Assembly: GCA_002687795.1 (NCBI GenBank) | Contig: NZBG01000032.1 | Coordinates: forward strand, 1-40,706 | Direction: 5' to 3' | Source: Candidatus Woesearchaeota archaeon | GTDB lineage: Archaea; Nanobdellota; Nanobdellia; Woesearchaeales; GCA-2687795 | DNA: 40,706 nucleotides | Notes under the pieces: generated by a model | What the model was told of the DNA's origin: nothing | The model's database searches: none | What the model saw: the letters and a program-made list of their open reading frames with translations, nothing else | In this document: piece by piece, positions 1 through 40,706 of the stretch | Layout: every line of letters starts with the position of its first letter | Numbering within the stretch: position 1 is the first letter of the stretch | Position numbers and translations under genes: made by a program

Positions 1-414
1 CTGAAAGCAAAAGAGGTTATCAGCATAGAAGGAGTAGGCTCTGTTAATGTTGGAACTGAAAAACCAAGGGTATTTTATTATGCAAATATCCAAAAGAATG
101 TTAAGAAGTTTTCTAACATTGGAGTAAATCCATTAAAAGAAGGCATTATAATGGGTGTAACCGGCACTATTCTGGTGAGCATGGAAAAGATTCCCTTATC
201 CTGCATATTTGCTGAGACTCATACAGAGCTGCCTGACAGCAAAGCTGCTGCAAGAGTAATTGAAACACTAGACCAGTATCTTGGCCTAAAAGTTGATACT
301 AAGCCATTACTAAAACAGGCTGAAATGTTTGAGAGCAAGATAAAAGGCATATTATCCAAGAGCCAGGAAAGCAAGGATCTGCAGGAGAAGAAGAAGATGA
401 GTTATGTAGGATAA
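1..414 (+). CDS. PAC2-family protein (proteasome assembly chaperone-like), 3' part
   Basis: The frame is open from base 1 to the TAA at 412-414, so the start lies outside the window; the ATG at 151 is internal. The visible 137 residues contain a glycine-rich strand (EGIIMGVTGTIL), an ETHTELPDSKAAARVIE segment and a charged C-terminal helix with a lysine-rich tail. This is the C-terminal layout of archaeal PAC2-domain proteins (COG2047/COG1938 type), which resemble eukaryotic proteasome assembly chaperones. Family assignment rests on the D-S-K-A-A motif and overall pattern; the exact role in archaea is not settled. A 13-bp hairpin overlaps the stop codon and could end the transcript. Confidence 0.75.
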   Translation: MKAKEVISIEGVGSVNVGTEKPRVFYYANIQKNVKKFSNIGVNPLKEGIIMGVTGTILVSMEKIPLSCIFAETHTELPDSKAAARVIETLDQYLGLKVDTKPLLKQAEMFESKIKGILSKSQESKDLQEKKKMSYVG

Positions 415-439
415 ATGCAAATCGGGGATTTGCATTTAT
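411..439 (+). terminator. 13-bp perfect hairpin over the PAC2 stop codon
   Basis: ATAAATGCAAATC and its exact reverse complement are separated by a GGG loop, giving a 13-bp stem that includes the TAA stop. No long T-run follows on the + strand, so the terminator role is inferred from position only. It belongs to the class of short perfect hairpins seen throughout this window. Confidence 0.5.
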
Positions 440-459
440 TTCCTCCCCACTATCATAGA

Positions 460-725
460 ACTTCTCGCGTGTCCCACCCCTAACAACTGGTTTAGCACTC
501 GTATAACTATATGAATGGTGCTTAGAATATCTCCCAATTCGCACAACTACTAGAGGGCCCACCCCATCACGAGTATTGTTTACTCGCAGAACTGATAAGA
601 AGGTGTTGATGTTTTTCTTGAGTGTCCCTCCCCTAACAATAAGAGTCGCACTCGCACAATTAAGTAGAAAGTGCTTGATGTTGCCAACTAATTCTAAGAA
701 CTACTTAGTATCCCCAAGCCCCAGC
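460..725. repeat. Decayed tandem repeat, period 153 bp (85+68)
   Basis: Anchor motifs of the form CCCaCCCC or TCCCC recur at 473, 558, 626 and about 711, i.e. at +85, +68 and +85. Each is followed by an ACTCG-type block and an A-rich GAA..GTG(C/T)T block. The first and third sub-units align best (gtgtcccwcccctaaca), and so do the second and fourth, so the larger unit is about 153 bp (51 codons). The last unit runs into the 3' end of the hypothetical gene at 701-1315. On the minus strand this stretch stays open for about 130 codons beyond the TAG of that gene. Confidence 0.6.
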
Positions 726-1315
726 TCAGGCCATAATGTTCCCTTCTCTCCCTCTGGGAGATATACAGGTCTCTGTAGGTATGTTTTGATAGCTTCCTGG
801 AACCTGTAGGAATACCTGTAAAGCTCTAGCTTAAATGATTCAAGCTCTTTCTTGAAGATTCTCTTATGAAAAAGCTCATTAAAATTCTTTAAAAACGGAT
901 GGTCTCTCCAGCCGGTGCCGCATTCATGCTGCCAATCCATCTCCAGCCTTGACTCAACGATTATTTCCACTTCTCCCCAGTTTGTGTCAAACTTCTGCCC
1001 CTGGTGCATAACCTCTGTTTTCCTTAAATAAATAACCTTAAAATTTACATTAATTATATACCTATAATACTTATCAACCTCCTTCTTAATTCTCCACCAG
1101 ATCATTACCTCATCCCCCTTCTTTGGCTTTTCCCTGTTTAGGTAATAAGTCTCAGGGAAATCTACGCTGGACCTGCTGACAAGGCCTTCTTCAACAAGCC
1201 AATGGTACATCATCCTATAGAGAAGCTTGAGGTGAAAGTAATCCCTATGCTTAATCCTGAATCTTGCTGCTGGCAAGAATATCCTATCAGAGAAAGTATG
1301 TTTTAAATCAACCAT
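701..1315 (-). CDS. Conserved-looking hypothetical protein, 204 aa
   Basis: The 204-aa protein is rich in aromatic and charged residues (e.g. DYFHLKLLYRMMYHWLVEEG, WRIKKEVDKYYRYIINVNFKV), with a WGEVEI..SRLEMDWQHECGTGWRDHP segment. It has no signal peptide or membrane span. Codon use matches its neighbours, so I believe it is real, but I cannot name a function. The ATG at 1315 is the first start after upstream stops. The TAG at 701-703 lies inside the last unit of a 153-bp tandem repeat, and the same frame remains open to position 299 apart from that TAG. The C-terminus may therefore have been remodelled by the repeat. Confidence 0.75.
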   Translation of the reverse strand: MVDLKHTFSDRIFLPAARFRIKHRDYFHLKLLYRMMYHWLVEEGLVSRSSVDFPETYYLNREKPKKGDEVMIWWRIKKEVDKYYRYIINVNFKVIYLRKTEVMHQGQKFDTNWGEVEIIVESRLEMDWQHECGTGWRDHPFLKNFNELFHKRIFKKELESFKLELYRYSYRFQEAIKTYLQRPVYLPEGEKGTLWPELGLGDTK

Positions 1316-1389
1316 AGGATTTTATTGTTCTTGAAATTATTTAAATCTTTCTTTATGCTTTGCAATCCAGTCCAGGTTCTATTGAGAGC

Positions 1390-1474
1390 ACATAGTAAGA
1401 TTTGAGGATTACATAATAAGGTTTTCTTCTTGTTTTGTCAAAAACTTTATATACTATATGACTACATAATAAGA
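1390..1474 (+). promoter_or_regulatory. Three direct repeats ACATARTAAGR (candidate operator) around a TATA box
   Basis: Near-identical 11-mers sit at 1390-1400 (ACATAGTAAGA), 1411-1421 (ACATAATAAGG) and 1464-1474 (ACATAATAAGA). A TATA-like TTTATATA lies at 1446-1453, about 30 nt before the TTG start at 1479. The last repeat covers the expected transcription start and the other two lie upstream of TATA. Since the next gene encodes a tandem-HTH protein, self-regulation through these sites is a reasonable inference. Confidence 0.5.
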
Positions 1475-1478
1475 TATT

Positions 1479-1994
1479 TTGTCCCAAAAAGAGGAAAAAA
1501 GGCTGCAAATAGAGAAATCTTTCTTAGTTCAGAATAGAGACATCCTTTTGTCAATTCTAAAATCACTTTCTCCTGAAGAAAAAAAAGAGATTATATCTTC
1601 ACTAAAAGAGCAGGTAAAAGAGGAATTCACTGTGCCTATATCTGTTTTCAGGAACAATAAGCTCAGTTGCCTTGAAACAATCGTGAAATACCTAAAGGAG
1701 AACTATGATCTTAAATTAATCAAAATATCAAAGCTTCTTAACAGGAACAGCAAGACAATCTGGGCAACCTATAACAAGGCGGCAAAGAAATTAGCTAAAA
1801 GATTCATTGCTAAGGAAGAAAATATTTCTATTCCTCTATCAATCTTCAAAAGTAGGAAATACAGCGTTCTGGAATCAGTTGTTGGCTATCTCAAGGAAGA
1901 GCATGAGCTCTCTTATCACCAAATCTCAGAATTACTGAACAGGTCTTACAGAACTATTGCCACAGTTTATAGAAGATACAGGTTAAAGAAATGA
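1479..1994 (+). CDS. Tandem helix-turn-helix DNA-binding protein
   Basis: The protein has 171 aa. After a short helical N-terminus (SLSPEEKKEIISSLKEQ), two homologous modules of about 55 aa follow, at roughly residues 50-103 and 117-171. Each has the pattern (V/I)P(I/L)S(I/V)F followed by LE..V.YLKE...L....IS.LLNR....I...Y. The LLNRN(S)KTIW and LLNRSYRTIA parts look like recognition helices of a sigma-70 region-4-like HTH. The likely role is transcription regulation. The start is TTG, just downstream of a TATA box and overlapping the third 11-bp repeat, so the mRNA is probably leaderless. The stop overlaps the next gene by 4 bp (ATGA), so it is co-translated with the membrane protein downstream. 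Confidence 0.8.
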   Translation: MSQKEEKRLQIEKSFLVQNRDILLSILKSLSPEEKKEIISSLKEQVKEEFTVPISVFRNNKLSCLETIVKYLKENYDLKLIKISKLLNRNSKTIWATYNKAAKKLAKRFIAKEENISIPLSIFKSRKYSVLESVVGYLKEEHELSYHQISELLNRSYRTIATVYRRYRLKK

Positions 1995-3244
1995 AAAACA
2001 AGAACAGATTAGGAATTGGAATGCTCTTGTCAATATTAGTATTATTGATATTTATACCTTTAATCACGTCTTTCTCCGGAAATAACTCAGGGTATAGCAT
2101 ACCTATTGGTTATGAAGGCATAGGAACTGGCGTAGGAGAGAGTATAGGAGGGGTTTCTGTGCCTATAAAGAAGTTTAATGTTGACAGGGATTTACTGAGG
2201 GCTGAATTAAAACAAGGAGAAACAAAAAAAGATAGTCTTGTTATAACCAATGAAGGGGAAACTATTCTGGCATTTAGTATAAATGTAATTGGCTTAGAAG
2301 ATATGATTCTTGTTATGGAGAATGATTTTGTATTGCTGCCTGGGGAGTCTAAAGAAATAACGGTATATCTCTCAGCCAGCGAGAACCAGCCTATAAAGCT
2401 ATACACAGGCAAGCTGCTGGTTACAGCAAACTATGAGATGAAATTGATTGCTGTTATTCTGGATGTCACAAAGAAAAAGCCATTGTTTGATATCAACGCC
2501 AAGGTCCATAATGTCACAAAGAAGGTGCTGAAAGGAGAGGATGTTGAGGCTGATATCACTATGATAAATGTAGGAGATTTCAAAGAGATTGATGTTACAT
2601 TGCATTATGCTGTCCGGGATCTTGATGGAAATACAATCAATTTCAGGGAAGAGACAATGGCTGTAAAAGAGAAATTGTCAATCGCAAGAAGGCTAAGGCT
2701 TCCGGAAGATATTGATTATGGCACATACCTGTTCTATGCTGAGGTCAGGTATGGCAAAGAGAAGGCAATGAGCACTGATGTGTTCGAGGTTGTTGAGGTA
2801 AAGCCTGTTGTGGAAGTAAGGAGGTTTGCAAGAATATTAGACTTTAGAAACTATATCCTGATCATGCTGCTGACCATAATATGCATATTGCTGGGAACAA
2901 TAGCCTATAAATCATCCAGGATATTCATGTTCAGGTTTAGGTATAATGAGTTAAAAAGGGAGACAGCTTCATTAAGCGAAAGGAAGCTTGAGATCAAAAG
3001 GAAGTTCAGGCAGCTAAGGAGCGTTGAAGAAGGAATAAATATAGAGAGGTTCAATACTTTGCTATTAAACATAATTTCGAATGTTAAGGAGAACAGGGTG
3101 GATGAGGAAACCATCAGCAGGTATAATAAACTGGTTGATATCTATAACAAGATAAGGCCCAGCAAGATCAGGAGGAAGGATAAGCTTGAATTGTATAGAA
3201 GAGTTGTGTGGATAAGAAAATATTTGATGAGGTATATAGAATGA
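1991..3244 (+). CDS. Secreted/membrane protein with Ig-like domains and a cytoplasmic helical tail
   Basis: The 417-aa protein has an N-terminal hydrophobic signal segment (residues ~8-28) and an outer region of about 255 aa with beta-sandwich repeats of the NEW3/CARDB kind (ELKQGETKKDSLVITNEGE; LLPGESKEITVYLSA; INVGDFKEIDVTL). One membrane span follows (YILIMLLTIICILLGTIAY, ~286-305), then about 110 residues of charged helices inside the cell. The helical tail (YNKLVDIYNKI..KDKLELYRRVVWIRKYL) resembles the middle of the 357-aa protein at the right edge of the window. It is translationally coupled to the HTH gene upstream and the TOPRIM gene downstream. Similar archaeal proteins often accompany pili or surface structures; the exact role is unknown. 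Confidence 0.75.
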   Translation: MKNKNRLGIGMLLSILVLLIFIPLITSFSGNNSGYSIPIGYEGIGTGVGESIGGVSVPIKKFNVDRDLLRAELKQGETKKDSLVITNEGETILAFSINVIGLEDMILVMENDFVLLPGESKEITVYLSASENQPIKLYTGKLLVTANYEMKLIAVILDVTKKKPLFDINAKVHNVTKKVLKGEDVEADITMINVGDFKEIDVTLHYAVRDLDGNTINFREETMAVKEKLSIARRLRLPEDIDYGTYLFYAEVRYGKEKAMSTDVFEVVEVKPVVEVRRFARILDFRNYILIMLLTIICILLGTIAYKSSRIFMFRFRYNELKRETASLSERKLEIKRKFRQLRSVEEGINIERFNTLLLNIISNVKENRVDEETISRYNKLVDIYNKIRPSKIRRKDKLELYRRVVWIRKYLMRYIE

Positions 3245-3594
3245 ATGAAAAACAGCTTCAGCTTTTGGAATGGGTTGGTAAGCTTAAAAACACTGATAAG
3301 CTTATCGTTGTAGAGGGCGTTAAGGATAAAAGAGCTTTGGAGAAGTTCGGGATTGAGGATATTATAACCCTCAAGAAAGCAATCTATAAAACAGCCGAGG
3401 ATATAGCAAAGCAGGAGAAAGATTGCATAATACTTACCGATTTAGATAGGGAAGGCAAGAAACTGTATAAAGAGCTAAGCACAAAGCTGCAAGACCTTGG
3501 AGTCAAGGTTGATAAAAGCTTCAGGGAGTTTCTGTTTAGGAAAACAAAGTTAAGGCAAATAGAGGGTTTGAGGAAGTATTTGGAGAAGCTATAA
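3241..3594 (+). CDS. TOPRIM-domain protein (RNase M5/primase-like)
   Basis: The protein has 117 aa from the ATG at 3241, which overlaps the upstream TGA as ATGA. The ORF track starts earlier, at a GTG (3208), but the coupled ATG is preferred. It shows the two TOPRIM hallmarks: a glutamate in IVVEGVKDKRAL and an acidic pair in IILTDLDREGKKL. Small stand-alone TOPRIM proteins of this type are related to ribonuclease M5 and may cut or bind structured RNA. The substrate is unknown. It is the third gene of the operon that starts at 1479, and a structured intergenic region follows directly. Confidence 0.8.
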   Translation: MNEKQLQLLEWVGKLKNTDKLIVVEGVKDKRALEKFGIEDIITLKKAIYKTAEDIAKQEKDCIILTDLDREGKKLYKELSTKLQDLGVKVDKSFREFLFRKTKLRQIEGLRKYLEKL

Positions 3595-3598
3595 CATG

Positions 3599-3621
3599 TC
3601 AGAAAAGCAGAGCTTTTCTGA
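3599..3621 (+). terminator. 10-bp perfect hairpin after the TOPRIM gene
   Basis: TCAGAAAAGC and its exact complement enclose the 3-nt loop AGA. It starts 4 nt after the TOPRIM stop codon. Transcript end or mRNA 3' stabiliser is inferred from position. It has the same design (perfect stem, 3-nt loop) as others in this window. Confidence 0.45.
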
Positions 3622-3628
3622 GCATACC

Positions 3629-3680
3629 AGAGTCGGTGCCGTATCCCCTATCTAAAGGCAGGAGTTTTGGCGCCGACTCT
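3629..3680 (+). ncRNA. Stable stem-loop, possible structured RNA
   Basis: AGAGTCGGTGCC at 3629-3640 pairs with GGCGCCGACTCT at 3669-3680: a 12-bp GC-rich stem with one G-U pair and a 28-nt loop. It sits between the TOPRIM gene and the htpX promoter. I do not recognise an RNA family. It may be a 3' UTR element or a small RNA. Confidence 0.35.
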
Positions 3681-3692
3681 TAGTACAAAAAG

Positions 3693-3702
3693 TTATATAA
3701 AT
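3693..3702 (+). promoter_or_regulatory. TATA box of htpX
   Basis: TTATATAAAT lies about 25-30 nt before the htpX ATG at 3725. This is the usual archaeal spacing from TATA to transcription start and implies a leaderless or nearly leaderless mRNA. Confidence 0.55.
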
Positions 3703-3724
3703 AAAGGCTGTTTATTGAGCTATT

Positions 3725-4576
3725 ATGATTAAAAACCAATTAAAGACTGTTGTGCTTTTAGGGTTATTGACAGGTGTTTTGCTCTGGGTTGGCAACCTTA
3801 TGGGCGGGATGCGGGGCTTAACCTTTGCATTATTTTTCGCTATATTGCTCAACTTTGGCTCATACTGGTTTTCTGATAAGATAGTGCTAAGGATGTATAG
3901 GGCTAAGGAGGTCAATGAGGAGAGCGCTCACAGACTATTTAAATTAGTTAAAGAGGTTTCTCATCTTGCTAATATTCCTATGCCTAAGGTTTATATTATT
4001 CCTACAGATAATTCAAATGCCTTTGCTACAGGCAGGGATCCTAAGCATGCAGCTGTGGCATGCACTGCTGGAATACTGAAGCTTATGAATGATGAGGAGC
4101 TTAAGGGTGTTATTGCACATGAAGTTTCACATATCAAGAACAGGGATACTTTAATCCAGGCAGTTGCTGCAACCATTACAGGCGTTATAGCCTATGTTGC
4201 TATGATAGCCAGATGGGGAGCTATTTTTGGCGGCTTTGGAGGAAGGGATAGGAGAGGAGGATCTGGTTTAGAGCTTCTTATGCTTGCGATTGTTACTCCA
4301 ATCATTGCTGCTATTATACAGCTTGCTATTTCAAGGAGCAGGGAGTATATTGCTGATGAAAGCGCTGCTAAGACGCTGCATAATTCTTATGGATTAGCTG
4401 ATGCGCTTGAGAAGTTAGAGCATGATGCAGCAAGGCATCCTATGAGGTTTGGAAGCCCTTCAACTGCGCATTTGTTTATTGCGAATCCTTTTAGCGGGAG
4501 AGGAATGATGAAGCTGCTTTCTACGCATCCTCCACTTCAGGAGAGGGTTAAGAAGCTGAGAGGGATGAGGGTTTAA
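3725..4576 (+). CDS. htpX: HtpX-type membrane zinc metalloprotease (M48)
   Basis: The 283-aa protein degrades damaged membrane proteins at the cytoplasmic membrane in the families where it has been studied. Two N-terminal membrane spans (about 9-25 and 32-50) are followed by the protease domain with HEVSH at 132-136 (two zinc-binding His and the catalytic Glu). The third ligand is in SRSREYIADE near residue 207. NAFATGRDPKHAAVACTAGIL and the C-terminal THPPLQERVKKL are family signatures, and the length is typical. Two further hydrophobic segments (~148-165, 183-200) flank a glycine-rich linker. A TATA box lies just upstream. It converges with the NFACT gene, leaving 4 bp between stop codons. 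Confidence 0.95.
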   Translation: MIKNQLKTVVLLGLLTGVLLWVGNLMGGMRGLTFALFFAILLNFGSYWFSDKIVLRMYRAKEVNEESAHRLFKLVKEVSHLANIPMPKVYIIPTDNSNAFATGRDPKHAAVACTAGILKLMNDEELKGVIAHEVSHIKNRDTLIQAVAATITGVIAYVAMIARWGAIFGGFGGRDRRGGSGLELLMLAIVTPIIAAIIQLAISRSREYIADESAAKTLHNSYGLADALEKLEHDAARHPMRFGSPSTAHLFIANPFSGRGMMKLLSTHPPLQERVKKLRGMRV

Positions 4577-4580
4577 TCTA

Positions 4581-5615
4581 TTATTTTATATCTAAGACTA
4601 TCTTCTTATCCTTAGCATTAACCTCTTTCACAATCTTATGCCATTTCAGCTTCTCCTTGATTTCATCCCAGCTGTACTTTTCTTTTGCTTTATTGATATC
4701 CTTGATAATGCTTTCAATCAACTGGTATTTAGAATAAATCAGTTCTGCCTTTTTCCTTGATTCCTGTTCATTCTTTTTCAGCTCCTTAATCTTATCTTCC
4801 TGTGTTTGCAGGATAGCGCTTAGCTTGTCTTTCTGTTTTTGGAACCTTAGTTCTTCAGGGCTTTTGGTTTCTGTTTTGTTGGAGGATTCTATTAAGTTGC
4901 TAAAGGTTTTGAATCCTTTTAAGTCTGGTGTTCTGGTTTTTATGGTTTTGAATGCTGAGAATAATGTGCTGGTTTCTTTTTCTTCCAGGAGTGAGGGCTT
5001 TTTGTTTTTGTCAATGTTTGTTAGAGTACATACTTCTTCAGAATAACTTCCACCTAACCCAATCTCTGTGGCTAAAAAAGTAACCAGCTTGTCTTTCTTT
5101 GTTTTCTTTAAGATTCCAGCCAATTCATTCTCCTTTATCTCAAGGAAATTATATTCTTTTTCAGGATATTTGTATGTTATTCCCTTTTTTATTTCTCTCT
5201 GGCTCCACTTCTGCTGCTCTAACTGGCTGATGATTGTGTAGTTTTCATCGCAGAGGATTATGTTTCCTTTGCTGAAGAGTTCGATGATAAGGATATGGCT
5301 GGTTTCTTTTTCTAGGTGGAACTCAATAATTCTTTCAAAGTTTTTCTGGATTATTTTCCGGATTCTGCAGTTGTTAAGATGCTTTCTCAGGAAAATGGAA
5401 AAGTTAGAGGGCTTTTCAACAGCCTCCTTTTTATCAGCCAGGAATATGAAAGAAGGCAGAATTACCTTAAGATAGCTTTTTCCTTTATTTGGCGTATGAA
5501 GCTGTATATAGAGCTCTTTCTTTGAAGGCTGGTAGATATTGTTTATTTTTGAACCTATTAATATCTTAAGTTCCTTTAGCAGATAATATATGTCCAATGC
5601 TGTGAGTTGGTTCAT
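4581..5615 (-). CDS. NFACT-family protein lacking the NFACT-R domain (RqcH-like, truncated)
   Basis: The 344-aa protein starts like archaeal RqcH/NEMF homologues: MNQLTALDIYYLLKELKILIGSKINNIYQ, then the NFACT-N domain (LHTPNKGKSYLKVILPSFIFL; NFSIFLRKHLNNCRIRKI; FERIIEFHLE; LIIELFSKGNIILCD). A middle region with GLGGSYSEE and a coiled coil (KQKDKLSAILQTQEDKIKELKKNEQE) follows. Family members of about 600-650 aa then continue into NFACT-R (DUF814). Here the frame stops at ...KDKKIVLDIK, exactly where that domain would begin, next to htpX. In ribosome quality control NFACT-R contributes to tRNA and tail function. This protein either acts with a separately encoded NFACT-R or has lost that activity. 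No NFACT-R is seen in the window. Confidence 0.85.
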   Translation of the reverse strand: MNQLTALDIYYLLKELKILIGSKINNIYQPSKKELYIQLHTPNKGKSYLKVILPSFIFLADKKEAVEKPSNFSIFLRKHLNNCRIRKIIQKNFERIIEFHLEKETSHILIIELFSKGNIILCDENYTIISQLEQQKWSQREIKKGITYKYPEKEYNFLEIKENELAGILKKTKKDKLVTFLATEIGLGGSYSEEVCTLTNIDKNKKPSLLEEKETSTLFSAFKTIKTRTPDLKGFKTFSNLIESSNKTETKSPEELRFQKQKDKLSAILQTQEDKIKELKKNEQESRKKAELIYSKYQLIESIIKDINKAKEKYSWDEIKEKLKWHKIVKEVNAKDKKIVLDIK

Positions 5616-5693
5616 AAGCTATTCTAATCTTCTATAAGTTTAAAAAATTATCTTAAATATATGAAATATTAGAATTAAATGCGAGAGCCGGGA

Positions 5694-5724
5694 CTTTCAA
5701 ACCTGAGGATGTTCCTCAATAATA
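5694..5724 (-). other. tRNA-Gly intron 2 (T-loop, position 59/60)
   Basis: The 31-nt insert lies in the T loop. TTCA pairs with TGAA directly inside the T stem; a 3-nt bulge AGT lies on the 3' side and AAT on the 5' side. The inner stem TGAGG/CCTCA is capped by AACAT. Removal restores a 7-nt T loop. The inner helix is separated from the bulge, so this is a relaxed BHB. Confidence 0.8.
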
Positions 5725-5745
5725 TTTGAACCCGGGTCTCAACGT

Positions 5746-5788
5746 GTTTGCATAGCAAACATTCCGAAAACCTATGGTTTTCCGCTAT
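5746..5788 (-). other. tRNA-Gly intron 1 (position 37/38)
   Basis: The 43-nt intron has a BHB: outer anticodon stem CGACG/CGTTG, 4-bp helix TTGC/GCAA, 3-nt bulges CAA and ACA, and an inner TAGC/GCTA stem. It also contains two perfect mini-hairpins (GTTTGC/GCAAAC, and GAAAACC/GGTTTTC on 3-nt loops). Confidence 0.85.
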
Positions 5789-5891
5789 TGGCAACGTCGA
5801 ATACTAGGCCACTATACTACTCTCGCATAAGGCTATAGAATTCTGTTTTGTTAATAAAGATTTCGGATAAATCCAGATTTTCCTATGCCTA

Positions 5892-7967
5892 TTATATCCC
5901 GCCCATAATAGCCCCGGCAACAAGATTGAACAATACCATAACTATCAAAGATATTATGGAATACAAAACAACGCTTTTGGTCATATTGCTTCCTATCATA
6001 TACCTCTCGTTTAGCTTATCGCTTCCATTTTCTATGCCGTTTGTCAATATGCTCATTATATAGATTGTCTCGATTACATACAGGCCTACAATTATCTGAA
6101 AATGAAATGTTGTTACACCATCGCTAAACAATTCAGACAAGCCAGCCATACCCCCTGCAGCTGCTTCCCCTCCTCCAGTAGCTTTCTTTAACAAAGGCCC
6201 AAGGTTGCCTATTATTGATGTTATCATTGAGGTAATTCCAACAACAATCCCGGAGATAGCAGGGGCAAGGAATTTTATCTGTGATTTCATCGAGCTGATT
6301 ATTTCAGCCAGCAAGTCTTTTAGCCTTTCATTGACCTTATGAATCTCTTTAATATACCTTGCAACATTAGTCAATGCCTGGGCAGCAATCTTCGGCCCTT
6401 TTTTAATGCTCTCAATCAAAACCTTCATTGAGCTTTCTATTATGTTAGAAGGAAAATAAACCAATGCACCTGTTGTGGGGTTAAATATCGCATCCTTAAC
6501 GCCAAGGCCAAGCTTTCTTATATTTGTTGATACCATTGCAAAGAAATTTCCGGAAACGGTGCCTTCCATCGTATCAGACACTTTACTAAAGGCAATCTCA
6601 GCAGGCAATCCATCTCCAAGCCTGTTGCCTAACTGAAACAATGCAGAAGCAAATTCAGCCTCAAGTTTTTTGGTATTTTCTCTTACCTTGATAACATTCT
6701 TTGATCTGAGCTTGAAGTAAATCCCAATACTTAATCCAACACCTAATGTTACGAAAACGCTAAGCACAGACGCTCCCAACCCAAAAGGGCCTATTATCTT
6801 GCCAACCATAGAGCCTTCCGTTGCGCTGCTCTCCCTATATCCCAGAAAACAATACTGCCTGCCGCAGGAAGAGCCTTCAAGCTCCCTGCCAAAGCCAAAA
6901 TCAGGGAAACCCATGGCATGCAACAGTATGGGGCTAAGGCCTACAATAAGGAAAATCATTGCAATAAAAACACTCAGCCATAGAGGATTTATCTTAATCT
7001 CCACTCCGCCTAAATTAATCAGTATATTTCTGTATTTCCTTAATTCTGGATTAGTCTCTGCTATATCAGAATCTCCATAACCCGTTGGTCTCCTAGCTAA
7101 AATGCTCTTGCCTAAATAAAAGGTTCCAATAGGCAATAATACATTATACAATGTAGCAATATGATACCATCTGACCTCAGACATAAAACTAACTATTAAA
7201 GGAAGTATAACAAGGCCTAATATGGGCATTATTATACCCAGCATATGCAGCATGGTTATTGGACTTTTGAGGTTCTGTGCATAATGAAGCATCTTTTCAT
7301 AAGTCTCTTCAAGGATAACATCAAGTGATTTATCCAGCATTGTCAGCCTTCTTTCCTCTGAGCCTTCATATAAGGAAGATTCTATCAAATGAAAGCTCTC
7401 GATAAACTCCCTGTTCCATTTTCTCCATGTGTCCAAATAACTGTCTAATGATTCTTTTACTGACTCATATTTCTCAGTTTCAACATCCCATAAAACCTTT
7501 TTAAGGTCAAGGGACAATGGCGGGCTTAGATGCTCAGAAGCAAAATCAAGCGCAAGCTCAAGGTTCGAGGTATGCCTCATATAGGTAACCACATAGAATA
7601 TGCATAACACCATCTGGTTGCTTGCCTTCATCCTCCAGCTGTTAGCAATGAAATCAGGGAGGCTTTTTAGGGGGGCTATAAGCAAAGCACCTACTAAAAA
7701 CGAGATTAAAACAAAAAAGACTCCTCCAGTCAGAACAAAACTTATCAGGCTGCCAAACAGGATGATTAAAATCGGCGCAAGGAGCGAGAGTGATGTTGAT
7801 CCTGTAGGTGTTATATTAAGATGGCATATATTGATTGATTCCCAGAGCTCTTTTTCCCTTTTGGCGTCTGGCTTTATCTTAAGTATCTTCTCGCTGATAT
7901 TACAGAGCTTCTCATAGAAAGATAAATGAGTTGGGGTTATCTCCTGCTTAAACTGCTTATACTCCAT
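5892..7967 (-). CDS. Archaellum/T2SS-type membrane assembly protein with two T2SSF domains
   Basis: This is a large multi-span protein (691 aa from the first ATG). The N-terminal half has membrane spans near residues 58-100, a cytoplasmic helical segment (ALDFASEHLSPPLSLDLKKVLWDVETEKY) and further spans at ~245-300. The second half repeats the design, with FASALFQLGNRLGDGLPAEIAFSKVSDTMEG followed by three C-terminal spans. This is the platform-protein layout (FlaJ/TadC, T2SSF) and fits the ATPase gene directly upstream. The frame continues upstream of the ATG (36 more codons, charged and protein-like) to a TGA at 8085-8087. No ATG, GTG or TTG occurs there, but an ATT at 8076-8078 lies 6 nt after a good AGGTGA ribosome-binding site. 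The true start may be ATT at 8078. Confidence 0.85.
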   Translation of the reverse strand: MEYKQFKQEITPTHLSFYEKLCNISEKILKIKPDAKREKELWESINICHLNITPTGSTSLSLLAPILIILFGSLISFVLTGGVFFVLISFLVGALLIAPLKSLPDFIANSWRMKASNQMVLCIFYVVTYMRHTSNLELALDFASEHLSPPLSLDLKKVLWDVETEKYESVKESLDSYLDTWRKWNREFIESFHLIESSLYEGSEERRLTMLDKSLDVILEETYEKMLHYAQNLKSPITMLHMLGIIMPILGLVILPLIVSFMSEVRWYHIATLYNVLLPIGTFYLGKSILARRPTGYGDSDIAETNPELRKYRNILINLGGVEIKINPLWLSVFIAMIFLIVGLSPILLHAMGFPDFGFGRELEGSSCGRQYCFLGYRESSATEGSMVGKIIGPFGLGASVLSVFVTLGVGLSIGIYFKLRSKNVIKVRENTKKLEAEFASALFQLGNRLGDGLPAEIAFSKVSDTMEGTVSGNFFAMVSTNIRKLGLGVKDAIFNPTTGALVYFPSNIIESSMKVLIESIKKGPKIAAQALTNVARYIKEIHKVNERLKDLLAEIISSMKSQIKFLAPAISGIVVGITSMITSIIGNLGPLLKKATGGGEAAAGGMAGLSELFSDGVTTFHFQIIVGLYVIETIYIMSILTNGIENGSDKLNERYMIGSNMTKSVVLYSIISLIVMVLFNLVAGAIMGGI

Positions 7968-8119
7968 GGAGAAGATTACTTTAGATGTTTTTTCAACAGG
8001 AATATTAAGCTGAGTTTTAATCCTCTCTTTATATTTTCTAACTAATTCATTTATTTCCCTTTTTTCTGCAGCAGGAATGATATGTCACCTCTTTTCAAAC
8101 CAAAAATATTATCTTTCTT

Positions 8120-10375
8120 TTAACTTACCCCTTTCCTCTTAATAGCCCTCTTAACCCATTCATCCCATTCAAAGAATATCTTCTTGCTGTCCAGGTTGCC
8201 AACCTCTTCTTTCACTTTATCAGATATCCTATGGAACTCATCATTAGACTGTATAACAAAAGGGGCTTCCAGCAAGTCAAGGTTTTTTGAGTTGTTTGCA
8301 TAATCAACCAATGTTTGCTTGATCTTTGCCCTTAACTGGATATTGTCCCAGACAGCATCCCAGTTGCCAGCCCATTCCTTGACATTGCCTGCAATGGATT
8401 TCAGTATGTCTGACTCGCCGTTAATAAGGTCATCAGAAGGCTTAAGCTCATCAGATATTGAGTCATATTTCATCAAATCAACAAAGCCTTTCTCCAGCAT
8501 AGGGTCCTTTTCCCAGTGTTTCCTTACTTCTGTGATTTGGGTAACCCTTCTCCACCTATGCAACCCATCCGCGCTCTTGATAGGGTTAGCAACAACAATA
8601 ATATCGGTTGCCTTAAAGCTTGTTCTTGGCACACCAAGGTCATTGACAACCCTGTCAAAGACGCCATAAGGGCTGTCACCATGAATGGTCCCGGCAACAA
8701 CATTAGCAAGAGCACCAACCCTCATTGCTTCGTAAAGTGCCAAAGTCTCTGTCGATCTCACTTCTCCAACAATCAGGCATGAATCACCCATTCTCAATGT
8801 TGTCCTTATTCCTTCATCTGCAGGCACTTCTGCTGAGCCCTTTGTCATTGCAGCCGCAACCTTCATTGGTTGAACATTATAGCCAAGTTTTCTTAGGGCT
8901 ATCACTGGTAATTCGAGCGTATCCTCAATAGAAATTATCCTGTACTTCCTCATGATTTCTGTTAATACAGAGCCTAATAAAGATGTCTTTCCTGAACTTC
9001 TTGTTCCCGCTACCAACATTGTCCTGCTGCCATCAACCAGGAAGCTTATGATGCCTGCCCCAAGAGAATTGATCATCCTGTTATTGACGAATAAAGGCAA
9101 TGTCCATGGCTTGTCCCTATGCCTCCTAAACGCATAAGCAAGCCCTGAAGGATTTAAAGGACTCCCAACAACACAGATTCTTGAGCTTGCACCAGGGAGT
9201 ATTAGCTCTGTATCAAGGATAGGATTAGCCTCATCCAATGGCCTGCCACTGATCATCCTTAGCTTAGAAGCCCATGATTCTGCCTCTGTAACAGTCGGCA
9301 CTATATTGGTCTTGCAGTCATCATAATCCTGGTGTATAAGAAAGATAGGTATCTGCCCCATAGGAGAGTTGATTGTGATGTCCTGCACCTTTTCATCCTG
9401 CAGTAACAGCTCTATAAGCCCAAAGCCAACAGTATACCTAACCAGTACCTTTGTAAGCTCGTTTATCTCCTTTGTCCTTAGCCTCAGGTTTCTGTAGCTG
9501 GCAAGCTCTTCTATAAGGTCATGGCCAACATTAAAGAAGACCTCTCTCATCCTTTCAGGGTCAACAAACTCGCTCTTTTTCGGCTTATGCTCAGACATTA
9601 TCCTCCTTGCAGCATCAACCAGCTCATATTTCTGCTCAGAAAGCTTGAACTCTGGGGGAATCACATGGTAAAGGCTCTGGATCGTATCAGGCAGTTTAAA
9701 GATTGTAACCTCTGTATCTCCCACAAGATATGCATCTAACTCTTCACCATCCCTGGGATAAGAGGCCATCAGCCTTGTGAATATGAAATCAGGCTTTATT
9801 GCAGGGTTGAGGATCCTTCTGTATGCTGACCTGTCCCCTGGCTTATACCCGGCCAGATGAGACTTGGCAATTGTAACCAGCTTAGTCTTCTCAAGCAGCT
9901 TAATAATATATTCTAATAATGAAATATAAGATTTAATAGCTGATATTATCTTTGGGTTGGTTGCCTTTGTTAAATAGCTCTTTTCCCTTCTATGGATTCT
10001 TATAACCTCAACATAAGCCACTAAAGGGTCTTTTTTGAGCAGATTAAAAAGAATGTTCTGGATTTCTGCATATTTTGAAGGCTCAGTGATTGAATAATAA
10101 TTGATTATCTTTTGCTTTACAAGCTGGTTGTAAAGCCTTGCAATCTCAGTAAGCATAGCTGTCTGGGCAGAATCATACTCATAGTCCCTTTTCTGCACAT
10201 AAACGATCTTTGTAACATGGCCCACCTCAGCAAGAATATCGCATGTCTTTGACATTGTGGTGGGGTCATCCTCTAAAGAAGGGACCCTTGTATATTTCTC
10301 GCAGTCAACTCTAAGTATTACATCCTCCCCTTCCCTGAGCACATCATAAGAAAAGGCCTCTTTTTTTTTTGTCAA
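8120..10375 (-). CDS. Type II/IV secretion-type ATPase (archaellum/pilus motor, FlaI/GspE-like)
   Basis: The 751-aa protein has an N-terminal region of about 300 aa, then the T2SSE core: GFGLIELLLQDEKVQDITIN, Walker A GTRSSGKTS, an Asp box (ISIEDTLELP), Walker B with SCLIVGEVRSTETLALYEAM, and a His box (TIHGDSPYGVFDRVVND). It powers assembly of a pilus, archaellum or secretion filament, with the next gene as membrane platform. About 200 aa follow the core. The track start is TTG at 10375. An ATG 13 nt upstream (10386-10388) reads MPLFDKKK, but an A10 run (T10 at 10361-10370 on +) puts it one base out of frame. With nine or twelve A the ATG would be in frame, so slippage or an indel is suspected. 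Confidence 0.9.
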   Translation of the reverse strand: MTKKKEAFSYDVLREGEDVILRVDCEKYTRVPSLEDDPTTMSKTCDILAEVGHVTKIVYVQKRDYEYDSAQTAMLTEIARLYNQLVKQKIINYYSITEPSKYAEIQNILFNLLKKDPLVAYVEVIRIHRREKSYLTKATNPKIISAIKSYISLLEYIIKLLEKTKLVTIAKSHLAGYKPGDRSAYRRILNPAIKPDFIFTRLMASYPRDGEELDAYLVGDTEVTIFKLPDTIQSLYHVIPPEFKLSEQKYELVDAARRIMSEHKPKKSEFVDPERMREVFFNVGHDLIEELASYRNLRLRTKEINELTKVLVRYTVGFGLIELLLQDEKVQDITINSPMGQIPIFLIHQDYDDCKTNIVPTVTEAESWASKLRMISGRPLDEANPILDTELILPGASSRICVVGSPLNPSGLAYAFRRHRDKPWTLPLFVNNRMINSLGAGIISFLVDGSRTMLVAGTRSSGKTSLLGSVLTEIMRKYRIISIEDTLELPVIALRKLGYNVQPMKVAAAMTKGSAEVPADEGIRTTLRMGDSCLIVGEVRSTETLALYEAMRVGALANVVAGTIHGDSPYGVFDRVVNDLGVPRTSFKATDIIVVANPIKSADGLHRWRRVTQITEVRKHWEKDPMLEKGFVDLMKYDSISDELKPSDDLINGESDILKSIAGNVKEWAGNWDAVWDNIQLRAKIKQTLVDYANNSKNLDLLEAPFVIQSNDEFHRISDKVKEEVGNLDSKKIFFEWDEWVKRAIKRKGVS

Positions 10376-10516
10376 ACAAAGGCATTTTATGTTTAGTAAT
10401 CTATAATTGCACTAAGATTATAGCAAATATAAAGGTTTTGATTTCTATAAGATATTTTATTACCATTCTAGGATACTCACATAAAATTAATAACCAATAG
10501 AGTTCTCTTTAGGTTT

Positions 10517-10975
10517 ATGCCATTAATCGGTTCTGATTCCCAATCCCAGCCAAAGCCTGAGCACAAAGGCCTGTTTGGCGGGAAAGAAAAACCTAAGCAA
10601 CTAGATAGCCATAAGGTTGACGAACAGCTAATCAATATGGATAACAGGCTCAGGGTGATAGAAGAAAGGACTTCTAACCTGCAGAGAAGGTATATGGTAA
10701 CTGAGCAGAATATGCTGAGCTCGAATAAGAAATTCAGCTCTGAGTTTAAGACAATCAACCTTGATATAAATGAGATTAAGAAGGAAATAAGCCAGATAAG
10801 GGTAAAGGTACTACAGATAATCGAAGAATTAAAGAAATGCGCAAGAAAAGAAGAAATCACAATGATAAAAAGGTATGTTGATATGTGGGAGCCAATCAAT
10901 TTTGTTACAAGAAAAGAGGTTGAGAAGATAATCGGGGAAATGCTGCAGGAAAAACTCCAGGAGAAGAAGCTATAA
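10517..10975 (+). CDS. Coiled-coil protein next to the secretion genes
   Basis: The 152-aa protein is divergent from the ATPase gene. A low-complexity N-terminus (about 30 aa) is followed by a long coiled coil (VDEQLINMDNRLRVIEERTS; INLDINEIKKEISQIRVKVLQII, ~35-115). It ends with a YVDMWEPINFVTRKEVEKII motif and a charged tail. The W-E/D-P-(I/L)-(N/D)-F-V-T-(R/K)-x-E-V ending reminds me of accessory proteins near archaellum-like loci, but I cannot assign a family firmly. The gap to the ATPase (about 140 bp, AT-rich) probably holds both promoters. Its 3' end overlaps the convergent B3/B4 gene by 6 bp. Confidence 0.7.
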   Translation: MPLIGSDSQSQPKPEHKGLFGGKEKPKQLDSHKVDEQLINMDNRLRVIEERTSNLQRRYMVTEQNMLSSNKKFSSEFKTINLDINEIKKEISQIRVKVLQIIEELKKCARKEEITMIKRYVDMWEPINFVTRKEVEKIIGEMLQEKLQEKKL

Positions 10976-11674
10976 ACTTGCTGTTCTGTTCTTTTTATTA
11001 AGTATAAAGGATTGTGTATCACCGCCGCAATATGTCTTTATTAAAGACTTTAGCTCTTCTAACACTTTTTCCAGCTCAGCCTTCTCCACAGACTGCAGGC
11101 CTTCGACATATATGACAGCGTTTTTTGTATTTTGGGTTACCCTTGTTTTATAGCATTCTTTCCAGTTCCATTTTCTGCATAATACCTCAACATCATCCAT
11201 GTATATTGCCTCGCCTTTATCAGGATTCTGCCTGGTGCTTTCATCAGCAGGGATAAAGTTCTCGCTGCCATCTGCAAAGGCTAGCTTAATATCCCCAATA
11301 ACCTCATCCATGTCATCCCCTCCTGTGGGAATAAGGTATTTTAATGAGAGATAGTTGTAAATGTCAACAAGTTTGCTCTTTCTTGGTATATCTTTTCCAT
11401 CAAGCACTGTTCTCATTAAGGCTTCTACAGAAGAATGATACTTATGCGGCTCTGAGCCAAATGCCAGGAAAGCGCTTCTCCATGGCGAAATCAGCTTATG
11501 TTTAGCTAATTTTTCAGGGATAAAATCAGTCTTAATCAACATCTCTACTTCTTTCAGCAATTTCTGTATATCTTTATTTTCGCCTTTATTATCTATTCCC
11601 CTAGCTATGAGAATTCCTATATTCAGTTTAGGGAATTTCCTGAATATCTCTTCTGTTACCTCAACTTTCTTCAT
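10970..11674 (-). CDS. Stand-alone B3/B4 tRNA-binding domain protein
   Basis: The protein has 234 aa from the ATG at 11674; the longer track start at 11704 lies inside the acidic gene upstream and is less likely. WRSAFLAFGSEPHKYHSSVEALMRTVLDGKDIPRKSKLVDIYNYLSLKYLIPTGGDDMD is the signature of the B3/B4 domain, the editing domain of PheT. Free-standing versions (COG3382) are thought to check amino acids or mischarged tRNA, although the substrate is usually unknown. The second half (GEAIYMDDVEVLCRKWNWKECYKTRV...NAVIYVEGL) is also typical. Its start overlaps the end of the 51-aa acidic gene by 14 bp, implying co-translation. Confidence 0.85.
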   Translation of the reverse strand: MKKVEVTEEIFRKFPKLNIGILIARGIDNKGENKDIQKLLKEVEMLIKTDFIPEKLAKHKLISPWRSAFLAFGSEPHKYHSSVEALMRTVLDGKDIPRKSKLVDIYNYLSLKYLIPTGGDDMDEVIGDIKLAFADGSENFIPADESTRQNPDKGEAIYMDDVEVLCRKWNWKECYKTRVTQNTKNAVIYVEGLQSVEKAELEKVLEELKSLIKTYCGGDTQSFILNKKNRTASL

Positions 11675-11816
11675 CTTCCTCTTTTTCTTCCTCAGCGTCT
11701 TCATAGCCTTTCATAAAGGCTTCTTCACGAGGCGACATTTCGTCATCTTCCACTAAATCTTCTCTGGATTCCTCATCATATACTGACTCATCCTCTTCTT
11801 CATCTTCGATTGACAT
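11661..11816 (-). CDS. Small very acidic protein, 51 aa
   Basis: This gene is too short for the ORF track. The ATG is at 11814-11816 and the TGA at 11661-11663. The protein reads MSIEDEEEDESVYDEE...VEDDEMSPREEAFMKGYEDAEEE...; about half the residues are D or E. It has one conserved-looking core, MSPREEAFMKGYE, in the middle. It overlaps the start of the B3/B4 gene, so the two form an operon. I recall similar SPREEAF(M)KGY(E) miniproteins as conserved hypotheticals in DPANN-type archaea. The function is unknown; an acidic binding tag or a ribosome/RNA-polymerase partner is only a guess. Confidence 0.75.
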   Translation of the reverse strand: MSIEDEEEDESVYDEESREDLVEDDEMSPREEAFMKGYEDAEEEKEEDEES

Positions 11817-11900
11817 TTTAGATTAACAAGAAAAAGGGAGTTTAAAATAGTTTTCGTAAGGCTTTTAAATGAAGATTTTAATTAATAAAAAACATTACTT

Positions 11901-11922
11901 AAAAGTTTTTGCAAAAACTTTT
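11901..11922 (-). terminator. Hairpin downstream of EF-2
   Basis: AAAAGTTTTTGCAAAAACTTTT is a perfect palindrome (10-bp stem). On the minus strand it begins about 45 nt after the EF-2 stop and is followed within about 10 nt by a T-rich run (TTTTTTATT). It is therefore a good candidate transcript end, and it lies just before the acidic/B3-B4 operon. Confidence 0.5.
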
Positions 11923-11968
11923 TTAGCCTAAAAGAAGCAGGTAAAACATAATTTAATTATTATAATTC

Positions 11969-14155
11969 TTACTTTCCTTTTGCAACTCCGTCTTCTCCCA
12001 CACTTAACCCTTTTCTTTCCCTTATCTGACCTACTATCTTGGTTTGCAGGTCTTCAGGCAGTCTTTCAAACATCTGGTCAACTAGTGAAGAGCTTCCCCT
12101 GCCACCAGTTGCGCTTCTAAGCTCAGAGCTCCAGCCGAACATTTCTCCTACTGGCATCTTTGCTTTAATGATCACAATGCTTTCTTCCTGCTGCATATCA
12201 AGCAATTGCCCTCTTTTGTTGGCAATAAGCTTGGATATATCTCCCATATAATCGGCAGGAGCCTCTATTCTCAGCACCTGCAATGGCTCGTACAACATTG
12301 CTTTAGCATTAAGCATAGCAACTCTTATAGAATCCCTAACAGCAGGATAAACCTGGGCAGGCCCTCTATGGATAGCATCCTCATGAAGCTTCATATCCAT
12401 CAACATAACCTTTACCTTGATGCTTGGCTCTTTGGCCAAAGGTCCTGCGCCCATAACATCTTCAAACATGTCCATTACCATGTCAATAACCTCTCCGATA
12501 TGCACCTGGCCCCTTGTCATGTCGATAAGGATGTTGCCTTTATAGACATCTTTAATCTTCAGAGCAATCTTTGAGTCTATGCCAAGCTCAACAAATTTGT
12601 CCCTTAGCTCCATATCCTTCTTTTTGATTCTCATCTCAGGCACAGCGCCTTCTTTAATGCCTTTTACAACAGAATCCTCCAAAGGCTCAACAACAAAATA
12701 GAACTTGTTATGCTTGTTAGGGGATTTTCCTTCCACTTCTCCTGACTTCTTTGTTATTGTCTCCCTGTAAACAACGATTGGCGGTGATGTCTTTATTTCA
12801 ACATTCTTTTCTGTCTTTATCCTGTTCTCTATAACCTCTAAATGAAGCTCTCCCATGCCATGCATAAGATGCTCTCCTGTTTCCTCATTGATTTCAATCT
12901 GGACAGTAGGATCTTCCTTAGATACCTGCCTTAATACTTCTATCAGCTTTGGCAAGTCAGCCGGGTTCTTTGCCTCAATAGCCTTTGTAACAACAGGATC
13001 AAAAATATGAGTGATTTTCTCAAAAGGCTCTGTTGGAGAGGATGTTATTGTTTCGCCAGGGTATGATTTTATGCCGGCAACACCGATTATATTTCCAGCG
13101 GGCACATTACTAATAATTTCCCTTTTTGCCCCATTATAAATAAAAACCTGCTGAATCTTTGAGTTTTGCTTCATTCTGTTAAGATATATGTCCATGCCTT
13201 TTTTCATTGAGCCTGAGAACAGTCTTCCTGCCGATATTTCCCCTGCTTGGGGATCAACAACTATCTTTGTGATAACAAAGAATAAAGGACCGTCTGCATT
13301 GCATTTTATTAATGATTTGCCTTCATCGCTTTCAAGCTCGCCATGCCATATTTTAGGGATTCTGTATGTTTGAGCAGCCATAGGATTCGGCAGGTGCTTG
13401 ATAACCATGTTCAGAACAACTTCATGCAAAGGCGCCTTGTCAGCCAGCTCTTTGTAATTTTCCCCTCCATGGTAATGGTCTATAACATCCTTGAAAGTTA
13501 TGTTCTTCTGCTGCATATAAGGAATAGAAAGCGCCCAGTTATGGAAAGCTGAGCCAAAAGCAACGCTCCCATCCTGCACATTGACCTGCCATTTATCTCC
13601 GTATCCTTCAGGCGCAATCTGCTTAATCAGCTTGTTTACCTGAGTAATTATCTTTATGAAACGCTCCTGCATCTGTTCAGGCGTCAGCTTGATCTCTTTG
13701 ATAAGCCTGTCAACCTTGTTGATGAACAGCACTGGCTTGACCAGTTCCCTTAATGCCTGCCTTAACACTGTCTCTGTCTGGGGCATCACGCTTTCAACAG
13801 CATCAACCAGGACAACAGCTCCATCTGTTGCTCTCATTGCCCTTGTAACATCACCACCAAAGTCTACATGCCCAGGGGTGTCCAGTAAGTTGATTAAGAA
13901 TTCCTTTTCTTCAAAATTATGAACCATAGATACAGCAGCTGTGTCAATTGTTATGCCTCTTTCCTGCTCATCCTCATGGAAGTCCATCTTTAAGGCTCTG
14001 CCTGAATCTTCTTTGCTCATCATGCCGCAGCCTGCCAGGAGGTTGTCTGAGAAGGTTGTCTTGCCATGGTCAATATGGGCGCAGATAGCGATATTTCTAA
14101 TATTATCTGGCTTCTTCATTATTTCCGTAACCCTGTCAACCATCTTCTCTGCCAT
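11969..14155 (-). CDS. fusA: Translation elongation factor aEF-2
   Basis: This 728-aa GTPase moves tRNA and mRNA through the ribosome after peptide transfer. G motifs are all present: AHIDHGKTT (P loop), ERGITIDT (switch I), DTPGHVDF, NKVDR and the later GSAF. Domains II-V follow, with the IV loop KLHEDAIHRGPAQVYPA containing the histidine (IHRG) modified to diphthamide in archaea and eukaryotes. The length is normal for aEF-2. It is last in the L7Ae-S28e-L24e-Ndk-EF2 block, 30 bp after ndk. A hairpin plus T-run follows. Confidence 0.98.
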   Translation of the reverse strand: MAEKMVDRVTEIMKKPDNIRNIAICAHIDHGKTTFSDNLLAGCGMMSKEDSGRALKMDFHEDEQERGITIDTAAVSMVHNFEEKEFLINLLDTPGHVDFGGDVTRAMRATDGAVVLVDAVESVMPQTETVLRQALRELVKPVLFINKVDRLIKEIKLTPEQMQERFIKIITQVNKLIKQIAPEGYGDKWQVNVQDGSVAFGSAFHNWALSIPYMQQKNITFKDVIDHYHGGENYKELADKAPLHEVVLNMVIKHLPNPMAAQTYRIPKIWHGELESDEGKSLIKCNADGPLFFVITKIVVDPQAGEISAGRLFSGSMKKGMDIYLNRMKQNSKIQQVFIYNGAKREIISNVPAGNIIGVAGIKSYPGETITSSPTEPFEKITHIFDPVVTKAIEAKNPADLPKLIEVLRQVSKEDPTVQIEINEETGEHLMHGMGELHLEVIENRIKTEKNVEIKTSPPIVVYRETITKKSGEVEGKSPNKHNKFYFVVEPLEDSVVKGIKEGAVPEMRIKKKDMELRDKFVELGIDSKIALKIKDVYKGNILIDMTRGQVHIGEVIDMVMDMFEDVMGAGPLAKEPSIKVKVMLMDMKLHEDAIHRGPAQVYPAVRDSIRVAMLNAKAMLYEPLQVLRIEAPADYMGDISKLIANKRGQLLDMQQEESIVIIKAKMPVGEMFGWSSELRSATGGRGSSSLVDQMFERLPEDLQTKIVGQIRERKGLSVGEDGVAKGK

Positions 14156-14185
14156 TGTTTTTGCCTCTTAGTTAGTTTAGAATAA

Positions 14186-14668
14186 TTATTTCAAGATATG
14201 AACATCATGTACTGAGGAATACGAATGAATCTCCTCTTTCCCGAACCATAGCTTGATCTCCTTTTCCGCATCCTTTTCATTTGCAGATGCATGTATCAGG
14301 TTTTTGATGCCTATTCCTTTTTTATCAGCATAATCATAGCTTATATGCGCATAATCTCCTCTTATTGTGCCGGGAGGAGCACTTTTTGGGTCTGTGGATC
14401 CTGCCATTTTCCTTACAAGGGATATTGCTTCAACGCCTTCAAGCACCATTGCAACAACAGGCCCCATTGTTATCAGGGACTCAAGACCTGAATAAAATTT
14501 CTTGTCAACATGCTCTGCATAATGCTTCTTTGCAAACTTCTTATCAACCCAAACCATCTTCATGGCAGCTATCTTAAGGCCTGCCTTTTCAAACCTCTGG
14601 GTTATCTCCCCAACAAGGCCTCTTTGGACACCGTCAGGTTTTATTAACACTAATGTTTTTTCAATCAT
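14186..14668 (-). CDS. ndk: Nucleoside diphosphate kinase
   Basis: The 160-aa enzyme transfers the gamma phosphate between NTPs and NDPs through a phospho-histidine. The start MIEKTLVLIKPDGVQRGLVGEI is classic. PPGTIRGDYA is the nucleotide site, and the active His lies in NLIHASANEKDAEKEIKLWF. A slightly longer C-terminus (IHSYSSVHDVHILK) is typical of archaeal forms. A GAGGT-type ribosome site precedes the ATG, which overlaps the end of the L24e gene by 8 bp. Confidence 0.97.
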   Translation of the reverse strand: MIEKTLVLIKPDGVQRGLVGEITQRFEKAGLKIAAMKMVWVDKKFAKKHYAEHVDKKFYSGLESLITMGPVVAMVLEGVEAISLVRKMAGSTDPKSAPPGTIRGDYAHISYDYADKKGIGIKNLIHASANEKDAEKEIKLWFGKEEIHSYSSVHDVHILK

Positions 14669-14846
14669 TTTTATTTACCTCTTTTTCGCTTCTTGCCCAC
14701 TTTAGTTTTGCAGGCTTTCTTTTTAATTTTAACCTGTTCTTCTCGCATTTAGATGAGCAAAAATATTCTTGTTTGCCTGTGGCATATACAAACATCTTGC
14801 CTGTGCCTTTTTCAATATTTCCGCCGCAAAACGAGCATTTTGCCAT
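14661..14846 (-). CDS. rpl24e: Ribosomal protein L24e
   Basis: The 61-aa zinc-ribbon protein of the large subunit. CSFCGGNIEKGTG and EYFCSSKCEKN supply the four cysteines, and KLKWARSEKEVNK is the basic tail. The length is typical. It is encoded 1 nt after S28e and overlaps ndk; this order is common in archaea. Confidence 0.96.
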   Translation of the reverse strand: MAKCSFCGGNIEKGTGKMFVYATGKQEYFCSSKCEKNRLKLKRKPAKLKWARSEKEVNKND

Positions 14847-14847
14847 T

Positions 14848-15189
14848 TTATCTTGTATTACCTCTCCCGCCAGACCTGTTCAAAGGCCTTGCCTCAATCT
14901 CTGTTTCTCTTAGCATCAAAATATCCCCTATCTGCAATGGGCCTTTTGCATTTCTTCTTATAATCTTGTTTTGGTCTCTGCCATCCAGAACCTTGCATCT
15001 CACCTGGGTGGCTTCTCCCCTTGAGCCTGTCCTGCCGATTATTTCCTCAACCCTTGCAGGAAATGCCATTGAAAACCTTATGCTGCCTTTAACCTCTTCC
15101 TTTTTCTGCTGGGGAGGTTTTCCTGCAGGGGGCTTGCTATCATTTGCTTTTGGTTTTACTTCTTCCTTTTCCTTTTTTTCCTTAGCCAT
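14848..15189 (-). CDS. rps28e: Ribosomal protein S28e with long N-terminal extension
   Basis: The 113-aa protein belongs to the small subunit near the mRNA exit. The C-terminal ~70 aa is S28e: AFPARVEEIIGRTGSRGEATQVRCKVLDGRDQNKIIRRNAKGP, ending LRETEIEARPLNRSGGR. The first ~40 aa (lysine, glutamate and proline rich, ending KKEEVKGSI) is an unusual disordered-looking extension, as S28e is normally about 65-75 aa. No later ATG/GTG/TTG fits the S28e start well, apart from the Met in SMAFP. Confidence 0.95.
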   Translation of the reverse strand: MAKEKKEKEEVKPKANDSKPPAGKPPQQKKEEVKGSIRFSMAFPARVEEIIGRTGSRGEATQVRCKVLDGRDQNKIIRRNAKGPLQIGDILMLRETEIEARPLNRSGGRGNTR

Positions 15190-15193
15190 TTTT

Positions 15194-15544
15194 TTAGGTG
15201 CTCTGGATCTTCTTGATTACTTCCTGCAGCAAGTCCTTTGCTTCTCCAGCTTCAACAATTGCTATGCTTGCTGTGCCGACTCCCAGGCCTGCTGTTACCC
15301 CAAGCTCTTCTTTGCTTGGTACCTGAACGCAGGGAATCTCCTTTTCTTCTGCAAGCAAAGGCATATGCATTGTTATTTCAGGTGGGGTCACGTCCTTTGC
15401 AACAACAACAAGCTTAGCAATACCTCTCTCTATAGCTTTTGTTGTCTCGTTTGTGCCCTTCCTTATCTTGCCTGTTGTTTTAGCCACTTCAATAGCTTCG
15501 TAAACTTCTTCAACAAGCTCTTTTGAAATTTCTTTAATAGCCAT
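15194..15544 (-). CDS. rpl7ae: Ribosomal protein L7Ae
   Basis: The 116-aa kink-turn-binding protein works in the large subunit and in archaeal C/D and H/ACA RNPs and RNase P. ETTKAIERGIAKLVVVAKDVTPPEITMHMPLLAEEKEIP is the signature, followed by VPSKEELGVTAGLGVGTASIAIVE. A strong AGGAGGT ribosome-binding site stands 8 nt before the ATG. The leader is long (about 90 nt from the TATA-like TTTTTAAATA near 15660) and contains a kink-turn-like stem. That fits self-control by L7Ae as known in some archaea. It is first gene of the block down to EF-2. Confidence 0.97.
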   Translation of the reverse strand: MAIKEISKELVEEVYEAIEVAKTTGKIRKGTNETTKAIERGIAKLVVVAKDVTPPEITMHMPLLAEEKEIPCVQVPSKEELGVTAGLGVGTASIAIVEAGEAKDLLQEVIKKIQST

Positions 15545-15595
15545 TTTAATTTACCTCCTGATTATAGTGATATGAATGAAGAGAGCTAGAAAACT

Positions 15596-15637
15596 AACCT
15601 CTCTCAAACCATTTCTGGTTCTCATTAATCACAGGTT
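15596..15637 (-). promoter_or_regulatory. Kink-turn-like stem in the L7Ae 5' leader
   Basis: On the minus strand GAACCA/TGGTTT closes a GAAA tetraloop. It is flanked by GA on both sides, so two sheared G-A pairs are possible, and then by an outer AACCT/AGGTT stem. Kink-turns in L7Ae leaders mediate feedback repression in other archaea. Here the 5' internal loop is longer than the classic 3 nt, so the match is partial. Confidence 0.4.
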
Positions 15638-15690
15638 AAACTAGAGAATGTGAACTTTATTTAAAAAGGTTTCTATGGAAAACCCAAGAA

Positions 15691-16671
15691 TTAAGGCTTT
15701 ATAATAACCTTCAAGGATTCATCCCCTTCAGTTACGAGCTTGAAGCCTTTCTCAATATCTTTTAATGGGAGTCTGTGCGTTATCATATCATCCACCTTGA
15801 TTTTTCCTGAACTGAGCAGCTCAAAGGCTTCTTTCATGTCATCAGGAGCGCAATAATAAGATGCCATAATCTTAACCTCTTTTCTCCAGAAATCGTTGAC
15901 AGGCACAATAACATCTTTGTCAGGATGGGGAACAGTGAATAATATTATGGTGCCGGCTAAATCAACAGCTTTCCAGGCCTGCTCTATTGCAGGCATTGCC
16001 CCGCTGCATACAATAACAACATCAAATTTCTCTTTGAGCTCTTCTTTAGCATTAAATGTTCTGGCTCCTAATTTCTCTGCGAATTTTAATCTGTTTTCAT
16101 TGATGTCTGTTGAGGTTACTATTGCCTTTTTATTGAGCGCCAGCTTTATGTGCAACAGGCCGGACATGCCACTGCCTAAAATTAGAACATTATCATTTTC
16201 CTTTATTCCTGCAAATTTCTGCGCCCTTACTACACATGCCAAAGGTTCTACAAAAGTTGCAGTGTCATAGCTCATATCCTTTGGAATCAAGAAAACAGCA
16301 TTATTGACAAGCTCTTCAGGGATAAGTACAAATTCAGAGAATGCTCCCGGCAGTCTTGCCTTTGCATTCGGGCATACTGAATGATGGCCTTTTTTGCAGT
16401 ATTTGCAGTTGCTACAGCCTATTTTAGGGGCTACAAAGATCCTGTCCCCTTTTTTGTAATTATCAACAGAAGAGCCTATCTCAACAATCTCTCCGCTGGC
16501 TTCATGGCCTGGGATAAGCGGTGCTCTTGGCAGCCTGTACCATTCAACAATATCGCTGCCGCATATTCCGCAGGAATGAACTTTGAATAGAATTTCATTG
16601 GCTTGCGGCTTAGGCTTTTCTCTTTCTTCTATCCTTATATCATTATTGTTATACCAGACTGTAACCTTCAT
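15691..16671 (-). CDS. Zinc-dependent medium-chain dehydrogenase
   Basis: The 326-aa enzyme belongs to the sorbitol/threonine/alcohol dehydrogenase family. The catalytic zinc site is in HSCGICGSDIVEW and GHEASGEIVEIG. The structural zinc cysteines are CSNCKYCKKGHHSVC, the NAD(P) fold is VLILGSGMSGLLHIKLAL, and an acidic residue at the end of beta-2 (TSTDINENR) suggests NAD. The substrate cannot be read from sequence. It is 16 nt downstream of a DhnA/LsrF-type aldolase in the same operon, so a sugar-phosphate or polyol alcohol is likely. The length is slightly short (usual about 340-350). Confidence 0.9.
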   Translation of the reverse strand: MKVTVWYNNNDIRIEEREKPKPQANEILFKVHSCGICGSDIVEWYRLPRAPLIPGHEASGEIVEIGSSVDNYKKGDRIFVAPKIGCSNCKYCKKGHHSVCPNAKARLPGAFSEFVLIPEELVNNAVFLIPKDMSYDTATFVEPLACVVRAQKFAGIKENDNVLILGSGMSGLLHIKLALNKKAIVTSTDINENRLKFAEKLGARTFNAKEELKEKFDVVIVCSGAMPAIEQAWKAVDLAGTIILFTVPHPDKDVIVPVNDFWRKEVKIMASYYCAPDDMKEAFELLSSGKIKVDDMITHRLPLKDIEKGFKLVTEGDESLKVIIKP

Positions 16672-16687
16672 TTAGATTCCTCGGGGC

Positions 16688-17467
16688 CTATTTGCTTTTG
16701 TCAAAGATATCCTGTGCTTCCTTTACAGTTGCATCTTTGTGTATTATAGCTTGGAGAGCTGCTGCCATTGCAACCGGATGCGCATGCTGCCAGACGTTCC
16801 TTCCGAGGTTAATCCCAACAGCGCCTTTCTGCATTCCGTCATGCACAAACTCAAACACTTCTTTTTCCGTCTCGCATTTAGGGCCGCCTGCAATAACCAC
16901 AGGAACAGGGCAGCCTTCCACAACCTTATCAAAGTCCTCGCACCAGTATGTTTTAACAACACTAGCCCCTAATTCAGCTGCTATCCTTGAGCATAAGCCA
17001 AGATAACGCGCATCTCTTTTTTCTAATTCCTTGCCAACAGCTGTAACCCCCATCACAGGGATTCCATACTCCTGGCATTCATTCACAAGCTTTGAGAAAT
17101 TCATCAGGGTCTGGTGCTCATATTTAGCGCCAACATAGATAGAAAACCCAACTGCCTGAGCATTAAGCCTTAACACTTCCTGGATTGAGGTTGTGATTTC
17201 CTCATTTGATAAGTTATCTCCAATTATGCTGTTACCCCCTGAAACCCTGAGTATGATTGGCTTGGTGTTTTCAGGCTCAACACAGTTTCTTAGAACTCCT
17301 CTTGTCATAAAAAGTGCATCAACATAAGGCAGTAATGGTTTAATGGTTTCTCCTGGCTTCTCCAGCTTGCTGGTTGGCCCAAGAAAGTAGCCATGATCAA
17401 CTGGCATAAAAAAGCATTTGCCATTTGGCATTAATTTTGCTAACCTATTCTTCATTCCCCAATCCAT
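16688..17467 (-). CDS. DhnA/LsrF-type class I aldolase
   Basis: The 259-aa TIM-barrel aldolase is related to archaeal fructose-bisphosphate aldolase and LsrF. CFFMPVDHGYFLGPTSKLEKP gives the N-terminal phosphate/active-site loop. The Schiff-base lysine is in ASVVKTYWCEDF, and VVIAGGPKCETEKEVFEFVHDGMQKGAVGINLGRNVWQ forms the C-terminal phosphate site. FALMTRG-like ALFMTRGVLR is also typical. LsrF-like (thiolase/aldolase on phosphorylated C5 compounds) and fructose-bisphosphate aldolase activities are both possible. It lies between the small Cys protein and the dehydrogenase. Confidence 0.88.
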   Translation of the reverse strand: MDWGMKNRLAKLMPNGKCFFMPVDHGYFLGPTSKLEKPGETIKPLLPYVDALFMTRGVLRNCVEPENTKPIILRVSGGNSIIGDNLSNEEITTSIQEVLRLNAQAVGFSIYVGAKYEHQTLMNFSKLVNECQEYGIPVMGVTAVGKELEKRDARYLGLCSRIAAELGASVVKTYWCEDFDKVVEGCPVPVVIAGGPKCETEKEVFEFVHDGMQKGAVGINLGRNVWQHAHPVAMAAALQAIIHKDATVKEAQDIFDKSK

Positions 17468-17486
17468 TTTAAGTACCCCCGATTAT

Positions 17487-17699
17487 TTATTGTTCTGGCT
17501 TGATTACTTCAAAGCCTTTGTCAATCAGCCAATGATGAAACTGCCATGTTGTGAATTTGCAGCCTGTCCTGCAGGAAGCTCTTATCTTTTCATATTCTTC
17601 AGAGCCTTCCTCAAGAGAATTTAGCTGAAGCTGCACCGGGCATTTTACATCATTGCAAAATTCCCTTTTCTTATAATCAGTATATCCTGGTATTGCCAT
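17487..17699 (-). CDS. Small four-cysteine protein, 70 aa
   Basis: The sequence shows FCNDVKCPVQ and a second pair CRTGC, then TTWQFHHWLIDKGFEVIKP. Two C-x3/4-C pairs suggest a zinc or iron-sulfur site. It is first gene of the aldolase/dehydrogenase operon, and a TATA-like TTTATATAT lies about 25-30 nt upstream, so it is probably leaderless. The gap to the aldolase is 19 nt. The WQFHHWLIDKG motif is strikingly aromatic. I know of no experimental function; a link to the aldolase is inferred from context. Confidence 0.8.
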   Translation of the reverse strand: MAIPGYTDYKKREFCNDVKCPVQLQLNSLEEGSEEYEKIRASCRTGCKFTTWQFHHWLIDKGFEVIKPEQ

Positions 17700-17744
17700 A
17701 TGAGAAGGGAAAGAGGGTTGATATATAAAATTTATGCTGTTTGA

Positions 17745-17920
17745 AAAAAATCGAGGGCTTTACCCTGCCATAAATGACAGGGATTCAGCCAGCTCTATTT
17801 TTGAGCATCCTAAGAAATTGCGGAGCAATTTCTGGGACACCAAAAATTCCAAAGGAATTTTTTAGTGAATAAGAACGGGCATTCGTCCCCTGCTTAAAAG
17901 TAGGGAATTCCTACCCGTTT
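17745..17920 (+). ncRNA. Highly structured intergenic region (four stem-loops)
   Basis: This is the 267-bp gap between divergent operons. In order it holds: nested stems GGCT/AGCC and CCCTG/CAGGG (about 17755-17800); a 9-bp perfect hairpin AGAAATTGC..GCAATTTCT (17813-17833, loop GGA); a 9-bp hairpin AAAAATTCC..GGAATTTTT (17842-17862, loop AAA); and AACGGG/CCCGTT (17874-17919) with an inner GTAGG/CCTAC. No ORF fits. It may be a small RNA or a cluster of hairpin repeats; I do not recognise a family. Confidence 0.4.
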
Positions 17921-17966
17921 TATTTAATCTAAAAATATATATATAACAAAGAATTAACATAAAGTT

Positions 17967-19088
17967 ATGCAGGCCTTAGCAATAACATCAAAAGGAATGG
18001 AAGATATCGCAGCATTAGAGATAAAGGAACTGATTAAAGCAGAGAGCAGTGTGAAGGAGTCCTGCGTGATGTTTGAGCCTAAGAAACTGGAGGATTTATG
18101 CACTTTGTGCTATAAGGCACAGTCAGTTTCAAGGATTTTGGTTCTGTTCCATCATTTTAAGTTTAAAGATAAGGCTGATTTACTTAAGAAGATTAATCTT
18201 GAAAAGATTGATTATAACAAATGGCTTGATAAAAAGAACACATTCAAGATAGAATGCGAAAGGCTTGGAAAACATAACTTCTCAAGCCAGGAGATTGAGC
18301 AGGAGATAGGGGAACTTATTTCTGTTAAGAATAAGGTTGAGCTAAAGAACCCTGATATTACATTTTATGCTTATATTTTTGATAAAGAGCTTTATTTTGG
18401 GATAGATTTCTCAGGGTTTGAGCTAAGCAAAAGGCATTACAAGATATTTAACCATCCCAATGATATCAAGGGCCATATTGCTTATGTGTTGGTAAGGCTT
18501 AGCGGGTTTAAAGTTGGGGATGTTCTTTTAGACCCTTTCTGCAAGACAGGGGTTATAGCAATTGAGGCAGCATTATTTGCTTCAGGTTTTCCTGTTAATT
18601 ATTTTAGCAAGGATAAGTTTGGGTTTTTGAAGTTAAAGCCTATAAAGAAGTTTAATTTTGATACGGTTGACAAGAAAACAAAGAAAATTAAAAAACATAT
18701 ATTCGGTTATGAAAAATCATCCTTTTACACACAGTCTGCTAAGAAGAATGCTAAGATTGCAGGCGTTAATGATATGGCTGAGTTCTCCAGCAATGATGTT
18801 GAATGGGTTGATACGCACTTTAAAGAAAAGGAAGTGAACAGGATAGTTACATATCCTCCTATACTTTCTAAGAAGAGCAATAAGAATGAGATATTAAAGC
18901 TTTACCAGGAGCTGTTCTATCAGGCTAATTATTGTTTGGCTAAGGATGGAAGGATAGTTGTCCTGACTAAAGATATTGAGCTGTTTAAGGAGAAAGCTAA
19001 GGGGTATAAGTTTAAGGTTGTTGAGGAGAGGAAGGTTTGGATAGGGGAGATGGTTATGGACATTGTTGTGTTTGGAAAAGGTTTATAA
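17967..19088 (+). CDS. THUMP-domain RNA methyltransferase (Trm14/RlmL-like)
   Basis: The 373-aa protein has an N-terminal ferredoxin-like/THUMP region (about 1-165: GMEDIAALEIKELI; FKIECERLGKHNFSSQEIEQEIG) and a C-terminal Rossmann methyltransferase. The SAM site is VLLDPFCKTGVIAIEAALFA, with GYEKSSFYTQSAKKNAKIAGV as acidic loop. Relatives (Trm14) make m2G6 in tRNA. The catalytic (N/D)PPY is replaced by TYPPILSKK, so activity may differ. A TATA-like AAATATATATATAA precedes the ATG by about 25-30 nt. The 3' end is followed closely by mtnA. Confidence 0.85.
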   Translation: MQALAITSKGMEDIAALEIKELIKAESSVKESCVMFEPKKLEDLCTLCYKAQSVSRILVLFHHFKFKDKADLLKKINLEKIDYNKWLDKKNTFKIECERLGKHNFSSQEIEQEIGELISVKNKVELKNPDITFYAYIFDKELYFGIDFSGFELSKRHYKIFNHPNDIKGHIAYVLVRLSGFKVGDVLLDPFCKTGVIAIEAALFASGFPVNYFSKDKFGFLKLKPIKKFNFDTVDKKTKKIKKHIFGYEKSSFYTQSAKKNAKIAGVNDMAEFSSNDVEWVDTHFKEKEVNRIVTYPPILSKKSNKNEILKLYQELFYQANYCLAKDGRIVVLTKDIELFKEKAKGYKFKVVEERKVWIGEMVMDIVVFGKGL

Positions 19089-19122
19089 TATTAGGCTGAT
19101 TATCCTTTCTTAGGCGATACTT

Positions 19123-20226
19123 ATGAATGTTGATGGAAAACACTACAGAACAATCTGGCTGAAAGAAGATGATAATAAGGTTGTTCAGATAATTGATCAA
19201 AGACCTCTCCCGTATGAATTTGTAATTGAAGATCTTAGAACTGTTGATGATGTTGCAGTAGCTATAAAGGATATGCATGTTAGGGGCGCAGGATTAATTG
19301 GGGCAACTGCTGGTTATGGTATGTATATTGCAGCCTTGGAAGCGCCAAAAGAAGGTTTTGATGATTTCTTGAATAAAGCTGGTGAGAAATTAAAAGCAAC
19401 AAGGCCCACTGCTGTTAATCTTGCATGGGCTGTTAAAAGGCAACTTGATGCTGTATCAAAAGGAAGTTCTGTTGATGAAAAAAGAGAAATTGCATTTAAG
19501 GTTGCTAAAGATATTGCTAATGAGGATGCTGAGTATTGCAGAAGAATAGGAGAGCATGGAATGAAGATTATTGAGGAGATAAGCAAGAGAAATAATGGTG
19601 AAGTTGTGAATATCCTCACGCACTGCAATGCTGGCTGGCTTGCGTTTGTTGATTTTGGTTCAGCTACTTCTCCTATCTATGCTGCTTTTGATAAGGGGAT
19701 TAAGGTTCATGTTTATGTGGATGAGACAAGGCCTAGAAATCAGGGTGCAAGGCTTACTGCCTGGGAACTTCTTAACCAGGGGGTGCCTCATACTGTGATA
19801 CCTGATAATGTGGGTGGCCATCTTATGCAGCATGGTATGGTTGATATGGTTATTGTTGGCACTGACAGGACTACTTATACTGGTGATGTTGCTAATAAGA
19901 TTGGAACTTATCTTAAGGCATTGGCAGCAAAGGATAATGATATCCCATTTTATGTAGCGCTTCCTTCCTCAACATTTGACTGGACAAAAGAGGATGGTGT
20001 TAAAGATATTCCTATTGAAGAAAGAGGAGCTGAAGAGGTTAAGTATATCCAAGGATTATGTGAGGGTGAGATTAAGAAGGTTCTTTTAACACCAGAGAAA
20101 AGCCCTGCTACGAATTATGCATTTGATGTGACTCCTGCTAGGTTGGTTACTGGACTCATCACAGAAAGAGGTATATGCAAGGCTGATAAGGATAGTATAT
20201 TAGAACTTTACCCTGAGCATAAATAA
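19123..20226 (+). CDS. mtnA: S-methyl-5-thioribose-1-phosphate isomerase family (MtnA)
   Basis: The 367-aa aldose-ketose isomerase belongs to the eIF2B-related fold. VRGAGLIGATAGYGM, NLAWAV, THCNAGWLAFVDFGSATSPIYAA, YVDETRPRNQGARLTAWEL, GTDRTTYTGDVANKIGTY and FYVALPSSTFD follow the MtnA order, including the conserved Cys (HCNAG) and Asp (GTDR). It acts in methionine salvage or, in archaea, possibly on related deoxy-/ribose phosphates. The TYTGDV spelling differs from the common xxNGDV, so a related sugar phosphate is possible. It lies 34 bp after the methyltransferase gene and is probably co-transcribed with it. Confidence 0.9.
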   Translation: MNVDGKHYRTIWLKEDDNKVVQIIDQRPLPYEFVIEDLRTVDDVAVAIKDMHVRGAGLIGATAGYGMYIAALEAPKEGFDDFLNKAGEKLKATRPTAVNLAWAVKRQLDAVSKGSSVDEKREIAFKVAKDIANEDAEYCRRIGEHGMKIIEEISKRNNGEVVNILTHCNAGWLAFVDFGSATSPIYAAFDKGIKVHVYVDETRPRNQGARLTAWELLNQGVPHTVIPDNVGGHLMQHGMVDMVIVGTDRTTYTGDVANKIGTYLKALAAKDNDIPFYVALPSSTFDWTKEDGVKDIPIEERGAEEVKYIQGLCEGEIKKVLLTPEKSPATNYAFDVTPARLVTGLITERGICKADKDSILELYPEHK

Positions 20227-20235
20227 ATACAAGAA

Positions 20236-20247
20236 TATTTATATAAT
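20236..20247 (+). promoter_or_regulatory. TATA box for aEF-1beta
   Basis: TATTTATATAAT lies about 25-30 nt before the ATG at 20270, a typical archaeal spacing for a nearly leaderless mRNA. Confidence 0.5.
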
Positions 20248-20269
20248 ATCATACAAACCTATATCTAAA

Positions 20270-20545
20270 ATGACAAATGTAATAGTAACAATGAAAATCA
20301 TGCCTTCTTCTCCTGATTCAGACTTAAAGGCAATAGAAGAAGAGGCTAAGAAGGAAATCTCTGAGTTTGGCGGTGAGGTTGGCAAGACTGAACAAGAGCC
20401 AATAGCATTTGGGCTAAAAGCGTTAATGCTTTACTTTGTAATGGATGAGAGCCTTGGCTCAACAGAGGATTTAGAGGAAAAGGTTAAGAAGATAAAAGAT
20501 GTTAATTCTGTTGAAGTTCCTGATGTGAGAAGGGCGATAGGTTAA
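20270..20545 (+). CDS. ef1b: Elongation factor aEF-1 beta
   Basis: The 91-aa guanine-nucleotide exchange factor recharges aEF-1alpha with GTP. MTNVIVTMKIMPSSPDSDLKAIEEEAK, EPIAFGLKALMLYFVMDE and KIKDVNSVEVPDVRRAIG cover the whole alpha-beta domain, at the normal archaeal length. An 8-bp hairpin with a TGC loop follows immediately after the stop. Confidence 0.96.
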   Translation: MTNVIVTMKIMPSSPDSDLKAIEEEAKKEISEFGGEVGKTEQEPIAFGLKALMLYFVMDESLGSTEDLEEKVKKIKDVNSVEVPDVRRAIG

Positions 20546-20546
20546 A

Positions 20547-20565
20547 TGTTTAACTGCGTTAAACA
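20547..20565 (+). terminator. 8-bp hairpin after aEF-1beta
   Basis: TGTTTAAC and GTTAAACA pair around the 3-nt loop TGC, 2 nt after the stop codon. It has the same perfect-stem, 3-nt-loop design as elsewhere in the window. A terminator or processing role is inferred from position. Confidence 0.45.
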
Positions 20566-20608
20566 ACATACAAATACTAAAGAAGAATATTCATAAGATT
20601 AGTTGTTA

Positions 20609-21052
20609 CTATGTTAATTCAGATGTTGCTCGATCTTTCTTTAAATCATGAGAGAATATTAAAGCAATAACTAGAAGTCCTAAAACAAAACAAATATTAC
20701 TTGCCCATGTTAGAATTGTAACTTTATTACTATATTCTTTTATTTTACCTGTAATAATTTCAAGTTCATCCCTTCTTTCTCGCCATTCTGATTGGTCTAT
20801 TTGTCCCATATTGTAGCTTAAATTTGCCATATCTATATTTTTATTTATTACAGCTTCTTTTATTGCCATTAATTTGTACCATTCAGAATATGAATAATCA
20901 TAAACAAAGTCAAAAAGGATTTCATTTTTTTTATCAAATTCTGTTATTATATTTTGATAATCATTATTAGCCAAACCACTAAAGAACTGAGATAAACCAA
21001 ATAATAAAACTAATATAATACCTAAGACTTCTGTTTTATTCTTTTTGTTCAT
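20609..21052 (-). CDS. Two-span membrane protein, unknown function
   Basis: The 147-aa protein has an N-terminal span (VLGIILVLLFGLSQFFSGLA, ~9-28), a charged middle of about 80 aa (WYKLMAIKEAVINKN..QIDQSEWRERRDELEIITGKIKEY) and a second span (ILTWASNICFVLGLLVIALIF, ~113-133). A TATA-like TTTATATAAG lies about 25 nt before the ATG. Base composition is clearly more AT-rich than the flanking housekeeping genes. I recognise no family. It sits at the left edge of an accessory-looking island. Confidence 0.65.
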   Translation of the reverse strand: MNKKNKTEVLGIILVLLFGLSQFFSGLANNDYQNIITEFDKKNEILFDFVYDYSYSEWYKLMAIKEAVINKNIDMANLSYNMGQIDQSEWRERRDELEIITGKIKEYSNKVTILTWASNICFVLGLLVIALIFSHDLKKDRATSELT

Positions 21053-21144
21053 AATATCATATGAGACAAAGCTTATATAAATAAAATTAGCTTTTGTAGT
21101 ATATGATTGTAGTATGTGGCGTTTGTCATAAGAAGATACATAAT

Positions 21145-21426
21145 TTAACTTAGATTGTACGGAGCTTTGGCAATATAAAAACCGATTATCGAGCCCATAA
21201 AACCTATTAGATATTCTGGTATAGATCTACTTTTAAATAGCAATAACAAGAAAGTGATAGTAATAAGAACACAAATAATATTCCCTACAACATAATGCAA
21301 TTTTGTTAATATAGGTTTTGGTCCTAATAGGTTTTTATCATCAAAAGAAATAGTATCTATGTTTCCTGTTTCCTCAAAATCTTCTATATCATTAATCTTT
21401 TTTTTCTCGGAGATATTTTCTATCAT
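21145..21426 (-). CDS. Small two-span membrane protein downstream of an RHH protein
   Basis: The 93-aa protein has a soluble N-terminus of about 45 aa (acidic: DIEDFEETGNIDTISFDDK), then two spans (VVGNIICVLITITFLLLLF; YLIGFMGSIIGFYIA) and a short tail. The ATG lies 6 nt after the stop of the RHH gene, so the pair is probably one operon. The composition is AT-rich like its neighbours. No family is recognised. The tight pairing with a DNA-binding protein suggests a regulated membrane effector, but that is inference. Confidence 0.65.
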   Translation of the reverse strand: MIENISEKKKINDIEDFEETGNIDTISFDDKNLLGPKPILTKLHYVVGNIICVLITITFLLLLFKSRSIPEYLIGFMGSIIGFYIAKAPYNLS

Positions 21427-21432
21427 TTAAGT

Positions 21433-21645
21433 TTACCTAAGAGTCAAAACACGTGTTTCTTTATTTGACTTAGGATCTCTAATAATTATTTCATTCCCTT
21501 TTTCTTTTTGAAGTTCAAGGAATTTTGTTACAGAAAGACTGGCCCTAATGACTTCAGTTATTGTTGAAGCATCTAACTTACCTTTCAATTCTTCGAGTTC
21601 TTTTTGAGCTTTGGAACTTAGTTCTATATGTATTTTTTTTGCCAT
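21433..21645 (-). CDS. Ribbon-helix-helix (CopG/MetJ-like) DNA-binding protein
   Basis: The protein has 70 aa from the ATG at 21645; the TTG at 21654 used by the track is less likely, because AGGAGGT lies 8 nt before the ATG. KKIHIELSSKAQKELEELKGKLDASTITEVIRASLSVTKFLELQKEKG fits the RHH beta-strand, helix, helix pattern, followed by EIIIRDPKSNKETRVLTLR. It probably binds DNA as a dimer and regulates its own operon with the 2-span membrane protein. Confidence 0.75.
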   Translation of the reverse strand: MAKKIHIELSSKAQKELEELKGKLDASTITEVIRASLSVTKFLELQKEKGNEIIIRDPKSNKETRVLTLR

Positions 21646-21862
21646 TTGGTCCAACCTCCTTTTTATATTTAAAAATAATATAATCCTTAGTATTTAAATA
21701 TGTTTGTATTTAAGCTATTAATGGGAGGGAATAACTACATAGTCAATACATTTAATATACATAATTAACCCCCACAATATACTAAGAAGGGGGTAAAATA
21801 TATAAACTTATTTGTTTTAAACTATAATAATTTTAGCTTATTAAATTATATATCAAATAAGA

Positions 21863-22681
21863 ATGAAGTCTGATAAAGAATTATTGAAAGCGGAGGAAGA
21901 AATAAAGAGGCTCTTAAGTGAGATTGAACATGCTTTGGGCCATGGATTAATCATTTTAGTCTATAATCCTTTAGAAAGTGGAGGCGAAATTATCCCAGGA
22001 GATAGTGATAAAATCTTTTCCTTCTTATATGGATTAAATATTCAACAAGCAGTAGTTATTATTGATGGTCCAGGAGGAAATTTTAATGAAGGAATACATA
22101 TCTCAAATATTTTTAGGAATAAGTTATCAACATACAAAACAGTTGTGCCTCTTATTTGTGGGTCTTCATTATGTTTTACAGTATTAAAATCCGACATGTT
22201 AATTCTTTTGAAAGGAGGGATAATCACACAAATAGATCCCTGCTTTGAGTATAATGGAAAGATTCTTAGAGCTATTCAACACTTGAAGGATAATGATCCA
22301 GTTATCAAAGATAAAGCTAGGGAAATTCTCAGATATGCAGAAGAACAAATTCTTAAATTAATTGGAGAAAAACCATCTTTATTCAAACATAAAAAACATG
22401 ATTTTGGATCGATAGAACATGAAAATATCGTGGAAGGCTTAATGAACAGAAAAGAACATTGTGATGAAGTAGAAAGTATTGCATTCCAATATATCCCCTT
22501 TAAAGTTCATTTTAATGATGATAAAAATTTAGCCTCTCTTTCTAAAGAGCTTATAAAGGCTATTCAAAATTATTTAATTGATACAAAAAGAAGATTCTGC
22601 TTAGGATGCAATTATGAAACAGAGGTTTTTGATGGAATAACTAAATCGACAAGGAAGGGGAAGTTGTTGTTTTCTCCTTAA
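21863..22681 (+). CDS. SDH/ClpP-fold serine protease-like protein
   Basis: The 272-aa protein resembles the SDH (serine dehydrogenase proteinase) group of the ClpP/SppA superfamily. It has an oxyanion-type strand IIDGPGGNFNEGIHISNIF, then a candidate nucleophile region VVPLICGSSLCFTVLKSDMLIL (serine in the position of the usual SAG/SAA) and IITQIDPCFEYNG, equivalent to the G-x-IDP motif. It has no signal peptide or clear membrane span, so it is probably cytoplasmic. The C-terminus has a CLGC pair. AT-rich codon use sets it apart from the surrounding housekeeping genes. Such proteins are often mobile or defence-associated, but no direct partner is visible except the RHH operon on the other strand. 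Confidence 0.7.
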   Translation: MKSDKELLKAEEEIKRLLSEIEHALGHGLIILVYNPLESGGEIIPGDSDKIFSFLYGLNIQQAVVIIDGPGGNFNEGIHISNIFRNKLSTYKTVVPLICGSSLCFTVLKSDMLILLKGGIITQIDPCFEYNGKILRAIQHLKDNDPVIKDKAREILRYAEEQILKLIGEKPSLFKHKKHDFGSIEHENIVEGLMNRKEHCDEVESIAFQYIPFKVHFNDDKNLASLSKELIKAIQNYLIDTKRRFCLGCNYETEVFDGITKSTRKGKLLFSP

Positions 22682-22819
22682 CTATTCAATGATTTGAGAT
22701 GAAAGAAAAAGAATGAAGCTAATTTATTTACCCTGCTCACCGCTTTTGTTTAACATAATGCAGCTATACTGTTCTCATCTGAACTCAAATTACTGATAAA
22801 TGTGTTTATTAAATTAGCG

Positions 22820-22951
22820 TCACTCAGATTCTTCTAATTTGTCTATACATGATGGATGTACCTTACAAAAATGGAGAATTAATTCACCAATAAAAGTAAT
22901 AATCACAAATATTGCTGAAAATCCAACTAAAAATAGAATATAATTAAACAA
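22820..22951 (-). CDS. Possible small membrane protein, 43 aa
   Basis: The frame on the minus strand from TTG (22951) to TGA (22820) encodes one strong membrane span (YILFLVGFSAIFVIITFIGELIL) and ends HFCKVHPSCIDKLEESE. It is not in the ORF track, has no clear ribosome site and abuts the duplicated junction fragment. It may be the remnant of a larger gene. Confidence is low. Confidence 0.3.
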   Translation of the reverse strand: MFNYILFLVGFSAIFVIITFIGELILHFCKVHPSCIDKLEESE

Positions 22952-23118
22952 TGTCTGCTTTAATAACCATTCTTGTCTTTTATTTCTCTTCCTGGATAGG
23001 ATTGTTGGTTCTATTTGTGAGCACAGCTGTTGGCCTAATACCTTCTTTAGTTGGTGTTAAGAAAAGCCTTACGATGGGTTGTTTGTTGCTGCCTGTGATA
23101 TTGTTTTTTGTGCTTTAG
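22951..23118 (+). pseudogene. 3' fragment of a second TctA-like gene
   Basis: The 55-codon frame ends VSTAVGLIPSLVGVKKSLTMG..LFFVL, almost identical to the last 51 residues of the 404-aa protein downstream (two aa changes in the aligned part). Most DNA differences are in third codon positions. The rest of the gene is missing. Confidence 0.75.
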
Positions 23119-23219
23119 AATTCATTTCAAACTCAACACATTAGAATGCACAACAATCGCTCTGTCTCTAGTGGTCTTGAACTTGATTGAGGCTGGTGAC
23201 AATACAAATTTGCTAAATA
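22957..23219. repeat. Direct repeat copy 1 (duplicate gene junction)
   Basis: This stretch matches 24323-24585 at an offset of 1366 bp, about 85% identical by eye over ~263 bp. It covers the 3' ends of both convergent genes and the few bases between them. Copy 2 is the intact junction. Confidence 0.85.
23122..23219 (-). pseudogene. 3' fragment of a second Ig-like membrane protein gene
   Basis: On the minus strand the frame reads SPASIKFKTTRDRAIVVHSN to the stop TGA, matching the C-terminus of the 478-aa protein (PPASIKFKTTRGRAIVVHSN). Differences are mostly synonymous. The upstream part of the track ORF (to 23367) is unrelated and antisense to the TctA-like gene. Confidence 0.7.
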
Positions 23220-23269
23220 TATACCCAATCCCATAAAAGCATTTAATTATCCCCTGAATTCTCTCAGAA

Positions 23270-24484
23270 ATGCTCTTTTTAGAGTTTTTAACAGCAATAA
23301 TGCTTGGCATTAGCTTTGGGATAATCACAGGCTTAATCCCGGGCATCCATGTTAACCTTATTTCCATAATCCTTCTGGGCCTGTCCAGTTATCTGTTAGG
23401 GTTTGTCTCAGCCATTACCGTCTGCATCTTCATAGTTGCAATGGCTATCACACATACTTTTCTTGATGCTTTGCCAAGCATTTTCCTGGGATCTCCTGAC
23501 CCTGGCACTGCATTATCTGTCTTGCCTGGGCATGCTCTCCTGTTGAGAGGAATGGGTTATGAGGCGGTAAGGTTAACAGTAATTGGAAGCTTTCTGTCAT
23601 TACTGGTTACTCTTTTGTGCATCCCTTTCCTGATACCTGTTGTGCCAAAGATCTATGGTTTTATCCAGCCTTATATTGGATATATACTGATAGCGGTTGT
23701 GGTTTATGTTATATTGACTGGAAAGACTAAGGAAAAGATCTTTTATAGCAGCTTTGTTTTTATTTTGTCCGGTATTTTAGGGCAGATTGTGTTTGGCATT
23801 CCTAATATAAAGCAGCCCTTGTTTCCCATGCTTTCAGGAATGTTTGGGGTAAGCATCTTATTAATCTCTTTATCAAACAAAGTGGATATCCCAAAGCAAA
23901 GGGTAACAGAGATGATTAAGGTTAGCAAGCTTAACAAGATAAAGGCTATCGGCGCTGCTGTGTTCTCAGGCTCTTTGACAGCATTGTTTCCAGGCCTTGG
24001 AGCTGCCCAGGCAGCTATCATTGCAATGGCTATTGTTGGAAAGATTGGAACCTACAGCTTTCTTATCCTTATTGGCGGCATCAACACAGTAAACTTCTTA
24101 TTTTCTTTAGTAACATTATACACATTGAACAAAGCCAGAAACGGAGCTGTTGTAGCTGTGCTTGAGATAGTTAAAAGCATTAGCCTAAGTGAATTATTAG
24201 TTTTATTATGCGCTGCTTTAATAGCAGGCTGTGTTGCTGCATTCTTAGCATTAAGGATTGGCAGGGTTTTTTCCAGGCTGGTGACAAAGGTAAAATATTC
24301 CTATCTCTGCATCTCAATAATAGCTTTAATAACCATTCTTGTTTTTTATTTCTCTTCCTGGATAGGATTGTTGGTCTTATTTGTGAGCACAGCTATTGGC
24401 CTGATACCTTCTTTGGTTGGCGTTAAGAAAAGCCTTGCAATGGGCTGTTTGCTGCTGCCGGTGATATTATTTTTTGTGCTTTAG
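23270..24484 (+). CDS. TctA-like (DUF112, COG1784) archaeal membrane protein
   Basis: The 404-aa protein has about 10-12 membrane spans. SFGIITGLIPGIHVNLISIILLG near the start and GSLTALFPGLGAAQAAIIAMAI in the middle are the paired G-x-x-P-G motifs of the TctA transporter family. FLDALPSIFLGSPDPGTALSVLPGH is also typical of the archaeal branch. The substrate is unknown, and no TctB/TctC partners are seen. It converges on the Ig-like membrane protein with 3 bp between stops, and the same junction is duplicated upstream at 22951-23219. Confidence 0.85.
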   Translation: MLFLEFLTAIMLGISFGIITGLIPGIHVNLISIILLGLSSYLLGFVSAITVCIFIVAMAITHTFLDALPSIFLGSPDPGTALSVLPGHALLLRGMGYEAVRLTVIGSFLSLLVTLLCIPFLIPVVPKIYGFIQPYIGYILIAVVVYVILTGKTKEKIFYSSFVFILSGILGQIVFGIPNIKQPLFPMLSGMFGVSILLISLSNKVDIPKQRVTEMIKVSKLNKIKAIGAAVFSGSLTALFPGLGAAQAAIIAMAIVGKIGTYSFLILIGGINTVNFLFSLVTLYTLNKARNGAVVAVLEIVKSISLSELLVLLCAALIAGCVAAFLALRIGRVFSRLVTKVKYSYLCISIIALITILVFYFSSWIGLLVLFVSTAIGLIPSLVGVKKSLAMGCLLLPVILFFVL

Positions 24485-24585
24485 AACTTATTTCAAACTC
24501 AACACATTAGAATGCACAACAATCGCCCTGCCTCTGGTGGTCTTGAACTTGATTGAAGCTGGCGGCAGCGCGAACCTGCCAACTA
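24323..24585. repeat. Direct repeat copy 2 (intact gene junction)
   Basis: This partner of 22957-23219 contains the true 3' ends of the TctA-like gene and the Ig-like membrane protein gene. Confidence 0.85.
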
Positions 24586-25924
24586 TGCTTAGCTTTGATT
24601 TGATCCTATAAGTGATTATCCTCTCTTCATTCTCCTCCAAAGAATCTATATCCCATGCAATAATAGTTCCCCTTCCCTCATGCTTTGTTACCTTGCTTGG
24701 CTGGATAGTGCCTATCTTAAACTCTCTCTCAATCTGTATTATATTGGGAATTTTGTCAACAACCTTAATATTGCTGATAGGTTTCTTGTTTCTGTTCTTA
24801 ACCGTTAACATTAGGTTTAGCTCTGAGATTCCATCATGCTTTTTCTTAATCTCCCTTACAGTTTTTAATACAATGAGCGGGCTCCTAAAACCATAATAAG
24901 AAAGAACTCCTACAGTCACCAAAATAATAATCAAGAGCAGAGGTATATAGTTGGTTGTAACGTTTATTGTAACAGAGCCTTGCGCAGGCATGTTAAGCTT
25001 CCATCCAAGGTAAAGCTCTTCCTCTTTAATAACAACTGCTTTAGGTTTTGAAAAAACAAACAATCTCTCGAAAATGTTTGTTTTAATCCTATAAACCTCT
25101 TTACTTTCAGTATTGCTTGGATTAGTTAGTGTAATAACCTGTTTAGTTCTTAATAACCCTTTGTCAGTCTTTACCTCTTCAATGAAAGGCTCAGTATAAC
25201 CTATTACCTGATATTCTTTAACAACTGTAAAGGTTTTATTCTGCACAGACACGGTGGTTATCAATGAATCATTCATAGGTGGATGAAAAGGGTCAAGCAC
25301 AACTGTAAACTCTTCTATTTTCCTCTGCAAAGGCTCTAAAGCAATGCCTGACTTCTGCCCATCAACCAATTCGCTTTTAAGCATTAAGCTCAAATCCCCA
25401 ATGTTCAGCAGATTCTTATTTTTAAGGCTGATCTTGATAACCTGCTTTTGCCTGGGGTCCAGCTTACCATCATTTGGTATATCCACTGTTACAAGAACAT
25501 CCGGCTTAAACTCTGCCTGATGGTATTCCCCGGAAACCAGGTTTAGGTTCAGTATCTTTCTTACCTCTTCATCGGTTTTCTCGGATTCAATAACAAGCTT
25601 GATTTGGTATCTTCCCGGCCAGACCTTTTCAGTGGGATATACTTTTAAGATGGTTGAGACCTCTGAATTTGGTTGAACCAAAATCCCAGATAATCTGTGT
25701 GACTGGGGGCTGGTTTGTACACTCCATAAAGAGAAATCTGGGAGAATTATCCTATACCTGTTTTCATATTCAAGGTTATTTCTTACTGTGACCTTATATT
25801 CTGCGCCTTCGTTAACGAAGATGGTGGTCTTTATTGGCTCTACCTCTATATCAAACCCGTACGCAGAAACATAAAAGGAGCTTAATATAAGTATAACCGC
25901 AAATAAAAGACTTCTTCTTAACAC
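24488..25924 (-). CDS. Exported Ig-like membrane protein with C-terminal DUF11-like domain
   Basis: The 478-aa protein has a signal peptide (LLFAVILILSSFYVSAYG) and beta-sandwich domains of NEW3/CARDB type (FVNEGAEYKVTVRNNLEYENRY; KLDPRQKQVIKISLKNKNLLN) up to residue ~330. One membrane span follows (IPLLLIIILVTVGVLSYYGF), then a cytoplasmic domain of about 120 aa (LMLTVKNRNKKPISNIKVVDKIPNIIQIEREFKIGTIQPS..WDIDSLEENEERIITYRIKSKLSIVG) like the conserved DUF11 fold. Finding a DUF11-like domain after the span is unusual. It converges with the TctA-like gene, and the duplication of both 3' ends suggests they move together. A surface or cell-envelope role is inferred. Confidence 0.75.
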   Translation of the reverse strand: MLRRSLLFAVILILSSFYVSAYGFDIEVEPIKTTIFVNEGAEYKVTVRNNLEYENRYRIILPDFSLWSVQTSPQSHRLSGILVQPNSEVSTILKVYPTEKVWPGRYQIKLVIESEKTDEEVRKILNLNLVSGEYHQAEFKPDVLVTVDIPNDGKLDPRQKQVIKISLKNKNLLNIGDLSLMLKSELVDGQKSGIALEPLQRKIEEFTVVLDPFHPPMNDSLITTVSVQNKTFTVVKEYQVIGYTEPFIEEVKTDKGLLRTKQVITLTNPSNTESKEVYRIKTNIFERLFVFSKPKAVVIKEEELYLGWKLNMPAQGSVTINVTTNYIPLLLIIILVTVGVLSYYGFRSPLIVLKTVREIKKKHDGISELNLMLTVKNRNKKPISNIKVVDKIPNIIQIEREFKIGTIQPSKVTKHEGRGTIIAWDIDSLEENEERIITYRIKSKLSIVGRFALPPASIKFKTTRGRAIVVHSNVLSLK

Positions 25925-26031
25925 AAGTTACCACCTCTGGTTTACATGGCTTGGTTTACTGGTATTTAAAGGTTTTGAATTGGTTTGTCTAAATGATAAA
26001 TTTTATAAGCTGTATATGTTTTTAATGGAAT

Positions 26032-26628
26032 ATGGCTAAGAAAAAGCAGAAAAAGAAAGAAGCCCAGGAAAAAGATACTGATAAGGCTAAAGAAGAGAAA
26101 AAGCCGGATATAAAAGCATCTCTTTCAAAAGAAAGGGTGTTAACAGAGGCTTCTGATGAGGCCAGAGAGCTTTATAACCAGAGCAGGTATGGCACTGTTG
26201 TGGAAGATGGCAAGGTGCAATTATCGCTTTTAGAGGCTTTATACTTAATGGAAAAGGGCAGGCTTAAGGTGCTTGATGGCAGAAACAAGGAAATAAGTTC
26301 TGAGAAGTTCTTAAAGAACGCACAGAAGCTGGAACCTAATTTCTGGGTTAGGTATAGCGTGTTTAAGGATATAAGAAACAGGGGCTATATAATCAAGACT
26401 GCATTAAAGTTTGGCGCTGATTTCAGGGTTTATGATAGGGGTGTTAAGCCAGGTGAGGACCATGCAAAATGGGTTGTTTATCCTGTGCACGAAAGCTCAA
26501 CTGTCACATGGTATGAGTTTGCTGCTAAGAACAGGGTTGCTCATTCAACTAAGAAGAGGCTGTTGATAGGGATTGTTGATGAGGAGGCTGACGTAACATA
26601 TTATGAGATAAGGTGGTTAAGGCCTTGA
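26032..26628 (+). CDS. endA: tRNA-splicing endonuclease
   Basis: The 198-aa protein cuts bulge-helix-bulge introns from tRNA and rRNA precursors. After a lysine/glutamate-rich extension of about 28 aa come the N-terminal domain (EARELYNQSRYGTVVEDGKVQLSLLEALYLMEKGRL) and the catalytic domain. The triad is Tyr134 (FRVYDRG), His144 (EDHAKW) and Lys175 (HSTKKRL), spaced as in Methanocaldococcus EndA. The size indicates the single-subunit homotetramer type. A TATA-like TTTTATAAGC lies upstream. The HD gene starts 1 nt after its stop. This window also holds a tRNA with two introns that this enzyme would have to process. Confidence 0.96.
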   Translation: MAKKKQKKKEAQEKDTDKAKEEKKPDIKASLSKERVLTEASDEARELYNQSRYGTVVEDGKVQLSLLEALYLMEKGRLKVLDGRNKEISSEKFLKNAQKLEPNFWVRYSVFKDIRNRGYIIKTALKFGADFRVYDRGVKPGEDHAKWVVYPVHESSTVTWYEFAAKNRVAHSTKKRLLIGIVDEEADVTYYEIRWLRP

Positions 26629-26629
26629 A

Positions 26630-27220
26630 ATGATACTTTCTGAGGAACAATATAAGAAAATAGAAGAGTTTGCTTTGGATAAAGTAAGTAAACTGGATTA
26701 TAACCATGATCATACTCATGTTATAAGAACTATTAAGTTTGTTGAAATTCTAGCTAAGAAGGAAAATGCTGATGTTGAAGTATGTAGAGTAGCTGCTTTG
26801 TTGCATGATATTGGACAGTCTGTTGAACGTGAGAATCATGAAGAAAGAAGTACGAAGATGACAAGAGAATTTCTGAGTTCTATGAATTTACCCAATGATT
26901 TTGTTGAAAATGTTTGCCATGCAATAAGATGCCATCAGACTTCTTATGTTAAGAATGCTAAGACAATAGAAGCAAAAGTGGTTTATGATGCTGATAAGCT
27001 ACAAGTTGTGGGTGTTTTTGGTTTTTGTAGGGTTTTTACTCATTTTGCTGTTTTTCAGAATTTTAATTTGAAAGATGCGGTTGAAAAGGTGAAAAGTACA
27101 CAGGGAAAAAAGATCTTAAGTCTCCAAACGAAATCTGCAAAAGAAATGGTTAGTGAACCACACAAATTAATGAAAGAGTTCTATGAATTATATGATAAAT
27201 GGGATGAAGTCGATTTCTAG
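26630..27220 (+). CDS. HD-domain phosphohydrolase
   Basis: The 196-aa protein has the metal-binding pattern of the HD superfamily in order: HDHTHVIRTIKF, AALLHDIGQS, ENHEERS, HAIRCHQTS and VYDADKLQ. Such enzymes remove phosphate from nucleotides or related compounds; the substrate is not readable. It is 1 nt downstream of endA, so it is co-transcribed. It could be an RNA-end or nucleotide clean-up enzyme, but that is inference from context only. Confidence 0.88.
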   Translation: MILSEEQYKKIEEFALDKVSKLDYNHDHTHVIRTIKFVEILAKKENADVEVCRVAALLHDIGQSVERENHEERSTKMTREFLSSMNLPNDFVENVCHAIRCHQTSYVKNAKTIEAKVVYDADKLQVVGVFGFCRVFTHFAVFQNFNLKDAVEKVKSTQGKKILSLQTKSAKEMVSEPHKLMKEFYELYDKWDEVDF

Positions 27221-27277
27221 ATATATTAGTTTTGAATCATATAAATATATTTAAACAATCGATTTCTACTTTATATA

Positions 27278-28132
27278 ATGCTTAACAAAGAGGATGTTCT
27301 AGAGATAGTGAAAAGGAAAGGGCCATTAATACCTGTGCAGGTTGGCTCTGAGCTTAAGATTAGCATTATAATGGCATCTGCGCTTTTGGCTGAGCTGGCT
27401 GATGATAACAAAGTAAACATTTCTAACCTTAAGGTTGGTGGCAGCCCTCTTTATTATGTTAAAGAGCATAGGCATAAGCTGCAGGATTACTCAAACAAGC
27501 TGCATGAAAAGGAAAAGAAAAGCTATGAGCTTTTGAAGGAGAAAAAGATTCTGAGGGATAGTTTATCAGAGCCACTTACAAGGGTAACGTTAAGGGAGAT
27601 AAAGGATTTTGCTGTGCCTTTGAATGTGAACTATAAAGGAGTTACTGAAACTTTCTGGAAATGGTATCTTCTTCCTAATGCTGAGGCTGAATCTTTGATA
27701 AGGAAAGAGCTTAATGTTGTTAAGAAGGAAGAGAAAAAGGAGGTTAAGGAGGAGATAAAGCAAGAACAGAAACCCCATCCTGTTATGAAAGAGAAACCGG
27801 TTAAGAAGACAGCCCAGAAGAGTGATGATTTCCTGAAAAAGGTTAATGAATTCTTTGAAAAGAATAAGATAAAGATCACCAACCAAAACATAATAAGAAA
27901 AAATAATGATATTGAGTTCCTGGTTGAGCTGCCAAGCTCTGTTGGAACCTTGGCTTATTACTGCAAAGCAAGGAACAAGAAAAGGATCAATGAAGGTGAT
28001 TTATCAACTGTATTTATCCAGGCGCAGTCAAAGAAGCTTCCTGCATTGTTCTTAACAACCGGCAATATTACTAAGAAGGCTGGGGAGATGTTAAGGAAAG
28101 AATTTCAGGGGATGCAGGTTAAGAATATATAG
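27278..28132 (+). CDS. Winged-helix protein with C-terminal nuclease-like domain
   Basis: The 284-aa protein starts with a winged-helix domain (about 1-65: EDVLEIVKRKGPLIPVQVGSELKISIIMASALLAELADDNKV). A middle helical part and a K/E-rich linker (~150-180) follow. The final ~100 aa (IEFLVELPSSVGTLAYYCKARNKKRINEGDLSTVFIQAQSKKLPALFLTT) have the strand-strand-helix feel of the restriction-endonuclease (PD-(D/E)xK, Mrr-like) fold, although I do not see a complete catalytic set. It precedes FEN1 by 46 bp, so a DNA repair or replication role is plausible. An AT-rich promoter with ATATAAATATATTTAAA precedes it. Confidence 0.65.
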   Translation: MLNKEDVLEIVKRKGPLIPVQVGSELKISIIMASALLAELADDNKVNISNLKVGGSPLYYVKEHRHKLQDYSNKLHEKEKKSYELLKEKKILRDSLSEPLTRVTLREIKDFAVPLNVNYKGVTETFWKWYLLPNAEAESLIRKELNVVKKEEKKEVKEEIKQEQKPHPVMKEKPVKKTAQKSDDFLKKVNEFFEKNKIKITNQNIIRKNNDIEFLVELPSSVGTLAYYCKARNKKRINEGDLSTVFIQAQSKKLPALFLTTGNITKKAGEMLRKEFQGMQVKNI

Positions 28133-28178
28133 GTTTAAACCGAAACGATTAAGTATCAGCTGAATTCTTATTTTTAAA

Positions 28179-29213
28179 ATGGGAGTTGCAATAACAGACT
28201 TATTGATAAGGAAAGAGATAGAGGTTAAAGAACTGGAGAATAAGGTGTTAATTGTTGATGCTCCTATGTGGCTTTACCAGTTTCTTTCTTCTATAAGGCA
28301 AAGGGACGGCTCTTTGTTAACGGATTCTAAGGGAATGGTTACTTCACATCTTATTGGCCTGTTTTCAAGGATACCTAACCTTATGAAGAAGGGTATCAAG
28401 CTTGGGTTTGTTTTTGATGGCAAGAGGCCTGAGCTAAAGAAGAAAGAGGTTGAAAGAAGGAAAACCATAAAGTTAGAGGCTGAGAAAAGGTATAAAGAAG
28501 CCGTTAAGAAAAAGAATATTGAAGAGATGAAAAAATATGCATCAAGGACAAGCAGGCTAAACCCTGAGATGATCGAAGAGGCTAAGAAATTAATCAGAGC
28601 CTTTGGCCTTCCTGTTATACAAGCCCCCTCAGAGGGCGAGGCGCAGGCAGCTTATATTGTTAAGAAAGGAAAAGCATTTGCGGTTGCCTCAAACGATGCA
28701 GATTCTTTGCTGTTCGGCGCAACAAAACTGATTAGGAACCTTTCCATACTTGGCAAAAGGAAGAAGGTAAACAAGTTAACCTACAGCACAATAAAACCGG
28801 AGATAATAGAATTAGCCAAGAACATCAACCATCTTGGCATAGAGCAAAACCAGTTAATAGCATTGAGCATGCTTGTCGGCACTGATTATAACCCCGGCGG
28901 GATCAAAGGGATTGGCCCAAAGAATGCTTTAAAATTAGTGAAGCAGTTTAAGAATGATTTTGATGAGCTGTTTAAGCATGTTAAATGGGATGAGCACTTT
29001 GATTTCCCCTGGACAGATGTTTATTATTTTATTAAGAAAGTGCCTGTGACAGATGACTATGAGCTTGAATGGAAATCTCCTGATCCTGATAAGATAACTA
29101 AGATTTTGGTTGAAGGTCATGACTTTTCAGAGGAGAGGATTGAAAAGATAACTGGTGAAACAGCTAAAGAAAAGAAACAAAAAAGCCAGAAAGGATTGGG
29201 TGAATTCTTATGA
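28179..29213 (+). CDS. fen: Flap endonuclease 1
   Basis: The 344-aa structure-specific nuclease trims 5' flaps in DNA replication and repair. The N region has VLIVDAPMWLYQFLSSIRQRDG and FVFDGKRPELKKKEVERR. The I region has QAPSEGEAQAAYIVKKGKAFAVASNDADSLLFG (acidic metal ligands). A helix-hairpin-helix, GTDYNPGGIKGIGPKNALKLV, follows. The C-terminal QKGLGEFL is a PCNA-binding PIP box. The length is standard. Its stop overlaps the start of the EamA gene. Confidence 0.97.
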   Translation: MGVAITDLLIRKEIEVKELENKVLIVDAPMWLYQFLSSIRQRDGSLLTDSKGMVTSHLIGLFSRIPNLMKKGIKLGFVFDGKRPELKKKEVERRKTIKLEAEKRYKEAVKKKNIEEMKKYASRTSRLNPEMIEEAKKLIRAFGLPVIQAPSEGEAQAAYIVKKGKAFAVASNDADSLLFGATKLIRNLSILGKRKKVNKLTYSTIKPEIIELAKNINHLGIEQNQLIALSMLVGTDYNPGGIKGIGPKNALKLVKQFKNDFDELFKHVKWDEHFDFPWTDVYYFIKKVPVTDDYELEWKSPDPDKITKILVEGHDFSEERIEKITGETAKEKKQKSQKGLGEFL

Positions 29214-30082
29214 TGGAATGGTATATGTTTGCACTGGGCTCAGCGGTTACTTTTACACTGTTCCAGATTATTAGGAAAAAGGCTTTGTTAAAGGTTCATG
29301 CAATGAACTTTGAGTCTGCCAGAACAATATTTGTTGTTATGATCAGCCTGTTCCTTATACCTTTCCTGGACTTTTCTTTTGACAAGAGTTCCTTGTTTTG
29401 GGTGTATATTGTCTCTCTGTTGGCAACAACAGGTATATTGTATGCTGCAAAGGCATTCAGGCATGATGACATATCCTTAATATTTCCCCTTGGCAACCTG
29501 CGCCCTGCTTTCGTGGTGGTGTTAGCCTTTATTTTCCTGTCAGAATCCATCGGGGTAAGGCAGATAACAGGCATAGGAATATTACTGGTTTCAGCTTACC
29601 TGCTTGAGTCTGACCATCACCTCTCTAACTTTGTTGCTCCTATAAAGCATTTGATGAAATCAAAGGAAAGCCTTTATTTTATTTTTGCAACATTCCTTTT
29701 CAGCATCTGCTCTATCCTTGATAAGTTTATAATAGGAACAAAGATCACCAATATCTTTACTTATTTCTTTTTAGTATGGATATTTATAGCAATAAACTTC
29801 AATATAATCCATGCCTTTTTGTATGGAATAAAAGAGGTTGTTAAGTGTGTCAGGAAAACAACATACCTTCCCTTTGTTGTTGCCCTTTTATCTGTGGCCG
29901 GCAACCTCTTAGCGCTTAAAGCAATCTCCATGGCATATGTGTCATTAGTGGTGCCAATTATTATGTTATCCACTCTGCCGGTGGTTATATTCGGAGGAAG
30001 ATTTTTCCATGAGAAATTCCTTATGTTCAGGTTGGGGGTGTCAGCGTTGATGCTCATAGGAGCTTATCTTATTATTATCTAA
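29210..30082 (+). CDS. EamA/DMT-family transporter
   Basis: The 290-aa protein has ten predicted membrane spans in two repeated halves. The end of each half shows the EamA pattern (LIFPLGNLRPAFVVVLAFIFLSESIGVRQITGIGILLVSAYLL; YVSLVVPIIMLSTLPVVIFGGRFFHEKFLMFRLGVSALMLIGAYLI). It probably exports or imports a small metabolite. The ATG overlaps the FEN1 stop (ATGA), and the next gene starts 1 nt after its stop, so fen, this gene and the Trm5-like gene form one operon. Confidence 0.88.
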   Translation: MMEWYMFALGSAVTFTLFQIIRKKALLKVHAMNFESARTIFVVMISLFLIPFLDFSFDKSSLFWVYIVSLLATTGILYAAKAFRHDDISLIFPLGNLRPAFVVVLAFIFLSESIGVRQITGIGILLVSAYLLESDHHLSNFVAPIKHLMKSKESLYFIFATFLFSICSILDKFIIGTKITNIFTYFFLVWIFIAINFNIIHAFLYGIKEVVKCVRKTTYLPFVVALLSVAGNLLALKAISMAYVSLVVPIIMLSTLPVVIFGGRFFHEKFLMFRLGVSALMLIGAYLIII

Positions 30083-30083
30083 A

Positions 30084-30908
30084 ATGACAAGATTAAAACA
30101 AGCATTAAAAGGAAAGCTAACAGCAAAGGAATTCTCTTACCTTAGAGCATCCTTTGATGTAATTGGAGATATTGCAATAATCGAAATCCCTGATGAATTA
30201 ATCAAGAAAGAAAAACTCATTGCGGAAACCCTTCTGAATATGTTGAAGAATGTTAAAGTTGTATGTAAGAAAGCTGGCATTCATAAAGGAGTTTTCAGGA
30301 CTCAAAAACTAAAGGTTTTGGCTGGAGAGAAAAGGAAAGAAACCATCCATAAAGAGAATGATACAAGAATAAAAATTAATGTTGAGAAGGTTTATTTCTC
30401 TTCAAGGCTGAGCACTGAAAGGAAAAGAATCTATCAGTTAATAAAACCAGGCGAGTCTGTGCTGGTTATGTTCTCCGGCTGCGCTCCTTACCCTTGCGTT
30501 ATCTCTAAGAATACAAAAGCAAAGGAAATCTATGCTATAGAAATAAATCCTGTTGCCCATAAATATGCTGAAGAGAATGTTAAGCTGAACAAGATTGATA
30601 ATGTTAAACTATTCCTTGGCGATGTAAAGGATATCATCCCCAAACTAAGAAAGAGGTTTGACAGGATCGTGATGCCTTTGCCTAAGTCTGCTGAGAATTT
30701 CCTTGATACTGCGTTGGCTTGCTCTAAGAAGGGGACTGTAGTTCATTTTTATGATTTCTTAAATGAAAAGGAGTTTGAGAAGGCGCATGATAAGATTGAT
30801 AAGGCCTGTAAGAGGAATAAGAGAAAGTATAAGATTCTTAGGACAGTTAAATGCGGCCAGTTTTCTCCGGGAGTGTTTAGGGTTTGCGTTGATTTTAAAG
30901 TAAGTTGA
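30084..30908 (+). CDS. Trm5-like tRNA (guanine-37-N1) methyltransferase
   Basis: The 274-aa protein has a Trm5 core. Its N-terminal domain includes FDVIGDIAIIEIPDELIKKEKLIAETLL and AGIHKGVFRTQKLKVLAGEKRKETIHKEN. The SAM site is VLVMFSGCAPYPCVISKNTKAKEIYAIEINPVAHKYAEENVKLN, and the catalytic motif is IVMPLPKSAENFLD. Trm5 makes m1G37 next to the anticodon and guards the reading frame. At 274 aa it lacks the extra N-terminal D1 domain of the longest archaeal forms. It is coupled to the EamA gene upstream. Confidence 0.88.
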   Translation: MTRLKQALKGKLTAKEFSYLRASFDVIGDIAIIEIPDELIKKEKLIAETLLNMLKNVKVVCKKAGIHKGVFRTQKLKVLAGEKRKETIHKENDTRIKINVEKVYFSSRLSTERKRIYQLIKPGESVLVMFSGCAPYPCVISKNTKAKEIYAIEINPVAHKYAEENVKLNKIDNVKLFLGDVKDIIPKLRKRFDRIVMPLPKSAENFLDTALACSKKGTVVHFYDFLNEKEFEKAHDKIDKACKRNKRKYKILRTVKCGQFSPGVFRVCVDFKVS

Positions 30909-30914
30909 AAAAAA

Positions 30915-30991
30915 GACATGCGTTCCTAAGTTACTTCCGTTAATCATCGGCTTGCGCCTCATTGGGTGTTCACTAAGTCATCACACATGTC
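30915..30991 (-). ncRNA. Possible 77-nt structured RNA between convergent genes
   Basis: GACATG and CATGTC close a 77-nt imperfect hairpin whose tip on the minus strand is GGC-GCAA-GCC (GNRA tetraloop), flanked by TGA and GATGA. A box-C-like GTGATGA follows the closing stem, but no clear CTGA box D is present. It may be a degenerate C/D-type RNA, a bidirectional terminator, or chance. Confidence 0.25.
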
Positions 30992-31028
30992 ATAGTCAGA
31001 AAGTAAGGAGGGTTTTTAAAGGTTTACT

Positions 31029-32684
31029 TTATTTCTTCACAGCTTCAAACAACTCGCTCAGATTAATCTCTAGCCCTACAACAGGCACTTCAATTCCAAA
31101 GTTCTCCAGAACCTTTGGATTTATCTCTCCAATGTATGCAACCTTTTTACCCTTAACAATAACCCTTCCAACCCTGCCATTTATGAAAGAGCTATGCTTT
31201 GTATCCTCAATTGTGTATGTAACCCCAAACGCTCTTGTTAAGCCATCCAACACCTTTTTTATCTCTGTGAAATCCGCCTCTGCATGCGCGCTTATAACAC
31301 CAAGCCTTTCATAATCAGTTACTTTATCCTCTTTTCTTACTGTCACAGTCCCCTGCTCAAAGATTTTCTGAGGGTATTCAACATGCTTATTCTTTGACAG
31401 GAAATCCATAAGAACAGGCAGGAGCCATGTCCTTACCACTGAATATGTCTTGGAAACATACTTGCTTATCTCAACTGTGCCAAAGTCCTCGCAGTTCATC
31501 TTTTTGTATAGAAGCTCCTTGTTGGAGAGCATAGGGCTCATTACCTCCTGACAGCCATAACCAACAATAAGCTCTCTTGCCTTATCAACGAATTCCACCA
31601 TTGGCAATGTTTCACCGATAGTATAGCTTTCCAGGGGAAGCTCTTCAATCTTGTTATAGTCATACATGATTCCTATATCTTCAATAACATCAAACTGGTG
31701 GAGAATATCTTTTCTGTAATGAGGAATCTGCACAACGCCTTTACTATAATCATACCTTGCTCTTTCTATAAGATTCTTTATCTCAGGATCCTTCAGATCA
31801 AGGCCGAGCAGTTCCTTGATTTTATCCTTATTTAGTTTTATTTTATCATTAAACAAGAATGGTGTTACTATTTTTTTGTCTGGGTACTTTATATCAACGC
31901 TGTATATCTTAAAGCTTCTCTCAAGCAATGCCTGGGAAAATATGTTTGTTGCCAGGAGTATTGCATCCTGGTCATCACCGGTTACCTCAAAGAAGAGCTC
32001 TTCATCTCCCACTTCAATTTTTCCTGAAAAGTTAGAGTTAATTATAGGCGGGAAGCTCAGCACCTCATCCTTGTCGTCAACAAGTATAGGATATTTGTCA
32101 AAGCCTTTCAATATCCTGGCATATTCTATGCCTTTAGGATGCTGCTCAAGTATTTGGTTAAGGTCCAGTTCCTTATTAAATTCCAGGGGAACAAACTTGA
32201 TGGATTCAGGGTTGACAGCCTTGTAATGGACAGGGAACTTTATCCTTTTATATGAATAAAGGCCAATTGAAACCTTCTTTCTTTTTCTGCCATAGTTCTC
32301 GCAGAGCTTTTCCTGCAGCTGTATCATCTGCATCAACAGCTTTTCATTAATCATCTGATCCTTTGCAACAAAGGCTGCGATATACGGTCTTATCTTCTTA
32401 ACTGATTTGTCAACGATGACCTTGTAATCTGCCTTGTTTAGCTTTAGGTTAGGTATACCCTTATCCAGATTAAGAACCCCTTTAAGCAACCTTGCAACTC
32501 CCTCAACACTCCAAAGATAAGGAAGGTTAGTGTCGCCAAAATCCGCCTTAACCTCATCAGACTCTTTATCATAACCATCAAACTCTGCCTTGCAATAGAA
32601 TAAAAGCTCTTTCAGCTCATCAATGCTTAATCTTTTTCCAATAAGCTCCTGTAAATCATTTAATGAAAAGGTTATTGTTGGCAT
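31029..32684 (-). CDS. pheT: Phenylalanyl-tRNA synthetase beta subunit
   Basis: The 551-aa protein is the archaeal/eukaryotic-type PheT. It begins MPTITFSLNDLQELIGKRLSIDEL (B1) and then FPPIINSNFSGKIEVGDEELFFEVTGDD within B3/B4. It continues with B5 (LNKDKIKELLGLDL) and HQFDVIEDIGIMYDYNKIE. The catalytic-like B6/B7 domains end VGRVIVKGKKVAYIGEINPKVLENFGIEVPVVGLEINL. It pairs with PheS to charge tRNA-Phe, but pheS is not in the window. The length is normal. Confidence 0.96.
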   Translation of the reverse strand: MPTITFSLNDLQELIGKRLSIDELKELLFYCKAEFDGYDKESDEVKADFGDTNLPYLWSVEGVARLLKGVLNLDKGIPNLKLNKADYKVIVDKSVKKIRPYIAAFVAKDQMINEKLLMQMIQLQEKLCENYGRKRKKVSIGLYSYKRIKFPVHYKAVNPESIKFVPLEFNKELDLNQILEQHPKGIEYARILKGFDKYPILVDDKDEVLSFPPIINSNFSGKIEVGDEELFFEVTGDDQDAILLATNIFSQALLERSFKIYSVDIKYPDKKIVTPFLFNDKIKLNKDKIKELLGLDLKDPEIKNLIERARYDYSKGVVQIPHYRKDILHQFDVIEDIGIMYDYNKIEELPLESYTIGETLPMVEFVDKARELIVGYGCQEVMSPMLSNKELLYKKMNCEDFGTVEISKYVSKTYSVVRTWLLPVLMDFLSKNKHVEYPQKIFEQGTVTVRKEDKVTDYERLGVISAHAEADFTEIKKVLDGLTRAFGVTYTIEDTKHSSFINGRVGRVIVKGKKVAYIGEINPKVLENFGIEVPVVGLEINLSELFEAVKK

Positions 32685-32739
32685 TTTGTGATTATCAGCT
32701 ATTTAGAATATAAATTATTTATGTTTATAAAGGTTTAGT

Positions 32740-33837
32740 TTACCCTGTATCATACCTCAATATAGCAGCAACCTTGCCCATGTCCCTTAACTGGGCACCT
32801 TCCCTTGTTTCTGTTGAGATGATCTTGACTTCAGAGCCAACCTGCTTTGCCTCTTCCTCAAGCTTGTCTATCTCTTTATCATCTAAATCTTCTGATAGTA
32901 ACAGGGTTTCAACAGCACCGTTCTTAAGGCTCTTCGCTACCTCTTTCTCCCCGTAAGAGACCATGCCAGGCTTTTTGGATAAAAGTTCAAAGAACTTGGA
33001 CATTATATCCTTTTCAGCCATAACTTCTTCCTTGGCCAGCACATCTTTTGATTTATCTAACAATTCCTGCAATCCAAACTCTCCTGTATAAGATATATCT
33101 TTAATTGCAATAATCTTTTTCTTTAGCTCTGTTGTGATAAAGTCCCCATCAATAAGGTCATGCTTTGAAGGACCGGGACCGCCCATAATAATGCCCTTCA
33201 ACTCCTTTTTGCCAAGGAACTCATTCTTCATATGATCTGCTACTTTTTTGTAATGGTCTTTTATGGCGCCTTCCCTTATTCTTGCATACCTGGCAGCGCT
33301 TTGTCCTCCAGCTTTTATTTTCCCAGGCACCTGGGAATGCGATTTCAGGACAGGCACAATAGTCTTTCCTTTCAGATAAGCAATGTTAGCATCCCTCCTG
33401 TCAACTATAACCAAGGCATAAATCTCTTTAACCTCCATCATATCCCTTAAAAGATCAAGAACGAATTCTTTATCGCACCTGTATATTCTTGTTTTCAATG
33501 GCACTGGAGGCTCAATGCTCCATACCTTCAAGTCCTGCTGCCCTTCCTTTGATGCAATATTACCTGAGAAGGCTGCCAACCCATTCTCTGGTGTTCTCTT
33601 GAACAGCCTTAGATGCTGTATCATCCTCTCAAGGGCATCTACCACATTCTTTCTTGTGGAAGCTGATTTTATGTTTGAAGCTGTGCCCTGCTCCTGGGAA
33701 AGATGGTTGATTACCTTGTTAATATCATAACCTTTGGGGATATAAACACTAACCAGTTCTGTATGGCGGCCCCTATGTAATTCCAGTTCCTTAACGAACT
33801 TCTTCAGTTTATGCTTTTGTACTGTTGTTAGTGTCAT
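32740..33837 (-). CDS. prf1: Peptide chain release factor aRF1, without zinc minidomain
   Basis: The 365-aa protein reads all three stop codons and releases the peptide. Stop-recognition motifs are intact: ASNIKSASTRKNV (NIKS) and YRCDKEF (YxCxxxF). The catalytic GGQ is in IKAGGQSAARYARIREG. Archaeal aRF1 is usually about 410-415 aa. The missing ~50 residues correspond to the C-terminal zinc-ribbon insert, which falls between GAVETLLLSEDLDD and DKLEEEAKQVGSEVKIISTETREGAQL. Domain 3 is otherwise present. It is followed by pheT in the same direction. Confidence 0.95.
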   Translation of the reverse strand: MTLTTVQKHKLKKFVKELELHRGRHTELVSVYIPKGYDINKVINHLSQEQGTASNIKSASTRKNVVDALERMIQHLRLFKRTPENGLAAFSGNIASKEGQQDLKVWSIEPPVPLKTRIYRCDKEFVLDLLRDMMEVKEIYALVIVDRRDANIAYLKGKTIVPVLKSHSQVPGKIKAGGQSAARYARIREGAIKDHYKKVADHMKNEFLGKKELKGIIMGGPGPSKHDLIDGDFITTELKKKIIAIKDISYTGEFGLQELLDKSKDVLAKEEVMAEKDIMSKFFELLSKKPGMVSYGEKEVAKSLKNGAVETLLLSEDLDDKEIDKLEEEAKQVGSEVKIISTETREGAQLRDMGKVAAILRYDTG

Positions 33838-33897
33838 ATTATTGCTATAAGAAGGGCTTATTTAATAAATTTACTTAGAATCACAAAAGAATAAATG

Positions 33898-34050
33898 CTA
33901 TCCGCTCCACTTGCCCCTGCTTACCCCAAGGATGCTTTTGCAGTGGGGACAGGAATACATGATTTCCTGCTTGATAAACCCTGCTCCTTTCTTTTCAAGC
34001 TCAATATCATCGAGAGTTACTTCACCTTTACAGAAGGGACATTTTGCCAT
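33898..34050 (-). CDS. Zinc-ribbon miniprotein, 50 aa
   Basis: This gene is below the ORF-track cutoff. The ATG is at 34048-34050 and the TAG at 33898-33900. It reads MAKCPFCKGEVTLDDIELEKKG..., then IMYSCPHCKSILGVSRGKW. CPFC and CPHC give a classic four-cysteine zinc ribbon. It lies about 60 bp upstream of aRF1 on the same strand, possibly co-transcribed. Such ribbons often bind nucleic acid or other proteins. It is not known whether it compensates for the zinc insert missing from aRF1. Confidence 0.8.
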   Translation of the reverse strand: MAKCPFCKGEVTLDDIELEKKGAGFIKQEIMYSCPHCKSILGVSRGKWSG

Positions 34051-34084
34051 AAAACTGTATAAATCATGGATTGTATATAAAGCT

Positions 34085-34861
34085 TTATTTTTTGGTTACA
34101 AAATAATTAGATAATATAATTAAAACGCCCCCTAAGATTACATTTAAGCCAATGGATTGGGAGAATATGATTGCTGCTAAAACGGTTGCGCTTACTGGCT
34201 CTAATAATAACAGGATGCCTGCAACAGAAGCATGAATATGCTTAACGCCTTTGTAGAAGAGGGAATGAGGGATAACGCCTGAGATTAATGCAAAAAGAGC
34301 AAAGTATATCCAATAATGTGATGGGAATCCTAAAGATAATCTTACAATACTTTGGTCTTTGATAAAATAATTTAAAACGGGCCATAGCAATAATAACCAT
34401 GCTAATGAAAATGCTGCAAACCCAAATGTTGTTGTGATATAATGCTGCTTATTCAGCCCGCTTTTCCTGCCCCAGATTACCCAGAGAGAGATAAATATGC
34501 CTGCAATCAATGCTGAGATTATTCCTTCTAAAGGACCAGCAGATTTTATGTCCCATGGTTTAAGCAGACAAAGTAAACCAATGACTGCAATGGCAACAGA
34601 TAAGATTTTTCTTGATGTTATATGTTCTTTTAGCAATATCTTCCCAAAAAATACAGTCCAAATAGGCTGGCTGTATAATAAGAAAGATACAATTGCAACC
34701 GGAACACCCAGAACAATCCCTATATATTGAGTTAAAACTGCAATGGCTCCGATCAGCCCATAAATTATAAAGAAGAATAGCATTTTCTTCTTTATCATGT
34801 ATTTGGGCTTAATCAGAATAAAGAGGAAGATAATTAAGGCAATAAAAAATAACCTGACCAC
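34085..34861 (-). CDS. EamA/DMT-family transporter; true start probably upstream
   Basis: From the first GTG (34861) it has 258 aa and nine spans, with EamA signatures (GVPVAIVSFLLYSQPIWTVFFGKILLKEHI; SVAGILLLLEPVSATVLAAIIFSQSIGLNVILGG). The first span of the fold is missing. The frame is open further upstream and encodes exactly such a span (LSVIIAAILYGIITSGGQFF, then SDLGLSAYEISVVR). No ATG/GTG/TTG occurs there, but an ATA at 34958-34960 could start it (292 aa). Either a non-standard start or an ATG-to-ATA change is possible. The gene follows tRNA-Cys by about 20 bp. Confidence 0.85.
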   Translation of the reverse strand: MVRLFFIALIIFLFILIKPKYMIKKKMLFFFIIYGLIGAIAVLTQYIGIVLGVPVAIVSFLLYSQPIWTVFFGKILLKEHITSRKILSVAIAVIGLLCLLKPWDIKSAGPLEGIISALIAGIFISLWVIWGRKSGLNKQHYITTTFGFAAFSLAWLLLLWPVLNYFIKDQSIVRLSLGFPSHYWIYFALFALISGVIPHSLFYKGVKHIHASVAGILLLLEPVSATVLAAIIFSQSIGLNVILGGVLIILSNYFVTKK

Positions 34862-34979
34862 AGAAATTTCATAAGCAGATAAGCCTAAATCTGAGAAAAA
34901 CTGCCCCCCGGATGTTATGATTCCATATAATATTGCTGCAATTATTACAGATAGATTTATGTTTTAAATAAGAAAAAAA

Positions 34980-35052
34980 AGCGAAGGGGGAGACTCGAAC
35001 TCCCGAAAAGTCGCTCTGCAGGCGACCGCCGTAGCCGCTGGGCCACCTTCGC
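34980..35052 (-). tRNA. tRNA-Cys(GCA)
   Basis: The 73-nt molecule has acceptor GCGAAGG/CCTTCGC, D arm GCC..GGC, anticodon stem GTCGC/GCGAC with loop CTGCAGA (anticodon GCA), and T arm GGGAG-TTCGAGT-CTCCC. Discriminator U73 fits cysteine. No intron and no encoded CCA. A T-rich run follows, and a TATA-like ATTTATTAAA lies about 25-35 nt upstream. Confidence 0.95.
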
Positions 35053-35077
35053 AAGTATATAGCTAGAATTCTCCGGA

Positions 35078-35173
35078 TTTAATAAATGTTACTGTAAATC
35101 AGAAAGTTTAGATAATTTAATAAATGTAATCCTCTAAACTTAGTTAATGCGGGAAGGAACCTTTATATATAAA
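35078..35173 (+). promoter_or_regulatory. Shared upstream region of tRNA-Cys and the RecA-like gene
   Basis: A 12-bp direct repeat TTTAATAAATGT occurs at 35078-35089 and 35116-35127. Read on the minus strand the first copy is a good TATA for tRNA-Cys. An inverted repeat AAGTTTAG/CTAAACTT (35104-35111, 35134-35141) lies between. TTTATATATAAA at 35162-35173 is the TATA of the + strand gene (ATG 35197). An operator function for the repeats is a guess. Confidence 0.4.
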
Positions 35174-35196
35174 TCAGCCCAATATATTATCATAAT

Positions 35197-35768
35197 ATGG
35201 CAGGCTCTAAACTTAAGGTGGATGAGACACTTAAAAAGAATCTAAAGTATTTAAAGGAATATGTAGCTTTAGCAACAGTAAAGGCTAAGGATTACCAGAA
35301 AACAAACATAGAGATTATCAGGCATTTAATAGATACTGATAATATCCCAGGTGTCTATGTTACATTAAACAAGCCCTTCAAAACTATGCAAAGGCTGCTT
35401 AAAGAGAAAAAGATTGATACAAGAATGATTATCTTTATTGACGCTGTTTCTAAAGGCGCTGATGGAAACATAAAAAAGACAAAAGACTGCCTGTTTATCG
35501 GCTCACCTGAAAACCTGAGCGATATCGCTGTTGCAATGGACCAGGCTGTGATGGCAATTCAATCAGAAAAAAATTCCTATTCTTTGATTCATTAAACACA
35601 TTATTATTGTATAATAAAGCAACAACAGTCGCTAAATTTATCCATTTCCTCGCAAGCAAGATGAGGACCTGGAAGGTAAAGGGTATAATAGTTTCACTGC
35701 ATAAAGATAAGGATAAGGAATTAATAGATGAATTGTCACAGTTCTGCGATGTCATAATGGATATATAA
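35197..35768 (+). CDS. RecA-like/DUF835-type protein split by a -1 frameshift at A7
   Basis: The first frame (35197-35595) gives KTNIEIIRHLIDTDNIPGVYVTLNKPFKTM, RMIIFIDAVSKGADG and SPENLSDIAVAMDQAVMAI, then fails after SEKN. The -1 frame continues exactly where expected with FLFFDSLNTLLLYNKATTV, AKFIHFLASKMRTWKVKGII and ends CDVIMDI. Joined, about 190 aa resemble the RecA/KaiC-like core (strand-loop-helix with FDSLNTLL as Walker-B-like strand) without a Walker A motif, i.e. a DUF835-like signalling module. The junction is A-AAA-AAT, a classic -1 slippery heptamer. One extra A would also restore the frame. It lies beside a membrane protein and the Tad-like operon, so a role near that machine is possible. 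Confidence 0.75.
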
Positions 35769-35801
35769 AATTTATTACAGTTTAAAAAAGAGGTGAAGAG
35801 G

Positions 35802-36278
35802 ATGAAAAACTTAGGTTATCTGGCTGCTTTAGTTGCTATTGCCCTTGGATTGATGGCAATATTCAAGATTGTTGTTAACCTTGAGATTGCTATTGGGTTT
35901 GTAACAATTTCTTTTGGTATTTTGGCGATTATATGGACATCAATGGCTCTCAAAAGCCTTTCACCAGGCTCTTCACTAAAGAAGCATACTGCTACATTTC
36001 TGGTCTGCTTGATATTTATTCTCATGTTCTCCATATGGCACACTATGGAGAAATTGTTTGAATGGAGAAAGAGTGTTGTTGAGGTAATGCTTTATCCTGG
36101 CTATTTCTTTATAACTGCCGCTTTCCTTATCTTTGTGTTTGCCGCCTACCAGATTCTCGTAATGGGCAAGGAGTTTGGCTTTAGCGCAGAAGCATCAAAA
36201 ATCAAAAATGTAATTAAAGAAAAGAAAAAGAACAACAAACATAAACCAGGCTTAAAAGCTAAACAATCCGCTAAGTAA
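35802..36278 (+). CDS. Four-span membrane protein, unknown function
   Basis: The protein has 158 aa from the ATG at 35802, which has GAGGTG 6 nt upstream; the GTG at 35793 used by the track lies inside that ribosome site. Four spans (YLAALVAIALGLMAIFKIVV; IAIGFVTISFGILAIIWTSM; TATFLVCLIFILMFSIW; YFFITAAFLIFVFAAYQIL) are followed by a lysine-rich tail. It follows the frameshifted RecA-like gene in the same direction and overlaps the convergent T2SSF gene by 27 bp at the 3' end. No family is recognised; location suggests a link to the membrane secretion machine. Confidence 0.7.
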   Translation: MKNLGYLAALVAIALGLMAIFKIVVNLEIAIGFVTISFGILAIIWTSMALKSLSPGSSLKKHTATFLVCLIFILMFSIWHTMEKLFEWRKSVVEVMLYPGYFFITAAFLIFVFAAYQILVMGKEFGFSAEASKIKNVIKEKKKNNKHKPGLKAKQSAK

Positions 36279-37058
36279 ATTTCTTACAAGAAACCTTACT
36301 ACCAAAAAGACAGCCATGGAAAATAAGGCAAGAGCCGGTATAAATTTAATGCCCTGTTTCTCTTTCCCTTTTGATATCAGGCCGATAACCAGAGAGCCCA
36401 ACACTGATGTGGTTAAGAGCACTGTTACGGAAAACTTGATAATGAAATCTATTGAAATCTTTATCTCTGAGAAACTAATAGGCATGGCAGCTGCAGCTCC
36501 TGCCCCCTGAGGAAGACTCAGCATACCCATGTTCTTTGTTAAAACCTCAACCAGGAATGTAGAAAGGCCAAATAACATAGGAGCGCCAAAACCTACAGCA
36601 ACAAAAATAAATATTACATACATCATAACATTAGCTCTTATCTTGTCATCAATAAGCCTTTGCTGCCTTAAGTTCTTAGCGGTCTGCTCCAATAAGGCTG
36701 CCAGCTGGCCGCCTGACCTTAACCCGGAGTTAATCAAAAGAACAGTTTTTTCAAGCTTCTCAGACTTAAGTCTGGAGCACATGCCCAGCAAAGCCTCATC
36801 AATATCCTTGCCCATTGTTATTTCCTTGCCAACAAGGTTGATTTCTTCCTGGAAAGGGCCAAACTCCGGCCTTGCTGATAACAATAAAGCCTTATCAGTG
36901 GTTAGGCCTGCCTTTAGGTTAGAGGCCATTAACTGCAATGCATCAGGCAGGATGTCCTCAACAAATTTTGCTTTTGCATCTATTCCCAGCACAAGGAAGA
37001 TGTAAACAAGGAATTCAATCAGCAGAAATGAAATTATAAAGGTTAGAACCAATGGCAA
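36252..37058 (-). CDS. T2SSF (TadC-like) pilus platform protein, main part
   Basis: The 268-aa piece has a first span (TFIISFLLIEFLVYIFLVLGI), then the T2SSF cytoplasmic domain (FVEDILPDALQLMASNLKAGLTTDKALLLSARPEFGPFQEEINLVGKEI; KTVLLINSGLRSGGQLAALLEQTAKNLRQQ) and three C-terminal spans. It is annotated here from TTG 37058, but the natural N-terminus (56 aa) is encoded directly upstream in the same frame, separated by one TGA (37059-37061). It forms the membrane base of a Tad/type IV-like pilus with its partner at 37231 and the ATPase at 38133. Confidence 0.85.
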   Translation of the reverse strand: MPLVLTFIISFLLIEFLVYIFLVLGIDAKAKFVEDILPDALQLMASNLKAGLTTDKALLLSARPEFGPFQEEINLVGKEITMGKDIDEALLGMCSRLKSEKLEKTVLLINSGLRSGGQLAALLEQTAKNLRQQRLIDDKIRANVMMYVIFIFVAVGFGAPMLFGLSTFLVEVLTKNMGMLSLPQGAGAAAAMPISFSEIKISIDFIIKFSVTVLLTTSVLGSLVIGLISKGKEKQGIKFIPALALFSMAVFLVVRFLVRNLLSGLFSF

Positions 37059-37229
37059 TCAGATTATGTTAGAAATAAACAGTGATACAGCCAAAGATAA
37101 CCCAAGCCAAAAGAATAATACAAACCCCATAAACTTGGATGGATTTATCTTAACATTTGAATATGTAAGGAGCTTTCTATAGCTTTCTTTTATCTTCTTT
37201 GGGTAAAGTAATGCTAGGCCTCTATACAT
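37059..37229 (-). CDS. N-terminal part of the TadC-like gene, ending at in-frame TGA
   Basis: The ATG at 37229 is 1 nt after the TAA of the upstream T2SSF gene, so translation here is clearly intended. The 56 residues (MYRGLALLYPKKIKESYRKL, a membrane span FVLFFWLGLSLAVSLFI) match the usual N-terminus of TadC-type proteins. They are followed by TGA and then, without a base skipped, by TTG and the rest of the protein. A nonsense change, readthrough or stop-start reinitiation (TGATTG) can each explain it. Confidence 0.75.
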   Translation of the reverse strand: MYRGLALLYPKKIKESYRKLLTYSNVKINPSKFMGFVLFFWLGLSLAVSLFISNII

Positions 37230-37230
37230 T

Positions 37231-38118
37231 TTAACTCAGCAAATTCGGTCTTTTTGATTTTATCATACCTAAAAACATAATCTGGAAAAAAACCACAAAC
37301 CCATATAATCCCCAAAAGGCAAATTTTGTGGCTGACTCTGATAATGCAATAAAAGAGCTTATTATAATAAGGAATGTTATGCCAAGAGCAGGGATAATCA
37401 CCACAACCAGCATATAAAACATCGCCAGGGGATTTAGCTGCGAACCATACTTTTGGATTTGCAATACCTGCTGCTCTGATAAGGAAGAAATTATTTCAGT
37501 TAATACAGAAGACATCTCTGAGCCGGCTTTTAATCCGTTAACCAGTTGCCAGAGAGCCCTCCTGAAGAACAAGGAAGGGTTGACAGCCGCAACCTCCTCA
37601 AGAACTTCTATCTGCGACTTGCCTGCGTTAATTTCCTTTACTGCCCTGGTAAATTCAGCTGATATTTCACCATAATTTTCCTTTGATATATTAACCAGGA
37701 TATCAAAAAAGGCAACGCCTGAATTAAACTGTATCAGGATATTCTGCAGCGCGGGCAGCAGGTTTCTTTCAATGCTTTTTACTCTTTTTCTGGCAAGCAG
37801 CCTTGGGTACATTATCTGCTGCATAAACCCAAAAAACGAGAATATCAGGGAAACAGTAATGGAAAAGAGCAAAAACTTTTCAACATCAGCCAAATATAAA
37901 AGCAGATTAGAAAAGACAGCAATAAAGATAAAGGTTATCAAAGAAGATAGGAAACAGATGGTTATATATTCCCTTGGCTTTTCCTCTATTTTTGCCTGTT
38001 TGAGGCCTATCTCTATAAACGGAAAGAACATAGTAAGATAATCACCTAACCCTAAAAATAGGTGAGACCATTTTCTTAATACCTTCACTGGAAAGATTGA
38101 AAAAGGGAGTTTAAACAT
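37231..38118 (-). CDS. T2SSF (TadB-like) pilus platform protein
   Basis: The 295-aa protein has two spans near 48-100, a cytoplasmic T2SSF domain (SIERNLLPALQNILIQFNSGVAFFDILVNISKENYGEISAEFTRAVKEINAG; RALWQLVNGLKAGSEMSSVLTEIISSLSEQQ) and two to three C-terminal spans. It is partner of the TadC-like protein; the two together form the membrane platform turned by the ATPase. It begins 14 bp after the ATPase stop. Confidence 0.88.
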   Translation of the reverse strand: MFKLPFSIFPVKVLRKWSHLFLGLGDYLTMFFPFIEIGLKQAKIEEKPREYITICFLSSLITFIFIAVFSNLLLYLADVEKFLLFSITVSLIFSFFGFMQQIMYPRLLARKRVKSIERNLLPALQNILIQFNSGVAFFDILVNISKENYGEISAEFTRAVKEINAGKSQIEVLEEVAAVNPSLFFRRALWQLVNGLKAGSEMSSVLTEIISSLSEQQVLQIQKYGSQLNPLAMFYMLVVVIIPALGITFLIIISSFIALSESATKFAFWGLYGFVVFFQIMFLGMIKSKRPNLLS

Positions 38119-38132
38119 TTTAAAAATCTCTG

Positions 38133-39500
38133 TTAAATAACTTTTCCTGGCTTTATATTCTTATTGACAGAGCTTATCAATGATTCCCTGTCCAGAGAAT
38201 AATCGCTGATGATCTTCCCAACAGCATTTATATCTCTTATTTTGTTCTTAACCATATAGTTTAATATATTAGTTTTAGTCTTTAGGTCATTATTAATCTC
38301 TGACTGGCTCATCCCTGTATGCCTGCTCAATTCTTCAAACAGCCTTACTGATTTGCCATGGAAAATTATCTTGTCTGTTGAGGGTTTCCATCTATACAAT
38401 AGGTTTGGCTTAACAGTTGATTTTCCAGATCCCTCTGTTGTGACAAATTCTCCTATTTGATATATCCTTCTGATACTTCTTCTCCTATCCCTGAACATCA
38501 CAACATTGAGGTTCACTGCTTTAAGCAGGTTGGAGGGCACTTCTATTGGCGGATTGACCAGTCTTTGTATTGTCTCATTGATAGAATCTGCATGAACAGT
38601 GGCATACACGCTATGGCCAGTATGCATTGCCTCAAACAAAACTTCTGCCTGCTCCTTTCTTCTCATTTCTCCTAATATTATTCTGTCAGGCCTCATCCTC
38701 AACGAATTAATCAATAAGTCAAGCTCTGTAACAGCTCCCTTGCCTTCATGGTTGGGCTGCCTTGTGACGAGAGGGCACCAATAAAGGAACTTGGGCAGCT
38801 GAAGCTCTCTTGTGTCTTCAATCGAGATTATCCTATGATTAGGGGGGATAAAGGGTATGACAACATTCAAGAAACTGGTTTTTCCGCTGCCTGTGCCCCC
38901 GCTTATTAATATGTTCATTTCATACTGTATCGCAAGCCATACCAAGGCGAATATCTCAGGGTTGGATGTTTTATTTGTTATCAGGTCTGTAACAGTCCAT
39001 GGGTCACGGGCAAATTTTCTTATTGTGATTGTATTTCCCCTATTGGAAATAGGGTAAAGCACAGCATTCGCCCTGTCCCCTGTTACAAGATGGGCATCAA
39101 GCAAAGGGTTCAGGGTTGTTACCTGTTTTCCAACCCTTCTGGCAATCGTGTTGGCATAGTTCTGTATCTGCACTTCGCTGTCAATAGATACATTTGTTTC
39201 AAGCCAGCCATATTTCTTATGGTAAACTCTTATTGGCTCAGATGCTGAGTTAACTATGATTTCTTCCAGAAAGTCATCATTCAGCAGGAACTCTATATTC
39301 CCAAGCCCAACCATCTCATGCAATAGCAATCCAACCAAGAGATTTTTTGTTTTGTCATCTATTTTAGGCAGTTTTTCTTTTAGGAATTGTTCTGCCTTGA
39401 CTCTAAATTTTTCTTTTAAGGAGGCGATTACTTTTGGATCCAGGATCTCTGCTGTGCTTACAGTAACCTCTGTAACAAGCTTATGCCTGATATCATCCAA
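38133..39500 (-). CDS. Tad/type II secretion ATPase (TadA/CpaF-like)
   Basis: The protein has 455 aa from the TTG used by the track. The core is clear: GNIEFLLNDDFLEEIIVNSASEPIRVYHKKYGW, Walker A SGGTGSGKTS, IISIEDTREL, Walker B RPDRIILGEMRRKEQAEVLFEAM and His box ATVHADSINET. The frame is open for 29 more protein-like codons upstream (IDVEIVKEEGKPLQYNIVIP, then KLSKPTVSL) to a TAG at 39588-39590. Beyond it the same frame has ATG MKEIKEKYRIKVDEI (39635), overlapping the upstream gene. The whole looks like one ATPase of about 500 aa broken by an in-frame amber codon. Confidence 0.9.
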   Translation of the reverse strand: MDDIRHKLVTEVTVSTAEILDPKVIASLKEKFRVKAEQFLKEKLPKIDDKTKNLLVGLLLHEMVGLGNIEFLLNDDFLEEIIVNSASEPIRVYHKKYGWLETNVSIDSEVQIQNYANTIARRVGKQVTTLNPLLDAHLVTGDRANAVLYPISNRGNTITIRKFARDPWTVTDLITNKTSNPEIFALVWLAIQYEMNILISGGTGSGKTSFLNVVIPFIPPNHRIISIEDTRELQLPKFLYWCPLVTRQPNHEGKGAVTELDLLINSLRMRPDRIILGEMRRKEQAEVLFEAMHTGHSVYATVHADSINETIQRLVNPPIEVPSNLLKAVNLNVVMFRDRRRSIRRIYQIGEFVTTEGSGKSTVKPNLLYRWKPSTDKIIFHGKSVRLFEELSRHTGMSQSEINNDLKTKTNILNYMVKNKIRDINAVGKIISDYSLDRESLISSVNKNIKPGKVI

Positions 39501-39587
39501 TAACGAAACAGTGGGTTTAGATAGTTTAGGAATAACTATATTATATTGCAGAGGTTTCCCTTCTTCTTTTACTATCTCAACATCAAT

Positions 39588-39635
39588 CTATATCTCGTCT
39601 ACCTTGATCCTATACTTTTCTTTTATTTCTTTCAT
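39588..39635 (-). other. 15-codon start of the TadA-like frame, ending in TAG
   Basis: ATG (39633-39635) opens MKEIKEKYRIKVDEI, in the same frame as the ATPase, and ends at TAG 39588-39590. The overlap with the upstream gene's end is the usual coupled arrangement. It is either the true 5' end with a nonsense codon, or a short leader peptide. Confidence 0.5.
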
Positions 39636-40683
39636 TTGCCTCTTTTTCCACTTTTAACTCTGGCTCTCCAAAGGGTGGGTAATGTAGCTTTAACATGCTA
39701 TGACCCTCTAAGATCATACACCATTCCTCAGCCAGCTTTTTATCAATCCCAAAATACTTTTCTATTTCTGACAGCTTAATACTTCCCCTTCTTTTAACTA
39801 ACTTGTACAATACATCAAAGTCTGTTTCATATTTCTCCCTTTTAATTTCCATTCCCTTGATTTCTATTAATCTTTCCTTTTTTGTTTCTTCTTTTTTGGG
39901 CATTTTCCTTTTATTTAACCTATATCCCAACAAAGACAATAACATCAGAGAAATCCCCAGGATAAAGGTAATCAAATGGCGGTAAACAAATGTAAAAACA
40001 ACAATGAGCATGGAAATAAAAAACATGGTATAGTATACTTCCGGCTTGTTTATCTTTTTTGGCTTTGCAGCCTTTTCCTGTTTCTCCTTATGCAGCTTTG
40101 CTGCTTTTTCCTGTTTCTCACTGCGTATCCATAAACAAATCTCCTTCAGCTTAGAATACAGATTTCTTTTCTCTTTAAACTCAAGGGGCTTGCTGATTAA
40201 TTTGCCATAAAGCCACCTTAGCTTAAGATAGGAATCTGTAACCTTACTAATGTTCTTTTCTGCTATAAATTTATTGGCTTTATTTATCAATGTCCTGAGC
40301 TCTGATACATCCTTTTCTAATCTCTTTTTTAGCTTAAGCTCTCTCCTTTTCTCTCTTTCTCCCTCCTTTTTCCTTGCCAGAATCAAGACAGTCGATATTG
40401 ATATCAAAACCGCGCCTATGATAGAATAAACCAATTTATGATAAACTAATGCAACACAAAAAACAACTAAAGAGATAAAAAATGCAATAATGTATACAAT
40501 TAATCCGTCTTTCCTTTTGGGTTTCTCGAGCTTCTCTTGTTTTTCCGGAGCCTTTACAAGCTTTTTATTCTTTATTGTCTTCTTATTATATAACGAAGCA
40601 CGATAAAAAAATGAACCTCCCCGCACTAAAGTGCGGGGTATCATATTAAGCAAAGGAAGTAACTTTCCTTTGTTGTCCGCCAA
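39610..40683 (-). CDS. Membrane protein with C-terminal winged helix, pilus operon; start uncertain
   Basis: The 357-aa protein has two pairs of membrane spans (IVYIIAFFISLVVFCVALVYHKLVYSIIGAVLISISTVLIL, ~62-102; VYYTMFFISMLIVVFTFVYRHLITFILGISLMLLSLLGY, ~218-256). Between them is a helical domain (LRTLINKANKFIAEKN..YLKLRWLYGKL...NLYSKLKEICLWI) like the tail of the 417-aa protein at 1991. It ends with a winged helix (YKLVKRRGSIKLSEIEKYFGIDKKLAEEWCMILEGHSMLKLHYPPFGEPEL), a domain often found before TadA-type ATPases in archaea. The frame is open to the window edge, so the start may lie outside; the first 40 aa cover a GC-rich hairpin. Confidence 0.7.
   Translation of the reverse strand: MADNKGKLLPLLNMIPRTLVRGGSFFYRASLYNKKTIKNKKLVKAPEKQEKLEKPKRKDGLIVYIIAFFISLVVFCVALVYHKLVYSIIGAVLISISTVLILARKKEGEREKRRELKLKKRLEKDVSELRTLINKANKFIAEKNISKVTDSYLKLRWLYGKLISKPLEFKEKRNLYSKLKEICLWIRSEKQEKAAKLHKEKQEKAAKPKKINKPEVYYTMFFISMLIVVFTFVYRHLITFILGISLMLLSLLGYRLNKRKMPKKEETKKERLIEIKGMEIKREKYETDFDVLYKLVKRRGSIKLSEIEKYFGIDKKLAEEWCMILEGHSMLKLHYPPFGEPELKVEKEANERNKRKV
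40619..40638. repeat. GC-rich palindrome CCCCGCACT-AA-AGTGCGGGG
   Basis: A 9-bp perfect stem with a 2-nt loop sits in the 5' part of the last gene's frame. It is much more GC-rich than its surroundings. Similar hairpins occur at ends of IS200/IS605-type elements and as REP-like units, but no transposase is seen here. Confidence 0.4.
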
Positions 40684-40706
40684 AATTCCAATATCCCTGG
40701 GATTCA

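Follow-up and report, generated by a model that had tools for sequence, protein, structure and literature searches.

There is roughly an even chance that the tRNA introns of the archaeal order Woesearchaeales have expanded on a scale comparable to that in the Thermoproteales, with a mobile family of T-loop introns among them, and that they are spliced by an α4-type tRNA-splicing endonuclease (EndA) lacking the CSL and ASL loops. Comparison across genomes indicates that T-loop introns, at position 59/60 of the tRNA, are a clade-wide and recurrent feature of the order. The narrower proposal, that these T-loop introns are removed by a lone, single-gene α4-like EndA without either loop, stands slightly better than even.

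The tRNA-Gly(GCC) gene through which these introns can be described lies on the minus strand at 5680..5826 of the window, a stretch of 40,706 nucleotides. The precursor, which runs from G1 to A73, consists of exon 1 (positions 1–37, 5789..5826), a 43-nt intron after A37 at 37/38 (5746..5788), exon 2 (positions 38–59, 5725..5745), a 31-nt intron in the T loop between A59 and T60 (5694..5724) and exon 3 (positions 60–73, 5680..5693), all on the minus strand. Removal of both introns leaves a mature tRNA of 73 nt with the anticodon GCC and A73, in which 21 of 21 stem pairs of the cloverleaf are unbroken. The original prediction had described this complete cloverleaf at the same coordinates, and its two introns were placed identically by a custom-written, intron-tolerant tRNA profile scan run over the whole genome (925,456 bases). 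The gene scored 61.8, and the maximum in a dinucleotide-shuffled genome was 33.0. In the anticodon arm the scan may put junctions in the wrong place, and for this reason mainly its 59/60 calls are relied upon here; one T-loop intron, the ninth, escaped it and was recovered by the signature search described below. Neither ARAGORN nor the Rfam tRNA model reports the gene at 5680–5826, and Rfam searches at a permissive E-value gave chance sRNA-like matches only. A group I intron is an unlikely reading, both inserts being much too small for that class and Rfam giving no match. An intron-less tRNA-Cys(GCA) at 34980–35052 is the sole tRNA in the window reported by standard tools.

Invisibility to the standard tRNA finders would also be expected if the locus were a pseudogene in decay or an error of assembly, a reading that we regard as extremely improbable. 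The intact stems already speak against it, as does comparison with an ortholog from the same genus (genome G001, L025:453-581), which was found to be an intact tRNA. The ortholog has near-identical exons and an identical 20-nt upstream block, ATCCGAAATCTTTATTAACA, with little other conservation upstream. In the window this BRE/TATA-like block occupies 5849..5868 on the minus strand and is the probable promoter. The introns of the ortholog, in contrast, differ: a D-loop intron, which forms a near-perfect bulge-helix-bulge (BHB), and a T-loop intron are present, and the 37/38 intron is absent. Intron turnover within the genus is therefore rapid. Since the exons and the promoter block have been kept while the introns changed, it is very unlikely that the Gly-GCC gene is a pseudogene. 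A regular expression for BRE/TATA elements matched 2 of 28 tRNAs, compared with a random rate of 0.0046, and is too narrow to capture all tRNA promoters. Elsewhere in the home genome, a sequence resembling Glu-TTC, in which four pairs are broken (G000:C21:8334-8408, plus strand), is possibly a decayed tRNA copy.

The cell also appears to need this tRNA. GGC and GGT account for 244 of the 482 Gly codons in the larger ORFs of the window, so tRNA-Gly(GCC) would be required, and the whole-genome scan found no other gene for these codons. A second, intact and intron-less Gly-GCC gene, which would have weakened the original prediction, was sought and not found in this metagenome-assembled genome (MAG); the assembly is 76% complete, and such a copy may lie in the missing part. 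The same type of intron recurs, moreover, in 159 independent assemblies. On the grounds of orthology, promoter conservation and order-wide covariation, both the pseudogene and the misassembly readings were rejected, and the locus is very probably a functional tRNA-Gly(GCC) gene that EndA would splice at both sites.

Predicted folding of the precursor gives a different picture for each of the two introns. The predicted fold is 4.4 SD better than that of shuffled sequences. BHB-type pairings had been proposed at each intron, and both are present. At 59/60, the UGAA of intron 2 (5696-5699) pairs with the exon UUCA at positions 54–57 (5727-5730), and the T stem and this central helix form almost completely in the predicted ensemble, with a probability of 0.89–0.99 for the helix. 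Here the predicted helix reaches 7 bp with a 4-nt bulge; the 3′ bulge AGU is present, and the two 3-nt bulges of a strict BHB are not both formed. At 37/38, the GCAA at the 3′ end of intron 1 (5748-5751) can pair with the exon UUGC (5791-5794), all on the minus strand, and this central helix, owing to competition from a GUUUGC/GCAAAC hairpin, reaches a probability of only about 0.2. The structure containing both BHBs lies 2.3 kcal/mol above the minimum free energy, and the 37/38 BHB is absent from the predicted minimum-energy fold. Intron 1 is similar in sequence to the 37/38 introns of tRNA-Gly(GCC) in two other families (G034 and G053; L022 and L023, around 1501-1588), and the likeness extends to the TTTGC/GCAAA hairpin that competes at the 3′ end.

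The Gly-GCC gene is far from alone. By the scan and the signature search together, at least nine tRNA genes of the home genome are interrupted at 59/60. These are Gly-GCC, Gly-TCC, Ile-GAT, Met-CAT, a tRNA with the anticodon TAT that has three introns in all, two Phe-GAA genes with three introns each, Ala-CGC on contig C18, which is the one that the scan missed, and, on contig C4, a tRNA whose variable region is long, which scores below the shuffled maximum in the scan and contains the exact signature. The signature, GKTTCAAA-N9-39-TGARAGTYYC, was found in 159 of 353 genomes of the order (45%), representing 124 of 220 genera, and the same pattern reversed, which served as the control, was found in 8 genomes. 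In other orders of the class, 13 of 113 genomes contained the signature, and the control occurred in 6. Nearly all of the signature loci that were sampled are complete tRNAs, and they cover many isotypes. A collection of 2.9 million viral contigs yielded 11 signature matches and no tRNAs, and hence no sign that viruses carry T-loop introns. For this lineage, these counts overturn the earlier expectation that such introns would be unusual in a DPANN-like genome. The resemblance to the introns of Thermoproteales that had been pointed out is upheld, as the introns are both multiple and located in the T loop (PMC4033280; PMC8450103).

A BHB at the T-loop introns requires a pair between exon position 57 and intron position −6, numbered from the 3′ cut. 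The search behind the covariation count placed no constraint on this intron base. Where position 57 is A, 94 of 105 tRNAs have T at −6; where it is G, −6 is C in 51 of 69 and T in 9 of 69. The sites span dozens of genera and several isotypes, and a 2 × 2 test of the A-U/G-C covariation gives p = 4e-28, a value that is nominal because related sequences are not independent. The covariation provides strong comparative evidence for the bulge-helix-bulge helix and suggests that the pairing is under selection. In the commonest register, the inner intron helix begins after a single intron base on the 5′ side and a single unpaired base on the 3′ side. At least three pairs form in this 3x1 register in 44% of 147 introns, compared with 5.7% in shuffles, and the canonical BHB register is found in 17% of the same introns. 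A strictly canonical BHB was therefore rejected for the T-loop intron. Since the 3x1 register is the commonest, the usual 59/60 motif is a relaxed BHB composed of the T stem, an AG^U bulge, the UUCR/YGAA helix and a 3x1 loop AA^N/N.

The same data bear on the possibility that the 59/60 insert is retained and that the tRNA functions with an extended T arm. The extension is indeed predicted to fold as a stable stem that stacks on the T stem. Retention, however, would destroy the conserved T loop, which in tRNAs docks on the D loop. In addition, the bases at the junctions obey the rule for BHB cuts (AA^N and AG^U), removal restores UUCRAAU exactly across many tRNAs, and the single site holds inserts that are very unlike one another in length and sequence. 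Retention is thus very improbable.

The sequences of the introns provide some indication of how they spread. In the home genome, the T-loop introns of Gly-GCC, Met, the TAT tRNA and one of the Phe genes show mutual similarity above that of shuffles (z of 2.0–5.1) and form a family of the general form TATCCC-GAGGGAGAC-CAAATCCCTC-GGATTTGARAG. A covariance model of this family matched 65 of 338 genomes of the order, with up to 8 copies each; the weaker of these matches may come from unrelated T-loop introns, alike only in the ends paired with the exon. The matches are located in Phe, Ala, Met, Arg, Pro, Gly, His and other tRNAs. Examples of genomes with the most matches are G192 (8), G169 (7), and G168 and G232 (5 each) (alignment A2). 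In the multi-copy family the interior, GGGAGACnnCAAATCCC, is conserved beyond what the BHB alone needs. The two tRNA-Phe(GAA) paralogs of the home genome, each with three introns (G000:C37:11571-11755, plus strand, and G000:C3:3335-3533, minus strand), are nearly identical, including the introns in the D loop and the anticodon region, and their T-loop introns are unrelated. Together, the similar T-loop introns in different tRNAs and the unrelated ones in these paralogs suggest transposition, and the simplest reading is that T-loop introns have been transposed or replaced among tRNA genes.

The enzyme expected to process these introns is encoded in the window itself. The endA gene (26032..26628, plus strand) encodes a tRNA-splicing endonuclease of 198 aa and is the sole PF01974 gene found in the genome. 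Its product shares 62–82% identity with proteins from Woesearchaeota and Nanoarchaeota MAGs, which assigns the window to a woesearchaeon and, by extension, to the presumed order Woesearchaeales. It is a single two-domain subunit, in keeping with the α4 type, whose subunits measure about 180 aa and bear the catalytic Tyr, His and Lys; the residues aligned with this triad are invariant in 45 homologs. An AlphaFold model of the monomer (pLDDT 77.8) best matches the EndA of Methanocaldococcus jannaschii (TM 0.93 on the target, rmsd 1.6). The N-terminal tail of about 25 residues is lysine-rich, predicted with low confidence and variable among homologs. Compared with the enzymes of S. tokodaii and ARMAN-2, the window EndA contains no insertion corresponding to the CSL of crenarchaeal enzymes or the ASL of ARMAN-2, the loops to which cleavage of relaxed motifs has been credited, and none is found in the 45 Woesearchaeal homologs. 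The two residues inserted in ARMAN-2 at the site compared correspond by position to Y160 and K161, which have a joint role in RNA binding and cleavage (PMC12397907), and our reading of the alignment is that this is the CSL/ASL site. The CSL and ASL insertions bear a lysine that contacts RNA; in the window EndA, the short loop at the site holds K61, which might conceivably take the place of that lysine. Overall, the Woesearchaeal EndA is predicted to be α4-like and may assemble into a homotetramer. Kaneta et al. reportedly compared EndA loops with introns in 2018.

An α4-like enzyme is not what current descriptions would assign to these substrates. Efficient processing of relaxed BHBs has been ascribed only to the (αβ)2 and ε2 types of EndA, and α4 enzymes are described as requiring a strict BHB (PMC6379350; PMC4033280). 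Given that the T-loop motif in most cases departs from a strict BHB, the introns might instead be spliced by a heteromeric (αβ)2 enzyme whose β subunit is too divergent for searches to detect, as in Nanoarchaeum equitans, in which case the rule linking enzyme type to intron type would be unbroken. We consider this rather unlikely. In its favor, the closest EndA sequence with a solved structure is the N. equitans α subunit, which is the partner of a β subunit, and Nst1, a nanoarchaeon of the same phylum, likewise has no recognizable β gene (PMC3655853). The survey of gene content argues otherwise. Among 120 genomes of the order (the home genome plus others at least 90% complete) searched with PF01974 at a permissive E-value of 0.1, 116 contained the gene, and in nearly all of these there was exactly one strong match. 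No gene for a second, structural (β) subunit was found in the home genome or in nearly all of the 116 relatives by PF01974, a profile that distant β subunits might escape. The extra strong matches, in G035 and G349, which have two full-scoring EndA genes each, score like the α gene and represent duplicates or contamination. Furthermore, the best structural fit is to the self-assembling M. jannaschii enzyme. Either the Woesearchaeal EndA breaks the rule, then, or a β subunit is hidden, with rule-breaking somewhat ahead.

For splicing by EndA, a pathway may be proposed. The Gly-GCC gene would be transcribed from the conserved promoter, and EndA would presumably cut the precursor at 37/38 and 59/60. 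At 59/60, exon bases 54–57 would pair with the YGAA near the 3′ end of the intron, placing the cuts in the loops AA^N and AG^U. RtcB, the ligase encoded on contig C24 of the home genome, would then join the exons and possibly circularize the introns, and after ligation the T loop UUCAAAU could form. Related introns may in part have spread by transposition among tRNA genes.

Multiple and T-loop tRNA introns have been described from the Crenarchaeota, N. equitans, Korarchaeum, ARMAN and a few others (PMC4033280; PMC8450103; PMC6379350). As in the Thermoproteales and other Crenarchaeota, a Woesearchaeal tRNA may contain several BHB introns, up to three, with the D and T loops included, and similar introns occur across different tRNAs, which in those organisms has been read as transposition (PMC4033280; PMC8450103). 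In contrast, the host is a member of the DPANN, its one α4-like EndA gene lacks the Crenarchaea-specific loop, and the commonest 59/60 motif contains a 3x1 loop on the 5′ side. Within the DPANN, noncanonical introns have precedents in ARMAN and N. equitans (PMC4033280). Those of ARMAN-1/2 (Micrarchaeota, ε2 EndA) likewise occur at various tRNA positions (PMC4033280), whereas in the ARMAN EndA three units are fused and the ASL is present (PMC12397907), and the enzyme here is one unit of about 198 aa without it. N. equitans, also DPANN and the source of the nearest EndA sequence in the PDB, differs in that its tRNAs are partly split and its (αβ)2 EndA includes a β subunit (PMC4033280), while no β gene was detected here. 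The α4 EndA of M. jannaschii has the same two-domain layout and no insertion at the CSL/ASL site, yet it is classed as narrow, acting on canonical BHBs only (PMC6379350), and the Woesearchaeal EndA appears to face many relaxed substrates.

No report of multiple or T-loop tRNA introns in Woesearchaeota was found in the open-access literature searched. Taken singly, the Gly gene belongs to a known class and is ordinary within it; what appears new is the order-wide pattern of T-loop introns combined with what looks like a plain EndA. A practical consequence follows from the failure of ARAGORN and Rfam to detect such tRNAs, because Woesearchaeal genomes may for this reason appear to lack essential tRNAs; the signature and the covariation permit their annotation. 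If an α4-type EndA does splice relaxed BHBs, the rule limiting such introns to (αβ)2 and ε2 enzymes would be false, and that rule is now directly testable with one recombinant protein. The literature ties the distribution of noncanonical tRNA introns to the type of EndA, and a large, mostly uncultured DPANN order with a plain enzyme seems to be an exception.
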